Shown: one piece after another, positions 1-64,000 of the stretch
How the letters are laid out: each line of letters opens with the position of its first letter
How positions within the stretch are numbered: the stretch's first letter is position 1
DNA from: Gammaproteobacteria bacterium
GTDB taxonomy: Bacteria; Pseudomonadota; Gammaproteobacteria; Methylococcales; Methylomonadaceae
NCBI GenBank assembly: GCA_018830325.1
Contig: JAHJSQ010000109.1
Span: forward strand, 1 to 64,000
DNA length: 64,000 nucleotides
Reading direction: 5' to 3'
Made by a program: the position numbers and the translations under genes
Notes under the pieces: model-generated
What the model was told of the DNA's origin: nothing
Seen by the model: only the letters and a program-made list of their open reading frames with translations
Databases searched by the model: none

Positions 1-598
1 CCCTAGCCCTCCGAAAACGAGCGGCATCCCTGCCGCTCCCCTAACGGGCTATTCTCGGCAAAATCGCCAGTGCTCGGCGCGGCCTAACGGGGCCCAGGGA
101 GGGGTGCCATAAGTTAAGCCGAATTGACTAAGCGTTCTAAGTAACAGGATAACATATTGATATATTGATTATTTTAATGCGTTCGCCCTGAATCATCCCG
201 GTTGTAAGCAATCAAAGTGTGCAAATTGGTGAAGGTGGAAACTTCGATTAACCGAGTTGACGCCAATTTTTACTGGTATCCACGTCTCGGGTATTATCGA
301 GAGAGTATGATTAATTGGAAACTTAAATTTGATGGATGAGCGGCAGCTGCATTTGAAGTGTCGTGAAATCAATGAAAAATGATTATAAGCCACCTTTTGG
401 AACTGGGAGTATCTAATATTTAAGACTTTACTGCAAATCGCGGCCGATCAGAATACCGGTGGTGGCAATATTCTCTTTTGAGTTTTAGGCAAAAATATCC
501 TAGCGGTCATATCGATTCGTTACTGAGCCTTCAGCGAATGTTAAGTTTATTGAGCTATTTTAAGAATATTTGTCAATATATTGAAATTTAAGTATCTT
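1..598. other. Non-coding stretch at window start
   Basis: No convincing gene. The first ~115 bases are GC-rich with small inverted repeats (a GCGGCATCCCTGCCGC palindrome at about 23-38), resembling the intergenic repeats elsewhere in the window. The rest is AT-rich. A 66-codon minus-strand frame (193-393) has no recognisable features and is not called. Confidence 0.5.
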
Positions 599-1132
599 AT
601 GGCTTTTCAGTTGTTGCAAAAAAAACCGTATCATTTACTCGTTAGACGCAATTTCAGATTCGCTACCGTTTTGGCGATTGTCGCTATGATGTTATTCGGC
701 TGTTCTTCCAAACAGCCGGTGTCGGATGATGGTTTCGATAGAGCAATCGAATTCAAGAGAGATGCGCCTTACAACCGGCCTTACCAAATTAGAGGCAAAC
801 GCTACTATCCATTGAACAACCCCAATGGATATAAGGAAAGAGGTATTGCTTCGTGGTATGGTGCCGAATCCGGCAATCGCACTGCGATGGGTATCAGGTT
901 TAATCCCGATGGTCTAAGCGCCGCGCATAAAACGCTTCCTTTACCTTCCAGAGTCAAAGTGACTAACTTGCAAAATGGCCGGTCGATTATTTTGGTCGTG
1001 AACGATCGCGGCCCCTTCACCAAAAATCGTTTGATTGATCTATCGAAAGGCGCGGCTAAAGCGATTGGCGTTAAAGGGCTTGCCGAAGTGGAAGTGGAGT
1101 ATATCGGTGAGTATGCCGGTAGCAATAGATAG
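599..1132 (+). CDS. rlpA: RlpA-like septal ring lytic transglycosylase lipoprotein
   Basis: Probable outer-membrane lipoprotein of the RlpA family, which in characterised members cleaves peptidoglycan strands lacking stem peptides at the division septum. A hydrophobic signal segment ends in the lipobox LFGC (about residues 32-35 from this start). The double-psi beta-barrel follows, with the family motifs ASWYG, AAHKTLPLPSRVKVTNL and VNDRGPF. There is no C-terminal SPOR domain, so this is a short form of about 177 residues. I chose the ATG at 599. A TTG at 581 in the same frame adds six residues, and neither has a clear ribosome binding site. It stands alone, followed by a repeat region. Confidence 0.85.
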   Translation: MAFQLLQKKPYHLLVRRNFRFATVLAIVAMMLFGCSSKQPVSDDGFDRAIEFKRDAPYNRPYQIRGKRYYPLNNPNGYKERGIASWYGAESGNRTAMGIRFNPDGLSAAHKTLPLPSRVKVTNLQNGRSIILVVNDRGPFTKNRLIDLSKGAAKAIGVKGLAEVEVEYIGEYAGSNR

Positions 1133-1203
1133 TCGATGCCTGCGCGAAAGTAATCATTTAGGATTTCGTTATAAATAACGTCCTGGACCTATGAGCTTTG
1201 TTG

Positions 1204-1444
1204 AGGGTTCAGTCACTCGCTTGACAGGACGCCGTAAACCCAGCACCAAAATCCAGCACCTAAATTCCATAGGTCTTTGGCAATGATTCAAAATCATGGC
1301 TTATTTAGGTGCTGGATGAATTATCCAAGACAATTAACCATGGCCAATGGGTTATGGAATTTAGGTGCTGGGTAAATACGTCCATTTAGGCTTGACGGCC
1401 GCTATCCCTGCCGCCGACACCTGCCAATCGAGCAACCGAACCCT
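1204..1444. repeat. Family A inverted-end repeat carrying a nested palindromic element
   Basis: Outer element: ends GAGGGTTCAGTCACTCGC and CGAGCAACCGAACCCT are imperfect inverted repeats, as in related copies at 22494, 30508, 38725, 50401 and 55182. Inside it, 1239-1372 holds a composite of the family C palindrome (CCCAGCACCTAAAT ... ATTTAGGTGCTGGG), flanked on both sides by TAAA. Uninterrupted family A copies have CGCCGTAAATACGTCC here, so TAAA is a likely 4-bp target duplication. No protein is encoded. Confidence 0.75.
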
Positions 1445-1478
1445 ACACAAAATAGGGAAGTTATTTACGGGCATATCC

Positions 1479-2753
1479 TTAGTCATGCGTTTTATGAATA
1501 GGCAACCAGATCTTAAAACTGGCGCCTTCTCCGATACGACTCGTGACGTCGATTCTGCCATGATGAGCGCGGACGATATTATTCGCGGTCGATAAGCCGA
1601 GGCCGATGCCTTTGCCAATGGGGCGCGTCGTGAAAAACGGTTCAAATAATCTATGCAGATGGTCGGGATTAATCCCGTGGCCGTTGTCTGCAATTTCCAC
1701 CCAGATCTGTTTGCCGTCGGTTCCGGTTCGTATGATGATTTCACCGGATTCGTCGACGGCTTGCCAGGCATTGGTCAGCAAACTCAAAAAAACTTGATTC
1801 ATGAGTTGAGGAATGCATTCGATCTCGGGCGTGTCGCCATATTCTTTGCGAATACGGCATTGGATATTTTGGCTGCAGACGAACACTTTTAAGGTCGTCT
1901 CCAAGCTCAGCTTGATATCGCATTGCTGCCAGTCTTGGCCGTTGTCATCGGTAAATTGATTAAAGGCACGGACGATATTTCGCACTCGGGTTAAACCTTC
2001 TTTGGATTCGCAAATTAGATCGGCGATATCCTCGCGCAAAAAATTCCAGTCTTTTTGCTGCTTCAAATCTTGTAATTTCGAGATACAGTCAGGTTGGTGC
2101 CGGCATTTAGAGAGTTGATTATCGTATTGGTCGATCAAGTCGAATATTTCGAGGGCATATTCTTGAAAGGAATTGAGGTTGGAAAAAATAAACCCCAACG
2201 GATTATTAATTTCGTGTGCAATGCCGGCCGCTAATTGACCGATCGCGGCGAGTTTTTCCGATTGCATCAGTTCGGATTGAATTATTTGATTTTCTTGCAA
2301 GCGTTTTTGTAGTTCCGCTTCGAGATGAATATTTTGATTTTGTAAGCGCTCGCGCGCTTTTTTTAGTTCTATCTGTGAGTTGACCCTAACCGATAATATC
2401 GATAAGTTGCAGGGTTTATAGAGATAATCCGCCGCACCCAATGAAAAACCGAACGTTTCGTCTAGTCCGGAGGTCAAGGCCGTCACGAAAATGACCGGAA
2501 TGTCTTGTGTCTTCGGACTAGCTTTTAACACTTTAATGACTTCGTAACCGTCCATGCCGGGCATCATAATATCCAACAAGATTAGGTCCAAGGAGTTATT
2601 ATTCGCTATTTCCAAGGCTTTAGCGCCGGATGTTGCGACCAAGACCGCATAGTCCGCCATCAAATATTGTCCGAAAACCGAAAGATTGACGCTTTCGTCG
2701 TCGACTATCAGAATGCTGGGGCGCTTATCAATGCTCGTGGTATCGTTTGACAT
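1479..2753 (-). CDS. Response-regulator receiver / histidine kinase hybrid
   Basis: Cytoplasmic signalling protein of 424 residues. An N-terminal receiver domain (about residues 11-130, phospho-acceptor Asp in LILLDIMMPGMDG, near residue 61) is followed by a coiled-coil (about 131-165) and a histidine kinase: the dimerisation box GIAHEINNPLGF with His near residue 180, then the ATPase motifs LLTNAWQAV, DNGHGI and GIGLGLS. This REC-first layout is typical of kinases working downstream of another kinase. No membrane segment is present. I chose the ATG at 2753, which has GAGG a few bases upstream; a TTG one codon earlier is less likely. It reads away from the corrinoid operon across a ~200-bp gap and may share its regulation; that link is inferred from position only. 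Confidence 0.9.
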   Translation of the reverse strand: MSNDTTSIDKRPSILIVDDESVNLSVFGQYLMADYAVLVATSGAKALEIANNNSLDLILLDIMMPGMDGYEVIKVLKASPKTQDIPVIFVTALTSGLDETFGFSLGAADYLYKPCNLSILSVRVNSQIELKKARERLQNQNIHLEAELQKRLQENQIIQSELMQSEKLAAIGQLAAGIAHEINNPLGFIFSNLNSFQEYALEIFDLIDQYDNQLSKCRHQPDCISKLQDLKQQKDWNFLREDIADLICESKEGLTRVRNIVRAFNQFTDDNGQDWQQCDIKLSLETTLKVFVCSQNIQCRIRKEYGDTPEIECIPQLMNQVFLSLLTNAWQAVDESGEIIIRTGTDGKQIWVEIADNGHGINPDHLHRLFEPFFTTRPIGKGIGLGLSTANNIVRAHHGRIDVTSRIGEGASFKIWLPIHKTHD

Positions 2754-2756
2754 CAA

Positions 2757-2926
2757 GACCTCAAAATTTATTTATCATCATCGTAGATCAAAATTCGGCA
2801 TCGGCGTCCTATCGTCCTATCGGGCGAGTGACCGCACTCTCCGCCTGCCGCGCACTTTCATTTGCCGAGACGATCGATTGCCAGACCTTCATGAATATTA
2901 CTATAGTAATATGAGTTCCACCCTCC
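2757..2926. repeat. Intergenic remnants of families A and B
   Basis: The divergent intergenic region contains a family B-like end (CGTAGATCAAAATTCGGC near 2783) and a minus-orientation family A end (CGGGCGAGTGACCGCACTCTC near 2820-2842). Both are partial. I saw no cobalamin riboswitch here. Promoters for the kinase and the corrinoid operon must lie here but cannot be placed confidently. Confidence 0.5.
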
Positions 2927-2959
2927 GTGATAGTGTCCGGAATTGCGGCTAAAAGACCG

Positions 2960-4597
2960 ATGCCAAAAAATTTAGAATCCATCGAAGAACAAAAACATCA
3001 CCGGTTACGCGTCAACACGGATAATTGCGGTTTAGAGCTTTACCTGTCCGATTCGGTATCGGTTCGAGAAGCGCTCGATCACACCGAAATTCGCGTTCGT
3101 GCGGCCTGTGGCGGGCTGGGTACTTGCGGCGCTTGTTTGATACAAGTTATTTCTGGTCGGTTCAATCTTCCGACTCCGGTGGAACGGCAGAAATTGTTGC
3201 CGGATCAATTGGAGCAGGGTTATCGGCTCGCCTGCCAATTAAGGCTTCTGAGTGACGGTGAAGCGTATCTTGCTCATCCTGCCCCGGCGTCGCAATGGAG
3301 GAGTCCGGATCGATACCAGTGGCCTACGGTAGTGTTTTCGAAAGTTACCGACGAGGTTCGGAAACCGTATGGCATTGCGGTCGATCTAGGAACGACTCAT
3401 ATTCGTTTGTCTATTTGGCATCGCCCCACCGCTCGGTTCATCGGTTGCCGGGTAGGCATCAATCCTCAAGTGGCGCATGGCGCCGATGTCTTGACTCGTT
3501 TGGATGCCCAAAGATTGGACGTTCATGCCTCGCGGGACTTGATGACCGAAGGGCGTAAGGCTATCTTGGATGGCATTCGAGATATTTTGAGTCGAGATTT
3601 TGGGGAAGTGGCTCATGTCCTTGCCGAAACCGGACAGATTATCATCGTCGGAAACACCGTTATGCTGATGCTGATTGGTGGCGGTAACGATAGCGATGAT
3701 TTGTATCGGCTTGAAAATTGGCATAGCCCTATCGAGTGCAAAATCGATGATGTGGCCTCGTGGCGCCATGATTGGCGTATGCCTCACGCGGATATCTCGA
3801 TCGTTCAGCCATTGGCCGGTTTTGTCGGTTCGGATTTATTGGCCGATCTTTTGTCCACGGGAATTACCGAGCAATCTAGTCCGATGCTGTTGGCGGATTT
3901 GGGAACCAATACTGAAATTGCTCTGTGGGACGGTACTACGGTATGGGTGACATCGGTTCCGGGTGGGCCGGCGTTTGAAGGGGTCGGGATGCGCAATGGC
4001 TTGGCGGCTGAAACGGGCGCCATATATCGTGTACGCGATGACGGCGAGCGTTGGCTGATGACTACGATCGACGAGCAGCCGATTCGAGGATATTGTGCCA
4101 GCGGCTTCATCGATGCGATTGCGGTGATGTTGGACAAGCAAATACTCAAACCCTCCGGTCGCTTTGCCCAATCATTGCAGTCGAGCGGAACAGGTTATCG
4201 GCTTGATGCCGGCAGTGCTCGGTCGGCGATTTTTGGTGGCGATATCGATATTTTTCAACGAGCCAAGGCTTCGACCGCTGCAGCCATGATGCAATTACTC
4301 GGGTTTGCCGATTTGAAACCAAGCGATTTACAGGCTGTTTGGATTTGCGGCAGTCTAGGGCAACATCTGGATTTGCACAATGCTGTGCGTGTCGGCTTGT
4401 TGCCCCGTTTACCGGTCGACAGATTCAAACGTCTTGCGAATGCGAGTCTGGCCGGGTGCGAGCAGTTGTTGCTAGACCAAAACGCAAATGCTCGTTTAAA
4501 TGCGATCATAAACAAGACAAAATCGATCAATTTAGGCGGAATCAGTAGCTATGAAGAAAGTTTTATCGAACATTTGCGCTTGCAACCGATGGCATAA
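2960..4597 (+). CDS. 2Fe-2S ferredoxin/ASKHA protein, corrinoid activator (RACE, DUF4445)
   Basis: Predicted reductive activator of corrinoid proteins: in the family, ATP hydrolysis and a 2Fe-2S cluster return oxidised Co(II) corrinoid to active Co(I). The N-terminal ferredoxin domain has the ligand pattern C-x5-C-x2-C (ACGGLGTCGAC) with a fourth Cys in RLACQ. The C-terminal ASKHA (DUF4445) region contains the nucleotide-binding motifs AVDLGTTHIRLS, LADLGTNTEIALWDG and ICGSLGQH. From the ATG at 2960 it is 545 residues; a GTG at 2927 in the same frame adds 11. It is the first gene of a compact run, ending 12 bases before the corrinoid protein, its expected partner. A gene symbol (such as ramA or ramQ) would overstate what is known. 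Confidence 0.85.
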   Translation: MPKNLESIEEQKHHRLRVNTDNCGLELYLSDSVSVREALDHTEIRVRAACGGLGTCGACLIQVISGRFNLPTPVERQKLLPDQLEQGYRLACQLRLLSDGEAYLAHPAPASQWRSPDRYQWPTVVFSKVTDEVRKPYGIAVDLGTTHIRLSIWHRPTARFIGCRVGINPQVAHGADVLTRLDAQRLDVHASRDLMTEGRKAILDGIRDILSRDFGEVAHVLAETGQIIIVGNTVMLMLIGGGNDSDDLYRLENWHSPIECKIDDVASWRHDWRMPHADISIVQPLAGFVGSDLLADLLSTGITEQSSPMLLADLGTNTEIALWDGTTVWVTSVPGGPAFEGVGMRNGLAAETGAIYRVRDDGERWLMTTIDEQPIRGYCASGFIDAIAVMLDKQILKPSGRFAQSLQSSGTGYRLDAGSARSAIFGGDIDIFQRAKASTAAAMMQLLGFADLKPSDLQAVWICGSLGQHLDLHNAVRVGLLPRLPVDRFKRLANASLAGCEQLLLDQNANARLNAIINKTKSINLGGISSYEESFIEHLRLQPMA

Positions 4598-4609
4598 GGG
4601 GACCGGAGT

Positions 4610-5275
4610 ATGTTGAGTCGTTACGTGCAGGCATACAACGAAGCGGTTTTTGAAACCGATAAGCAGGCCGCCTTAGCCGTGGTTAATGGGGCTCTACAAG
4701 ATGGTTATAGCCCGGAAGATATTGTGTTCAATTTGGTCATTCCTGCCGTGGAAGCCATGATGGCGCGCATCGAACAGGATCCCGATTCCAATTTGGCTCA
4801 ACATTTCATGACGGCACAGATCGCCTCCGAAGTGACCGAGCGAATGCTGGAAAAATTCGCCAGCGCACCGGAAACGATCGGTAAAGTGGTGATCGGAGCC
4901 GCCTATGGCGATTTGCACTCGCTCGGTAAACGTATCGTGATAGGTTGTCTTAAATCGTTGATGGTCGATGTTATCGACTTAGGCATCAATATCAGCGCCG
5001 AACAGTTTGTCGACGGGGCAGTTGATAACGACGCACAAGTCATCGCGATTTCGGCCATGATGGTGCATACCGCGATCGGCGAGAATGGTAGTATCAAGGT
5101 TCGATCCTTATTAAAGGAGAGAGGCTTGGAAAATAAAATCAAGCTGGCGGTCGGAGGCGCGCCCTATCGATTCGATCCGGAATTATATAAAAAAGTGGGG
5201 GCCGATGTGTGGGCTCCTGATGGTGTGACGGCGGCAAAAGTTATTATCCAATTGATCAAAGAGGTGAGTCCATGA
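4610..5275 (+). CDS. Corrinoid (B12-binding) methyl-carrier protein
   Basis: A 221-residue protein of the MtaC/MtbC/MttC type. The N-terminal four-helix cap (about residues 1-88) is followed by a Rossmann-like B12 domain (about 90-215). The lower-ligand motif DxHxxG is intact as DLHSLG (residues 101-106), and the supporting ISAMM and VGGAP motifs are present. These proteins carry a methyl group on cobalt between two methyltransferases. The activator gene is immediately upstream. The next gene, a URO-D methyltransferase, overlaps its stop by 4 bases, suggesting translational coupling. Good ribosome binding site (GGGGACCGGAG region just upstream of ATG). The methyl donor is unknown because no MT1 gene is nearby. 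Confidence 0.92.
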   Translation: MLSRYVQAYNEAVFETDKQAALAVVNGALQDGYSPEDIVFNLVIPAVEAMMARIEQDPDSNLAQHFMTAQIASEVTERMLEKFASAPETIGKVVIGAAYGDLHSLGKRIVIGCLKSLMVDVIDLGINISAEQFVDGAVDNDAQVIAISAMMVHTAIGENGSIKVRSLLKERGLENKIKLAVGGAPYRFDPELYKKVGADVWAPDGVTAAKVIIQLIKEVSP

Positions 5276-6300
5276 CACCTTTAGAAATTTTAGCGGCGGC
5301 TAAATACGGCGCCCCGGCACCGCGTATTCCGATCTTTTGCAATTTGTTCGATCAAGGTGCGCGAGAACTCGATATGCGCGCTCAAGATTATTTTGCACGG
5401 GGCGATTGTGTTGCCGAAGCGCAGTTGCAAATGTTAAAGCGTTTCGGTCACGATAATGTGTGGAGTTTGCACTATGTCGGCAAAGAAGCCGAATTGTTGG
5501 GCTGTAAAAAAATATTGTTTGCCGATGACGGCGTGCCTAATGTGGAAGATTTCGTGATCAAGAATTGGGACGATATTGCCAAATTTGAAGTCCCGACCGA
5601 TATCACTCAACAGCAAGCCTGGCAAGCCATTGCTGATTGTTTATCGATTTTACGCACCGAAATTGGGCAGACGCATGCCATTTGCGCTTATGTGACGGCT
5701 TCGACGACCTTGCCGGCCCTGTTGATGGGCATGGATAACTGGATGGAGCTATTTTTGACCGGGCCGGCCGATCTGCGCGATGAATTGTTGCGCAAATGCG
5801 TTGATTTTGTTCATCAGCACATTAACGCGCTACGTGCGGCCGGAGCCAATGTTTTGATGTATTCGACGCCGTTCGGTTCGCCCTATTTTGTCGGTAACAA
5901 AATCATCGAAGAAATCGTATTGCCTTGGATGAAACTCGACTTACTACCCGGCGGTGTTGCCGATGTCGTATATTATTGCGGCATGGCGCCATTTAACGGC
6001 GTTATCGATTTGGCGTTTGACCAACTGGGCATCACGTCGCATTACATCAGTCCATTGGCTGACTTGGCCGAAGCCAAGCGCTTGATCGATACCCGCGGCT
6101 TGACATGTGGTGTGATTGACGACATCAAAATGATTCATTGGACTGAGGCGGAAATAAAATCCGAAGTCAAACGCATCATCGAGATAGGCAAGCAGGGCGG
6201 ACATTTTTTATTCGGCAATGGCGTTATGCCTCTGGCGGTGCCGGAGGCCAATATCAAGGCGATGATAACGGCAGCTTTTGACTACGGGCAGTTGACATGA
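5272..6300 (+). CDS. URO-D family corrinoid methyltransferase (MtaA/CmuA-like)
   Basis: A 342-residue (beta/alpha)8 protein of the uroporphyrinogen decarboxylase superfamily. It is unlikely to be HemE because it sits between a corrinoid protein and DUF1638, and the HemE N-terminal arginine motif is not seen. MtaA/CmuA relatives move methyl groups between a corrinoid protein and a thiol or pterin, using a zinc site of the form H-x-C ... C. Here the first part reads YYCG (no His), and the C-terminal site reads GNGVMPLAVPEANI where a Cys would be expected, so the zinc site looks incomplete. It overlaps the genes on both sides by 4 bases. The acceptor could be a pterin or none; coenzyme M is not expected in this group. 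Confidence 0.82.
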   Translation: MTPLEILAAAKYGAPAPRIPIFCNLFDQGARELDMRAQDYFARGDCVAEAQLQMLKRFGHDNVWSLHYVGKEAELLGCKKILFADDGVPNVEDFVIKNWDDIAKFEVPTDITQQQAWQAIADCLSILRTEIGQTHAICAYVTASTTLPALLMGMDNWMELFLTGPADLRDELLRKCVDFVHQHINALRAAGANVLMYSTPFGSPYFVGNKIIEEIVLPWMKLDLLPGGVADVVYYCGMAPFNGVIDLAFDQLGITSHYISPLADLAEAKRLIDTRGLTCGVIDDIKMIHWTEAEIKSEVKRIIEIGKQGGHFLFGNGVMPLAVPEANIKAMITAAFDYGQLT

Positions 6301-6920
6301 AAAAATTTGTCCTGCATCAGGAGCATACAGAACCCTTGACGATGGTCGGTTGCGGTATTTTGCGCAAAGAAGTCGACTATTTGATCCGGACTCATGGCTG
6401 GAATGTGCAAACGCATTTTTTGGATTCGGCTCTGCACAATTACCTGAATCGTTTATCTAAAGAACTTAACGAAGCCTTGCAAGAGCATGAGGCGAAAGGC
6501 GAAAAGACCTTTGTTTTTTACGGCAGTTGCCATCCGTTGATGGACAACTATTTGGACGAACATCGCACTTGCCGCACCCGGGGTCAAAATTGCATCGTTA
6601 TGTTATTGGGTTATGAGCTTTTCATGCAGGAGCTTGAAAAGGGAGCGTACTTTCTAGTTGAGGATTGGGCCTTGACTTGGCAACCGATGATCACGGCTTG
6701 TTTCGGTAACAATATTGCCGTGGTGCGCGAAATTTTTCACAGCAGCCATAAGTATATGCTCGCGCTCAAAACGCCTTGCAGCGCCGATTTTTCCGAAGCC
6801 GCTCAAACCGCGGCCGATTTTGTGGATTTACCTTTACACTGGCTCGAAGTGGATCTTGAACACTTAAAGCAAGTGTTGTTCGAGGCTATTAAGCAGCGAT
6901 TAGATCAAGCAACGACTTGA
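6297..6920 (+). CDS. DUF1638 protein associated with corrinoid methyltransfer
   Basis: A 207-residue soluble protein matching the DUF1638 pattern: an N-terminal VGCGILRKEVDYLI segment, the LHNYLNRLSKELNEAL helix, FYGSCHP and the Cys-containing RGQNCIVMLLGYELF region. Several Cys and His residues in these motifs could bind metal or cobalamin, but the function is unknown. The family is commonly found next to corrinoid proteins and MtaA-like methyltransferases, as here. The start overlaps the upstream stop (ATGA), so it is translationally coupled. The kinase gene begins 6 bases after its stop. Confidence 0.8.
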   Translation: MKKFVLHQEHTEPLTMVGCGILRKEVDYLIRTHGWNVQTHFLDSALHNYLNRLSKELNEALQEHEAKGEKTFVFYGSCHPLMDNYLDEHRTCRTRGQNCIVMLLGYELFMQELEKGAYFLVEDWALTWQPMITACFGNNIAVVREIFHSSHKYMLALKTPCSADFSEAAQTAADFVDLPLHWLEVDLEHLKQVLFEAIKQRLDQATT

Positions 6921-6926
6921 ACGGGC

Positions 6927-8903
6927 ATGATGAATTCAAACGAACAAGATTTGCAAAGACGTATCGAGCACTTGGAGCGCCGTGTCCGTAAGCTATCCGA
7001 AGAAAAAGCCAATCTGCATCTTGTCCTGCATATGGTGGAATTGCTTAATCCGATTGCCGGTATCGATTACTTCCTAGATAGTATGATAGCGGCACTTTGC
7101 GGTAGTTTAGGCGGTACCAATACAGAGATTTATTATCTGGACGAAGGCGAGATTCACTATGTCAACTTATTCGGCGAAAAACGGATTGTCGGTGAGATTG
7201 AAGATTCGTTGGTGGCGGAGGTCTTTGCCACTCGCCATTTTGTCGAACAAAATACCGATTTGAACCATACCTTGCTCAAAGATAATGTTGCTGCGGTGGC
7301 CTGCACATGGGTGATGCCTTTGACGATTGGCGACCAAATGTTGGGTGTCGTCAAAATGTCCGATTTGCTGGGATCGGCACAGATGCGCAACTATTTGGCA
7401 CCGTTTTTTTCTCATATCGCGCTGATTTTGAATAATAAAATACAGACTCGTAAAGCGGAAGCCGCTAATCGTGCCAAAAGTAGTTTTTTAGCGACGATGT
7501 CTCACGAAATTCGGACGCCATTGAACGGGATTCTGGGTATGGCTCAATTATTAGCCAAGCGGGAATGCAACGATACTAAACGCCTAGAATGCGCTCGGAC
7601 GATTCTGACGTCCGGCAACAATTTGCTTGCTTTGCTCAATGATATTTTAGATTTGTCTAAAATCGAGGCGAATCGCTTGGAGCTAAATTTTTTAGCCGTT
7701 CAACCGCAAAGGATTTTAGACGAAATTATGACGCTTTTTTCCGGTGCTGCCCAGCAAAAAGGCTTGAGAATTCATGCTGCCTGGGTAGATCGTGAGGTAA
7801 AGGCTTATCAAGTTGACTCGCTCAGAGTTAAGCAAATGTTATCCAATCTGGTCAGCAATGCGATTAAGTTTACCGATCGCGGTTCTATCCGGATTGAGGC
7901 GCGTTCAATCCTTGATGAGTCGAGGAATTGTTTGTTGGAGTTTTCGGTCAGCGATACCGGTATCGGTATTCCAAAGGACAAACAGCGCGAGTTATTTAAA
8001 CCGTTTACCCAGGTCGATAGCAGTTCGAATCGACGCTATGTGGGGACTGGGCTGGGATTGTCACTGGTATCGCGTTTTGCCGAGTTGATGCAAGGCAAAG
8101 CAGGGTTTGAGAGCGATGAAGGGCAAGGTTCGCGTTTTTGGTTTCGGATACCTACCCGCGTCGATAATGAGATCGATAACAGCGCTTTACCATCTAATAT
8201 CGATGAGTCATCCCAATTATCGAATCCAAATCCTAGGCTACATCGCGTGTTATTGATTGACAGTGATTGTGGACATGGCGCTAATTTGTCTGCACAACTA
8301 AAGGCACGATCTATCGAAGTGATTGGTGTGGATCAGGATGATCAAATTTCGGACTTTATCGACGAGGATCTAGAATTTGATGCAATCATTATTGAACTTA
8401 GTTTGGAAAATAGATCTTTTGGCCGACTTGCGAGAAAGATTCGTGTCTTGGAATCGGCCCATCATCTTCCTCGCGCATTCATCATCGGTATTAGCGATCA
8501 ACAGCAAAGCGAAGGGTTAGAGCCTGAATTTAAACAGGATATCGATGAACGACTCGTTCGGCCTTTTACGATAGAACATTTAGTGAGCGTTATCGAAAGC
8601 CATATACATCTGTCCGCGGCTCAGCAGCAAAAGACAGTAATTTGTAACGAAGATCGCTTGTTTTTCAAGAGTTGTGAGGGTATTAACGGGATTCTCGATG
8701 GTCTCGAAGGCCAGTTGGAAAAAAATATGTTTACTGCCGTTGAACAATTCAGCATGCTGCAAGCAAAATTGGAGGGTAGTTTGATTGCTTCGCATTTTGA
8801 CACGATTGGTAAACTGATCAACGATATGAATTTTGAGGAGGCTCATCTACAGCTAAAATTATTGCGTGAGCAATTCTCCGAGACCAAGGGAAACGCATTG
8901 TGA
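6927..8903 (+). CDS. GAF-containing hybrid histidine kinase
   Basis: A soluble 658-residue sensor kinase. Short coiled-coil (residues 6-30), GAF-like sensory domain (about 30-172), dimerisation/phosphoacceptor box MSHEIRTPLNGILGM (His 193), ATPase domain with LVSNAIKF, DTGIGI and GTGLGLSLV. A C-terminal receiver-like domain (about 435-550) has IDSD at the acidic pocket, but the expected phospho-Asp position falls in AIIIELSLEN, where Glu replaces Asp. The last ~90 residues are helical and could be HPt-like, but no HPt His motif is evident. It lies 6 bases after the DUF1638 gene and overlaps the c-di-GMP gene, so the GAF domain probably senses something tied to the corrinoid proteins (inference). 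A second ATG at 6930 is equally possible. Confidence 0.9.
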   Translation: MMNSNEQDLQRRIEHLERRVRKLSEEKANLHLVLHMVELLNPIAGIDYFLDSMIAALCGSLGGTNTEIYYLDEGEIHYVNLFGEKRIVGEIEDSLVAEVFATRHFVEQNTDLNHTLLKDNVAAVACTWVMPLTIGDQMLGVVKMSDLLGSAQMRNYLAPFFSHIALILNNKIQTRKAEAANRAKSSFLATMSHEIRTPLNGILGMAQLLAKRECNDTKRLECARTILTSGNNLLALLNDILDLSKIEANRLELNFLAVQPQRILDEIMTLFSGAAQQKGLRIHAAWVDREVKAYQVDSLRVKQMLSNLVSNAIKFTDRGSIRIEARSILDESRNCLLEFSVSDTGIGIPKDKQRELFKPFTQVDSSSNRRYVGTGLGLSLVSRFAELMQGKAGFESDEGQGSRFWFRIPTRVDNEIDNSALPSNIDESSQLSNPNPRLHRVLLIDSDCGHGANLSAQLKARSIEVIGVDQDDQISDFIDEDLEFDAIIIELSLENRSFGRLARKIRVLESAHHLPRAFIIGISDQQQSEGLEPEFKQDIDERLVRPFTIEHLVSVIESHIHLSAAQQQKTVICNEDRLFFKSCEGINGILDGLEGQLEKNMFTAVEQFSMLQAKLEGSLIASHFDTIGKLINDMNFEEAHLQLKLLREQFSETKGNAL

Positions 8904-10987
8904 GCATTGAACGCCAGAAGATCCTGATAATCGATGATACACCGGCTAATATCACGCTATTGGGGATGGCATTACAGGATCAATATGAGATCCAAATAGC
9001 GACTAGCGGTAAAAAAGGCCTGGTTTTGGCGAGCGAGACTCCGCCGGATTTGGTTTTACTCGATATCATGATGCCCGATCTCGATGGCTATGAAACCTGC
9101 CGCTTATTTAAATCTGATGCTAAATTACAGCATATACCGATTATTTTCGTGACGGCGTTGAGTGAAATTGAAGCTGAAATTCAGGGTTTATCGCTGGGTG
9201 CGGCAGATTTTTTGATCAAGCCTTTTAATCTCCAGATTGCTCAGCTTAGGGTGCGCAATTTGTTGGAAACCGAACGGATGCGGCAGGCATTGCGTCAAAA
9301 GGAAGAAGATCAACGTCTTGCCGCGACTGTCTTTGCCTATAGTCATGACGGCATCGTGATTACCGATGTTGAAAACCGTATTATCAATGTCAATAACGCC
9401 TTTAGCCGTATTACCGGTTATGGGCTTGACGAAATCAAAGGCGAAAATCCACGTATACTCAAATCGGGGCGGCAGGATACCGAATTCTACCGCAACATGT
9501 GGCAAGCCTTGTTATCGGAAGGTCACTGGAGCGGCGAAATTTGGAATCGCAACAAGCAGGGTGAAATTTACGCGGCCTTGACGTCTATTGCAGTGGTCAG
9601 GGACGATCAAGACAGCATTCATCATTTCATCGGTTCGTTTATCGATATTACTCCGATCAAAGAGCATCAGCACGCATTGGAACGTATCGCGCATTTCGAT
9701 CCCTTGACCGGGGTTCCGAACCGCTTTTTATTATCGGATCGATTGGGACAAGCCATCGTTCATGCGCGGCGATCGCGAAAATTAATGGCGGTGTGTTATC
9801 TGGATCTGGATGAATTTAAACCGATCAATGATCGATTCGGTCATCAAGTCGGCGATCAATTATTGATAGAAATTACTCGGCGCATCAAGGCTTGTTTACG
9901 CGAAGGAGATACGCTGGCACGCATCGGCGGCGATGAGTTTGTGCTGTTGCTGTTGGATATCAATGACAGCGGCGAATGTAAGACGATATTACGAAGAATT
10001 CTTAAAGCTGTTTCGGCAAAAATGTTGCTGGCGAATCAAACAGTGTGGGTATCGTTGAGCTTGGGTTTTACTCTGTATCCGGATGATTCAGCCGATTCTG
10101 AAACATTGATTCGCCATGCCGATCAAGCGATGTATCAAGCCAAGCAACAAGGTAAGAATCGATTTCAACGGTTCGACATGCTTCAAGAAAAACAAACCTG
10201 TGAGCAAGGAAAGCAATTTGCCCGTATCGAAAGCGCATTAGCCGATAATGAATTTGTGTTGTATTTTCAACCGAAGATCAATCTTCGCGATGGAACTATT
10301 CTGGGTGTTGAAGCCTTGATTCGCTGGCAACATCCCACTCGTGGATTACTGAGCCCTGCCGAGTTTTTACCGATGATTCAAGGCAGCCAGTTGGAGATTA
10401 ATATCGGCCAATGGGTGTTGTCGACGGCCTTAAGTTATTGGCATCAATGGAAAAAAGCAGGAATCGATATTGCCATTAGTATTAATGTTGCCCCCGGGGC
10501 ATTATTGAATTCTGATTTTGTTGAAAATTTAGCCGCTAAGCTTGACGAAAACCCCGAGTTGCAGCCAGGCTGTCTTGAACTGGAAATACGGGAAACCGGG
10601 ACATCGGACGATTACGAAAGTGCCGCTAAGGTGATGAAGGCTTGCCAAGCGTTGGGTGTCGTATTTGCGCTTGATGATTTTGGAACAGGTTATTCGTCGT
10701 TGAGTTATTTGAAAACCTTGCCGGCGAAAACGTTAAAAATCGATCGGTCGTTTGTGTTGGGTATGCTGGAAGACGAGGGGGATTTGGCGATAGTTAAAGG
10801 GATTATTGATCTCGCCGCGATATTCAAATTACAAGTCATCTCGGAAGGCGTCGAGACAACCGAACACTTATCGAAATTACTTGAGTTAGGTTGTGAAAAT
10901 GGTCAAGGTTATGCCATTGCGAAACCCATGACAGAGGAAGCCTTGTTCAACTGGCTAAACGAATGGCAGTTGGAACAAAAGAATTAA
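8900..10987 (+). CDS. REC-PAS-GGDEF-EAL c-di-GMP turnover protein
   Basis: A 695-residue response regulator controlling cyclic di-GMP. Receiver domain (about 5-125; Asp 55 in LVLLDIMMPD), coiled linker, PAS domain (about 140-255), diguanylate cyclase domain with intact GGDEF (ARIGGDEFVLLL) preceded by an RxxD inhibitory site (REGD), and an EAL phosphodiesterase domain with VEALIRW, EIRETG, DDFGTGYSSL, KIDRSFV and SEGVET. Both catalytic domains look intact, so the net direction may be set by phosphorylation. GTG start overlapping the kinase stop by 4 bases, so the kinase is its likely phosphodonor. It is the last gene of the run, followed by repeats. Confidence 0.93.
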   Translation: MSIERQKILIIDDTPANITLLGMALQDQYEIQIATSGKKGLVLASETPPDLVLLDIMMPDLDGYETCRLFKSDAKLQHIPIIFVTALSEIEAEIQGLSLGAADFLIKPFNLQIAQLRVRNLLETERMRQALRQKEEDQRLAATVFAYSHDGIVITDVENRIINVNNAFSRITGYGLDEIKGENPRILKSGRQDTEFYRNMWQALLSEGHWSGEIWNRNKQGEIYAALTSIAVVRDDQDSIHHFIGSFIDITPIKEHQHALERIAHFDPLTGVPNRFLLSDRLGQAIVHARRSRKLMAVCYLDLDEFKPINDRFGHQVGDQLLIEITRRIKACLREGDTLARIGGDEFVLLLLDINDSGECKTILRRILKAVSAKMLLANQTVWVSLSLGFTLYPDDSADSETLIRHADQAMYQAKQQGKNRFQRFDMLQEKQTCEQGKQFARIESALADNEFVLYFQPKINLRDGTILGVEALIRWQHPTRGLLSPAEFLPMIQGSQLEINIGQWVLSTALSYWHQWKKAGIDIAISINVAPGALLNSDFVENLAAKLDENPELQPGCLELEIRETGTSDDYESAAKVMKACQALGVVFALDDFGTGYSSLSYLKTLPAKTLKIDRSFVLGMLEDEGDLAIVKGIIDLAAIFKLQVISEGVETTEHLSKLLELGCENGQGYAIAKPMTEEALFNWLNEWQLEQKN

Positions 10988-11094
10988 CGGCAGAAACCTA
11001 CTTTTTTTGTCAGCCAACTTCCTTAGCAAGACGGGGTTTGCAAGCCATACGCATCAAGCTAAAAACGGCCAATCCGCTCCGCTCTTTCCCAAGT

Positions 11095-11258
11095 TGCTAT
11101 TAAAGCATGTAGCCCGTATGCAGCGTAGCGAAATACGGGAATGGCGTGGCTTCGAACTTCCCGGATTGCGCTGGGTTCCATCCGGGCTAAGCTGTTTATA
11201 CTCGCCGGAAGAAGTCGGTAGCGCTAACCCGACCTACGCTTCACCCCGCGAAGTATAA
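11095..11258. repeat. REP-like imperfect palindromic repeat
   Basis: The stretch after the GGDEF-EAL gene has short inverted motifs (TAGCCCGTATGCAGCG, AAATACGGG, CATCCGGGCTAA, GGTAGCGCTAACCCGACC) typical of dispersed REP-like intergenic repeats. A frame covering it (11007-11258) has no protein-like features. It separates two convergent genes and could act as a transcription stop for either. Confidence 0.45.
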
Positions 11259-11261
11259 CGC

Positions 11262-12551
11262 TTAATTATCCGTTAGTTGTAGGGTTTCAAAAATCGCCGC
11301 GGTTAATTTTTGCAATTGGCGTTCGTCGATTATATAAGGCGGCATCGTATAAATTAAGCGCCCGAACGGCCTCAGCCAAACGCCGTGTTTAACCAGACGG
11401 TCTTGAATCTCGGATAGGCACACAGGGTCTTTCATTTCGACGACACCAATAGCGCCGAGCACTCTGACATCGTTAACGCTAGCCAGGTTGCAGCACGGTT
11501 CCAAGCCCTTTTTGAGTCCGGCCTCTATGGCCGCGACCTGGCTTTGCCAATTCGACTCGAATAATAAGTCGATGCTTGCCGATGCGATGCTGCAGGCCAG
11601 CGGATTGCCCATGAATGTCGGGCCGTGCATGAAACAGCCGGCCGGTCCATCCGAAATCGCTCCTGCAACTTTGTCGGTCGTTAATGTAGCGGCCAGCGTC
11701 AAATATCCGCCGGTCAAGGCTTTGCCGAGGCATAAAATATCGGGCGAAATGCCGGCATGTTCGCAAGCGAACAGTTTGCCGGTACGGCCGAAGCCGGTCG
11801 CGATTTCATCGGCGATCAGCAATACGTCATATTTTTTGCATAAGGCGCTTACCGATTTCAGATAGTCGGGATGATAAAACCACATGCCGCCCGCGCCTTG
11901 TACGATCGGTTCGAGAATGACTGCCGCGCAGGACTCGCCATGCTTCGATAAAATAGCTTCCAACGAGTCGATATCAGACGAGTTCCAAGGTTCGCCGAAA
12001 CGGCAAGCCGGCCGTTGCGCGAAATAGTGTTGAGGTAATACGGGGTTGAACAAATGATGCATGCCGGTAACCGGGTCGCAGACCGACATCGCACCGAAGG
12101 TATCGCCGTGATAACCACCCCGAAGCGCCACGAATCGGTTTTTTTCGGGTTTGCCGAGCGCTTGCCAATATTGAATGGCCATCTTCAATGCGACTTCGAC
12201 GCTGACCGATCCGGAATCACAAAGAAACACCTTGTTCAAGCCCTCGGGTGTAATTTTCAATAGACGCTCGACCAATTCGATTGCCGGCGTATGCGTAATG
12301 CCGCCGAACATCACATGGGCCATCGATTGTAATTGTTTCGTGGCCGCTTGATTGAGTTTGGAGTGATTGTAACCGTGTATTGCCGACCACCAAGACGACA
12401 TCCCGTCGATCAATTCGCGGCCGTCGCCCAGTTTAAGCATGACGCCGGAAGCACTGGCGACATGATAAACCGGCGTCGGTGCTGTCATTGATGTGTAGGG
12501 GTGCCAGATATGGTCGCGGTCGAGTTGCAGTCGTGTATCTTGTTGAGTCAT
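11262..12551 (-). CDS. bioA: Adenosylmethionine-8-amino-7-oxononanoate aminotransferase
   Basis: Biotin synthesis: converts KAPA to DAPA with S-adenosylmethionine as amino donor, using PLP. The 429 residues match the class III aminotransferase BioA length. Visible motifs are [12 protein letters not shown] at the N-terminus, [30 protein letters not shown], the PLP-site [11 protein letters not shown], and the Schiff-base Lys in [25 protein letters not shown] is also typical. It stands alone here, without other bio genes. ATG start at 12551. Confidence 0.95.
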
Positions 12552-12582
12552 TTAATTGAATGAGTTTGGAAAATCATTAAAC

Positions 12583-12829
12583 CTACTCTCTTTTGATTGA
12601 AAAACCGTCTAAGAATAAAAGGTATGGGATGTGTCTATCGAGGACCGCCGTTCACCCAGCACCTAAATTATCTCAGATAGTTAACCATAGCCAATGGACT
12701 ATGGAATTTAGGTGCTGGGTAAACCCATCCATGGCGGCTTGACGGCAGCGATCCCTGCTGCCGACATCCTCGCTAGCCACACCCCATACCTTCATAAAGT
12801 TATCTAATTTTTGACTATAAAGGGAGTAG
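12583..12829. repeat. Family D inverted-end element with nested family C palindrome
   Basis: The element starts CTACTCTCTTTTGATTG and ends CTATAAAGGGAGTAG, so its tips are inverted repeats. A nearly identical copy without the insert lies at 38338-38511. The inserted family C element occupies 12655-12719 (65 bp, CCCAGCACCTAAAT to ATTTAGGTGCTGGG), flanked by TTCA on the left and TAAA on the right, where the empty copy has GTGAACCCATCC. It therefore looks like a small element sitting inside another small element. The gap between bioA and degQ holds nothing else. Confidence 0.75.
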
Positions 12830-12863
12830 AAAAGCAATTGGGCCGCGAAGTACACGAATGCGT

Positions 12864-14345
12864 TTAGCGCCACTGCAAGACGACATAGCGGGACATGCCG
12901 CGATCGCTGATCAGTAACAAGACCCGCTTGTTATCTTTGCTTCGGTTGACGGCGCGATTGAATTCGTTGGCGGAATTGACCGGTTTGCGGTCGACTTCCA
13001 GGATTACAGTGCCGGGGCGTATGCCGGCCATTGCGGCAATCGCGCCCGGCTTGACTTCGGTGACGATGACGCCTTGGCCGGGAGTTGCATTAAATTGCCG
13101 CGCCAGTTCTTTAGTTACAGTCTGCACGGTCAAGCCCAGTTCTTCGGTGCTTTGGGTGGGCGCTTGTGCTGCTACAATTGGTTGATCGCCGAGTTTTTCG
13201 ATTTTTATGTCGATTGTGCGCGATTTTCCATCGCGCAAGATCGCGACTTTGGCGCTTTTGCCGGGCGCTGTTAGCGCGACACGGTTTCTGAAATCGCCGA
13301 TATCGTTGACTGGCCGGCCTTGGTATTGGGTCACGATGTCGCCGGCTTTGAGGCCTGCCTTTGCTGCCGGCGAATCATCGGTGACCTGTGCGATTAAAAT
13401 GCCTTGATGCGTAGTCAAGTTGAAGGACTCGGCCAATTCCTGCGTCAATGGCTGAATCACGACGCCTAAATAGCCGCGCGTGACTTCGCCTCGTTCGATC
13501 AATTGGTCAGCGATCGATTTTGCCAGATTTATCGGGATTGCGAAGCCTACACCCATATGACCGCCGCTCCGGCTGAAAATCGCGGTATTGATGCCGATTG
13601 CTTCACCATCCAGGTTGACGAGCGGGCCGCCGGAATTACCGGGATTGATCGCGGCATCGGTTTGAATGAAGTCTTCATAATCACTGATGCCGAGGCTGGT
13701 TCTGCCCTTGGCGCTTACGACCCCGACGGTCAACGTATGGCTCAAGCCGAACGGATTGCCGATGGCCACGACCCATTCGCCGACTTCCAGTTTTGTTGAG
13801 TCGCCCAGCGGCAAGGCCGGCAAGTTTCCGGCTTTGATTTCAATGACGGCGATATCCGATTTAGGATCGGTGCCGGTAATCTTGGCGTCGAATTCCCGCC
13901 CATCTTGGAATGTCACGCGAATTTTGTCGGCATTCGCAACGACATGATTGTTCGTGATGATATAGGAGGTTTCGCTCAACAAGCCTCGCTTCGACGCGAA
14001 AACGAAGCCGGAACCTTGTCCTATCGCGGGCGGCCGTTGTTGTGGTGCAGGGGTCGGCCCCGGGCGTCTTGGCGTTCCGGGAAATTCATCGCCAAAAAAA
14101 TGCCGGAAAAAATCATCGCCGAAAGGCCATTCGTCGCCGAATGGCGTTGTAAAGGGGGCTTGCGCGAGGCCTTCACGGGAACTTTCCACTTGGATAAAGA
14201 CAACCGAAGGAGAGGTTTGCCGCGCGACCGACGCAAACGCTTTACTGGTTTGCCTAAGATTTTCGATACCGCCCGTTTGCGCGAATGAGAGAGGGGGCAG
14301 CGTGATAATTAACAGTAGTAACGGTAAAAAATATTTTTTATTCAT
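12864..14345 (-). CDS. degQ: Periplasmic serine protease DegQ/HtrA family
   Basis: Envelope quality-control protease and chaperone, 493 residues. Signal peptide (about residues 1-22, ending LSFA). The trypsin-like domain has the triad His 134 (TNNHVV), Asp 164 (SDIAVIEI) and Ser 238 (GNSGGPL). Two PDZ domains follow (about 280-370 and 395-490), as in DegP/DegQ. A proline/arginine-rich loop precedes the protease core (about 90-110). ATG with AAGAAGG about 8 bases upstream. Single gene bounded by repeats. DegP versus DegQ/MucD naming cannot be settled here. Confidence 0.93.
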   Translation of the reverse strand: MNKKYFLPLLLLIITLPPLSFAQTGGIENLRQTSKAFASVARQTSPSVVFIQVESSREGLAQAPFTTPFGDEWPFGDDFFRHFFGDEFPGTPRRPGPTPAPQQRPPAIGQGSGFVFASKRGLLSETSYIITNNHVVANADKIRVTFQDGREFDAKITGTDPKSDIAVIEIKAGNLPALPLGDSTKLEVGEWVVAIGNPFGLSHTLTVGVVSAKGRTSLGISDYEDFIQTDAAINPGNSGGPLVNLDGEAIGINTAIFSRSGGHMGVGFAIPINLAKSIADQLIERGEVTRGYLGVVIQPLTQELAESFNLTTHQGILIAQVTDDSPAAKAGLKAGDIVTQYQGRPVNDIGDFRNRVALTAPGKSAKVAILRDGKSRTIDIKIEKLGDQPIVAAQAPTQSTEELGLTVQTVTKELARQFNATPGQGVIVTEVKPGAIAAMAGIRPGTVILEVDRKPVNSANEFNRAVNRSKDNKRVLLLISDRGMSRYVVLQWR

Positions 14346-14400
14346 AAATTTAACCTTCTTGTCTGTTGTTCAGGGCGCGTAAGGAAATTTGTAAAAGTTT

Positions 14401-14576
14401 AAACCTAAAAAGAGTATTTGAGAGCTTCAACTACCGTTCGCCCTGAGCCCTTCGGCTACGCTCAGGAGAGCCCTGTCGAAGCGGTGAAGGGTAGTTTGAG
14501 ACTTCACCAATGCGGTGAAAGTGTTGTAGACCGTTCATGCTTCGACTTGGCTCAGTACGAACGGTCTACAATACAT
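14401..14576. repeat. Family F long repeat, copy 1
   Basis: About 180 bp beginning near AAACCTAAAAAGAG and containing CTACCGTTCGCCCTGAGC, internal hairpins (CCCTTCGGCTACGCTCAGG) and an end at GAACGGTCTACAA. The same sequence in reverse orientation occurs at 57752-57930. It is non-coding. The open frame across it is spurious. Confidence 0.7.
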
Positions 14577-14585
14577 GCCAACGTA

Positions 14586-14735
14586 ATTATTCACACCCCC
14601 CTATCGTTCCTACGCTCCGGCGTGGGAATGAAGACCGAGACGCTCTAGCGTCTCGTACCGCTGGAGCGGTACTCAGGCGTTCCCACGCCGGAGCGTGGGA
14701 ACGATAATTTCCGGGGACTGAATAATTACATGCCA
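14586..14735. repeat. Family G palindromic repeat, copy 1
   Basis: Palindromic stretch: TATCGTTCCTACGCTCCGG, later CGTTCCCACGCCGGAGCG and GGGAACGATAATTTCCGGGG, flanked by TAATTATTCACA and GACTGAATAATTAC. The same flanks and palindrome appear at 18000-18070, and a related palindrome at 36385-36475. Between them sits an inverted CTCTAGCGTCTCGTACCG / CTGGAGCGGTACTCAGG segment. Nothing coding. Confidence 0.6.
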
Positions 14736-14870
14736 ACTGTTCATTTTGGGTTGAAAGTTTCTTTGGCCAATATGTTTTTGCCTTGTTGACTGAATCCTCG
14801 AGCGTTAATATTAGCGGGTAGCTTTTAAGACTTTTCTCAAAAAACAATAAAATGCACTTTCCTACGTGTG

Positions 14871-15153
14871 TATATACCTATCGCACTTCAAATTTCGGCA
14901 TTAGCGCATGGAGGCGTCGGGGTGTTCGGTCGATTTTTGCTCCTGCAAAATCGACATTCACGCCATCCATGGCGCTTGCAAAGGCTTTGGCAGCATGGAT
15001 GCTGTCATAGAGCCTACATGGACGTATTAACCCAGCACCTAAATACCATAGTCCATTGGCTATGGTTAACTATCTTGGATAATTTAGGTGCTGGGTTCAC
15101 GGCGTCCTTTGACGGGCACCCCGACGCCGAAATTTGACTAGTAAAGGGTATAT
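14871..15153. repeat. Family B inverted-end element (minus orientation) with nested family C
   Basis: Begins TATATACCTATCGCACTTC and ends AAAGGGTATATAAGG, the inverted imperfect ends of family B (other copies at 35320, 38511 and 53630). The family C palindrome lies inside at 15031-15095 (65 bp). A segment shared with family A (TTTTTGCTCCTGCAAAAT, CGCCATCCATGGCG) is also present, showing mosaic exchange between families. Confidence 0.7.
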
Positions 15154-15195
15154 AAGGGTTATTTTTTAAATTTCAAAATTATTCAGGAATTCTTT

Positions 15196-15627
15196 GTGGA
15201 AAATTTTACACCGTTCTCGGCTTTTCTCGGCGGAACATTAATCGGTTTGGCCGCCACCTTGCTGTTATGGCTAAATGGTCGCATGGCCGGGGTTAGCGGC
15301 ATCATGCATCGTTTACTCAATTCCTCGAAGTCGGAGTGGCTTTGGCGGTTCAATTTTTTAATCGGCCTGGTCTTAGGCGCTTTACTGTTTAATTGGTTCA
15401 ATCCCGGGTTTTTCACGCCGCGTTCCGACTATCCTTATGGGCTGTTGGCTGTGGGCGGTTTTCTAGTCGGTTTCGGTACTCGCATGGGTAGCGGATGCAC
15501 GAGCGGTCATGGTATTTGCGGTATCGCCAACGGATCGTTGCGCTCGATAACGGCGACTTTGATTTTCATGATCAGCGGTGTCGTCACGGTCTATTGTATC
15601 AGGCATATTGTGGGAGTCGGGGTATGA
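15196..15627 (+). CDS. YeeE/YedE sulfur-transport family protein, N-terminal half
   Basis: A 143-residue membrane protein with about four hydrophobic helices. It matches the first half of YeeE/YedE-type proteins, which take up thiosulfate or related sulfur compounds in characterised members. The hallmark GSGCTSGHGICG is present, with the conserved Cys thought to contact substrate. The second half is encoded by the next gene, overlapping by 4 bases (ATGA). Operon partners SoxC and cytochrome c suggest a role in sulfur oxidation rather than plain assimilation. Confidence 0.85.
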   Translation: MENFTPFSAFLGGTLIGLAATLLLWLNGRMAGVSGIMHRLLNSSKSEWLWRFNFLIGLVLGALLFNWFNPGFFTPRSDYPYGLLAVGGFLVGFGTRMGSGCTSGHGICGIANGSLRSITATLIFMISGVVTVYCIRHIVGVGV

Positions 15628-16067
15628 AGCATTGTTTAGCGGCTTTATTGAGCGGTACGTTGTTCGGGTTCGGTTTATCGTTATCGCAAATGACCGACCC
15701 GAACAAGGTTTTGGGTTTTCTCGATGTCGCAGGACGCTGGGATCCGAGTTTGGCCTTCGTGATGATGGGAGCTTTGGCCGTTTCCGTTATTACGTTTCGT
15801 TTCATCTTAAAACGTCCGAAACCGATATGGGCTGAGGAATTTCATGTCGCTCGGAAGAAGTCCTTGGACAAACCGCTTTTGTTCGGGGCGATGATTTTTG
15901 GTATCGGCTGGGGGATGAGCGGTTATTGTCCGGGGCCTGCTGTTGCGGGCTTGGGGTTGGGCAACCCCGAAGCATTCATTATGGTTGCCTCGATTTATTT
16001 GGGATTTATCGCGCAAGGTATTTGGGCCCGGAAACGTTTTAAAAAATCCGTACCGGTCGATGCCTAA
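15624..16067 (+). CDS. YeeE/YedE sulfur-transport family protein, C-terminal half
   Basis: A 147-residue membrane protein with four predicted helices, starting MKHCLAALLSGTLFGFG. It carries the second conserved Cys motif GMSGYCPGPAVAGLG. Together with the preceding gene it reconstitutes one full YeeE/YedE transporter; two-gene versions are common in proteobacteria. I chose the ATG at 15624, overlapping the previous stop, rather than a frame start at 15495 that lies inside the first gene. The end overlaps the start of the SoxC gene by 8 bases. Confidence 0.85.
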   Translation: MKHCLAALLSGTLFGFGLSLSQMTDPNKVLGFLDVAGRWDPSLAFVMMGALAVSVITFRFILKRPKPIWAEEFHVARKKSLDKPLLFGAMIFGIGWGMSGYCPGPAVAGLGLGNPEAFIMVASIYLGFIAQGIWARKRFKKSVPVDA

Positions 16068-17349
16068 GCAATTGTTAAATGCCGTTCAACCCAGTGCCGA
16101 AATTGAAGCTGCGGGCGGCGGTTTGCTGGATCGGCGTCTGTTTTTAAAGCAAGGTTTGATTTTTACCGCCGCGACTTGGGGTGCGATAAATTCACAGACC
16201 GCAAAGGCCGGATTCGAGCGTGAATCGTGGACGAAACAACCGGGTAAGCCTTTTTCTAATTACGGGTTGCCATCCGACTATGAAAAAAAGGTGATTCGTT
16301 GGATTATGGCCAACGACGATGCACCGGGTAATGGCGTTTCGTGGACACCGCTGCACGAACTCGAGGGTATTGTTACGCCAAGCGGCTTACATTTCGAGCG
16401 CCATCACAACGGTGTGCCGGCAATCGATCCTGTGCGGCATCGCTTGTTGATACATGGTTTAGTCAAGCGTTCTCTGACGTTTTCGGTATCGGATTTATTG
16501 CAATATCCGATGCAATCCCGTTTATGTTTCATTGAATGCGGCGGCAATAGCAATGCCGGTTGGCGGAGCGAGCCGATACAAACCCAAGTCGGCTATTTTC
16601 ATGGCATGGCTTCATGCAGCGAATGGACCGGCGTGCCCTTGAGTGTCGTCCTTCAGGAGGCCGGTATTAAAGGCCGTGCAAAATGGATCGTCGCCGAAGG
16701 AAGCGATGCGTCGATGATGAATATCAGTTTGCCGCTCGACAAAGCGCTCGACGATTGTTTACTGGCCTTATATCAAAACGGCGAACGACTGAGGCCCGAG
16801 AACGGTTATCCGTTGCGGCTGTTGGTTCCGGGGTGGGAAGGGGTGCTCAATGTCAAATGGCTCAGGCGATTAAACCTTGCGGCTAAACCTGTCATGGCTC
16901 GTAACGAAACCGCTAAATACACCGAATTGTTGCCTTCGGGTAAGGCGCGGCAATTTAGCTTCGTGATGGAGCCGAAGTCGGTGATTACCCATCCATCATT
17001 CGGGCACCGACTCGATCGGCACGGTTTGTACCAGATCAGCGGCTTGGCGTGGAGCGGTCGCGGTAAAATCGCGAAAGTCGAAGTATCCGCCGATGGAGGT
17101 AAGAGTTGGACCGAGGCCGAGTTACAAGAGCCGGTATTGCCGCAGTGTTTCACGCGATTCCGGATTCCTTGGCGATGGCAGGGGCAAGACGTTGTGCTCA
17201 AAAGTCGGGCGTTCGACGAAACCGGTGAGGTTCAGCCGGAACGTTCCGAGTTGATCGCAAAGCGCGGCCGGCATGGTTATTTTCATTATAATGCTATTGT
17301 GAGTTGGGCCATTACGGAAGCGGGTGAGATTAGTCATGTCTATCTTTAA
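16060..17349 (+). CDS. soxC: SoxC-like sulfite dehydrogenase molybdopterin subunit
   Basis: A 429-residue periplasmic molybdenum enzyme of the sulfite oxidase family. A Tat signal is visible (DRRLFLKQG, residues 24-32) followed by a hydrophobic stretch to about residue 50. The molybdenum-ligating Cys is in IECGGNSN (Cys 160), and the C-terminal dimerisation domain contains VEVSADGGKSWTEAEL. SoxCD oxidises the sulfane sulfur of SoxY-bound thiosulfate in complete Sox systems. No soxAXYZB is in this window. Start at 16060, overlapping the transporter gene by 8 bases. The cytochrome c gene overlaps its end. Confidence 0.9.
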   Translation: MPKQLLNAVQPSAEIEAAGGGLLDRRLFLKQGLIFTAATWGAINSQTAKAGFERESWTKQPGKPFSNYGLPSDYEKKVIRWIMANDDAPGNGVSWTPLHELEGIVTPSGLHFERHHNGVPAIDPVRHRLLIHGLVKRSLTFSVSDLLQYPMQSRLCFIECGGNSNAGWRSEPIQTQVGYFHGMASCSEWTGVPLSVVLQEAGIKGRAKWIVAEGSDASMMNISLPLDKALDDCLLALYQNGERLRPENGYPLRLLVPGWEGVLNVKWLRRLNLAAKPVMARNETAKYTELLPSGKARQFSFVMEPKSVITHPSFGHRLDRHGLYQISGLAWSGRGKIAKVEVSADGGKSWTEAELQEPVLPQCFTRFRIPWRWQGQDVVLKSRAFDETGEVQPERSELIAKRGRHGYFHYNAIVSWAITEAGEISHVYL

Positions 17350-17866
17350 GAGTCTGCTATGCTTTAGCCTCGGCTCGGCTAATATGGTTGTAGCCGAAGA
17401 GCTGATCGGTCCCGGATTGGGTATTCAGGCGCCGCCGGCGATGTTGAAACAATGGAATAGAGATGTTTTTCCCGATGGGGCGGGTTTGCCGTTAGGGCGA
17501 GGGACCGCTCGCGAAGGTGAGGTCGTTTACCGGGCGCATTGCATCGGTTGTCATGGTCCGGAAGGACGTGGCGGTAGCGCCGAGGAGCTGGCCGGCGCCG
17601 AACATTCATTAATCGACGATCCGCCGGATAAAACGATCGGAACTTATTGGCCGTATGCGACGACTCTTTTCGATTTTACGCGACGCTCCATGCCGTTATC
17701 GAATCCTGGGTCGCTGACCGATGATCAAGTCTATGCGGTAACCGCCTATTTGCTTTATCTCAATCGTATTATCGGGCCGGACGGCGAAATGAATGCGCGA
17801 TCGTTGCCGGCTGTCGTCATGCCGAATCGGGACGGGTTTATTGATAATTATCGGCAGGACGATTAA
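17336..17866 (+). CDS. SoxD-like c-type cytochrome
   Basis: A 176-residue exported cytochrome c: signal peptide (about 1-20), single haem motif CIGCH (Cys 69, Cys 72, His 73), and a likely axial Met in RRSMPLSNPGSLT. The shape matches the haem domain of SoxD, the electron-accepting partner of SoxC. Its start overlaps the soxC stop by 14 bases, so it is translationally coupled. A GTG at 17324 is an alternative start that would lengthen the signal. Last gene of the sulfur operon. Confidence 0.88.
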   Translation: MSIFKSLLCFSLGSANMVVAEELIGPGLGIQAPPAMLKQWNRDVFPDGAGLPLGRGTAREGEVVYRAHCIGCHGPEGRGGSAEELAGAEHSLIDDPPDKTIGTYWPYATTLFDFTRRSMPLSNPGSLTDDQVYAVTAYLLYLNRIIGPDGEMNARSLPAVVMPNRDGFIDNYRQDD

Positions 17867-18279
17867 GGCGCTCGGGTCTAGGCTGTCGAAAAAAGCCGCT
17901 TTTAGCTAATCGCCGTGTTCCCGCTTTTTAGACTCAAAATATTTTTGAAAAGGCGCCCGATGCGCACCCAGCGGCGTTCAAGCTGTCTTGGAATTTGTGT
18001 AATTATTCACATCCCGCTATCGTTCCCACGCAGAGCATGGGAACGATAATTGCCGGGGGACTGAAGAGTTACGAATTTGTTGATCATCATAGGCTATAAG
18101 GTCCTAGTTATTTTCTCAAAATCCATAAAGCAGTCATTCTATCCGACATGGAAATCGGTAAATTTCGACACCCTAGCTCGGGTCCGTTGATTTTAAGTAA
18201 TGGCCGGCGATTGGGATTTTCAGTTCGAATTAATTTTTGAGTACGATCGTTTTCGCTTTTCTAATCCATCGATTAAATC
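17867..18279. repeat. Intergenic stretch with family G palindrome, copy 2
   Basis: The only recognisable item is the palindrome at about 18000-18070 (TATCGTTCCCACGC / CATGGGAACGATAA, then TTGCCGGGGGACTGA), the partner of the 14586-14735 copy. An imperfect hairpin of GGCGCTCGGG and AAGGCGCCCGATGCG flanks 17870-17960 and might end the soxC operon transcript. No gene is seen. Confidence 0.45.
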
Positions 18280-19086
18280 ATGCATAAATTAACTATTTCG
18301 GACTTGGCCATTGTCCTGATCGAGCCTTCAGTTCCGCAATTGAAACTCATTGTGAAGCATTTGCAGGAAGAAGGCGTCAAGTATATTAATGGCGTCTCTT
18401 CGGGCGAGGAGGCATTGGAGGCTATCAGCAATTACCAACCGGACTTGCTGATTAGCAGTATGTACTTACCAGATACCACGGCGACCGAGTTATTTACCCG
18501 AATTAAGGAATCGGACGACTTTCAGGATATGCAGTGCATGCTAATTTCCAGCGAAACTAGTCGAGTGGCGCTGGAGCCGATACGTCAAGCCGGCGTTGTG
18601 GCAATTTTACCCAAACCGTTCGATCATGCCGATTTGAAAAGGGCATTACGCGCTTCGGTCGAGTTTGTCGATCCGGAGGAATTGGAATTGGATTCTTATG
18701 ATATCGAGGCTGTTAGGGTTTTGTTGGTCGACGACAGTGCGCCGGCACGTAAGCATATTACCAAAGTACTCAACAATATGGGGATACAGCGCGTAACGTT
18801 GGCAAACGACGGGACGGACGCATTGGCAATATTCGCCGAGTCGCCGGATGCCTTCGACTTGATTGTGACGGATTACAATATGCCGGAAATGGACGGTCAG
18901 GAATTGATCGAGGCGATACGAGCCAATATGGAAAATAGCTCGATTCCGATATTAATGGTAACCAGTGAGTCGAACCAAGCAACGCTCAATAAAATTCAGC
19001 AGGCCGGAGTTTCTGCGATTTGTGATAAGCCGTTCGAACCGAAAAATATAAAGGAATTAGTTTATCGATTGTTAGAGGAAATCTAG
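18280..19086 (+). CDS. Tandem-receiver response regulator with degenerate first receiver
   Basis: A 268-residue protein of two CheY-like domains and nothing else. The first (about 8-128) lacks the phospho-acceptor: LLISSMYLPD has Ser at position 60 where Asp is expected, though Lys of PKPFD is kept. The second (about 146-267) is canonical: LLVDDSAPARK, phospho-Asp 198 in IVTDYNMPEMDG, Thr of MVTSES and Lys of DKPFEP. There is no output domain, so it likely acts by protein contact, as in chemotaxis or c-di-GMP circuits. A perfect 14-bp stem-loop follows. Confidence 0.88.
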   Translation: MHKLTISDLAIVLIEPSVPQLKLIVKHLQEEGVKYINGVSSGEEALEAISNYQPDLLISSMYLPDTTATELFTRIKESDDFQDMQCMLISSETSRVALEPIRQAGVVAILPKPFDHADLKRALRASVEFVDPEELELDSYDIEAVRVLLVDDSAPARKHITKVLNNMGIQRVTLANDGTDALAIFAESPDAFDLIVTDYNMPEMDGQELIEAIRANMENSSIPILMVTSESNQATLNKIQQAGVSAICDKPFEPKNIKELVYRLLEEI

Positions 19087-19099
19087 TTTATTTTGTAGT

Positions 19100-19130
19100 G
19101 GTTTCAGTCGCGAATATCGCGACTGAAACC
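19100..19130. terminator. Perfect stem-loop between convergent genes
   Basis: A 14-bp perfect inverted repeat (GGTTTCAGTCGCGA / TCGCGACTGAAACC) with a 3-base ATA loop lies 13 bases after the response-regulator stop and 54 bases from the fae-like gene's stop. There is no T-run on either side, so it may be a stabilising hairpin or Rho-assisted stop rather than a classical intrinsic terminator. Confidence 0.55.
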
Positions 19131-19184
19131 GCCAAACTAAAAATCAAGATTTTAAAGCTGATGTCGGGGCAACCCTCGAACCAT

Positions 19185-19733
19185 TTAAATTTTTCCGTCA
19201 AGGCCCATTTGGAAATATTTGTGAGTGATTTTATCTTGATTTTCCAACAGCCAATCGATATCCGGGGTATTGGTCATGGCCTTATGGATGGCTTGTGCCA
19301 TGGCTTTGCGGTGGATGTCGAAAAGTATTTGATGGTCCAGATTATCGTCGGTCGCCACACTAGGGTTGAGCCATACCGAGCAGATGATTCCCAAATCGTT
19401 CGCTTTTTCTTTCGGAATATCTCCCGCGCGAACTGCATCAAGTACACCATTAGCGATAGCGGCCTGAACGGTACCCATTAATATGTTGGTGTAGCGGCTA
19501 TTGTTAACAGTGACCTTGCTGACCATTAAAGTCACGGGGCGGACTTGAATATCGGTATTCAAAATTGCGAAAACCCGGCTATGACCTTTGACTTGGTCCC
19601 CTGTCAGAGTGGCGAGGGCCGTACCGACCGGTCCGTCCAGTTCGCCGATGACGATTTCCGGTTCCGCCGCGGTTCCGGGAGGACCGCCCGCTACCAATGC
19701 CTCACCGGTACGCATGATAATTCTTTCGCTCAT
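19185..19733 (-). CDS. Formaldehyde-activating enzyme (Fae) paralogue, divergent
   Basis: A 182-residue cytoplasmic protein of the Fae family, which condenses formaldehyde with tetrahydromethanopterin. Family motifs: GEALV near residue 10, VRPVTLMVSKVTVNN, and GTVQAAIANGVLDAVRAGDIPKEKANDLGIICSVWL. In characterised Fae proteins the GEALV segment is followed by V-A-H-I-D-L, with His as the proposed catalyst. Here the matching stretch reads AAEPEIVIG, placing Glu 24 at the His position, so catalysis may be lost or changed. It also has a C-terminal extension (ITHKYFQMGLDGKI). Strong ribosome site AAGGAG (19740-19745), 6 bases before ATG. It is divergent from a radical SAM gene. It is likely a Fae-like paralogue rather than the main enzyme. 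Confidence 0.88.
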   Translation of the reverse strand: MSERIIMRTGEALVAGGPPGTAAEPEIVIGELDGPVGTALATLTGDQVKGHSRVFAILNTDIQVRPVTLMVSKVTVNNSRYTNILMGTVQAAIANGVLDAVRAGDIPKEKANDLGIICSVWLNPSVATDDNLDHQILFDIHRKAMAQAIHKAMTNTPDIDWLLENQDKITHKYFQMGLDGKI

Positions 19734-19792
19734 AATAATCTCCTTAATAAAAATGTTACAGGGAAAGATTTTGAGCGACTAGAATAGCACAT

Positions 19793-20674
19793 TTGACTCT
19801 CATTCTTAAGGCTGTGACAAATTCAACACGATTAACAATAACCGATCATAGTAGGGATTCAGCCGGATTAACTTATATTTATCCCGTTCTCTCAAGACGT
19901 TCCGGAGGCTTGTCGATCGGTGTAAATTTTAATATCAACAATGCTTGCAACTGGCGATGTATTTATTGTCAAGTACCCGATTTAACGTTGGGTGCAGCGC
20001 CACTGCTCGATTTTTCATTATTGGAAAAAGAATTGAGGCAGTTTCTGAGCGATGTTTTGCATGGCGATTTTTTTGACCGGTTTCAAGTCGACCCCCGTAA
20101 TCGAGTAATCAAAGATATTGCGATTTCGGGAAATGGCGAGCCGACCAGCGTTCAGGATTTCGATAAGGCTGTCAACTTGATCGGCAGTATTGCCACTGAA
20201 ATGGGGGTGCTGCCGAATAGCAATTTAGTTCTGATTAGCAATGGCAGTTTAATGCACCAGACGAAGGTTCAGGTCGGGCTTCGGTCATTGCATCGCTATG
20301 GGGGAGAAGTTTGGTTCAAGTTTGATAGCGCGACTGATGCGGGGCGTAATTTAATTAATAACGCAGCGCAAACGATGGAGTCGGCATTAAGAAATCTAAA
20401 GATTTCGGCCGCAATCTGTCAGACTAAAATTCAAACTTGCCTAGTCGATTATTCCGGGCAGGGATTGACCGACGTGGAAAAAAACGCGTATTTGCAATTT
20501 TTAAAAAGAATCAAGAACGATGGTGTGGCGATTGGTAAAATTATGCTTTATACAATTGCGCGCCCATCGATGCAGCCGGAAGCGGCTAAAATGAAGCCGT
20601 TGTCACCGGAACTCATGCGACATTTTGCGGGCGAGATCAGAGCGCTTGGTTTCGAGGTTCGGGTAGATTGTTAG
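19793..20674 (+). CDS. Radical SAM protein of unknown function
   Basis: A 293-residue radical S-adenosylmethionine enzyme. The 4Fe-4S site is C-x3-C-x2-C in NACNWRCIYCQ (Cys 52, 56, 59), followed by an SAM-binding motif AISGNGEPTS and a barrel with FKFDSATDAG. There is no accessory Cys-rich C-terminal domain, so it is a minimal rSAM. TTG start at 19793, 59 bases from the divergent fae-like gene, so they share a promoter region. Substrate unknown; the link to C1 metabolism rests only on position. A conventional start further downstream would cut the N-terminal strand. Confidence 0.82.
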   Translation: MTLILKAVTNSTRLTITDHSRDSAGLTYIYPVLSRRSGGLSIGVNFNINNACNWRCIYCQVPDLTLGAAPLLDFSLLEKELRQFLSDVLHGDFFDRFQVDPRNRVIKDIAISGNGEPTSVQDFDKAVNLIGSIATEMGVLPNSNLVLISNGSLMHQTKVQVGLRSLHRYGGEVWFKFDSATDAGRNLINNAAQTMESALRNLKISAAICQTKIQTCLVDYSGQGLTDVEKNAYLQFLKRIKNDGVAIGKIMLYTIARPSMQPEAAKMKPLSPELMRHFAGEIRALGFEVRVDC

Positions 20675-20859
20675 TTGCCTAGTTTCGGGTTGATGGCTTT
20701 GGGTAAATTGTTAGCGGGGAGAGGTGAATGGCGTCGGGTCGGGGAATGGGCGTTATCGGATAATATAGCGCACCCGACATCCAGCGATACGACCGAAGAA
20801 GGCTGTAAACTAAGATTTAGTTTCTCGGTTGAAAATCATTTTTTGCTCTGAAGCCGGAT

Positions 20860-21111
20860 TTAAGCCTTAATATCTAAAAGACTTCCTATCGTTTTTTTCT
20901 CGGTTTCGAGAATTTTAACGGCGGCAGATGTTTCGAATTCAGCTTCTTTTAAGCTGAGTACTGGTTTAATAATGTCTTCAGACTTGAATTCGGAGCTGCC
21001 TACTTCATCGTTTTTTATCGGTAATGCAGCAATTTTGTGAGCCGCTTCGGCTGATTTATGTTGTGCGCCGTTGATGAGGTTCAATGCGCTGTTTGTTGGT
21101 GAAATGTCCAT
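20860..21111 (-). CDS. Small hypothetical protein with flagellar-rod-like C-terminus
   Basis: An 83-residue hydrophilic protein, no signal or membrane segment. The C-terminal stretch TSAAVKILETEKKTIGSLL resembles the C-terminal helix of axial flagellar proteins (rod and hook families end similarly), and the N-terminal MDISPTNSALNLINGAQ also fits a short helical axial fragment. Full-length rod proteins are longer, so this may be a small family of its own. It has GAGGG about 10 bases upstream of the ATG, supporting translation. No flagellar genes are nearby. Confidence 0.55.
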   Translation of the reverse strand: MDISPTNSALNLINGAQHKSAEAAHKIAALPIKNDEVGSSEFKSEDIIKPVLSLKEAEFETSAAVKILETEKKTIGSLLDIKA

Positions 21112-21449
21112 GGTAAAACCCTCGTGAAGTATGAGCGCTTAGTGGAATTATATAAACTAATTTTAGTCTTTTAAAATCAATTGTATGCTTCTTTATTGCT
21201 TCGCTTTAAGTCGAACAATAGCTCTTTTATGTTGTTTTGTCCGAGCGTTATTTCACGTTTCTTAGATTAAAAGGTATGAGATTTTTTTGGCGATGGCAGG
21301 TATTCTTGCTGCCGATGGTAGTTCAGCTCAACGAGGCGCCTAATCCAACAGAAGGTCAGTTCGGCATTGAGTTATGGCAGGCGGTTTATTTTGAAGGGGT
21401 CGTTTCAAGAAAAGCGGAAGCGAATTTGCTCCCGCTAACGCTTGAGCAA
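21112..21449. other. Intergenic stretch with a doubtful short frame
   Basis: A plus-strand frame of 89 codons (21237-21506, TTG start) runs into the 3' end of the sorting-tail gene. It has no ribosome site or recognisable domain and is left uncalled. The rest is AT-rich upstream sequence of the 83-residue protein gene. Confidence 0.4.
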
Positions 21450-22127
21450 TTAGATTGTTTGTCTGCGTTTTGTAGAAGAAATAAGGCCAACCAAAGCGGC
21501 ACCTAGTAACCAGATGCTTGCCGGTAATGGGACTGCTGTGACGTTTAGGCCAACATATTTTTTTTCAATGAAAGCCGCTTCTCCAAGTGTTGTGCTTATA
21601 GCACCTAGAAGATTTTGGATTGTGATATTCAGATATCCGCTATTGAAAGAAGTGGTATCTAAAATGGTATCTGCCTGCCAGTTATTGGTTTGCAAGAACG
21701 CAGTTTGAGTAAATGCATCATTAGCAACGATACTTTCGGTAGTGTCAAAGGATGGATTTTCAATATCGAAAGCGCGAACTTGACCTCCTACTCCAACAAG
21801 AGTTGAATTGCCAAAACTAAAATAATCGCCTTTTTCAATAACTGAAACGGTATTTATTTGATGTTGTGGGTTCAATGCTTGGACTTTGATGTTAACGGTA
21901 TCGTTGGTCATGTCGACGCCGGCAGTATTCAAGGCGGTAGCGGTGAATGCTGTTGGGGTAAAGTATAAAGTGTCGCCTGAAACATTAGCTGAACCGAATA
22001 AACCGGTAAGCGTACTATCAAATTCAAACGAAACAGAATTGCCGTATAAGGTGACTAGGCTTGCTTGCGCACTCCCCGTAAAAAGATAAATAAATGATAT
22101 TAAAACAAACTTGGTTATTCTAAACAT
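21450..22127 (-). CDS. Exported VPLPA-CTERM sorting-signal protein
   Basis: A 225-residue secreted protein, function unknown. Signal peptide (about 1-22, ending AQA). The C-terminus has the PEP-CTERM-like sorting tail: VPLPASIWLLGAALVGLIS then basic KRRQ. Such tails are processed by exosortase/archaeosortase-type systems linked to exopolysaccharide. The body (about 23-195) is Thr/Ser/Asn-rich with no Cys, consistent with a beta-sandwich surface protein. Strong ribosome site AAGGAG (22136-22141) about 8 bases before ATG. A long 5' leader with structured segments lies upstream. No exosortase gene is in the window. Confidence 0.85.
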   Translation of the reverse strand: MFRITKFVLISFIYLFTGSAQASLVTLYGNSVSFEFDSTLTGLFGSANVSGDTLYFTPTAFTATALNTAGVDMTNDTVNIKVQALNPQHQINTVSVIEKGDYFSFGNSTLVGVGGQVRAFDIENPSFDTTESIVANDAFTQTAFLQTNNWQADTILDTTSFNSGYLNITIQNLLGAISTTLGEAAFIEKKYVGLNVTAVPLPASIWLLGAALVGLISSTKRRQTI

Positions 22128-22271
22128 GAAAAAAACTCCTTGTGATTAAGAGTAAAGTCAAAAAATTACATGGTGAAAAAGCTAGGCCAAATTAGTCAAA
22201 GAGCAATATTGACTTTGAAATAATGGTTGCAACAAAAAGATGCATGACATTAAAAATCTCACTAACAATTT

Positions 22272-22385
22272 AAGGTAGTCCGGCCATCTTTAAAATATTA
22301 AAGATCCGTAACTTTCCGGCCCCGCTTTACAACGGGTGAGGCTTTCTCTTAAAAATTTCTCTGCTGTGTTTGGCGTACTCGCGTA
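22272..22385 (-). promoter_or_regulatory. Candidate structured 5' leader RNA of the sorting-tail gene
   Basis: Read on the minus strand, the leader has AGAGAAAGCCTCA, a CCCG-(8 nt)-CGGG hairpin (22321-22336), GCCGGAAAGTTACGGATC, and a perfect 8-bp hairpin with a 4-base loop (22286-22305), then GGCCGGACTACC. The AAAGCCTC and GCCGG...GTTAC pieces recall the core of c-di-GMP-I (GEMM) riboswitches, but the match is loose and the tetraloop-receptor part is unconvincing. It sits ~145 bases before the start codon. Identity uncertain. Confidence 0.3.
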
Positions 22386-22493
22386 AAGAATCCGCCAAAC
22401 ACGTTTTTCGTAAAGTTCGATTTAGTCAATTTCAATAGTAACGATCATGAAGAAGCCTTCATCGCCCCGGCAAATGAAAGTTCGAGGCGTGGC

Positions 22494-22648
22494 GGAGGAT
22501 GCGGTCACTCGCCCGACAGGACGCCGTGAATACGTCCATGTAGGCTCGACGGCGGCGACTGATTGCCATGGATGGCATGAATGCAGATTTTGCAGGAGCA
22601 AAAATCTGCCCTGCCGCCGACGCCTGTCGATCGAGCAACGGCATCCTC
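22494..22648. repeat. Family A inverted-end element, copy 2
   Basis: Inverted ends GGAGGATGCGGTCACTCGCC and CGATCGAGCAACGGCATCC. The interior holds the shared module CATGGATGGCATGAATGC followed by TTTTGCAGGAGCAAAAATC, also found in copies at 30508 and 38725. Flanked on the left by GCCCCGGCAAATGAAAG, also seen near 55150 and, reversed, near 30720 and 2860. Confidence 0.7.
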
Positions 22649-23299
22649 TTCGGAGCCGGCATTGTACTTTCACAAAAAAACTGATATCTACTTCACGATA
22701 CTGACGATACTACTAAAATATTACATTTCCATTAAGAAAAGCTAAATTCTTTTCTCGATATGTGTTCAATTTTACTACAATGGCTCCGAATCGTTTCATC
22801 ATGAAAGTTTCTACGACCTTTATAAAAAGCAATACTTATACCAAATATTAGAAAATTATTATAATCAAAACGTTGTGAGCAGTATGGTCATTGTTTTAAT
22901 CGCAAAAATCTTTCTTTTGTAAAAAATATTGACAATTAAGTGCAGTTTATAGTCTGTAAGTGACTGCTTTTAAATGAGCTATGACTAATTGATAAGATGG
23001 TTTTACATATTTTAACGTGCTGAGATATCATTTTTACTTCGATGTTTTGTTGGCGGAGCGAATAGATTGTTGTTAAGGCCTAGGCTCAAAGAGGATCAGG
23101 ATTTAGTGCGGCTGAAATTGTAAAATAACTTGACAAAGTTTGTTATTAAAATGGCGCGCTGCTCTTTGTGTGATTTTACCTGTCAGGCATGTAATTTCGG
23201 CATTTGCGTATGAAACGCTGGGGGGAAATCGGCAATGGTTAAGTGTCAAGAATGTTGTCGATCCTGCGCCTAAATATTAGCTCATAATTGGTATCTTAA
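22649..23299. other. AT-rich gap upstream of tilS
   Basis: About 650 bases with no credible gene. TTGACA-like hexamers occur at about 22934 and 23131 but without well-spaced -10 partners. A short piece near 23190-23220 (TAATTTCGGCATTTGCG) resembles a family B end. Nothing else is recognised. Confidence 0.4.
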
Positions 23300-24661
23300 A
23301 TGCTTCAACTAGAATCGCGAGTCGTTGAATTAGGCCTGCAAAAATTAAAATCGCCGCAACAAGTTTATATTGCCTATAGCGGCGGTGTAGATTCGCATGT
23401 GTTGTTACATCTTTGTGCTTCGATATCTTCTCTACAAAATAAAATTACCGCGGTTCATATACATCACGGTTTGCAAGCGGTAGGCGATGCTTGGCCAAGT
23501 CATTGCCGGTCGGTCGCTAAGCAATTGGGTGTTGATTTTGTCGAAATTCATGTCGATGCGCGAAGCGCCGGCCGCGAAAGCCCCGAGGAAGCGGCCAGGA
23601 ATGCGCGGTATGACGCCTTAAAGGCTTTGCTTTCGGAAAACGACGTTTTGATGGTGGCTCAGCACCGAGAGGATCAATTGGAAACCGTTTTATTGCAATT
23701 GTTTCGAGGTGCCGGTTTGCAAGGGCTCTCGGGCATGCCTGAAATGATGGTCTTTGGCAAGGGAGTGCTGTTGAGGCCCTTATTGAATACACCAAAACAA
23801 GTCATCGACCAATACGCCCGGCAACATGATTTCAATTTTATTGAAGATCCCAGTAATCAAGGCATTGACTTCGATCGTAATTTTTTACGCAATGAAATTG
23901 TTCCTTTACTCAAGCAACGTTGGCCGTCCATTGATAAAACAGTCTCTCGTTCAGCGGTTCATTGCGCGGAAGCCTCTGAACTGTTGAGTAAATTAGCTGG
24001 CGATCAATTCAAGCAGGTCTATCAAGCAAAGGATGCAACGCTATCGATACCGGCTTTGGTAAAGCTTGATGTGACGGAACAAGCATTAATTGTTCGGCAA
24101 TGGTTCGCGCGTTTGGGGCTAAAAATGCCGCCCCGTGCCTTTGTGTTGCGTATTTTGTCCATGATTCAGTCGCCGCTTAGCGATCCGCAGTTGCCGAATC
24201 AAAAACATACGATACGCCGTTTCCGGAATAGCTTGTTTTGTGTGCCGCAGCAAACCGTTATTTTACCGGAACAAGGCGTTGTATGGTCGAATAGCGATGC
24301 CCCTCTTGACTTGCCTGACGGTACGGAACTGAAAATTGCTTATGACCACTCCGGAATTGATCAATCGATTTGGCTTAGGTCGCATATCGACGTTAGGTTT
24401 CGTAGCGGCGGGGAAAAAATTGCTTTGCCGAATCGAGAAGGGCGGCATCGCTTGAAAAATCTTTATCAGGACGCAGGGATTCCGCCTTGGGAAAGGCCTT
24501 ATATTCCATTAATCTATTTAGACGGGCGCTTGGCGGCAATTGCCGATCTTTGGATCGGTTCCGAATTTTATTGCAAAAACAAGCCAGGATGTATTCGGCT
24601 AATTCGGTCGCAAAAAAATAAAAACCGGAAAGGCCATGACGAATGTGTCTTAGTCGATTAA
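23300..24661 (+). CDS. tilS: tRNA(Ile)-lysidine synthetase
   Basis: Modifies C34 of the CAU-anticodon tRNA-Ile to lysidine, allowing AUA decoding; essential in most bacteria. The 453 residues match the long two-domain form. The N-type ATP pyrophosphatase loop SGGVDS is at residues 27-32, followed by HIHHGLQ and EEAARNARY. The C-terminal region (about 370-440) has RFRSGGEKIALPNREGRH, the usual tRNA-recognition segment. It precedes pyrG by 60 bases with no terminator, so it may be co-transcribed. Confidence 0.95.
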   Translation: MLQLESRVVELGLQKLKSPQQVYIAYSGGVDSHVLLHLCASISSLQNKITAVHIHHGLQAVGDAWPSHCRSVAKQLGVDFVEIHVDARSAGRESPEEAARNARYDALKALLSENDVLMVAQHREDQLETVLLQLFRGAGLQGLSGMPEMMVFGKGVLLRPLLNTPKQVIDQYARQHDFNFIEDPSNQGIDFDRNFLRNEIVPLLKQRWPSIDKTVSRSAVHCAEASELLSKLAGDQFKQVYQAKDATLSIPALVKLDVTEQALIVRQWFARLGLKMPPRAFVLRILSMIQSPLSDPQLPNQKHTIRRFRNSLFCVPQQTVILPEQGVVWSNSDAPLDLPDGTELKIAYDHSGIDQSIWLRSHIDVRFRSGGEKIALPNREGRHRLKNLYQDAGIPPWERPYIPLIYLDGRLAAIADLWIGSEFYCKNKPGCIRLIRSQKNKNRKGHDECVLVD

Positions 24662-24691
24662 AATAGATAAATTTTAATCTTGGCTATTTGA

Positions 24692-28476
<3,785 letters not shown>

Positions 28477-28488
28477 TTTGTCTGAAAA

Positions 28489-28509
28489 GGGGCGGCACTG
28501 TCGCCGCCC
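28489..28509 (+). terminator. GC-rich hairpin between eno and ftsB
   Basis: GGGCGGC (28490-28496) pairs with GCCGCCC (28503-28509) across a 6-base loop, 14 bases after the eno stop. There is no T-run, so it is not a full intrinsic terminator. It could dampen readthrough into ftsB or protect the eno mRNA end. Confidence 0.45.
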
Positions 28510-28530
28510 GGATTCAGGATGGCCCGCTCA

Positions 28531-28809
28531 ATGAATAATTTCAAGATTTTCGTCGCGGTACTGATTGCGATCATCGTGCATTTGCAGTATCGCCTTTGGT
28601 TCGGCGACGGCGGCATTGTTCAGATCAATCAATATCAAAGCCGATTGGATGAGCTCGCGATGCAAGTTCAGGAAAAAAAGGAACGCAATGCGGCCCTTTA
28701 CGGCGAAGTTCTGGATTTGAGAAAAGGACAAGAGGCGATCGAGGAAAGAGCCCGCTATGAATTAGGGATGATTAAGGAAGGCGAGACTTTTTTTCAGGTT
28801 CTGGAGTAG
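28531..28809 (+). CDS. ftsB: Cell division protein FtsB
   Basis: Single-pass inner-membrane division protein of the FtsQLB complex. About 92 residues: membrane helix (about residues 4-20) followed by LQYRLWFGDGG, a periplasmic coiled-coil, and the conserved EERARYELGMIKEGETFF, very like E. coli FtsB. I chose the ATG at 28531, 11 bases after AGGA; the ATG at 28519 overlaps that ribosome site and would add four residues. Standard position between eno and ispD. Confidence 0.93.
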   Translation: MNNFKIFVAVLIAIIVHLQYRLWFGDGGIVQINQYQSRLDELAMQVQEKKERNAALYGEVLDLRKGQEAIEERARYELGMIKEGETFFQVLE

Positions 28810-29084
28810 GGCAGATCGGCTGGAATGGGATCAGCAATGTGAGCTCCGACTTTACAATGCAAGGAACGCTGGGTATCGCTGATGCTCAACCCAGTCTACG
28901 ACATTCTGTCTGTGGGAGCGCCCCCCTTGATCGCGATGTCGAATCGAAGCCCGGGTTGCCAGTGAATGTTAATGGTATCGAGGTCACAAAGGCTCAGATA
29001 CCATAATGATGGTTACCAGTTATTCATAACGATGAGCGGTCCACCGTAGGATCCCATAGACAAGCATAGATTTTTACCTTATCG
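28810..29084. other. Intergenic stretch before ispD
   Basis: About 275 bases without a gene. A few short inverted motifs (AACGCTGGGTATCGCTGATG / CTCAACCCAG) suggest a REP-like repeat. ftsB and ispD are usually adjacent, so this looks like repeat insertion within the operon. Confidence 0.4.
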
Positions 29085-29780
29085 ATGACAAATACCCGAT
29101 CCATATGGGCGGTAGTTCCGGCTGCCGGTGTCGGCAAACGCATGCAGGCCGACCGCCCCAAACAATATCTCGAATTAGTAGGCAAAACTGTCTTGGAACA
29201 TACATTGACGCGTTTGTTGCAAGCCGAAATTTTTACTGCGATTTCGGTTGCGATTTCTATCGAAGATCCGTATTGGCCGGAACTGGTGATTTCGAAAAAT
29301 GAGTATGTGCAGACCGCGCCGGGTGGCAAGGAGCGTTCGGATTCAGTGCTTTCTGCGTTACAGGCGATATCCGGATCAGCATCTGAACAAGATTGGGTGT
29401 TGGTTCACGATGCGGCGAGACCTTGTATTACCACCGCCGATATTCGGTTTCTGATTGACTCATTGCAAGATGACGAAATAGGCGGAATTTTGGCGCTATC
29501 GTCGCATGATACGCTAAAAAACGTCCAAGGCGGCAGTATTGTCGGAACCTTGGACAGAACGCATATTTGGCGCGCGTTGACGCCGCAGATGTTTCGCTAC
29601 GGCCAGTTGAAACAGGCGCTTGAAGCGTCGGTCGGCAATCCGGCCGTGACCGATGAGGCGAGTGCGCTCGAATTGCTCGGCTTTCAACCCAAGATCGTCG
29701 AAGGACGTCCCGACAATATCAAGATTACCCGACCCGAAGACTTACCCTTAGCGCAATTTTATTTGGAACAGCAACAATGA
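29085..29780 (+). CDS. ispD: 2-C-methyl-D-erythritol 4-phosphate cytidylyltransferase
   Basis: Third step of the non-mevalonate isoprenoid pathway: couples CTP to MEP. The 231 residues are complete. The nucleotide-binding signature [21 protein letters not shown] is at the N-terminus, followed by VHDAARPCI and [16 protein letters not shown], and ends near [14 protein letters not shown]. Followed 13 bases later by ispF, the usual partner. The CTP consumed here is made by PyrG upstream. Confidence 0.96.
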
Positions 29781-29793
29781 GCAGGCAACAACA

Positions 29794-30267
29794 ATGATCA
29801 GAGTCGGTCAAGGTTACGATGTGCATCGTTTCAAGGAAGGTGGAGACGTTATTTTGGGTGGCGTGAAGATTCCTTATGAAAAAGGTCTCGACGCGCATTC
29901 GGACGGAGACGTCGTGCTGCATGCTTTGTCTGATGCGCTTTTGGGCGCGGCCGCGTTAGGCGATATCGGTAAGCACTTTCCCGATACCGATCCAAGTTTC
30001 AAAGGAGCCGATAGCCGCGTATTGCTTCGCCATGTTTATCAGATTGTGCAAAATAAAGGTTATTTTCTCGTCAATGCCGATATTACGATTATTGCCCAAG
30101 CGCCGAAAATGGCACCACATATCGAGGGGATGTGCCGTAATATTGCTGAAGATTTGAAGGTCGAACTCGACTGTATCAATGTCAAGGCGACCACGACCGA
30201 AAAGCTCGGTTTTGAAGGCCGCGGAGAAGGCATTGCCGTCCAGGCGGCCGTATTGATTGAAAGGTAG
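29794..30267 (+). CDS. ispF: 2-C-methyl-D-erythritol 2,4-cyclodiphosphate synthase
   Basis: Cyclises CDP-ME 2-phosphate in the isoprenoid pathway. The 157 residues match the family. Zinc ligands are in GYDVHRF (Asp and His) and [24 protein letters not shown]. The C-terminus has the [18 protein letters not shown] signature. Downstream lies a ~600-base repeat region before truD, with which ispF is commonly clustered. Confidence 0.97.
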
Positions 30268-30866
30268 AGCGACGCAGATAGAGCCGGATTTGTAAACCCG
30301 TCCTACAGGCATTGTTCAAACTTGTAGTAGGGCAAACCTTAAACCTAGAAAAAGCATTTCACCATGAAGATCATGAAGAATAAGAAGGTTGTTCAATAAC
30401 TTGATATACGTTTGTATAAAACTTTCGCTCACCAAAAAGGCTAGCAAGAAAATTTAGGTGATTTCTTGAAATTTTTTCATGTTCTTTATGGTTAAACCGG
30501 TTCCGAAGAGGGTGCGGTTGCTTGATCGATAGGCATCGGCGGCAGGGCAAATTTTTGCTCCTCGGCAATTGCTGAGTTACATGGATGTAATGAATGCAGA
30601 AAATGCAGGAGCATTTTTCTGCCCTGCATCGCCTAAAGCGCCTACTGTTGGTGCCCTAATGCACGCCATCCATGGCGTCCTGTCGGGCGAGTGACCGCAC
30701 CCTCCGCCACGCACTTTCATTTGCCGGGCCTTCATGAACGTTAGAATGAAAGATTATTTTCTCAAAGCCGGATAATTGCCGCAATTACCTTGGATACATC
30801 GGCAAGAACCCGCCTGATCGACATCATCCAAGTTTCAATAGTTAAACCAACGGATCCCTCCTAGTC
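30268..30866. repeat. Repeat-filled gap with family A element (30508-30703)
   Basis: The family A element spans 30508-30703, with inverted ends GAGGGTGCGGTTGCTCG and CGAGTGACCGCACCCTC. Its interior carries modules TTTTTGCTCCTCGGCAATTG, GCAGAAAATGCAGGAGC and GCGCCTACTGTTGGTGCCC, which recur reversed at 38815-38930. The rest is non-coding. No terminator for ispF is obvious. Confidence 0.65.
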
Positions 30867-31889
30867 TTGAAAAACATCGAAATACCGCAGTGGCCCTATG
30901 CTTACGGAGGCCCATCTGGAACCGGAAAGATCCGCACTGAGCCCGAGGACTTTATCGTCAATGAAGTGCTGTCGTTCGAACCCTCAAGCGAAGGCGAGCA
31001 TGTTTTCCTGCTCATTGAGAAAAAAGGCGAAAATACCGAGTTTGTGGCGAGACAACTGGCTCGTTTTGCCGGCGTTAGGCAGCGCGATATCGGATATGCC
31101 GGCTTGAAGGATCGTCATGCCGTTACGACGCAATGGTTCAGTGTATGGTTACCGGGCAAGGAAGCGCCACAATGGTCCGGTTTCGAATCGGAAACGATTA
31201 CGGTTCATCGGTCAATACGTCATGCTCGTAAATTGAAACGCGGCATATTATCCGGTAATCGTTTCGAACTATTGATTAGAGATTGGCAAGGTGACGAAAA
31301 GCGACTTGAAGATCAGTTGAGTCGGATCAAGACCTGCGGTGTGCCAAATTATTTCGGCGAGCAACGCTTCGGAAATCTCGGACAGAATGTCAATAAAGCT
31401 CTGGCTCTATTCGAAGGCGCTAAGGTTAAGCGTGAACAACGCGGTATTTACTTATCGGCGGCACGTTCGTTTTTGTTCAATCATATTTTGGCTGAAAGAA
31501 TCAAGCTAGAGAGTTGGAATAAACCGGTCGATGGTGATGTTTTCATTGTTGACGGCTCCCGAGGGTTTTTTAAAGTCGACCAAATCGATCAATCCATTTC
31601 TAAAAGGGTCGACGCGTGCGAAATTCACCCGAGCGCTGTGCTTTGCGGGCAGGGGGCTTCCGAAGTAGCCGGTAAGGCTCGGGCGATCGAATCCGCAGTT
31701 ATAGAACGTTTCGATTTTATAGGTCGCGGTTTGTCCAACTGCGGCCTCGAAAGCGCTCGCAGGGCGCTTAGGATGTGTGTGTCAGATTTAGAGTGGCGTT
31801 TTATTTCGCTAGACAGATTGCAACTAAAATTTACTTTACCGGCGGGTAGCTATGCGACCGCTTTGCTTCGAGAAATAATAGAGAGTTAA
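30867..31889 (+). CDS. truD: tRNA pseudouridine(13) synthase
   Basis: Forms pseudouridine 13 in tRNA-Glu. The 340 residues are normal for the family. The catalytic Asp is in GYAGLKDRHAVTTQW (Asp 82), with VNEVLSF upstream, the insertion domain in the middle (about 150-300), and GNRFELLIRD and PNYFGEQRFG typical of TruD. TTG start at 30867; no better start with the N-terminal motif intact is seen. uppP follows within 4 bases. Confidence 0.94.
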   Translation: MKNIEIPQWPYAYGGPSGTGKIRTEPEDFIVNEVLSFEPSSEGEHVFLLIEKKGENTEFVARQLARFAGVRQRDIGYAGLKDRHAVTTQWFSVWLPGKEAPQWSGFESETITVHRSIRHARKLKRGILSGNRFELLIRDWQGDEKRLEDQLSRIKTCGVPNYFGEQRFGNLGQNVNKALALFEGAKVKREQRGIYLSAARSFLFNHILAERIKLESWNKPVDGDVFIVDGSRGFFKVDQIDQSISKRVDACEIHPSAVLCGQGASEVAGKARAIESAVIERFDFIGRGLSNCGLESARRALRMCVSDLEWRFISLDRLQLKFTLPAGSYATALLREIIES

Positions 31890-31892
31890 ATC

Positions 31893-32687
31893 ATGGATAT
31901 TATTCAAGCCACAGCGTTGGCTTTGCTACAGGGGTTGACTGAATTCTTACCGATTTCGAGTTCCGCGCATTTGATTTTATTGCCGGTTATCTTGGGTTGG
32001 GAGGATCAGGGGCTCGCATTCGATGTTGCGGTGCATGTCGGTACCTTAACGGCTGTTGTAGCCTATTACCGTAAAGATTTATTAACGATCATTGTGGCAT
32101 GGTTCGGTTCGTTCACCGGCAATGGAGCTTCGGACGATTCCCGTTTAGCCTGGTATGTGGTGTTGGGCACGATTCCGGTGGGCCTTTCGGGCTTATTGAT
32201 GCCTCACTCGCTTGAAGAGTCATTAAGATCGCCTCTGGTTATTGCGAGTTCGACCATCGTTTTCGCGATGTTGCTGTGGGTTTCGGAAAAATTCGCTAAA
32301 GAGCGCCGGACTGTTGTGACTTTATTCGATGCTTTGCTGGTCGGCGTATTTCAAGCGATTGCATTGATTCCCGGCACTTCCCGTGCGGGTATTACGATCA
32401 CGGCCGGCTTGTTTTCCGGTTTACAGCGCGAGCAAGCTGCTCGTTTCTCGTTTCTGCTGTCGATTCCGGTAATTGCATTGGCCGGTATGCTAAAGGCTTT
32501 TGAATTGTTCAAGTCCGATATCGAAGTCATGTGGGACTTTATGGCGACCGGGGCGGCGGTTTCCTGTGTCGTTGCTTACTTAACAATCGGTTGGTTTTTG
32601 AAATTGCTGAATCGGATCGGCATGATTCCTTTCGTTTGGTATCGTTTAGCGCTCGGCATCGTCTTGTTCGTCGTATTTATCCGTTAA
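31893..32687 (+). CDS. uppP: Undecaprenyl-diphosphate phosphatase
   Basis: Membrane enzyme regenerating undecaprenyl phosphate, the lipid carrier for peptidoglycan and polysaccharides (BacA family; overproduction gives bacitracin resistance). The 264 residues have about eight helices. Active-site motifs: LLQGLTEFLPISSSAHLI and IPGTSRAGITITAGLFSGL. It sits 4 bases after truD, an unusual neighbour. Its 3' end overlaps the convergent Smr gene by 42 bases. Confidence 0.96.
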   Translation: MDIIQATALALLQGLTEFLPISSSAHLILLPVILGWEDQGLAFDVAVHVGTLTAVVAYYRKDLLTIIVAWFGSFTGNGASDDSRLAWYVVLGTIPVGLSGLLMPHSLEESLRSPLVIASSTIVFAMLLWVSEKFAKERRTVVTLFDALLVGVFQAIALIPGTSRAGITITAGLFSGLQREQAARFSFLLSIPVIALAGMLKAFELFKSDIEVMWDFMATGAAVSCVVAYLTIGWFLKLLNRIGMIPFVWYRLALGIVLFVVFIR

Positions 32688-33212
32688 ACGCAGCAGAACA
32701 AAAACCGCCCCCGTGCCGCCTTCTCTGTGCGGCGCGGAACAAAAGGCTTGTACATCCCGGTGTTGGCGAAGCCATAAATTGAGGCTGTTTTTCAAAATCG
32801 GTAGGTTATCCGGTGAGCGATAGCCCTTGCCATGTACGATACACACGCAACGGAAACCTTCCTCCACACAGCTATGCAGAAAGCGTAATAATTGCTTTTT
32901 TGCCTCGTGGCTACTCAGGCCGTGTAAGTCGATTTCGGCATCGAGTCCGTAACGCCCTTTCCGCATTTTTCGCAAAACATTTTTTTGTAAACCGGGGCCT
33001 AAAAAGCTCAGGCTATCCTCGAGACTTAGCAATTCAGTGACCAATATTGATTCGTCAAGCGATTGAGCATTATCAACTGAACGTTTAGCGGGTATGGGTT
33101 TGGGTTTAGGTGTGGTGCTCAGGTGCAGTTTGTCGCTGTCTATCGATATGACTTTCCCAACTGCTTGGCGAAACAGATCCCGATCTTCTTGTGTTAGGCT
33201 TTTTTTTCTCAC
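32646..33212 (-). CDS. Smr-domain protein
   Basis: A 188-residue protein with a C-terminal Smr (small MutS-related) domain (about 100-180): IDLHGLSSHEAKKQLLRF and VCIVHGKGYRS are the LDxHG and HGKG motifs of Smr nucleases. In E. coli, SmrB of this type cleaves mRNA at collided ribosomes. The N-terminus is basic (MRKKSLTQEDRDLFRQAV), as in SmrA/SmrB. GTG start at 33212. It overlaps uppP tail-to-tail by 42 bases and is divergent from surE, leaving a 74-bp shared promoter gap. Confidence 0.88.
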   Translation of the reverse strand: MRKKSLTQEDRDLFRQAVGKVISIDSDKLHLSTTPKPKPIPAKRSVDNAQSLDESILVTELLSLEDSLSFLGPGLQKNVLRKMRKGRYGLDAEIDLHGLSSHEAKKQLLRFLHSCVEEGFRCVCIVHGKGYRSPDNLPILKNSLNLWLRQHRDVQAFCSAPHREGGTGAVFVLLRLTDKYDEQDDAER

Positions 33213-33286
33213 GTTAGCTGATTTAAATACGATAAGTTGTTAATATTAGGGATTTTATAAACTATTTGCGCGCGGGGCGACTTAAA

Positions 33287-34027
33287 ATGCACATTTTGTT
33301 GAGCAATGATGACGGCTATCTGGCGGAAGGCCTGAATGCATTGGCGGGTGCATTAAGCGTTCATGCCGAAATTTCGGTTGTGGCGCCGGACCGAAACCGT
33401 AGCGCGGCCAGTAATTCACTGACTCTGGAAAGACCGCTCAGAGCTTACCAAACCTCTAACGGTTTTATTAGAGTAGACGGCACGCCGACCGATTGCGTTC
33501 ATTTAGCGATCACCGGCTTGTTGGCACAAGAGCCTGATATGGTATTTGCCGGAATCAATCACGGTTCCAATTTGGGCGATGACGTACTCTATTCCGGCAC
33601 CGTGGCGGCGGCGACCGAAGGCCGGTTTTTAGGCCTGCCGGCTGTGGCGATTTCGTTGGCCGGCAATAATCCGAGGTATTTCGATACGGCGGGGCAAGTT
33701 GCGGTTATATTACTACAAAGATTGATAGAAGAGCCTTTGCCTCAAGATAGTATTTTGAATGTCAATGTACCCGATATTCCTTTTAGCGAGCTTAAAGGAT
33801 TTCAGGCAACGCGTTTGGGCCAACGCCATAAAGCCGAGCCGGTGGTCAAAAGTGTCGATCCTCGAGAAAGACCTATTTACTGGGTTGGGCCGCCAGGAGT
33901 CGAACAAGATGCGGGGCCGGGAACCGACTTTTACGCGATTAAATCGGGTTATGTTTCGGTTAGCCCCTTGCAAGTCGATTTGACACGCTATGAACGTATA
34001 GGCGCTTTAGAAAAATGGTTGCCTTAG
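33287..34027 (+). CDS. surE: 5'/3'-nucleotidase SurE
   Basis: Metal-dependent nucleoside monophosphate phosphatase, stationary-phase associated. The 246 residues start [11 protein letters not shown], the metal-binding motif, then [15 protein letters not shown] and the family motif [24 protein letters not shown]. An in-frame TTG seven codons upstream (33266) is less likely. pcm follows after 13 bases, the conserved surE-pcm pair of proteobacteria. Confidence 0.96.
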
Positions 34028-34040
34028 GAGAAATATAATA

Positions 34041-34703
34041 ATGATGATGCTTAATGTAAAAGGAATAGGCATGACTTCCATGCGAACCCGGGAGCGTATG
34101 GTGGGGCGTTTGAAGGAGCAGGGGATCACCAATCATAAAATTCTCGATGCGTTGCGTAATACTCCGCGTCATTTGTTCGTCGATGAAGCGCTCGCTAGTC
34201 GGGCCTACGAAGATACCGCTTTGCCGATCGGTTATAACCAGACGATATCGCAGCCTTATATTGTCGCTAAAATGACCGAATTGCTTCTGGCATCAGGCCC
34301 GCTTGCCAAGGTCCTGGAAATCGGTACAGGTTGCGGTTATCAGACGGCGGTGTTGTCGCAATTGGTTGATTATGTGTATACAGTCGAACGGATTCAGCCG
34401 TTGCAGAAGAAAGCCAAAAATTTGGTATGGAGTTTGAAACATAAAAACATCAGCTATTTGCACAGCGATGGCGGCTGGGGATGGCCGGAACATGCTCCTT
34501 ACGATGGGATTTTGGTAACGGCGGCTCCGCCCGAAATTCCCGAAATGCTTCTACGGCAACTGGCTGTCGGCGGCGTGATGGTGATTCCGATCGGTCATGC
34601 CGGCGGACAGGAGCTACAACGGGTTACGCGAAACGCATCAGGGTTCGAAGTCGAAATCCTGGAGTCGGTCAATTTCGTGCCGTTTTTGTCGGGCAGGGAG
34701 TAA
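34041..34703 (+). CDS. pcm: Protein-L-isoaspartate O-methyltransferase
   Basis: Repairs isomerised aspartate in ageing proteins using S-adenosylmethionine. The 220 residues have the family motifs [38 protein letters not shown], and the SAM loop [15 protein letters not shown]. The ATG at 34041 has AGGAG about 10 bases upstream. An ATG at 34071 is an alternative closer to the family's usual N-terminus. It ends 2 bases before the next gene. Confidence 0.96.
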
Positions 34704-34705
34704 GT

Positions 34706-35293
34706 ATGTTTCAAGCGCTATACGATAAGACGCTATTGTGGTCCCGGCATCGGCATGCCTTGAAGTATCTTTGCGCTTTGAGCTTTGCAGAATCGTCTTT
34801 TTTTCCGATTCCGCCCGATGTCATGTTGGCGCCGATGGCACTCGGCCGTCCTCAACACGCTTTCCAATTTGCGCTATGGACCACGTTATTTTCGGTCTTG
34901 GGAGGCATCTTTGGTTATGCGATCGGTTTTTTTATGTTCGACCAGCTTGAGCCTTGGTTAAAAACCACGCATTATTGGGAGGGTTTTTTATTGGCCCGGC
35001 AATGGTTTACCAATTGGGGGTTCTGGGCAGTCTTGGTGGCCGGTTTTTCGCCGATACCTTACAAAGTATTCACGATAGCGGCCGGCGTGATGAGTATGGT
35101 GTTTTTACCGTTCGTGCTGGCATCGACAGTCGGGCGTGGAGCGAGGTTTTTTTTGGTTTCGTTGCTAATCGTGGCAGGTGGCGAAAAACTCGAAGCGAAA
35201 CTACGCGAATATATGGATTGTCTGGGCTGGGCTTTGGTTGCACTGGTAGTTATCGGAGGGGTGGCTTATAAGTTGATGGCGGGTGGTCAATAG
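34706..35293 (+). CDS. YqaA/VTT (DedA-like) inner-membrane protein
   Basis: A 195-residue membrane protein with about four helices, of the VTT/SNARE-associated (DedA-related) YqaA group. Motifs: FAESSFFPIPPDVMLAPMAL and GFSPIPYKVFTIAAGVM, with the conserved Arg region STVGRGARFF. Relatives take part in lipid-carrier or membrane homeostasis; the exact substrate here is unknown. Start at ATG 34706, two bases after pcm, so it is in the same transcript. The surE-pcm-yqaA order is conserved. Confidence 0.88.
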   Translation: MFQALYDKTLLWSRHRHALKYLCALSFAESSFFPIPPDVMLAPMALGRPQHAFQFALWTTLFSVLGGIFGYAIGFFMFDQLEPWLKTTHYWEGFLLARQWFTNWGFWAVLVAGFSPIPYKVFTIAAGVMSMVFLPFVLASTVGRGARFFLVSLLIVAGGEKLEAKLREYMDCLGWALVALVVIGGVAYKLMAGGQ

Positions 35294-35319
35294 TTTGTTG
35301 TTATCGCTACTTCACTTAC

Positions 35320-35576
35320 TACCCATCGTAGATGAAAATTCGGCCTTGGGGTACCCCGTCAAAGGACGCCGTAAACCCAGCACCTAAATTCCATAGGTCT
35401 TTGGCAATGATTTAAAATCATGGCTTATTTAGGTGCTGGGTAAATACGTCCATGTAGGTGCTGGGTAAATACGTCCATGTAGGTTCTATGCCTGCTCCAT
35501 ACTGGCAAAGCCTTTACCGAGCACCCCAAGGCCTCCTCCAACAATGCCGAAATTTGAAGTGCGAAAGGTATATATA
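35320..35576. repeat. Family B element with nested family C and a 25-bp duplication
   Basis: Ends ACCCATCGTAGATGAAAATT and GAAGTGCGAAAGGTATATA are the inverted imperfect ends of family B. The family C palindrome occupies 35376-35440 (65 bp), flanked by TAAA on both sides. Right after it, a 25-bp unit (TGCTGGGTAAATACGTCCAT plus GTAGG) is repeated in tandem; the unit includes the tip of the palindrome, so it arose after insertion. Confidence 0.75.
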
Positions 35577-35615
35577 GAAACTTAATTGACGAATGGATTA
35601 CTTCTGGGAGTCGCA

Positions 35616-36362
35616 ATGAATGATAAAGAATTGGTGGCAGTCCATGCCGCAAAGCTTGTTAAAGACGGGATGCGGGTCGGACTCGGGACCGGTTCCACGG
35701 CAGACTGTTTTATTAAAGAGTTGTCTCGCCTCCATAAAGATGAAGGTTTAAAAGTGATCGTGATCGCCAGTTCGGTTGTCAGCGCGATTAAGGCTCGTGA
35801 ATTGGGTTTGCCTCTGCAGTCGATCGAACAAACCGAGCGAATCGATCTCTATGTCGATGGCGCCGATGAAGTCACCCTCGATAAGACGCTGCTTAAAGGA
35901 CGGGGCTACGATTTGGTGCGAGAAAAATTGTTGGCGAAGGCGGCCGACCGATTCGTTGTTCTGATCGATAAAAGCAAGTTGGTTGGGCGTATCGGCGAAC
36001 GTTTTCCAATTCCAATCGAGGTAATGCCGTTTGCCTGGCGAATGGTTAAAGAAAGTTTGGTAAAACTAGGCGGCAGGCCGGCATTACGACGTACTGCAAA
36101 CGGTGACGGATTGGTGGTGACGTCTTACGGAAGCTTGGTACTCGATACCGTATTTGATGCCACGATTGATACCGTTGATCTCGACGACGCGCTTAACGCC
36201 ATGCCGGGCGTTATCGAGCACGGTATATTTCGGGGCTTGGCAAGTTCAGTATTGATAGGCGCTGATGGCGCCATCCAAGAATTAGATCCTGAAACTAGGT
36301 CCGATTCTCAAGATGTCGATAGTCGGGATTTTGTCGATGACGGCTCTGCAGATGGCGATTGA
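35616..36362 (+). CDS. rpiA: Ribose-5-phosphate isomerase A
   Basis: Interconverts ribose 5-phosphate and ribulose 5-phosphate, feeding the ribulose monophosphate and pentose phosphate routes of this C1 organism. Motifs: VGLGTGSTADCFI, DLYVDGADEV, KGRGYDLVREKLLA and the active-site region RFPIPIEVMPFAW. From ATG 35616 (GGAG upstream) the protein is 248 residues, about 25 longer than usual; the extra C-terminus is acidic (DSQDVDSRDFVDDGSADGD). The extension may be a drifted stop rather than functional. Confidence 0.94.
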   Translation: MNDKELVAVHAAKLVKDGMRVGLGTGSTADCFIKELSRLHKDEGLKVIVIASSVVSAIKARELGLPLQSIEQTERIDLYVDGADEVTLDKTLLKGRGYDLVREKLLAKAADRFVVLIDKSKLVGRIGERFPIPIEVMPFAWRMVKESLVKLGGRPALRRTANGDGLVVTSYGSLVLDTVFDATIDTVDLDDALNAMPGVIEHGIFRGLASSVLIGADGAIQELDPETRSDSQDVDSRDFVDDGSADGD

Positions 36363-36384
36363 AGTAATTATTTGCCAAATATTC

Positions 36385-36478
36385 CTCGTTCCCACGGTTT
36401 CAGCGTGGGAACGCATGTCGGTTTTGCCTCGGAAGCCAAGGTATGGGTTCCTACGAAGTACCGTGGGAACCAGAAATA
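36385..36478. repeat. Family G-like palindromic repeat, copy 3
   Basis: CGTTCCCACGGTTTCAGCG pairs with GCGTGGGAACGCATG, then GGGTTCCTACGAAGTACC and CCGTGGGAACCAG. The palindromic core matches the repeats at 14586 and 18000 but the flanks differ. It follows rpiA and could act as its transcript end. Confidence 0.5.
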
Positions 36479-36507
36479 GAAATCTTACGAAATTTTAAAA
36501 TACTGCG

Positions 36508-36816
36508 ATGAGTTACTTTAAACACCATGTTTTTTTCTGTACCAATCAGCGCGAGAATGGAGCGGCCTGCTGCCAAGATCATGACGCGCAGTGTTTTCGA
36601 GATTATGCGAAAGCGCAATTGAAAAAGCTAAAAATGAGCGGGCCCGGCAAATGTCGCATCAACAATGCCGGTTGTCTGGATCGTTGTAAGGAAGGGCCGG
36701 TAATGGTCGTCTATCCCGATGCCATTTGGTATCGTTATGAAAATCAAGCCGATATCGATGAGATTATCGAGGAACATTTGCAGAATGGACGAGTTGTCGA
36801 ACGCTTGAAAGTTTGA
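36508..36816 (+). CDS. Thioredoxin-like 2Fe-2S ferredoxin
   Basis: A 102-residue soluble protein of the thioredoxin-fold [2Fe-2S] ferredoxin family (Shethna/Fdx-type). Cluster-binding Cys are in HHVFFCTNQRENGAACC and KCRINNAGCLDRCKEGP. The pattern GPVMVVYPDAIWYRY is typical of these proteins. Physiological partners are unknown; relatives have been linked to redox protection of metal enzymes. Single gene between rpiA and the convergent helicase gene, with only 2 bases between stops. Confidence 0.9.
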   Translation: MSYFKHHVFFCTNQRENGAACCQDHDAQCFRDYAKAQLKKLKMSGPGKCRINNAGCLDRCKEGPVMVVYPDAIWYRYENQADIDEIIEEHLQNGRVVERLKV

Positions 36817-36818
36817 GA

Positions 36819-38141
36819 TTAACCGTTGTTTTCCAGTTCGCTTGGCTTGCGTCTTTTACCGATTTTTTTTCGGTCACGATGGCGATCTTTGATTTTGGAT
36901 GCTTTCTTCTTCGGTTCCGCTTTTTTGTTTTTACTACTGGCCGCTTTTCCCGAGGCTTTGAGCTTTTTGGGTCCTTTATAGCGACCTTCCAACTCCTTGA
37001 TCGTGCGCCGGGTCAGTCGCTGTTGTAGATAGCGTTCGATACCCGCCAAGACGTTCCATTCGGTAGAGTTGATCAATGCGATTGCAAGTCCCGGTCGACC
37101 GGCTCGTCCGGTACGGCCGATTCTGTGCAGATAGTCATTACCGTTACGGGCTAAGTCGAAATTAATGACCAGGTCCACACCTTCGATATCGAGACCGCGC
37201 GCGGCAACGTCGGTTGCGACCAATATATCGATGGTTCCATCTCGGAAAAACCCCATGGTTTTGTTGCGTTCGCTTTGGTCCATGTCGCCATGCAGCGAGC
37301 CTACGCGCAGTTTTTGCCCTCTCAATGGGCCGCGCAATTGATCGGTATGGACTTTGGTGTTGGTGAAGACCAAGGCTTTTACATATGTTTCGTGGCTTAG
37401 CAGCCAGATCAATAATTTTTTCTTATGTTCGAAATCGTCGGCCAGCAACATTTGCTGTTCGATATCTTCATGTTCTGCGTGTATGCCATCGAGATAGACT
37501 TTTTCCGGCTCTTTAAGAAGTGTGAGAGCAATGCCTTTGATCGTCGGATTAAGTGTCGCGGAAAATAACAGGGTTTGGCGTTCCGGCTTGCAAACGCTTG
37601 CGATTTTCAGTAAATCGTTTTTGAAGCCCATGTCGAGCATACGGTCGGCTTCATCGAGAATGAGTAGGTCGAGTCGGCTGAAATCGGCGGAGCCTTCCTC
37701 GATGACTTCGATTAGGCGTCCTGGAGTTGCGATGATGATGGCGGTACTTTTCGCAAATAAAGTGGATTGTTTTTTGAAATCTTCGCCGCCGATAATCATA
37801 CCGGACTTGATCGGAGTGAATTCGGCCAACTGTCGGCATTGTTTATATGTTTGTTTGGCCAGTTCCCTTGTAGGCGCGAGTATCAAGACTTTTGCCGCGT
37901 TGTCTGCAGGGCAATTTTGCAGCAGATACTGTAAAGCGGGTATTAGAAAGGCTGCGGTTTTACCGCTTCCGGTTTTTGCACAAACCCAAAGATCTTTGGA
38001 TTCGGTGGCCAAAGGTATGACGGCAGCCTGTACTTCGGTTGGGCGATCGAAACCCATGGCTTCCGTGGCTTGTCGGATGCGTGAATCAAGCTCGAATTGG
38101 CCGAATGTTAAAGAGGGCGTTGGTCCCGGTTGTGTTTCCAT
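36819..38141 (-). CDS. DEAD-box ATP-dependent RNA helicase
   Basis: About 440 residues with the complete DEAD-box motif set: Q-motif RPTEVQAAVIP, Walker A AKTGSGKTAAF, APTRELAKQ, TPGRLIEVI, DEAD in LILDEADRMLDMGF, SAT in LLFSATLNP, ATDVAARGLDIEGVD and HRIGRTGRAGR. The C-terminal ~50 residues are highly basic (Lys/Arg/Ser), as in RhlE/SrmB-type helicases that act in ribosome assembly and RNA decay. I prefer the Met at 38141 (METQPGP); a start at 38180 adds 13 residues. The exact subfamily is not assigned. Confidence 0.92.
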   Translation of the reverse strand: METQPGPTPSLTFGQFELDSRIRQATEAMGFDRPTEVQAAVIPLATESKDLWVCAKTGSGKTAAFLIPALQYLLQNCPADNAAKVLILAPTRELAKQTYKQCRQLAEFTPIKSGMIIGGEDFKKQSTLFAKSTAIIIATPGRLIEVIEEGSADFSRLDLLILDEADRMLDMGFKNDLLKIASVCKPERQTLLFSATLNPTIKGIALTLLKEPEKVYLDGIHAEHEDIEQQMLLADDFEHKKKLLIWLLSHETYVKALVFTNTKVHTDQLRGPLRGQKLRVGSLHGDMDQSERNKTMGFFRDGTIDILVATDVAARGLDIEGVDLVINFDLARNGNDYLHRIGRTGRAGRPGLAIALINSTEWNVLAGIERYLQQRLTRRTIKELEGRYKGPKKLKASGKAASSKNKKAEPKKKASKIKDRHRDRKKIGKRRKPSELENNG

Positions 38142-38337
38142 AAAACCTTGAATGAGTTGGCTGAGCTGGCAGTTTTCCAATTTAGCAGAAGCGCCGTAAA
38201 GATAAATCCGACAATGTTACGTTTTGTTTAAAATATAAGCAACTTCGAATAAAAGTTCTTAGTGTCGTTGAGATCTGTATGAAGCGTCATTGATTTGGCT
38301 ATGCTCGCGTTAGCAGTTGAAACGGTTCTCTTTCCTA

Positions 38338-38511
38338 CTACTCCCTTTTGATTGAAAAACCGCCTAAGAATAAAAGGTATGAGATGTGTCTATCGAGGAC
38401 CTCCGTGAACCCATCCATGGGGGCTTGACGGCAGCGCTCTGCTGCCGACATCCTCGTTAGCCACACCCTATACCTTCATAAAGTTAGCTAATTTTTGAGT
38501 ATAAAGGGAAT
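38338..38511. repeat. Family D element, empty copy
   Basis: CTACTCCCTTTTGATTG at the left end and GAGTATAAAGGGAATATA at the right are inverted repeats. The interior matches 12583-12829 but lacks the 65-bp palindrome: here the join reads CTCCGTGAACCCATCC. It directly abuts the next family B element at 38511. Confidence 0.75.
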
Positions 38512-38670
38512 ATACCCATCGTAGATAAAAATTCGGCGCCGGGGTGTCCGTCAAAGGACGCCGTGAATACGTCCATGTAGGCTCTATGCCAGCTCCATGC
38601 TGGCAAAGCCTTTATCGGACACCCCGGCGCCTCCTCGGGCACTGCCGAAATTTGAAGTGCGAAAGGTATT
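38511..38670. repeat. Family B element, uninterrupted copy
   Basis: 160-bp element from TATACCCATCGTAGATAAAA to GAAGTGCGAAAGGTATTA. The ends are ~27-bp imperfect inverted repeats. The interior contains CAAAGGACGCCGTGAATACG and two hairpins (CCAGCTCCATGCTGGC; GGTGTCCG / CGGACACC). It is almost the same as the copy at 53630-53790, so this is the full unit. Confidence 0.78.
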
Positions 38671-38724
38671 AATAAACCATTTAGGAAATAGTCAATGATT
38701 ACTTTCCAATACTCTGAGCGTGGA

Positions 38725-39012
38725 AGAGGGTGCGATTATTCGCTTGACAGGACGCCGTAAATACGTCCATGTAGGCTTGACGGCGGCGACTGATTGCCAA
38801 GGATGGCGTGTATTAGGGCACCAACAGTAGGCGCTTTAGGCGATACAGGGCAGAAAATGCTCCTGCATTTTCTGCATTCATTACATCCATGTAACTCAGC
38901 AATTGCCGAGGAGCAAAAATTTGCAAACGCCATGGATGGCGTGAATGCAGATTTTGCAGGAGCAAAAATCTGCCCTGCCGCAGACATCTGCCAATCGAGC
39001 AACCGTACCCTC
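38725..39012. repeat. Family A element, long mosaic copy
   Basis: Inverted ends GAGGGTGCGATTATTCGC and GAGCAACCGTACCCTCC. The interior is longer than in other copies: it includes the module GGGCACCAACAGTAGGCGC and TGCAGGAGCATTTTC-like pieces present (reversed) at 30560-30660, then the CATGGATGGCGTGAATGC module of 22565. The gap 38181-39243 holds this, 38338 and 38511 elements and no gene. Confidence 0.7.
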
Positions 39013-39243
39013 CTTTCAACAATTCGCTTAATATTGAAAAAAGCAAGTTATTTAGAGCTATATCCTTTGGTTTCTGCGGACTTTGAGTTCAAATAGGTAT
39101 CAACTATTAACGCGAACATAGCCATTGATTTTATCTTTTTCAGCATGCTGATATGCTAAGCAGCAAAGTCGCCGGGCACGGAATATAAAATTTAATGCGC
39201 CGGTTTTATCTTTAAGATTGGGTTTTAAGGAGGATTGTTATTT

Positions 39244-40140
39244 ATGAGGGCTTTAGCGAATTTTGTTATGCAGGGACCGTATCAGGCCTTGGCCGCTGCT
39301 TGCGTGTTGGGTGCTTTATCTCAATTTGTTTTGCCGTTGGCGCTATTTTGTTGCGGCATCATCGCATTATGCGTATTGTCGCGTTCGGATAGCTACTGGT
39401 TGATTGTTTTGATCGGAACGGCTTTGGTTGTTTATGTTAGTAGTCTTTTTGTCGAAAGCAGACCGGGCCTCGAGACTCCGGTGGTTTTGTTTTTGTTGGT
39501 GCCGTTGGCGGCTTCGGCGAAAGTATTGCGTGTTACCCAATCGCAAAGTTTGGCGATAATGGTCGCGGCGGTGTTTGCGGCCCTCTTGGCGGTTTCGATA
39601 CAGGTCGTATCAGGCGATGCCGCGCAATGGTGGGCTAATTGGTTGGAAGGGGCTGTTGAAGGCGTTAAAGGCGCTACTTATCAAGGTTTCGAGGCCGATG
39701 GTACTTTACGGTTGATGAATGGATTGGTGGCGATGATGTTCGGTTTCGCAGTGACTTCATCGTTGTTGATCGGACGTTGGATGCAGGCGGCTTTATACAA
39801 CCCTGGAGGATTCGCCGAGGAATTTTACCGAGTTAGATATCCCATTTATGCATTGGGCGTTTTGAGTGTAGTGTTGATCGTGACAGCGGTATTAAGCGAA
39901 GCCTTGCTTTATGATTTGTTATTGGTTTTTACGATGCCATTTTTCTTCCATGGTATGGCGGTTTTACATTGTACGGTTGACGTTTCCGAGCGCAGCAAAA
40001 ATTATTTGCTGCCGCCGTATTTGTTATTGTTTGTTATGCCTCAATATGCGATCGTCGGCATGGCTTTTCTCGGCATGGCCGATATTTTTTTAAATTTTAG
40101 AAAAGCTGTTTATAAACGGAAAGATCATGATTCCAATTAG
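39244..40140 (+). CDS. DUF2232-like multi-pass membrane protein
   Basis: A 298-residue inner-membrane protein with about eight hydrophobic helices and no soluble domain. The arrangement and the C-terminal RKAVYKRKD resemble DUF2232/YybS-type proteins, which are often near ribosomal or replication genes; the function is unknown. The ATG at 39244 is preceded by AAGGAGG with 10-base spacing, whereas a TTG at 39235 is only one base from it. Its 3' end overlaps the rhomboid gene by 14 bases. Confidence 0.75.
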   Translation: MRALANFVMQGPYQALAAACVLGALSQFVLPLALFCCGIIALCVLSRSDSYWLIVLIGTALVVYVSSLFVESRPGLETPVVLFLLVPLAASAKVLRVTQSQSLAIMVAAVFAALLAVSIQVVSGDAAQWWANWLEGAVEGVKGATYQGFEADGTLRLMNGLVAMMFGFAVTSSLLIGRWMQAALYNPGGFAEEFYRVRYPIYALGVLSVVLIVTAVLSEALLYDLLLVFTMPFFFHGMAVLHCTVDVSERSKNYLLPPYLLLFVMPQYAIVGMAFLGMADIFLNFRKAVYKRKDHDSN

Positions 40141-40813
40141 AGATACCGCTCCGTGTTATTCAAGGCCGATTGTTTCTTGGAGTTTAATGGTTTTATGTAT
40201 CGTGATCTTTATCGCGATGGAAATTAGTCCCGATCAATTGAAACACCGTTTGACTTATCTATTCGGTATGGTGCCGTTGCGTTATTCAAGCCCCGCTTGG
40301 GCGGCTCATTTCGGCTTGCCCCCCGATTATTATTTATCGTTTTTGACCAGTCTTTTTTTGCATGGAGGCTGGTTTCATTTAGTTACTAACATGTTGTTCA
40401 TGTGGATTTTTGCCGATAATGTCGAAGACCGGATGGGCAAGGCTCGCTTTTTGGTTTTTTATGTGGTTTGCGGGTTATCGGCTCAGGCTTTGCAGTTTTA
40501 TTTCGACCCCTATTTAACGATACCGGTCGTTGGCGCATCGGGAGCCATCGCCGGCGTATTGGGGGCTTATTTTTTTCTATATCCGTTTGAGCGCGTCATT
40601 GTTTTTATACCGATCTTATTTTTTCCATTGGTTTTTCATGTGCCGGCGATAGCTTTTTTGGGGTTTTGGATCATTCTTCAATTGCAAAAAGCCACGACTT
40701 CAGTGATGTTTGATGGCGTGATGGTTGATGTGGCTTGGTGGGCGCATTTAGGCGGTTTTATTGCAGGAGCGATTTTATATCGGTTTTTCCTGCGCAACGA
40801 GCCTGAGCAATAA
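40127..40813 (+). CDS. Rhomboid-family intramembrane serine protease
   Basis: A 228-residue six-to-seven helix protein. Catalytic Ser is in VVGASGAIAGVLGAY (GxSG), catalytic His in WWAHLGGFIAG, and the L1-loop/helix-2 region is HGGWFHLVTNMLFMWIFADNVEDRMG. The family cuts membrane proteins within the bilayer; the substrate is unknown. Start overlaps the preceding membrane-protein gene by 14 bases, so they are likely translated together. Confidence 0.93.
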   Translation: MIPIRDTAPCYSRPIVSWSLMVLCIVIFIAMEISPDQLKHRLTYLFGMVPLRYSSPAWAAHFGLPPDYYLSFLTSLFLHGGWFHLVTNMLFMWIFADNVEDRMGKARFLVFYVVCGLSAQALQFYFDPYLTIPVVGASGAIAGVLGAYFFLYPFERVIVFIPILFFPLVFHVPAIAFLGFWIILQLQKATTSVMFDGVMVDVAWWAHLGGFIAGAILYRFFLRNEPEQ

Positions 40814-40838
40814 AAAATGAAATTGGATCGCATTTCTG

Positions 40839-40844
40839 TATAAT
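40839..40844 (+). promoter_or_regulatory. Possible -10 element upstream of the 108-residue membrane protein
   Basis: A perfect TATAAT preceded by TG lies 95 bases before the next start codon, soon after the rhomboid stop. No good -35 hexamer at 16-18 bases is seen, so it is only suggestive. Confidence 0.3.
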
Positions 40845-40939
40845 AAGCGCCTTTTAAAGGCTTGCCCTTTCACGATTAAAGGGCCGAACATGTTGCGGCC
40901 TTCGAGGCTTCTTAGTATTGTCGGGAAATTAAAATTACA

Positions 40940-41266
40940 ATGAAAAATATTAACGTCGCATTAGTTAGACTTCTCCAGTTCGTCGTATTCGTTCTGTTTA
41001 CATTCATGGTATTGATTTATTTCGGAGCGATGGTTTTATTGCCGCTGGATGCCGCCGTATTATTGATCAAGTTGATGACCTTGTTCGGTTTAAACGGATT
41101 TATTGCGGCTTTTATTGCGATTCCGATAGTGGCTTATTTAGGTTTGAGAGTCTATCGAATTCCTGGTCTTGTCAAAATGGTCATCGATACCGGAGTCGAA
41201 TTGGTCAACACCGGCAAAGCTAAAATCGATGCGTTCAACGCGCTAGCCGAATCAGAAAAAGTATAA
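40940..41266 (+). CDS. Small two-helix membrane protein, unknown
   Basis: A 108-residue protein with two strong hydrophobic helices (about 10-38 and 43-72) and a charged C-terminal tail (about 75-108, KMVIDTGVELVNTGKAKIDA). No family recognised. It is likely a genuine gene: its own possible promoter lies upstream and a clear intrinsic terminator lies 14 bases downstream. The membrane location is predicted from hydrophobicity only. Confidence 0.75.
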   Translation: MKNINVALVRLLQFVVFVLFTFMVLIYFGAMVLLPLDAAVLLIKLMTLFGLNGFIAAFIAIPIVAYLGLRVYRIPGLVKMVIDTGVELVNTGKAKIDAFNALAESEKV

Positions 41267-41280
41267 CGCTTTTGCAATGT

Positions 41281-41320
41281 AAAAAAGGCCGGAAAGAGCG
41301 TTCTTTCCGGCCTTTTTTGT
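41281..41320 (+). terminator. Rho-independent terminator
   Basis: AAAAAAGGCCGGAAAG pairs with CTTTCCGGCCTTTTTT around a short AGCGTT-containing loop, giving a long perfect stem with T-run on the plus strand and an A-run that would act as a T-run on the minus strand. It sits between the small membrane protein (+) and uvrA (-), so it can serve both convergent genes. Confidence 0.9.
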
Positions 41321-41412
41321 TTTCAATCCTTATTTCGTAATATTGATCTAGAAAGACATGAAGATAGCGAATAAGATTGAGCCGCGTTAAAAAATCGAAT
41401 CAATTCGCCAAA

Positions 41413-44229
41413 TCAGCTAAAAAATCGTTTTAAATAATGCCCGGTATGAGAGGCGTTGTTTTTACTCAGTTGTTTAGGAGTACCTTCGGCGACCAGTGTG
41501 CCTCCTGCATCGCCGCCTTCCGGCCCCATATCAATAATCCAATCCGCCGTTTTGATCACGTCCAGGTTATGCTCGATGACAATCACGGTATTGCCGTGAT
41601 CTCGTAGTGTATGTAATACGCGCAATAATTGTTTGATATCGTGGAAATGCAGGCCGGTTGTGGGCTCGTCGAGAATATAGAGCGTCTTTCCGGTATCGCG
41701 TTTCGACAATTCCTTTGCGAGCTTGACGCGCTGCGCCTCGCCGCCGGAAAGCGTGACTGCATTTTGTTCGAGCGTGATGTAATTCAATCCCACTTCGGTC
41801 AAAGTATGGAGTTTTTTGGATAACACCGGGACGGCACTGAAAAATTGCGCGGCGTCCTCTACGGTCATGTCCAATACTTCGTTGATTGCTTTGCCTTTGT
41901 AGCGAATTTCCAGCGTTTCACGGTTATAACGTTTACCGCCGCAGACGTCGCAATGTACGAAAATATCCGGCAAGAAATGCATTTCGACTTTGATGACTCC
42001 ATCTCCTTTGCAGGCCTCGCAACGCCCCCCTTTGACGTTGAAGCTGAAGCGCCCCGGCGTGTAACCGCGTGAACGAGCTTCTGGCGTTGCCGCAAATAAT
42101 TCCCGGATGGGCGTAAAAATTCCGGTATAAGTGGCGGGATTCGAACGGGGTGTTCGGCCGATCGGGCTTTGATTAATATCAATGACTTTATCGAAATATT
42201 CAATGCCTTCGATTTCATCGCACGGTGAGGGCAGGGCGCCGGCTCGGTTGATTGCGCGCGCAGCATAGCGGTAGAGCGTATCGTTTATGAGCGTCGACTT
42301 CCCTGAGCCGGATACGCCGGTAATGCAGGTAAGTAGGCCGACCGGCAGAGCAATATGGACGTTTTTCAGGTTATTGCCTTGAGCGTTGCGGATCACGATA
42401 CGCTTTTCCGGGTCGACCGGCGTCGTGCTTTCCGGAATCGAAATCATTTGTTTTCCCGACAAGTACTGGCCGGTCAACGAGTCGGGTGAGTCGATGATGT
42501 CTTGCGGCGAACCCTGTGCGACGATTCTACCGCCGTGAATACCGGCGCCGGGGCCGATATCGACGATATGATTGGCCGAGCGAATCGCATCTTCGTCGTG
42601 TTCTACGACGATTACGGTATTACCCAGATCCCTGAGCCGGAACAGGGTATTCAACAAGCGATCGTTATCGCGCTGATGCAGGCCGATTGAAGGTTCGTCG
42701 AGCACATACATCACGCCGACTAAGCCCGCGCCTATTTGGCTGGCCAGTCGGATACGTTGTGCTTCGCCGCCGGACAACGTATCGGCGCTACGATCTAGGG
42801 TCAGATAGTCCAGCCCGACATTGACCAAGAACTCTTGTCGTTCGACGATTTCCTTGATGATTTTTGCAGCCACTTCGCCCTGTTTTCCAGGTAAGTCCAA
42901 TTCTTCGAAAAACTGTAAAGATTTGCGTATCGGAAAACGGGTAAGTTCGTGCAAGGGGCGTTCGTTGACGAAAACATGGCGGGCGGCCTTGTTTAGGCGC
43001 GCTCCGCCGCAGTCGGGACAGGTTTTTTGCGATAGATATTTGGCCAGTTCCTCACGGACCATCGGAGAGTCGGTTTCATGGTAACGGCGATCCATGTTCG
43101 CAATGATGCCTTCAAAGCTGTAGCGTTTGGTTTGGCCGGCGCGCGGACCGCCAAGTAATTTGAAATCGATCGCTTCGTTGCCGCTGCCGAACAATAATAC
43201 TTTTTTGATGTTGTCAGGTAGTTCCTGATAAGGGATTTCCGGATCGAAACCGAAGTGTTCGGCCAGCGAGCAGATGATTTGATAATAATAAGCGTTGCGC
43301 CGATCCCAGCCTCGAATCGCCCCGCCGGCTAGGCTGATATTGGGATTATGCACCACCAGTGCCGGATCGAAGTGTTGGCGGACGCCAAGTCCATCGCAAG
43401 TTGGGCAAGCGCCTTTCGGGTTGTTGAACGAAAAAATGCGCGGTTCCAATTCGCTGATGCTGTATCCGCAGTGGGGGCAGGCGTAGCGTTCGGAAAATAA
43501 TAAGGTCGTGTTGTCGTCCATGGAAACGGCCAGCGCAATACCGTCTGCGATGCGAAGTGCCGTTTCGAATGACTCGGAAAGGCGCAATGCGATGTCGTCA
43601 CGAATTTTGAATCGATCGACGATCACTTCGATCGTGTGTTTTTTCTTGGGGTCGAGCACCGGCGTTTCGTCGAGATCGTATACGGTGCCGTCAATACGTG
43701 CTCTGATAAAGCCTTGCGCGCGTAAGTCCTCGAACAATTGCAGGTATTCCCCTTTGCGCTGGCTGATGACGGGTGCCAATAACATCCAGCGCCCGCCTTC
43801 CGGTTGTTCGAGCACGCTATCTACCATCTGGCTGACGGTTTGTGCGGCTAATGAAACGTTATGGTCAGGGCAACGAGGCGTGCCTGCCCGCGCATACAGC
43901 AAACGCAAGTAATCATAGATTTCGGTAATTGTGCCGACTGTCGATCGTGGATTATGCGATGTTGATTTTTGTTCGATCGAAATCGCCGGGGATAGTCCTT
44001 CAATATGATCGACATCCGGTTTTTCCATCATCGACAGGAATTGCCGGGCGTAGGCGGATAGCGACTCGACATAACGCCGTTGGCCTTCGGCATAAATCGT
44101 GTCGAAAGCCAGTGAGGATTTGCCGGAACCGGAGAGGCCGGTAATGACAATCAATGAATCGCGGGGCAGATCCAGGTCGATGTTTTTTAAATTGTGGGTG
44201 CGCGCGCCGCGAATGCTGATGGTGTCCAT
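41413..44229 (-). CDS. uvrA: Excinuclease ABC subunit A
   Basis: DNA damage recognition ATPase of nucleotide excision repair, full length at 938 residues. Two ABC modules: Walker [11 protein letters not shown] and [10 protein letters not shown], signature [12 protein letters not shown] and [12 protein letters not shown]. Zinc motifs [13 protein letters not shown] / CPTCDGLG and CEACKGDG / CDVCGGKRY are intact. The UvrB-binding part follows the first Walker A. Single gene, convergent with the terminator at 41281-41320. Confidence 0.98.
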
Positions 44230-44404
44230 TGATGAAATGTCGCTTTAGGAAACAGGCCGTTAATATACGGCGAAACCAGGCCGATTTCAAAACTCGGTAG
44301 GATGAAGTCTCTTACAAGTCTGCTTTATCGCTTTCTAGCAGTTTGCAATTCCGACGATTTCGAGTACATTGTGTTTATTCGAAACCTAACATAGCGTAAT
44401 TGAT

Positions 44405-45154
44405 GTGAATCACTTTTTTTCTTTTCAAATTCATGGCGGCGCCGATCATGGCGGCGGGGTAGCTGAGTCAGTCGGGCATTTTTTGGGATTTCTGGAAAGT
44501 CTAGCGGCTCAAGAGCCTTCGGACATATTTGCGAGCATATTTCCGGGAATCGCAGAACTGGATAATATTCATCCTTTGCTAGTACATTTTCCAATCGCTT
44601 TATTAATCGGTTTTTTTATTCTCGACTTATTAGGGACTTTGATTCGTAACCCGGTTTGGCGCAGTGCCGCTTCGGCGATGCTTTATTTTGGGACGATTGG
44701 CGCAGCAGTGACTGTTTATACCGGTTTGCAAGCCGGTGAAACGGTTGCGCACGGCGGTAATGTTCATGACATCATGGAAAGGCATGAGCAAATTGGTATT
44801 ACGGTGTTGAGTTTGTCGGCGTTGTTATCTGTTTGGCGTCTGTTGGCCGGCAGGTCGCTTAAAGGTGCTGCAAACGGTTTTTTTCTATTGCTGTCGGCGG
44901 GTCTGTCTGTGTTGGTCGTATTGGGCGCCGATTTGGGCGGATTGATGGTCTATCGTTACGGCGTTGCAGTCGAAGGGGCAATCGATCTCCAAGAAGCCAG
45001 TGTGCATGAGCACGGGCAACCGCAAGTCAATGAGCATAGACATGATTCGGGTGGTGAGCCCCCTCACTCTGATTCATCTCAGAGCCATCACCCGAGTGAT
45101 AATCATCTACATCCTGACAATCACGAGCACTCCGAATCAAATCATACTCATTAG
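44405..45154 (+). CDS. DUF2231 membrane protein with His-rich C-terminus
   Basis: A 249-residue protein with four predicted helices (about 55-190) of the DUF2231 family (NIHPLLVHFPIALLIGFFILD is the family signature; His residues there may bind haem or metal). The N-terminus has HGGADHGGG. The last ~50 residues are an extramembrane His/Asp/Ser-rich tail (HEHGQPQVNEHRHDS then repeated HH, HP, HE motifs ending SNHTH) with about 16 His, suggesting metal binding. GTG start at 44405. Role in metal handling or redox is inference; no metal genes adjoin. Confidence 0.8.
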   Translation: MNHFFSFQIHGGADHGGGVAESVGHFLGFLESLAAQEPSDIFASIFPGIAELDNIHPLLVHFPIALLIGFFILDLLGTLIRNPVWRSAASAMLYFGTIGAAVTVYTGLQAGETVAHGGNVHDIMERHEQIGITVLSLSALLSVWRLLAGRSLKGAANGFFLLLSAGLSVLVVLGADLGGLMVYRYGVAVEGAIDLQEASVHEHGQPQVNEHRHDSGGEPPHSDSSQSHHPSDNHLHPDNHEHSESNHTH

Positions 45155-45315
45155 TCGTTGTATTAACCACCTTAGATCAAAATTCGGCCCCGCACCCTGA
45201 ACACGGAGAAATTTCTCAAACTGGGAATTGCTGAGGCCATTTTAGCCTTAGCTTAGAGCTTTTGTTTTATGTTATTCTATTCGGCTAAATTTTTTATTAA
45301 ATCCCTTATCTCTTT

Positions 45316-45942
45316 ATGCGTACTCGCGTGAAAATTTGCGGCTTTACCCGGGTTAATGACGCAGTCCGTGCGGCGCATCTAGGCGTAGATGCGATCGGGT
45401 TGGTTTTTTATCCGTCTAGTCCGAGAAATATTGATATCGATCAAGCTCTTGCGATTGCCGAAGCTTTACCGCCCTTTACCAGTGTTGTCGGTTTGTTCGT
45501 CGACGAGCAAGAGGCGCGTATTCGTGAAGTGTTGAGTCGAGTGCCGATCGACTGTTTGCAATTTCACGGCGATGAGGCGCCAGATGCTTGCGAGCTGTAC
45601 AATAAACCTTATATCAAGGCAATTAGGATGCGACAGGACGTTGATATAGCTGATTTGGCTAAACGGTATTCCGGTGCCGCCGGTTTGTTACTCGATGCCT
45701 ATCATCCGGGAGTGAAAGGCGGTTCTGGAAACCGTTTCGATTGGGATTTGATTCCGCAATCTTGCCCGAAACCGATTATTTTGGCCGGCGGTTTGGAACC
45801 CTGCAATGTCAGGCAGGCAATGGAATCGGTCGGCCCTTATGCATTGGATGTTAGCAGCGGCGTGGAATCGGAAAAAGGTATTAAGGATGCCGGTAAAATG
45901 GCGGCATTCGTAAGAATAATTAACGAGGGTAATAGAAGTTAG
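45316..45942 (+). CDS. trpF: Phosphoribosylanthranilate isomerase
   Basis: Third step of tryptophan synthesis. The 208 residues form a single (beta/alpha)8 barrel. Catalytic Cys is in [12 protein letters not shown] and catalytic Asp in [15 protein letters not shown], with ILAGGLEP and [14 protein letters not shown] at the phosphate site. Starts the trpFBA-accD-folC block; trpB follows after 4 bases. Confidence 0.96.
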
Positions 45943-45946
45943 TAAC

Positions 45947-47149
45947 ATGACACAGCATTATAACTTGCCGGACGAGCGCGGACATTTCGGTCCTTATGGC
46001 GGAAAATTCGTTGCCGAAACATTAATGGGGCCTATTCAAGAGTTAGAAGAGGCTTATCTGCGCTATATGCAGGATCCTGAATTTTTAACCGAACTGGATG
46101 CCGATTTACAGCATTATGTCGGGCGCCCTTCACCGCTTTACCATGCCGAACGCTGGAGTCGGCATTTAGGCGGTGCACAGCTTTATTTGAAACGAGAAGA
46201 CCTCAATCATACCGGCGCGCATAAAGTTAATAATACGATCGGTCAGGCGTTATTGGCTAAGCGCATGGGAAAAACCCGGATCATCGCTGAAACCGGCGCG
46301 GGTCAACATGGTGTAGCTACGGCTACGGTTGCTGCCAGATTGGGACTCGAGTGCGTTGTTTATATGGGGGCGGTCGATGTCGCGCGACAGTCCTTGAATG
46401 TTTACCGAATGAAACTGCTTGGCGCAAAAGTCGTTGCGGTCGAATCGGGTTCGAAGACTCTGAAAGACGCGTTAAACGAAGCGCTCCGTGATTGGGTTAC
46501 TAATGTCGACAATACATTCTACATCATTGGAACGGTAGCAGGGCCTCATCCTTATCCTGCGATGGTGCGCGATTTTCAAACCGTGATCGGCCGTGAAGCC
46601 AAAGAACAATGTTTGACCATGACCGGGCGGTTGCCCGATGCGCTGGTCGCTTGTGTCGGGGGCGGGTCGAACGCGATCGGTTTGTTTTATCCTTTTATCG
46701 ACGATGCGTCGGTCAAAATGTACGGCGTCGAAGCGGCCGGAGACGGCGTCGAAACAGGACGTCATTCTGCTCCGCTTTGTGCGGGACGTCCGGGAGTTTT
46801 ACACGGCAATCGGACTTATTTGATCGAGGATGATGATGGTGAAATCATCGAAACGCATTCAATCTCGGCGGGCTTGGATTATCCCGGCGTCGGACCCGAG
46901 CATGCTTGGTTGAAAGACAGCGGGCGCGCCGAATATGTCAACATAACCGATGATGAAGCCTTGAAGGGTTTCCATGATCTAACCGAAATGGAAGGCATTA
47001 TCCCTGCGCTGGAATCGAGTCATGCGATTGCTTATACGACAAAGCTGGCGCCGACCATGCCCAAAGACAGCATTATTATTATCAATCTTTCCGGTCGTGG
47101 CGATAAAGATATCATGACCTTGGCGCAACGCGAGGGAATAGAACTGTGA
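45947..47149 (+). CDS. trpB: Tryptophan synthase beta chain
   Basis: Condenses indole with serine using PLP. The 400 residues match the TrpB1 type. PLP Lys is in [13 protein letters not shown], phosphate loop GGGSNAIG, and the QHGVATAT and [16 protein letters not shown] motifs are present. Overlaps trpA by 4 bases (GTGA), consistent with coupled synthesis of the alpha2beta2 complex. Confidence 0.97.
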
Positions 47150-47949
47150 GCCGTTTAGCCGCAAAATTCGATGAGCTTTCCAAATCAGGCCGTAAGGCTT
47201 TAATTCCATTTTTGACGGCCGGCGATCCGCATCCGAATTTTACCGTGCCGATGATGCATGCGATGGTGGAAGCGGGCGTTGATATTATTGAGCTTGGCGT
47301 ACCGTTTTCCGATCCGATGGCAGACGGGCCGGTTATTCAGAAAGCCAGTGAACGTGCCTTGGCGCATAAAATGAGTTTAAGAAAAGTACTCAATATAGTC
47401 GCCGAATTCAGAAGAAAGGATGACCAAACGCCGGTCGTGTTGATGGGCTATTTAAATCCGATCGAAGCAATGGGTTATGAAGACTTTGCCAATGCGGCGC
47501 AACGCGTCGAAATCGATGGTGTGCTGACGGTTGATTTGCCGCCTGAGGAGGCCGATTTCTGTGTTTCGTTGCTGAAAGAACGCGGTATCGATCCGGTTTT
47601 TTTGTTGGCTCCTAATAGTAATGAAGAACGCATTCGTAAAATGGATGCGGCGGGCAGCGGCTATATTTACTACGTTTCACTCAAAGGTGTGACCGGTGCC
47701 GGGCACTTGAACACCGCCGATGTCGAGGAAAGGCTGAAGTTAATCCGTGCCAATACTCGATTGCCGATCGGAATCGGCTTCGGTGTCAAGGATGCCGAAA
47801 CGGCAAAGACAGTGGCTCATTTAGGTGATGGTGTCGTTGTCGGTAGTGCCTTGATCAGTAAAATCGAAGCGAATTTGGATAATCCGGAGCAGGCCTGTTC
47901 CGAAATAGTCGATTTACTTAAAGCCATGCGCGCCGCTATGGATGAATAA
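47146..47949 (+). CDS. trpA: Tryptophan synthase alpha chain
   Basis: Releases indole from indole-3-glycerol phosphate and channels it to TrpB. The 267 residues have the catalytic Glu in [16 protein letters not shown] and Asp in [11 protein letters not shown], with FLTAGDP and [16 protein letters not shown] start overlapping the trpB stop. accD follows after 36 bases. Confidence 0.97.
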
Positions 47950-47985
47950 GTCGTCGATCACATGAGCGAATTCGGAGTTTAAAAT

Positions 47986-48936
47986 ATGAGTTGGTTTGAA
48001 AAATTGGTCCCCTCAACAATCAGAACAGACGGGACTAACAAGAAAAAAGGCGCTGTGCCAGAGGGCTTATGGACCAAATGTCCGAGTTGTAACGCGATTC
48101 TCTATAACAACGAATTGGAACGAAATTCCAGTGTGTGCCCTAAATGCAATCATCACATGCGGATATCGGCAAGAGTACGGTTGGAATTATTTCTCGATGA
48201 GCAGGATCAAGAAGAAATCGGTCAACATATCAAACCGACCGACCCGCTTAGATTCAAGGATTCCAAACGCTATAAAGACCGTATCAGCCAAGCGCAAAAA
48301 CAGACCAAGGAAAGCGATGCCCTCGTAGTGATTAAGGGTAAGCTCAAGAATAAAGATATCGTAGCCGCTGCGTTCGATTTTAGTTTTATGGGCGGTTCGA
48401 TGGGGTCGGTGGTCGGTGAGCGTTTCGTGCGAGGCGTGAATGAAAGCCTCGAAATGGGTGCGCCGTTCATTGTTTTTACCGCCAGCGGTGGCGCTCGCAT
48501 GCAGGAATCGTTGTTTTCATTGTTTCAAATGGCGAAAACCAGTGCGGCCTTGACACGGTTGTCGGAAGCGGGATTGCCGTTTATTTCTTGTATGACCGAC
48601 CCTACGATGGGCGGTGTTTCCGCAAGTTTGGCGATGCTTGGCGATATTAATGTCGCCGAACCGAATGCCTTAATCGGTTTTGCAGGGCCTCGCGTCATCG
48701 AGCAAACCGTTCGAGAAAAGTTGCCGGAAGGTTTTCAACGTAGCGAGTTTTTGCAAGAGCACGGCGCTATCGACATGATTGTCGATAGGCGTGAAATGCG
48801 CGATAAAATTGCTGCAATGCTGGCAATTTTGATGGCCTCGCGGATGGAAACGAAAATAAGCCCGAATATAGAAGAGCCTATTATCTTGGCCGAATCCGAG
48901 CCTTTGCCTGCCGTTCAGGATTCAGTACAATTATAA
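47986..48936 (+). CDS. accD: Acetyl-CoA carboxylase carboxyltransferase beta subunit
   Basis: Beta subunit of the carboxyltransferase that makes malonyl-CoA for fatty-acid synthesis; works with AccA. 316 residues. N-terminal zinc ribbon CPSCNAILY ... CPKCNHHM, then the crotonase-fold core with [12 protein letters not shown] and [15 protein letters not shown]. The trpBA-accD-folC order is common in gammaproteobacteria. Confidence 0.97.
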
Positions 48937-49104
48937 ATGGCCGAATGATCCTACTGTTGCGTTTAAGTCATGAGAAACACAACAAAAATCGGTCCGCAAT
49001 AGGGCTTAAGTCTGCAGTTATTGGATGGGACAATCCACGATTTTCTATCTCGTTGGCGTTTTCGTGCTTTTTTATGTTTTCGTGGAACTCACAATTTGTC
49101 TAAG

Positions 49105-50376
49105 ATGAAGCATTTCGATACGCTCGAAGGCTGGCTGAGGTGGCAGGAAGGTTTGCATCCGCAAACGATCGATCTAGGCTTGGAGCGAGTGCAGAGCGTA
49201 TTTCGAGCATTGCAACCGGATTACGATAAACCGACGACGATCACGGTAGCAGGGACCAATGGCAAAGGTTCATGCGTGGCTTTCTTAGAATTCATTTATC
49301 GGGCTCAAGGTTATCGAGTCGGTACATATACTTCTCCGCATATTCTAAGTTATAACGAACGTATAAAAATTAACGGCAAACCGGTTAGCAACGATTTGAT
49401 CTGTTCGGCTTTCGAGCGAATTGAATCGGTTCGAGCCGGTGTATCGTTGAGTTACTTTGAATTCGGTACCTTGGCCGCGCTCGATATTTTTTCCAGGGCC
49501 GATCTCGATGTGCAATTGTTGGAGGTAGGTTTGGGCGGGCGTCTTGATGCCGTCAATATTGTGGACCCTGACGTTTCTATTATTTCCAGCATCGGGATCG
49601 ATCATGCGGACTGGCTCGGCGAAACGCGCGAGCTGATTGGTCGTGAAAAGGCCGGTATTTTTAGAAAGCACGTTCCTGCGATTATCAGCGATCCTGAATC
49701 ACCTGACTCGATATACGACTATGCAAACGAAATCGAGGCCCCGGCTTTTTTCATCGGGTGCGATTTTGCGTATCGTAAGCAGCCGAAAGGTTGGATATGG
49801 TATACACCCGATCGGCAGATCGAAGAATTGCCGGAACCTAATCTCAAAGGCGAGCATCAATATCGAAATGCGGCTGCTGTGGTCATGGCCGTGACCCAAA
49901 TGTCTTCACGGCTGCCGATTAGTGTGGATTCGATAAGGCAGGGCATCGAATCCGTTGAACTAACCGGGCGTTTTCAAATCATTCATGACGAGATACCTGT
50001 CTTACTCGATGTCGGGCATAATCCGCAAGCCGTTCAGACCTTGGCCGACTATCTGAGTGATAATTTTTCCGGCAAACGCATTCATGCCGTGTTTACGATG
50101 ATGAAGGATAAAGATATTCCTGGCGTTATCAGTATCATGAAACCATTGGTTCATCAGTGGTATTTTGTGCCGTTAAAAGACAATCCTCGGTGCGCCTCCG
50201 AGGCAATGATGCAAGATTATTTTGAACAGTGCAAAATTACGGGTGTTGATTTCGGTTTTTCAGGATTGCAAGATGCATTGGATAGCGCCAAGACTAAAGC
50301 CGGAAAAAACGATTTATTATTGGTTTTCGGTTCTTTCTTTTTAGTATCTGAATATTTAGGAATATGCACAAGATAA
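49105..50376 (+). CDS. folC: Folylpolyglutamate / dihydrofolate synthase
   Basis: Adds glutamates to folates. About 423 residues from ATG 49105, which matches the family's N-terminus (LEGWLRWQEGLHPQTIDLGLERV). ATP-binding loop TVAGTNGKGSCVAF, ligase motif YTSPHILSYNERI, LEVGLGGRLDAVN, and C-terminal DVGHNPQAV. An upstream in-frame start at 49021 adds 28 residues lacking homology. Followed by a repeat, then a SPOR protein gene. Confidence 0.95.
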   Translation: MKHFDTLEGWLRWQEGLHPQTIDLGLERVQSVFRALQPDYDKPTTITVAGTNGKGSCVAFLEFIYRAQGYRVGTYTSPHILSYNERIKINGKPVSNDLICSAFERIESVRAGVSLSYFEFGTLAALDIFSRADLDVQLLEVGLGGRLDAVNIVDPDVSIISSIGIDHADWLGETRELIGREKAGIFRKHVPAIISDPESPDSIYDYANEIEAPAFFIGCDFAYRKQPKGWIWYTPDRQIEELPEPNLKGEHQYRNAAAVVMAVTQMSSRLPISVDSIRQGIESVELTGRFQIIHDEIPVLLDVGHNPQAVQTLADYLSDNFSGKRIHAVFTMMKDKDIPGVISIMKPLVHQWYFVPLKDNPRCASEAMMQDYFEQCKITGVDFGFSGLQDALDSAKTKAGKNDLLLVFGSFFLVSEYLGICTR

Positions 50377-50400
50377 CTTCTACAAGTACTGCGCTGTGCA

Positions 50401-50503
50401 GCGGTTCGGTGGCTCGCTTGACAGGACGCTGTAAATGCGTCCATGTAGGCTTGACGGCAGCTACCCCTGCCGCCGACACCTGCCAATCGAGCCGCCGACT
50501 CTT
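50401..50503. repeat. Family A element, short copy
   Basis: About 100 bp: CGGTGGCTCGCTTGACAGGACG at the left and CCGACACCTGCCAATCGAGCCG at the right are imperfect inverted ends. The middle is CGTCCATGTAGGCTTGACGG. Lacks nested insertions, so it resembles the minimal unit of family A. Confidence 0.65.
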
Positions 50504-50567
50504 CTTCCAACCGTTGTCGAAGTTATTTCATGCTCGTTCCTTAGCTGGTTTAGCTTAGAGGTTAACG

Positions 50568-51566
50568 ATGGACCAGGAATTAAAACAAAGATTGATCGGC
50601 GCAGTTGTCATCACCGCGTTGGCCGCTATTTTTGTACCGATGCTGTTTGACGATCCGATTGAGGAGAGCGGTCAATTGGTCAACGAATTAGCCTTGCCTG
50701 AGTCGCCAGTGCAAGAATTTGCCAAGACTGCCGAGCGTCTTCCGGACAGCAGTCGGCCTCAGTGGGCCGAAGAGTCGGTTGACGAGCCCGAGCCTGATGC
50801 CGATGAAGTAGAGGGTTTGACTCCTGAAGAGCTCGAATACATTGGGCCTGTCGATGACGGGTCTGAGCTTAAGCCTATTGATAAGAAAAAATTGCCGGCC
50901 TCTTTGACGGAAACGGATAAGCCGGCTGTGATAGCTGAGAAGGCTCCGGTTTCCGAAGTCAGGGTTCCGGAAACGAAAACGGAGTCGGTGGCGGCATTGC
51001 CGATTGCGGAACTTGTGACTTGGTATATACAGCCGGGCAGTTTTAGTAAGAAAGATAATGCATTCGCATTGCGCGATAAATTGCGCTCTCAAAGTTTTCC
51101 TGCTGCGGTCGAGGAGATCGATATCCGAGGCGGAAAATCCTATCGGGTCTTGGTGGGGCCTGAAACCGATAAAAGCAAAGCCCAGGCGCTTAAAACACGA
51201 CTGGATGCCGACAATAATCTCAAGAGTCTGTTATTGTCGGTCAATAAACCCAAGGCCATCGAACCGGCAGCGGCTAGTGCTCAAGTAAGTCAAGCGGCGC
51301 CTCAACAAAGCGGTCCGGCTGCAAGCACGGGCCTGGTTAAGTGGTATATACAATTAGGCAGTTTCAGTAAACAGGAAAATGCCGCTTCACTCCGTGATAA
51401 ACTGCGCGCAAAAGGTTTTCCTGCCTCCGTTACCGAAGTCGATACCGCACAAGGTAAGGCGTATCGTCTTCGTGTCGGTCCCGAGCTCGATAAAAAACGG
51501 GCTGAAACCCAACTGATGCAATTGGACAGCCAACACAGTCTCAAAGGTTTTCTGGTTTCCGAGTGA
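50568..51566 (+). CDS. Membrane-anchored protein with two SPOR domains (DedD-like)
   Basis: A 332-residue bitopic division-type protein. One N-terminal membrane helix (about 8-27), an acidic linker (about 30-145), and two SPOR domains (about 147-225: TWYIQPGSFSKKDNAFAL; about 252-330: KWYIQLGSFSKQENAASL). The two repeats are clearly related to each other. SPOR domains bind denuded peptidoglycan at the septum. E. coli DedD, in the same folC-dedD-cvpA-purF order, has one SPOR domain, so the duplication is unusual. Confidence 0.9.
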   Translation: MDQELKQRLIGAVVITALAAIFVPMLFDDPIEESGQLVNELALPESPVQEFAKTAERLPDSSRPQWAEESVDEPEPDADEVEGLTPEELEYIGPVDDGSELKPIDKKKLPASLTETDKPAVIAEKAPVSEVRVPETKTESVAALPIAELVTWYIQPGSFSKKDNAFALRDKLRSQSFPAAVEEIDIRGGKSYRVLVGPETDKSKAQALKTRLDADNNLKSLLLSVNKPKAIEPAAASAQVSQAAPQQSGPAASTGLVKWYIQLGSFSKQENAASLRDKLRAKGFPASVTEVDTAQGKAYRLRVGPELDKKRAETQLMQLDSQHSLKGFLVSE

Positions 51567-51586
51567 GCTTTATAGGAGATGCGGAT

Positions 51587-52078
51587 ATGATCTGGGTCGA
51601 TTATGCCATTTTGGGGTTGATTTCCATTTCTTTGGTGATCGGTTTATTTAGAGGCTTTATCGAAGAAGCATTCTCGCTGGTATTGTGGGTCGTCGCGATT
51701 TGGCTAGGGTTAACGTTTAGTCGGGAGTTTTCCTCGCTTTTGGAGCCGGTTTTTAGCGTGCCTTCGGCCCGTGTTGCCGCAGCCTTTGCGGCATTGTTTT
51801 TTGCCGTGTTGATTGGCGGTGCATTGATCAATTTAATGTTACGAAAATTGGTCAAGCAAACCGGATTAACCGGGTCGGATCGTTTCGCCGGAATGATTTT
51901 CGGTATCGCTCGCGGATTGTTGGTCGTCACGGTTTGCATCATGTTGGCCGGTTTGACGCCGCTTCCGGAGGATGCTTGGTGGAAAGAGTCGACTTTGATT
52001 CCGCCTTTTCAATCGCTTGCCGTTTGGTTACGGGATCATATCCCGGCAGACGTGATGAGCTATGTTAATTATCGTTGA
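51587..52078 (+). CDS. cvpA: CvpA family inner-membrane protein
   Basis: A 163-residue membrane protein with four or five helices, homologous to colicin V production protein CvpA. VDYAILGLISISLVIG at the N-terminus and FAGMIFGIARGLLVV fit the family. ATG at 51587 has AGGAG about 9 bases upstream; a GTG at 51563 overlapping the SPOR gene is less likely. Followed by purF, as in E. coli. Confidence 0.93.
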   Translation: MIWVDYAILGLISISLVIGLFRGFIEEAFSLVLWVVAIWLGLTFSREFSSLLEPVFSVPSARVAAAFAALFFAVLIGGALINLMLRKLVKQTGLTGSDRFAGMIFGIARGLLVVTVCIMLAGLTPLPEDAWWKESTLIPPFQSLAVWLRDHIPADVMSYVNYR

Positions 52079-52099
52079 TTAAAATTTTAGGTTTAAAGC

Positions 52100-53608
52100 A
52101 TGTGTGGTATTGCCGGTATTGTTGCTCATAACAACGTTAATCAAGAACTGTATGATGCGTTGACCGTATTGCAGCATAGGGGGCAGGATGCGAGCGGCAT
52201 CGTGACCTGTGAAAACGGACGTTTGCATTTACGTAAGGATAACGGCTTGGTTAGGGATGTTTTTACTAATAGTCAAATGCTGAAGCTCAAGGGTAATATG
52301 GGTATCGGTCATGTGCGCTATCCGACCGCCGGATGCACGAGCTCGGCCGAAGCGCAGCCTTTTTATGTGAATTCGCCGTTCGGCTTGACGCTGGCGCATA
52401 ACGGCAATTTAACCAACACCGAAGCGTTGAAGCACGTTTTATTCATCGAAGATCAACGTCATATCAATACCGACTCCGACTCCGAAGTGTTGCTCAATGT
52501 GTTTGCGCATGAGTTGCAGCAACTGCGTAAGTTAAAATTGACTGTGGACGATGTGTTTACCGCGGTTTCCAGAGTTCATCAACGTGTTCGCGGCGCTTAT
52601 GCGGTCGTCGTAATGATAGCTGGCTTCGGTATTTTAGGCTTTCGCGACCCGCATGGTATTCGGCCTATCGTATTCGGCGAAAGAAAAACCGATAAAGGCA
52701 GCGAATTTATGATCGCTTCCGAAAGCGTCGCGCTGGATGTCTTGGGCTTTGATCTGATTCGGGATATCGATCCCGGAGAGGCTGTGTTCATCGAGGAATC
52801 GGGTGCCTTGCATACCGAGCAATGTTCCGATTTCGTCGATCATTGTCCTTGTATGTTCGAATATGTCTATTTTGCCCGTCCCGATTCGATCATCGATGAT
52901 ATCCAAGTTTATAAGGCCCGCTTGAGAATGGGTGAAAAATTGGCCGAAAAAATTATGCGGATTTGGCCGGATCACGATATCGATGTGGTGATTCCGATTC
53001 CCGATACCAGTCGAACCGCGGCATTGCAGTTGGCTAACAAACTTCATGTCAAATATCGGGAAGGTTTTATCAAAAACCGTTATATCGGACGGACTTTCAT
53101 CATGCCGGGGCAACAAAAGCGCAAAAAATCGGTTAAGCAAAAGCTCAATGCAATCGATTTGGAATTCGACGGTAAAAATGTTCTGCTAATCGACGACTCT
53201 GTCGTCAGAGGAACGACTTCGGAGCAAATCATACAAATGGCCCGTGAAGCCGGTGCTAAAAAAGTTTATTTTGCATCGGCGGCACCGCCGGTCAGATATC
53301 CTAATGTCTACGGTATCGATATGCCGGTAGTGGAAGAATTAATTGCGCACGGCCGTACCGAAGACGAGGTTTGCGAGGCGATCGGCGCAGATCGTTTAAT
53401 TTATCAGGATTTAGAAGACTTGATTGAGGCGGTAAGACGAGGCAATAGAGATATTCAGCATTTCGATACATCGTGCTTCAGCCGCGAATATATTACCGGC
53501 GATATCGACGATGCCTATTTGGAGAATGTTCAAGCCTTGCGTAACGATGATGCTCAGGCGAAAAGAAATTCGGAAAATTTTATTATAGAAATGCAGAACT
53601 CAGACTGA
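52100..53608 (+). CDS. purF: Amidophosphoribosyltransferase
   Basis: First committed step of purine synthesis, PRPP plus glutamine to phosphoribosylamine. 502 residues. The class II amidotransferase nucleophile is Cys 2 (MCGIAGI), with HNGNLTN and HVRYPTAG nearby. The PRPP site is [14 protein letters not shown]. The long form lacks the Bacillus Fe-S cluster Cys set, as in E. coli. Confidence 0.97.
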
Positions 53609-53629
53609 GCAAAGTTTATGCTTGAAACA

Positions 53630-53790
53630 TATACCCATCGTAGGTCAAAATTCGGCACCAGAGTGTCCGTCAAAGGACGCCGTGAATACATCCCTGTAGG
53701 CTCTATGCCAGCTCCATGCTGGCAAAGCCTTTGCCGCACACCCTGGCGCCTCCTCAGGCACTGCCGAAATTTGAAGTGCGAAAGGTATAT
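53630..53790. repeat. Family B element, second full copy
   Basis: About 160 bp with ends TATACCCATCGTAGGTCAAA and GAAGTGCGAAAGGTATATA. Same layout as 38511-38670 with few changes. It lies 34 bases before the metZ start codon, so the metZ promoter or leader overlaps it. Confidence 0.75.
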
Positions 53791-53824
53791 AAAAAAAGGT
53801 CTCGCCGGTTAGAATAGGAGCAAC

Positions 53825-55015
53825 ATGAACGATACCGATTGGAACGATTATTCGCTCGAAACTCAGGCCATTAGAGCGGGGCATCGGCGCACGGGCGAAG
53901 CAGAACATAGCATTCCGATATTCATCACGTCCAGTTATGTGTTTGACAGCGCGGAAGAAGCCTCATTGAAGTTTACCGGCCAAATTCCCGGTAATATCTA
54001 CTCCCGCTTTACCAATCCGACTGTCAATACATTTCAAGAAAGATTGGCCAGGATGGAAAACGGTGAGCGGTGTTTGGCTTTTGCGTCGGGCATGGCCGCG
54101 ATCATGGCGGTAGGCATGGGTTTGCTGAAATCGGGCGATCATGTGGTGGTTTCGCGGGGTGTATTCGGCAATACTGTGTTGATGTTTCAAAATTATTTTG
54201 CCAAGTTCGGGGTGGAGAGTGATTTTGTCGCCTTAACCGATTTGGCCGCTTGGGAAGCGGCGATCAAACCGAATACCCGTTTTTTGTTTTTGGAGACGCC
54301 GTCTAATCCGTTGACTGAAATCGCCGATATTCAAGCGCTTGCCGACTTAGCGCATCGGCATGATTGCTTGCTCATTGTCGACAATTGTTTCTGTACGCCG
54401 GCACTGCAAAAACCGCTCGAATTGGGTGCCGATATTATCGTGCATTCGGCGACCAAATATATCGACGGCCACGGTCGCTGTGTCGGCGGCGCTGTTGTCG
54501 CTTCCGATGAAATCATCGAAAAGGCCATCTATCCTTATTTGCGCACAGGCGGCGCTTCGATGAGTCCTTTTAATGCCTGGGCTTTTCTGTCGGGGCTCGA
54601 AACGCTAGCGCTGCGCATGGAAAAACATTGCGCCAATGCTTTGGATTTAGCCCGTTGGTTGGAAAGGCAACCGGGAGTTGAAAGGGTTCATTATCCAGGG
54701 CTGGCATCGCATCCGCAACATGAGTTGGCAAAGCGTCAGCAAACCGGATTCGGCGGCATCGTGAGTTTTGAATTGAAGGGCGGCAAAGAGCCGGCCTGGA
54801 ATTTAATCGATTCGACGCGCATGATATCGATTACGGCAAATCTCGGCGATGTCAAAAGCACTATCACTCATCCTGCGACCACCACACACGGGCGCCTGAC
54901 GCCGGAGGCGCGGGACGCTGCGGGAATCAAGGATGGTTTGGTGCGTATTTCGGTCGGTCTCGAAAACATCGAGGACATCAAAAAAGATTTGTCGGCAGTG
55001 AATGCTTTTGTTTAG
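53825..55015 (+). CDS. metZ: O-succinylhomoserine sulfhydrylase
   Basis: PLP enzyme making homocysteine directly from O-succinylhomoserine and sulfide. 396 residues of the Cys/Met metabolism family. PLP Lys in HSATKYIDGHGR; other motifs SSYVFDSAEEA, NIYSRFTNPTVNTFQ, LASGMAAI-type (FASGMAAIMAV) and ETPSNPL. The cvpA-purF-metZ order as in Pseudomonas supports MetZ over cystathionine synthase. Strong ribosome site AGGAG. Confidence 0.93.
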   Translation: MNDTDWNDYSLETQAIRAGHRRTGEAEHSIPIFITSSYVFDSAEEASLKFTGQIPGNIYSRFTNPTVNTFQERLARMENGERCLAFASGMAAIMAVGMGLLKSGDHVVVSRGVFGNTVLMFQNYFAKFGVESDFVALTDLAAWEAAIKPNTRFLFLETPSNPLTEIADIQALADLAHRHDCLLIVDNCFCTPALQKPLELGADIIVHSATKYIDGHGRCVGGAVVASDEIIEKAIYPYLRTGGASMSPFNAWAFLSGLETLALRMEKHCANALDLARWLERQPGVERVHYPGLASHPQHELAKRQQTGFGGIVSFELKGGKEPAWNLIDSTRMISITANLGDVKSTITHPATTTHGRLTPEARDAAGIKDGLVRISVGLENIEDIKKDLSAVNAFV

Positions 55016-55625
55016 GATTTCGTAACAAATCATTTTTCGGAGTTATGGCTTTGTAGCGGGTCACTGCTGCCCCCACAATATAGAAATTATTTATCCTTAA
55101 TTCGGCATTCGCTCCAAGAAATACACTAACGTTCATGAAGGCCTAGCCATCGCCCCGGCAAATGAAAGTTCTCTGGTGGCGGAGGGTGCGGTCACTCGCC
55201 CGACAGGACGCCGTGAATACGTCCATGTAGGCTCGACGGCGGCTCCCTGCCGCCGACGCCTGTCGATCGAGCAACCGCACCCTCTCTGGAACCGGTATTG
55301 CCAGCACAGAGTTTTGTATATCGAAAAATTAGATAAAGTGTCCAAATCTACGAACTTTCACAGTAAAGTATTCATGCGGTTCCATAAATCTTTTTTAGCC
55401 CTCATTGGGTGAGCGGCTTGGAACGTATAGTTAATTGAATATTTTCGTGGTTTTCGTGGACAGAATATACTTTTTATAAGTTTATGAACAAATCCTTGGC
55501 GCATGAATTCAGGAAAAATTCAGGTGCTTTTTTGCAGAATTAACCCACGACTCGTTTTTAGCGATCGGTGTTTTGGCATATAATAGCCGACTATCTTTTC
55601 ACTTTTCCGCAATAGGAAGTCAATA
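55016..55625. repeat. Repeat-bearing gap with family A element (55182-55274)
   Basis: The family A copy at 55182-55274 (93 bp) has the clearest inverted ends: GAGGGTGCGGTCACTCGC and CGAGCAACCGCACCCTC. The sequence GCCCCGGCAAATGAAAG precedes it, as at 22470. The remaining stretch up to the mxaD promoter is AT-rich with no gene. Confidence 0.7.
55579..55584 (+). promoter_or_regulatory. Probable -10 element of the mxaD-like gene
   Basis: A perfect TATAAT lies 42 bases before the start codon. The -35 region (TTTTTA, 18-base spacer) is weak. Good ribosome site AGGAAG follows. Confidence 0.45.
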
Positions 55626-56186
55626 ATGAAAAAATTCACGCTCTTAGTTTCAGCTTTGTTTTTGTTCGCAGCCGGCGCCCATGCTCATGGCCCGGTGCGT
55701 CAGAAAGTAAAGCAGGATATCACCATTAATGCACCGGCTGATAAAGTCTGGGCGTTGATTAAAAATTTCGACGATATGTCATGGTTGCCGGCAGTGGCCA
55801 GCACAACCGGTGAGGGCGGCAACAAAAAAGGCGCAACCCGTGTTTTAACGCTAAAAGACGGGGGCACGATTAAAGAAGAATTGAAAAAACATGACGATAA
55901 AAAGATGAGTTATGCTTATAAAATCAAAGATATGAGTGCTGCAAAAACCATAACGCATTCCGGCCAAGACGAAGAGGTGCCGGTATTGCCGGTCAGTAAC
56001 TATGCTGCCAGCATCGACGTCAAGGCCAAAGGCGATAAAACGCAGGTCATCTGGAAAGCCGGTTACTACCGCGCATACATGAACAACAACCCGCCGGCTG
56101 AAATGAACGAAGAAGCGGCCAACACTGCCGTTAACGCTATTTTTAAAGAAGGTTTGGAAAACCTGAAAGCCTTAGCCGAAAAATAA
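55626..56186 (+). CDS. mxaD: MxaD-like periplasmic SRPBCC protein
   Basis: A 186-residue exported protein: signal peptide (about 1-20, ending AHA), then an SRPBCC/START-like fold (about 25-184). HGPVRQKVKQDITINAPADKVWALIKNFDDMSWLPAV matches MxaD, which assists electron transfer between methanol dehydrogenase and its cytochrome in Methylobacterium. Here it is separated from any mxa cluster. Followed 2 bases later by the beta-propeller gene, which starts inside the hairpin-bearing region. Confidence 0.85.
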   Translation: MKKFTLLVSALFLFAAGAHAHGPVRQKVKQDITINAPADKVWALIKNFDDMSWLPAVASTTGEGGNKKGATRVLTLKDGGTIKEELKKHDDKKMSYAYKIKDMSAAKTITHSGQDEEVPVLPVSNYAASIDVKAKGDKTQVIWKAGYYRAYMNNNPPAEMNEEAANTAVNAIFKEGLENLKALAEK

Positions 56187-56188
56187 GG

Positions 56189-57163
56189 TTGTTTGCAGTG
56201 TTTTTAACGCATGTCAAAAACGCGGCGGCTTTGGCCGCCGCGTTTTTTTTATCCCTGCCATTGGCCGCCGCCGCGCCACGCGCCTATATCACCAATCAAC
56301 TCGGCGATAGCGTATCGGTTATTGACACTGCGTCGAATACGGTTATTGAAACGATCGCGGTACCCGGCAAACCGGCAGGGATCGCAGTTGCGCCGGACGG
56401 TAGCCGTGTCTATGTCACGACGCCGGAATCGGGCGAACTAGCCGTGATCGATACTGCCAACAACAAGCTGATCGCTCAGGTTCCGGTCAGTGCGGGCGCA
56501 TTGGGCATCACGACGGACCGGACCGGCAAGACGATCTACATCGCCGACTGGTACAAAAACATCGTATCGGTAGTCGATGCCGAAAGCCTGCAAGTTAAGA
56601 AAACGATACCGGTTGGACAATCGCCGTCCGGTCTTGCGGTAAGCCCCGACAACCGATGGCTCTATGTCGCGAACCGGCTCGATAATTCGGTGTCGCAAAT
56701 CGATCTGGAAACTTTGCGGATTCGCAATACGACTAAGGTTGGTGAGCACCCGTTCGGTTTAACGATCGATAGCCGAGGCGAGAAGATCTATGTCGCGAAC
56801 GTCGAAAGTGACGATGTGACGGTCTTGAGTCGCGATCATCTGAAAAGAATCGGCATTGTCAAGGTCAAGATGCTGCCTTATGCCGCTTCGCTGGCGCAAA
56901 ACGATAGCTTGTTGTTCGTAACCAATCAGGACGACGGTACCGTATCGGTGATCGATACTGAAACGTTGCAAGAAAAGGCCGTAATCAGCGTTGGCGATAA
57001 ACCTGAAGGTATAGACACACTGGCAGGAGGTCGCTTCGTCTATGTTGCTAATTGGTTCGATGACAATGTGTCGGTCATCGATGCGTTAAGTCTTGAAGTG
57101 ATCGATACGATCGAAACGGGCGGCGGCAGCCGGGCCTTCGGTCAATTTATCGTCGGCGATTGA
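56189..57163 (+). CDS. Exported YVTN-family beta-propeller protein
   Basis: A 324-residue secreted protein of seven repeated ~43-residue blades, each with the YVAN/YITN-type motif (YITNQLGDSVSVID, YVTTPESGELAVID, YIADWYKNIVSVVD, YVANRLDNSVSQID, YVANVESDDVTVL, FVTNQDDGTVSVID, YVANWFDDNVSVID). Signal peptide about 1-28 (NAAALAAAFFLSLPLAAAA). Such propellers often act in PQQ alcohol oxidation or surface processes. TTG start at 56189; a GTG at 56198 is an alternative. The signal-peptide codons hold a perfect intrinsic terminator (56221-56250). Confidence 0.85.
   Translation: MFAVFLTHVKNAAALAAAFFLSLPLAAAAPRAYITNQLGDSVSVIDTASNTVIETIAVPGKPAGIAVAPDGSRVYVTTPESGELAVIDTANNKLIAQVPVSAGALGITTDRTGKTIYIADWYKNIVSVVDAESLQVKKTIPVGQSPSGLAVSPDNRWLYVANRLDNSVSQIDLETLRIRNTTKVGEHPFGLTIDSRGEKIYVANVESDDVTVLSRDHLKRIGIVKVKMLPYAASLAQNDSLLFVTNQDDGTVSVIDTETLQEKAVISVGDKPEGIDTLAGGRFVYVANWFDDNVSVIDALSLEVIDTIETGGGSRAFGQFIVGD
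56216..56250 (+). terminator. Intrinsic terminator inside the signal-peptide codons
   Basis: CGCGGCGGC (56221-56229) pairs perfectly with GCCGCCGCG (56234-56242) across a 4-base TTTG loop, preceded by five A's and followed by eight T's. It lies 30 bases after the mxaD-like stop and overlaps codons for the next protein's signal peptide. It should end most mxaD transcripts and leave some readthrough. Confidence 0.85.
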
Positions 57164-57751
57164 ATCAAGTTATCTCGCGCAGAGGTTTGAACCTATAAAA
57201 AGCATTTTGCCCACGAAAAATACAAAAATCGCGAAAATATTTTATTGGTTATGCTTTCCAAGCTGCTCACCCGATGGGGTGGCCGAATATTTACTCAGAT
57301 GCGCGGTAACCTTTTTATTTAAATCCAGGGCGTCGCTATTGCCTTTGTCGGCCCCGATTCGCCCTACGTCCATTCCACTCCGCCACATCATCGTATCCTT
57401 GATGCCGGCTTCGTATTCGTAGTACTCCCGCAAATGGCTTGAAGCCGTGTCGTGTCGCGATGCCTTGTATTTTGCCTCCTCCTGCGTTATTCGCACAGAC
57501 TCCGGCAAAATACCCTGCGCTATGGCTACCTGGGAGTAAAAATCTTCACTTCGCTATCTCTCCGATTCCAAGATTTCCAGCGAGAGTTTATACATAAAAC
57601 AAATTTATCCTGTTGCCGCCATCCGGAACTTACGGTTTAAGGCGGTAACCGCTAATCCCCTCGAGCAAAAAGACCGTGTAGTAAGCGGCAGCGGTCGTCC
57701 GCTTTTATAATCGGCAAAGAATGCATGTTTATCCTAGAAAGAGCAGTTACC
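57164..57751. other. Gap after the beta-propeller gene; no confident gene
   Basis: A minus-strand 88-codon frame (57242-57508) has a protein-like charged composition (RITQEEAKYKASRHD) but only a TTG start and no ribosome site or recognisable family. It may be the decayed end of a gene. Nothing else is seen. Confidence 0.35.
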
Positions 57752-57930
57752 ATGTGTTGTAGATCGTTCGTGCTGAGTAAAGTCGAAGCATGAACGGCCT
57801 ACAACACTTTCACCCGCCCGGTGAAGCCTCAAACTACCGTTCACCCTTCGACAGGGCTCTCCTGAGCGCAGCCGAAGGGCTCAGGGCGAACGGTAGTTTG
57901 AGGCTCTCAACTGCTCTTTTTAGGTTTATA
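57752..57930. repeat. Family F long repeat, copy 2 (opposite orientation to 14401)
   Basis: Contains GTTGTAGATCGTTCGTGC, AACTACCGTTCACCCTTCG, CCTGAGCGCAGCCGAAGGG, AGGGCGAACGGTAGTTTG and ends CTCTTTTTAGGTTTATAC. It is the reverse complement of 14401-14576 with scattered differences. Non-coding. 43 kb separates the two. Confidence 0.7.
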
Positions 57931-58065
57931 CATCTGTGAATGATGTGTAACAAAACACTAACGTCTTTTTTCAACAAAATTGGACATTTTTTTAATTTGT
58001 AACCGTTTTGTAATAGTCGATTGTTATTATGCTCCTGACTTTAGACGCTACCAGGAAGAATCGAC

Positions 58066-60648
58066 ATGCGCACAATCCGGTTTATTTTGTTGTTGTTCAC
58101 CATTTTATATACCGGAAAAGGTTTTGCGGAAAGCGAATATCTGGCACCGGCCAATAAGGCAGCCGACTGGTTACAATCGCAGCAGAATCCCGACGGTAGC
58201 TGGGGTAACAGCGAGACAATCAAAACCTATTACACAGCCGGCGCAGTGACGGCGTTACAAAATTTAAACCGGCGTAATGCGGTTTATTTCAAAGGTCTGA
58301 CTTGGTTGCAAAATCATCAAGTAGATAATACCGATTTCCGCTCCCGCCGGGTTGTCGGCCTTGCCGGGTATCGTGCCAATATCGGCGCGCAATTGGCGCT
58401 GCTGGAAAACAGACAGCGTAACGATACCTTCGGGTGGGGTCTAAGCGCTCGATACCAAAGCGCCGTTTTGGATACCGCACTGGTATTGCAAGCCTATGCC
58501 GCGTCCGGTAAAACGGAAGGGGTCAGCGATGCGATCGCATTTTTGAAAAGCAAACAATTAAACGGCGGTAGCGACAAAGGTTGGTCGGTTGCCTTGGAAC
58601 CCGTCAGCGAACCCTATACAACAGCGCAAGTTTGTCTTGCGTTATTGCCCTATTCAGCGTCTGACGGCAGTCTGGCAACGGTGGTGCAAAATGCATTGAC
58701 AACACTCGGGAACAAGGTCGGCCCGACTTCATCGCTAACATTGCAGGCGCTGGCCGGCAAAGCCGCTACACTCGCGAACCAGGCCGCACAGGCGGCGCCT
58801 TATTTGAATGCCTTGGTTGCCGCGCAATCGGCCCAAGGCGTCGTGAACGGCAGCTTAGTCGATACGATAACCGCGCTTCATGCCCTGGCTGCCGCAGCCC
58901 GAGAAGATTTGGCCGTGGAACGTCAACCGGTAGACATCAAGGATCAAGCGCTACGCGCCGCGATCAACCGCGAATTGAACAGAAATGCCATGGACGAAAT
59001 CAACCGAGGAGAAATGGCGCAGCTAACTTCATTGAATGCGGACGGACTCGGTATCATCGATTTGACCGGGCTGGAAGCGGCCGTCAATTTGGTCAGTCTG
59101 GATTTACGGAATAATCAAATCACCGATATTTCCCCGCTTGACGGTTTAACCGCTACCGCGATCCGGCTTGCCGGAAATCCGGCCATGGCAGGCACATTGG
59201 CCTGGTCGAAACAAATCGGAGAAATATGGTCTTCACCGGCGATGGGGCAGGAAGGAACGATCTATGTCGTGGCAAGGAACACAGCCATCCTATATGCCTA
59301 TCACCCGGACGGCACATTGGAATGGAGCCGGAGTTACGGAGCCGATGCGCCGGAAGTTATGTCCAGTCCGGTCGTCGGTCCGGACGGCACCATTTATTTG
59401 AGAGTCTGGAGTCACTGGACGCAAACCGACTTTCTGTATGCGATCGAGCCGGAAGACGGGCAAATCCGGCGGAGCTTCAATATTGTCTACAATCCTGAAG
59501 ATGATGTTTATTTTCCATCATCCAGCTCCCCGGCGGTCGGCGCCGATGGAACCGTCTACATCACTACAATCGGCGGCGGACTGCTCGCATTGAATTCGGA
59601 GCTTCAGTTGCAGTGGATCAACTGGACTTCCGGATTTTACAGTCAAACTCCCAGTACGCCGGTCATTGGAGAAGACGGCACGATTTATGTCGGTACTTCG
59701 GACGGCTACATGGTTGCGGTTGCGCCGGGAGGGCGGACGAAGTGGGCTTTTCATACCGGTACAATTGTCAATTCATCGGCCGGTTTCGGAGCGGACGGCA
59801 CGGTGTATGTCAACGGACGATCCCGAATGCATGCTTTGAATCCGGACGGTAGTCTGCGATGGACTTCAGCGCCCTATGGGCCGGGTTGGGTGCCTTCGGC
59901 TTCTTCGCCGGTCGTCGGTGCCGACGAGACCGTCTATGCCGGTGGTGATTGGTATAACGGCGGCGGCATGTTGAGCGCCCTAATCGCAATCGATCCAACG
60001 GACGGCAGCGAGCGCTGGCGGTATCCTGATTCACCGACTACCGGAAGGCGAATATTCAGCGCGCCGGCGGTTGCTTATGATGGTACGGTCTACGTAACTT
60101 CGTGGGACAAAAAGCTCCACGCGGTCAACCCCGACGGCTCGTTTAAATGGGCTTACCCCACCGGACAGATGATCTGGAACAGCGCGCCGCTGATCGATGA
60201 CGACGGCACCGTGTATTTCGGATCGACGGACGGGAATTTTTATGCGGTCTACGACGATGCCGGCGGTTTGTCCGCTTCGATTTGGCCAATGGGCGGCGGC
60301 AATGTGCAGCGTAACCATAATCTTAGCGAAGACGCCGACGGCGATACGATGGCCGACGCTTGGGAAACCGAGCACGGGCTCGATCCGAATGATGACGGTG
60401 ATGCCAACTGTAGCGACAACTGCGACCCGGACAACGACGGCTTGAATAATCTTGCCGAATACCGCATCGGCACCGACCCCATGTTGGACGACACGGACGG
60501 CGACGGCATGCCGGATGGTTGGGAATACCTTTACTGGTTCAATCCGCTCAATCCAGCGGACGCGGACTGGGATTGGGACCGGGACGGCGTGAATAATCTG
60601 CAAGAATATCTCAACGGAACCGACCCGCATGATCCGAACGACTTCTAA
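58066..60648 (+). CDS. Large exported multidomain protein: alpha-toroid, LRR, PQQ-type propeller, Ca-binding repeats
   Basis: An 860-residue exported protein, function unknown. Signal peptide about 1-22. Region about 23-280 has repeated helical motifs AADWLQSQQNPDGSWGNS and DTALVLQAYAAS, typical of terpene-cyclase/alpha-toroid folds. About 300-375 is a short leucine-rich repeat block (LVSLDLRNNQITDISPLDGL). About 385-745 has repeated PQQ-type blades (SSPAMGQEGTIYVVA, SSPVVGPDGTIYLR, STPVIGEDGTIYVG, SAPLIDDDGTVYFG). The last ~110 residues have DADGDTMADAWE, DPDNDGLNNLAEY and DTDGDGMPDGWEY, calcium-binding EF-hand/thrombospondin-3-like repeats. Good AGGAAG ribosome site. It heads a three-gene exported cluster. 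Confidence 0.88.
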   Translation: MRTIRFILLLFTILYTGKGFAESEYLAPANKAADWLQSQQNPDGSWGNSETIKTYYTAGAVTALQNLNRRNAVYFKGLTWLQNHQVDNTDFRSRRVVGLAGYRANIGAQLALLENRQRNDTFGWGLSARYQSAVLDTALVLQAYAASGKTEGVSDAIAFLKSKQLNGGSDKGWSVALEPVSEPYTTAQVCLALLPYSASDGSLATVVQNALTTLGNKVGPTSSLTLQALAGKAATLANQAAQAAPYLNALVAAQSAQGVVNGSLVDTITALHALAAAAREDLAVERQPVDIKDQALRAAINRELNRNAMDEINRGEMAQLTSLNADGLGIIDLTGLEAAVNLVSLDLRNNQITDISPLDGLTATAIRLAGNPAMAGTLAWSKQIGEIWSSPAMGQEGTIYVVARNTAILYAYHPDGTLEWSRSYGADAPEVMSSPVVGPDGTIYLRVWSHWTQTDFLYAIEPEDGQIRRSFNIVYNPEDDVYFPSSSSPAVGADGTVYITTIGGGLLALNSELQLQWINWTSGFYSQTPSTPVIGEDGTIYVGTSDGYMVAVAPGGRTKWAFHTGTIVNSSAGFGADGTVYVNGRSRMHALNPDGSLRWTSAPYGPGWVPSASSPVVGADETVYAGGDWYNGGGMLSALIAIDPTDGSERWRYPDSPTTGRRIFSAPAVAYDGTVYVTSWDKKLHAVNPDGSFKWAYPTGQMIWNSAPLIDDDGTVYFGSTDGNFYAVYDDAGGLSASIWPMGGGNVQRNHNLSEDADGDTMADAWETEHGLDPNDDGDANCSDNCDPDNDGLNNLAEYRIGTDPMLDDTDGDGMPDGWEYLYWFNPLNPADADWDWDRDGVNNLQEYLNGTDPHDPNDF

Positions 60649-60854
60649 CGCAACAGAGACCGGTAACAGGCAACGGCCGAATGGATTAATTTTCAATGCG
60701 ACCGACCGACCAATCAACTAAAAGATCAATAACACGGTTAATGGTATGGAAATGGCTTTTGAGCCGTCACTCATACCGAACAATCGGTACTGAAAACGGC
60801 CAACTTACCGGAAGCCGGTGAAGCCCGAACAGCGATAAATACAGGTAAAACAAG

Positions 60855-61607
60855 ATGAAATCAAAAATGCAACAACAGTTATTACTGATTCTTAGCTTTT
60901 GTATTCAAGGACACCAGTCGGCATGGGCGGAGGAAACGTTGCCCACGGTTCTGCCGCCCGAGCAAAGGCAGCAAATACAGACGGTAGGCCAAGCTGTATT
61001 GGCCGCCAAACGGCATGCGGAACCGGATGAACAAGCCCTGGCCGTCCGTGCGCAAATCGAAACCGTTCGAAAACATCTCGAAGCGCTAAGCAAACCTACC
61101 GGAATCGTGCAGCCCGTTACAGCCATGCCGCCAGCCGCCTCATCCGCTGCAGCGAATAAGCATGCTGAAAAGCAAGACTGGAAGCAAAGCCAGGCCGCCC
61201 GGCAGCAACGCTTGGAAGCATCTCTGGCAACGCTCGAAGAGTTACGTGTAAGCGAAATCGTAAAAAGGAATCCGCCTCAAACAAAATGGTGGCAGCGCCT
61301 GAAAGCTAAGGTAATGCGCGAGCAGGAGCCGAGCGATACGGCCCGTCAGACGCATATCGCGACGCCGGTATCCGACGCCGCACTCGAACGCATCGCGACC
61401 TTGCAAGACGAAATACGCACCGCCTTGGCGCTGCCGGAAGAAGAGCGCTATGAACGTTTGCGTACGCTGTCTAAACGCATGAAGTTCGAACGGCAATTTC
61501 CGGATGTGCCGGTTAGAACCAGCGACGGTAAACAACCCGATGCCCGGCAAACAGACGGCACACCCACGATGACCACACGCACCGCGCATCGCCGCCAATT
61601 CCAATAA
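60855..61607 (+). CDS. Exported coiled-coil protein, unknown
   Basis: A 250-residue exported protein. Signal peptide about 1-25 (ending AWA). The rest is Gln/Ala/Glu/Lys-rich and predicted mostly helical (about 30-90, 105-140, 180-220), likely coiled-coil, with a basic C-terminus. No recognised domain. It lies 206 bases after the propeller-protein gene and 35 bases before the transglutaminase-like gene, so it probably shares a transcript with the latter. Confidence 0.7.
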   Translation: MKSKMQQQLLLILSFCIQGHQSAWAEETLPTVLPPEQRQQIQTVGQAVLAAKRHAEPDEQALAVRAQIETVRKHLEALSKPTGIVQPVTAMPPAASSAAANKHAEKQDWKQSQAARQQRLEASLATLEELRVSEIVKRNPPQTKWWQRLKAKVMREQEPSDTARQTHIATPVSDAALERIATLQDEIRTALALPEEERYERLRTLSKRMKFERQFPDVPVRTSDGKQPDARQTDGTPTMTTRTAHRRQFQ

Positions 61608-61642
61608 AAAAACATTGAAGCCGCCGGAAACAGGACACCGTA

Positions 61643-64000
61643 ATGAAGAACAAAGGCATAACTCAGAGCATTTTTCTCTTGTCGGCCGTACTAATCGGCT
61701 TCGTTTCGCCAGGCGCAATAGCCGATCCCTTAGGGCAAACACGGGAAATCCTATTCGAATGCCCGGTAGGCGAAAATGGATGCGAACAGTCGGAAATCAA
61801 ACAAAAGGCCGCCGAACTGAATACGCCGGCCGCGATGTACGAATACGTTCGCAATACGCACGAGTATGCGCTCTATCACGGTTCCCGTTCCAACACGATC
61901 AATACATTTTTGGGCCGCCGGGGCAGCGATGTGGATATCGCCTCGGTACTGATCGCGATGTACCGCTCGCAAGGGCTACCGGCTCGCTATGCAGTCGGCA
62001 AGGTAGCGGCGCCCGCTTCGGAAGTCGCCAACTGGCTCGGCGTCAAAAACGTCGAATTGGCGGCCTCGATCATGGACGACCAAGGAATACAGCAGGTCGA
62101 ACTGATTACGGACGGCGATAGGCAAACAATCGAATTCGAGCACGTCTGGGTCCAGGTGTTATTACCTTTCGACGATTACCGTGGTGCAGCGTCGCCGGCT
62201 GTCGATTGTATCAGTGCAACCGATCGGTGCCGCTGGATCGATCTCGATCCGTCATGGAAACAGCGCCGCTTTAATCCGCAAGCCATAGACCTATACGGCG
62301 ACACCGGTTTTACCGGCTTCGACTACGAACGCTATTACAACGCAATCAAAAACAACGATCCGGAATACCGGGATAAAAACCCGTTGGAAATTTACGAAGA
62401 AGCCATGCTTGCGTACTTGAAGACGCAGTATCCAGGTAAAACGCTGGAGGATGTCGCCGATTCGGGCGTCATTATCCCGGCCAGCGACGGCATATTGCCG
62501 GCATCTTTACCGTATCGGGTGACCGGAACGTACGAGGCGTTTGACAGTATTCAAGCGCATGATGACGTACACGATCCCAAATGGGCCAAGTTTTTGACCA
62601 TTCATTACTCATTGGGAGCCTTTTCTTTTACCGACGGCTTGATCGGGCCATTTTTGCTATCATCGTCTACCAACCCCATTGCCTTAGCGGATTTATCGAC
62701 GAAACGGATTACACTCAGTTATTTTGAAGGTAACCGAATCAGTGGACACCTGTACGAACATCACCAAATGGCTTTGCGCCTGGATGGTGAGATTATTCAT
62801 AGGCCGATCTTGATTGCTTGGCAAAACGACCAAGCTGATTATATCGGTCGCCCGTTCCATATCACCTTCAGAATGGATGGAGCACCTTCAACAACATCTG
62901 GAGACTCCGGGTCAACGATAGAGGCAAGCTATAACAATTTACTATTTGGAGGTTATTATGTCATCGGGACCGGTGGAGACACAACGAACTGGTCGCAAGT
63001 GCACCGATCGGCCAATCAACTGTTATCGGCGAACAACGCTTTTCCAATTGTCAACGATAGCAACGGCATACCTTATATAGACGCAAATGATAACGGCACG
63101 ATCGATAACGGCGAGCGGCGCTTACTGGACGACCCGGTCGCTCAAGACCAATTGACGGGAGGGTTATTGAACGTTGCGATGTCGCTTTACTACACGAAGT
63201 TTGTCGAAAATACGCGGCGCCTCGATGCGCTGAACCATGTCATTTCTCCTCTTGAAGGCTTTGTCGGTATCGTCAGTTCCACCTACGATGTCGAGTACCT
63301 TGACACTACCGCCTATTCGGTAATGCCGGGCGGCCTGCTGATCGATATGAAAGGACTAAGCATAAATGGCTCTTGGCGTACCGATGCGGTTTCCGACTTT
63401 TCCAATACACATTTCGAATTGTTGGGGCATGAAGCTTCCTCGTTGGAACATGAAATTTGGCAGGAGTTGACGGGCTTCGATGCCGTCTCGACAGTACGCG
63501 GTATTCAAATGGCGCTGGTTGGAGACACCACATTACAAACGCCGATGAACAGCGGTTCCGGCAATAACATGGCCGATCAGTACGAGGGTTTTCAGTTCAG
63601 CGATACGACACCCGCCGGATTCAGTTACACCCCGTTTACGGTATTCTCGACCCGGCCGGCTACCTGGGCGCATGCCAATTCAGGCTCGGCCATGGAGTTA
63701 TTGAAACGAAACGTCGACAGCGGCACAAGCAATCAGAATAAAGCCTTGCAAAGCTATATTTACAATCCCAATTCGGGACTTTATGCCTGGGTCAAGTGCA
63801 TCGATGACACTGAAAACCTATTGTCGGACTGGATCGACCAGGGTTACGGCAATAGTAATCTAGGGACCCAAATAGTTTGCAATGGGACGTTCTCGGGTAC
63901 GGTTAGTCAATATCTTAGCCAACTAGAGAATTATTACTTCAATACCGTCATTCCTACCTATATCGGACAGATCTACTTCGATTACTTTGATCGAGCCAAA
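61643..64000 (+). CDS. Exported transglutaminase-like protein, 3' end beyond window
   Basis: Open frame of at least 786 codons without a stop, running off the window. Signal peptide about 1-27 (FVSPGAIA). A transglutaminase-like fold (about 60-205): YVRNTHEYALYHGSRSN, GSDVDIASVLIAMYRSQGLPARY, His 167 in FEHVWVQV and Asp 200/202 in WIDLDPSW. The Cys expected after the Gly of the second motif is absent (Ser 95-Asp 96), so it may not be catalytic, or belongs to the Cys-less branch seen beside RHS-type surface proteins. Downstream residues show no recognised domain up to the edge. ATG at 61643 has no strong ribosome site. Confidence 0.85.
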   Translation, partial: MKNKGITQSIFLLSAVLIGFVSPGAIADPLGQTREILFECPVGENGCEQSEIKQKAAELNTPAAMYEYVRNTHEYALYHGSRSNTINTFLGRRGSDVDIASVLIAMYRSQGLPARYAVGKVAAPASEVANWLGVKNVELAASIMDDQGIQQVELITDGDRQTIEFEHVWVQVLLPFDDYRGAASPAVDCISATDRCRWIDLDPSWKQRRFNPQAIDLYGDTGFTGFDYERYYNAIKNNDPEYRDKNPLEIYEEAMLAYLKTQYPGKTLEDVADSGVIIPASDGILPASLPYRVTGTYEAFDSIQAHDDVHDPKWAKFLTIHYSLGAFSFTDGLIGPFLLSSSTNPIALADLSTKRITLSYFEGNRISGHLYEHHQMALRLDGEIIHRPILIAWQNDQADYIGRPFHITFRMDGAPSTTSGDSGSTIEASYNNLLFGGYYVIGTGGDTTNWSQVHRSANQLLSANNAFPIVNDSNGIPYIDANDNGTIDNGERRLLDDPVAQDQLTGGLLNVAMSLYYTKFVENTRRLDALNHVISPLEGFVGIVSSTYDVEYLDTTAYSVMPGGLLIDMKGLSINGSWRTDAVSDFSNTHFELLGHEASSLEHEIWQELTGFDAVSTVRGIQMALVGDTTLQTPMNSGSGNNMADQYEGFQFSDTTPAGFSYTPFTVFSTRPATWAHANSGSAMELLKRNVDSGTSNQNKALQSYIYNPNSGLYAWVKCIDDTENLLSDWIDQGYGNSNLGTQIVCNGTFSGTVSQYLSQLENYYFNTVIPTYIGQIYFDYFDRAK

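Follow-up and report, generated by a model that had tools for sequence, protein, structure and literature searches.

The window, the whole stretch of 64,000 nucleotides analysed here, came from a relative of a methane-oxidising bacterium and contained six consecutive ORFs on the plus strand. They encoded a 2Fe-2S/ASKHA activase, a corrinoid protein, a URO-D protein, a DUF1638 protein, a histidine kinase and a REC-PAS-GGDEF-EAL regulator, in this order, with start-to-stop spacings of 12, -4, -4, 6 and -4 bp (Table 1). A preliminary description had spoken of six consecutive genes that overlapped or nearly touched and had assigned them to families. The ORFs and their spacings bore out the former, and Pfam domains over the cut-off bore out the latter. 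The activase gene had two possible starts, GTG at 2927 or ATG at 2960. The promoter candidate ahead of the operon matched 10 of 12 consensus positions in a consensus scan and was considered weak, because the number of promoter-like sites in the region (10 found, 13.4 expected from shuffles) was not above shuffles.

Table 1. Features of the operon and its upstream neighbourhood in the window
Feature	Position	Strand	Evidence or remark
Divergent soluble REC-histidine kinase	1479..2756	-	Response_reg, HATPase_c; neighbour that is conserved and may be accessory to the system
Sigma-70-like promoter candidate TTGCCA-18-TATAGT	2878..2907	+	Ahead of operon; weak
2Fe-2S/ASKHA reductive activase, RACo type	2927..4597	+	PF14574, PF17651, PF00111 over cut-off
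Corrinoid protein, MtbC/MtgC type	4610..5275	+	PF02310 and PF02607 over cut-off
URO-D protein, distinct clade (YYC...G[TN] signature), predicted substrate-side component	5272..6300	+	PF01208, 126 bits
DUF1638 protein, predicted coupler of corrinoid module and kinase	6297..6920	+	PF07796, 110.5 bits
Histidine kinase: SENS (GAF-type) input, HisKA, HATPase, degenerate receiver	6927..8903	+	
SENS domain, GAF-type receptor tied to module	6963..7445	+	Profile A3, model, co-occurrence
REC-PAS-GGDEF-EAL response regulator, predicted c-di-GMP output	8900..10987	+	Pfam

The activase carried RACo_C_ter (178.5 bits), Raco_middle and Fer2 domains over the Pfam cut-offs and matched RACo 3zyy with an E-value of 3.5e-50. 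Its four Fe-S cysteines were conserved in 60-61 of 62 rows, and these cysteines together with PF14574 and PF17651 placed it among RACo-type activases. It scored below the cut-offs for RamA (TIGR04270, 81.4 bits, cut-off 500) and AcsV (NF040756, 216.1 bits, cut-off 800). In the corrinoid protein, the B12-binding domain PF02310 scored 72.2 bits (cut-off 32.1) and the D, H and G of DxHxxG were kept in 90 of 90 rows, as in methyltransferase corrinoid proteins; the DLHSLG motif was intact, as had been described before. The score of this protein under TIGR02370 was 94.2 bits (cut-off 215.3).

The kinase had HisKA and HATPase_c domains, and the regulator Response_reg, PAS, GGDEF and EAL domains, all over the Pfam cut-offs. 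The H-box of the kinase was intact (SHEIRTPL), as were the receiver (LLDIMMP), GGDEF and EAL (EALIRW) motifs of the regulator, so that with H-box, HATPase, receiver Asp, GGDEF and EAL the pair belonged at the motif level to two-component and c-di-GMP signalling. The input domain of the kinase, here called SENS, was invisible to Pfam (no family for the window row). It matched our profile A3 with 209 bits, and its predicted structure (pLDDT 90.4) had GAF matches. The kinase had previously been described as a GAF hybrid kinase. The predicted structure upheld the GAF, but the hybrid part stood only partly, since the C-terminal receiver matched only iREC at 20.9 bits, below the cut-off of 27, and looks degenerate on reading of the sequence, with Glu at the expected acceptor Asp position.

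In Methanosarcina acetivorans, too, corrinoid methyltransferase genes have been linked with sensor kinases. For these kinases, RdmS and MsmS, passages of PMC11619418 report heme or cysteine sensing as a proposal, and a reference cited there names a heme-binding GAF in its title. In contrast, no Cys or His stood in the columns that were invariant or nearly so across 56 SENS rows, and SENS was partnered by a corrinoid module. SENS was thus rejected as a heme or thiol GAF of the RdmS/MsmS type.

Recurrence of the module beside a kinase input domain

Using URO-D peptide patterns alone, we retrieved 80 loci. The corrinoid gene adjoined the URO-D gene in 79 of them, the exception being L107, where URO-D was split over two frames; in L069, L077 and L116 the two were fused. 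A DUF1638 gene adjoined URO-D in 72 loci and was absent from this position in 8, one of which was cut by a contig end. Cysteines C19, C78 and C99 of DUF1638 were kept in 81 of 81 rows. An ASKHA gene was absent from the fetched stretch in 23 of the 80 loci. The divergent REC-histidine kinase was present in 10 loci, and a codirectional one in 4 more.

A SENS domain was encoded at most 1.5 kb downstream in 73 of the 80 loci, carried by histidine kinases (58), GGDEF-EAL proteins (2), a GGDEF protein (1) and proteins with no catalytic domain according to HMMs (12, some of them cut by contig ends). Among the seven other loci, three were cut by contig ends, L094 had SENS kinases farther on, and three had kinases or cyclases without SENS. 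The module was accompanied by kinases, with SENS missing, in L097, L098 and L116 and in a carrier genome outside the draws described below (G119, locus L028). The order of corrinoid protein, URO-D, DUF1638 and SENS recurred across loci and phyla, and in L112 DUF1638, SENS and the histidine kinase were a single fused protein. The full six-gene order was found in 15 of the 80 loci, that of the cultured methanotroph Methylotuvimicrobium buryatense 5G (L038) among them, while most loci ended in other histidine kinases. Since the same set recurred in loci picked without regard to the kinase, it was more than a chance assembly. According to record labels, the module occurred in ten phyla, mostly in MAGs.

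Using a profile built from SENS domains adjoining the module, with which unlike GAFs elsewhere would be missed, we found SENS in 9 of 9 carriers of the URO-D clade and in none of the 388 other genomes of a phylum draw (397 genomes), and in 4 of 4 carriers and none of 272 others of a class draw. The probability of such identical sets by chance would be about 2e-18 (phylum) and 4e-9 (class) if genomes were independent, which they are not. In one genome (G219) the SENS kinase and the module were on different contigs, and in another (G308) no URO-D gene lay next to a second SENS kinase.

The URO-D protein and possible methyltransferase partners

The URO-D protein belonged to a clade with support of 100/98. 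The MtaA label given to it in the preliminary description had to be dropped: the MtaA/CmuA cut-offs were missed (NF040654, 72, cut-off 400; TIGR01463, 69.5 bits, cut-off 235.4), and two of the three MtaA zinc ligands were replaced in all 87 rows of the clade. We take these ligands to be H237, C239 and C316, a numbering that agrees with the printed alignment once its offset is allowed for. The aligned sites held Tyr (87 of 88 rows), Cys (80 of 88) and Thr or Asn (86 of 88), and none of the 88 rows had Cys at the third. The fold family and the pairing of a URO-D with a B12 protein are shared with MtaA, MtbA and CmuA and with MtaC and MtbC, whereas the zinc ligands are His-x-Cys...Cys there and Tyr-x-Cys...Thr/Asn here. 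Judged from these scores and residues, the URO-D protein is not an MtaA-type second methyltransferase. The source genome had two URO-D genes, the operon copy and a HemE-like copy.

The genome-wide MT1 search comprised MttB and MtaB; neither MttB nor MtaB was found in any of 17 carrier genomes, and the Methanosarcina control was positive for both. These carriers therefore lacked an MT1 of either type for a three-part MT1/corrinoid/MT2 system, which sets them apart from the MtaA/MtbA/CmuA systems. The preliminary description's statement that MT1 is absent holds to this extent but should be rephrased, since the enzyme on the substrate side may be the URO-D protein itself. Among 50 carriers of a wider set, 8 had MttB, and relatives of four MttB proteins from the wider carriers were absent from 111 fetched loci.

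The module could instead be a metabolic methyltransferase, catabolic or part of a split methionine synthase, with regulators adjacent by happenstance. In other settings, DUF1638 and RACo-like proteins are genuinely metabolic; namely, passages of PMC5764234 report that DUF1638 and a RamA-like protein are required for methionine synthesis in Phaeobacter. A set of this kind with a pterin-binding methyltransferase was present at L021 in a relative. As far as described in parts of PMC5764234 and PMC12478193, the MtgBCD and split methionine synthase systems of Phaeobacter and Ruegeria share the corrinoid protein, the RACo/RamA-like activase and DUF1638, in aerobes, but they possess an MtgB of the MttB type, pterin and homocysteine subunits, or both, and serve to form methionine or to demethylate betaine. 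In the window, URO-D lay beside the corrinoid protein, a SENS kinase followed, and pterin-binding and MttB-type subunits were absent among the six operon genes, so the operon was not assigned to these systems. Besides the missing MttB and MtaB, no family among the neighbours occurring in at least 3 of the 80 loci was recognised by eye as a methyltransferase, the kinase input domain was itself tied to the module, and the module stayed constant while outputs varied. Additionally, the source genome encoded a 1229-aa B12 protein, full-length MetH-like by its length. A metabolic role was thus judged improbable.

A predicted corrinoid-based receptor

Because the same module recurred across many phyla beside SENS, it was likely a sensor rather than a feeding pathway. 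Based on sequence comparison, we propose that the activase, the corrinoid protein, URO-D and DUF1638 probably constitute the sensor of the SENS kinase, with c-di-GMP as the predicted output. A sensory use had been suggested before, and it was strongly supported, on comparative grounds, by the recurrent order across phyla, the SENS co-occurrence and the fusions. The c-di-GMP output remains a prediction for this locus from its intact motifs, but it is a local one, given that the six-gene order was confined to 15 loci and other kinases were present elsewhere. The sensed signal would most likely be a methyl donor to which the URO-D protein binds, with the corrinoid state read via DUF1638 and SENS.

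In the proposed mechanism, the ASKHA protein would use ATP and its 2Fe-2S centre to reduce the corrinoid to the Co(I) state. The URO-D protein, as the substrate-side enzyme, would bind a specific small methyl donor and pass the methyl to Co(I). SENS would then read, through DUF1638, the corrinoid protein in its methyl-Co(III) form, or the proportion of this form relative to Co(I)/Co(II), and alter autophosphorylation at the kinase H-box. Finally, the phosphate would move to the intact receiver of the REC-PAS-GGDEF-EAL protein and change the c-di-GMP level. As the operon encoded no enzyme dedicated to accepting the methyl group, the module would not sustain a flux but would signal an equilibrium or a slow turnover.

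The kinase might alternatively read the cobalt itself, as Co(I) produced by the ATP-driven activase or Co(II) produced by oxygen, with no methyl transfer and with URO-D capping the corrinoid. Such a redox or oxygen sensor would fit the reductive activase, since each of the 17 carriers (17/17) had exactly one ASKHA protein, in or beside a module copy. It would also fit carrier titles such as Mariprofundus, Gallionellaceae, Magnetococcales, Rhodocyclaceae and methanotrophs, which live at oxic-anoxic interfaces. However, the titles also included Geobacter, Anaerolineae and Anammoxibacter, and 5 of 50 wider carriers had no ASKHA match at all. Moreover, the URO-D pocket was strongly conserved (mean column identity of 66% in 53 rows spanning many phyla) and differed between two clades, YYC...GTG in clade 1 and HxASG...DNHGEIP in clade 2, as expected for different ligands. 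We therefore regard a pure redox sensor as unlikely.

Methyl-Co bonds are light-labile, which counts in favour of a B12 photoreceptor, where the kinase would read the effect of light on the bond between corrinoid and carbon. In known B12 photoreceptors, including the photocobilin-diguanylate cyclases described in parts of PMC10979010, a B12-binding domain likewise steers signalling, in one case a diguanylate cyclase. However, according to the same passages these are single-chain proteins that respond to light, and the photocobilin cyclase was activated with adenosylcobalamin and not methylcobalamin, whereas here the module was multi-protein with a predicted Co(I) activase. The activase and the URO-D enzyme had no evident role in a photocycle, and light reception appears extremely improbable.

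Sister clade and C1 compounds

In the sister clade (clade 2), DUF1638 was fused to signalling proteins: to histidine kinases in L126, L128, L163 and L166 (over the Pfam cut-off) and in L123 and L124 (under it), to GGDEF in L164 and to PAS in L125. These fused DUF1638 matches were weak (22.6-36.6 bits, cut-off 27), and L165 had no match. ASKHA was not found in five genomes with only the sister module. The sister-clade DUF1638 was N-terminal to the kinase and GGDEF catalytic domains, in the place of an input domain. This position argues against the reverse direction of control, with the methyltransferase as an effector of the kinase and the c-di-GMP enzyme; the close spacing of the genes on one strand would suit such control, which we consider very unlikely.

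More tentatively, the two clades may form a receptor class in which methyl transfer is the sensory event: URO-D would move the methyl of a specific C1 compound onto cob(I)amide, the corrinoid protein so methylated would be read via DUF1638, the output to kinases or cyclases would run via the GAF in clade 1 or the DUF1638 fusion in clade 2, and the clades would sense different methyl compounds. We found no description of a sensory use of the corrinoid-URO-D-DUF1638 module in the literature searched, and a term search of a review of c-di-GMP inputs (PMC8846402) gave no word starting with corrin, cobalamin or B12. If the proposal is true, an entire B12 methyl-transfer system, familiar from metabolism, would be a signal receptor in ten phyla, with DUF1638 as its coupler. 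Methanotrophs and redox-gradient bacteria could then answer the presence of methylated compounds with signals through kinases and c-di-GMP, and methyl-donor sensing would join the known inputs of c-di-GMP signalling.

In a single case, the sister module was located on Azoarcus pAZKH inside a PQQ methanol dehydrogenase/fae/fhc island; of 114 scanned stretches, few had homologues of the MDH, fae, YncE or SRPBCC genes of this island. The clade-2 copy within a methanol-oxidation island points to a C1 substrate, hinting at C1 sensing.

Window operon and recurrence of its gene order

The preliminary description had placed six near-touching or overlapping genes at 2960-10987 of the window, and this was borne out by six + strand ORFs with Pfam matches to the claimed families and inter-ORF spacings of 12, -4, -4, 6 and -4 bp. 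The N-terminal 187 residues of the window kinase had no Pfam match, and weak GAF matches among 56 relatives reached at most 12 for any single model. The AlphaFold model of this region was GAF-like (pLDDT 90.4), and its top Foldseek matches were GAF domains (best E 1.4e-06). We named this domain SENS. The window's own assembly, G000, comprised 4.80 Mb.

Positions of the window operon and of further features at the compared loci
Sequence	Position	Strand	Content
Window	2927-10987	+	RACo/ASKHA with Fer2; B12-binding; URO-D; DUF1638; HisKA-HATPase; REC-PAS-GGDEF-EAL
Window	19185-19733, 55626-57163		Homologues of Azoarcus island fae (42%), SRPBCC (43%), YncE (35%)
L023 (genome G003)	5191-7276		REC-PAS-GGDEF-EAL gene broken over two frames
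L039, L042, L049 (Methylomonas)	about 1-6 kb		CheR-, CheD-, STAS-, CheA- and MCP-like genes adjoining divergent REC-HK (named by sequence reading)
L123 (sister clade)	7825-14005		Two tandem corrinoid/URO-D pairs, then one kinase with weak N-terminal DUF1638 match
L181 (Candidatus Thiodictyon plasmid pTs417)	6332-11323		More distant third arrangement, B12-URO-D-ASKHA-GAF-GGDEF

DUF1638 was present in 17 of 121 relatives. When 16 loci of the DUF1638 genomes were scanned by tblastn with the window genes, the corrinoid-module genes adjoined signalling genes everywhere except in L021, a contig of only 4.6 kb encoding a corrinoid protein, a Pterin_bind methyltransferase, DUF1638 and ASKHA. This locus was a metabolic contrast to the signalling-linked modules. 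SENS was found in 13 of the 16 and was missing from L021, L028 and L030, the last of which also had no URO-D gene. L030 was a second module copy in genome G067, with ASKHA, corrinoid protein and DUF1638 adjoining other hybrid kinases.

A contig scan by URO-D peptide patterns gave 128 relatives, the best 80 of which were retained with kinase information unused in the choice, and their genes were called by purpose-built HMMs. In this set, where many Methylomonas rows were near-identical and several records were identical to loci from our genome set, the corrinoid gene was next to URO-D in 79/80 loci, DUF1638 adjoined in 72/80, SENS lay at most 1.5 kb downstream in 73/80, and ASKHA occurred anywhere in the fetched stretch in 57/80. 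At the locus with no adjoining corrinoid call (L107), the URO-D gene was broken across two frames. Where SENS was absent within 1.5 kb, the downstream sequence was shorter than 0.8 kb (L067, L075, L115), SENS kinases lay farther downstream (L094), or kinases or cyclases were present and SENS went unmatched even with E relaxed to 10 under default filters (L097, L098, L116). The outputs of the SENS proteins at the 73 loci were kinase (58), GGDEF-EAL (2) and GGDEF (1); in 12 proteins the HMMs saw no catalytic domain, which contig ends explained in some cases and not in others (e.g., L104). The complete six-gene order, for which a genome search had been proposed earlier, recurred in 15 of these 80 pattern-picked loci (L038, L039, L041-L049, L051-L053, L074).

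Phylum labels were possibly wrong since most records were MAGs. Two loci titled Alphaproteobacteria and Bacteroidales (L085, L091) had the module with the same neighbouring genes, equal in length, either by mis-binning or by recent transfer. The split output gene of L023 reflected a frameshift or an assembly error.

Co-occurrence of SENS with the URO-D clade

A class-level draw of 276 genomes contained 9 that matched the URO-D profile at E 1e-60, namely 4 above 500 bits and 5 at 258-292 bits, the split being set after the scores were seen, in a gap from 292 to 534. SENS (E 1e-12), whose profile was built from module-linked domains, was found in exactly the 4 high-scoring genomes. In the phylum draw of 397 genomes, which like the class draw included G000, URO-D matches occurred in 13, and 9 belonged to the high-scoring clade (565-620 bits); SENS was found in exactly those 9, each time at most 0.7 kb from the URO-D gene. 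Since both draws gave this co-occurrence, SENS was a predicted receptor tied to the URO-D module. Against strict linkage, genome G119, in neither hit list, carried the module without SENS, G219 had SENS on a different contig from the module, and G308 had a second SENS kinase elsewhere. At the G119 locus (L028), genes for a hybrid kinase and a REC protein were followed by those for ASKHA, the corrinoid protein, URO-D and DUF1638, a putatively different coupling of module to kinase.

Single frames joined the corrinoid protein (CORR) to URO-D in L069, L077 and L116, and DUF1638 to SENS and kinase in L112. Because of these fusions, the sequences suggested protein contact following gene order.

Evidence against a metabolic role, and putative signalling mechanism

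The earlier remark that no MT1 enzyme for a methylated substrate was present held for the MttB and MtaB types, each found in 0/17 carriers with a positive control. MttB did occur in 8/50 wider carriers, but when four of its proteins from this set served as probes, no relative was encoded in any of the 111 fetched loci. Further counts also argued against a metabolic role: the window's own genome had two URO-D genes, one of them HemE-like, and 6 B12-binding matches (4 above cut-off) that included the module gene and a 1229-aa MetH-like frame, and each of the 17 carriers had exactly one ASKHA. In the 50 wider carriers, at least one ASKHA was found in 45 and none in 5.

Beside the anatomy, recurrence, co-occurrence, fusions and MttB and MtaB absence in 17 carriers established here, physical contact between the proteins would occur, methyl transfer would be the signal, and phosphotransfer to the c-di-GMP enzyme would follow. 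Strong conservation of the URO-D protein across phyla (mean column identity 66%) and its clade-specific pockets favoured a protein that may bind a substrate over a pure redox sensor, and the presence of the activase spoke for Co(I) cycling rather than for light reception. According to passages of two papers, B12 methionine synthesis in Phaeobacter requires DUF1638 and RamA-like proteins (PMC5764234), and in Methanosarcina kinases with proposed heme or cysteine sensing accompany methyltransferase regulation (PMC11619418); the module was undescribed in those passages.

The corrinoid protein had DxHxxG in 90/90 rows, DUF1638 had C19, C78 and C99 in 81/81, and ASKHA retained its cluster Cys in 60-61/62. 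The URO-D sites aligned to the MtaA zinc ligands had Tyr in 87/88, Cys in 80/88 and Thr/Asn in 86/88 rows, the sole row without Tyr being the sister copy in L069. Invariant SENS residues were L32, G62, G63, D93 and P131, with no Cys or His among them.

Sister clade and plasmid modules

The URO-D tree, in which bootstrap was not fully settled and the MtaA branch was very long, separated a sister clade made up of the lower-scoring URO-D genes (12 rows, support 99/99) from the sensor clade of window-type proteins (34 rows, 100/98), both apart from HemE and MtaA. The sensor clade had the active-site pattern YYC...G[TN] and most sister rows had HxASG...DNHGEIP. Sister URO-D genes paired with a corrinoid gene, whose DxHxxG was intact in 8/8 rows listed, and were mostly beside signalling genes. 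ASKHA was not found in the 5 class-draw genomes with the sister clade alone. N-terminal DUF1638 was fused to a kinase in L126, L128, L163 and L166 (above the Pfam cut-off) and in L123 and L124 (below it); its fusion partner was GGDEF in L164 and PAS in L125. DUF1638 was free-standing in L127 and, as a weak match, in L069; L165 had PAS kinases and no DUF1638 at E 1e-4. The tandem pairs of L123 hinted that a single kinase might take input from two ligands.

Plasmid arrangements came from two records, pTs417 and Azoarcus pAZKH. On pAZKH a sister module had fhc genes on one side and a gene set for PQQ methanol dehydrogenase on the other; its DUF1638-kinase match was 22.5 bits, below cut-off, and its URO-D protein was 65-71% identical to several sister rows.
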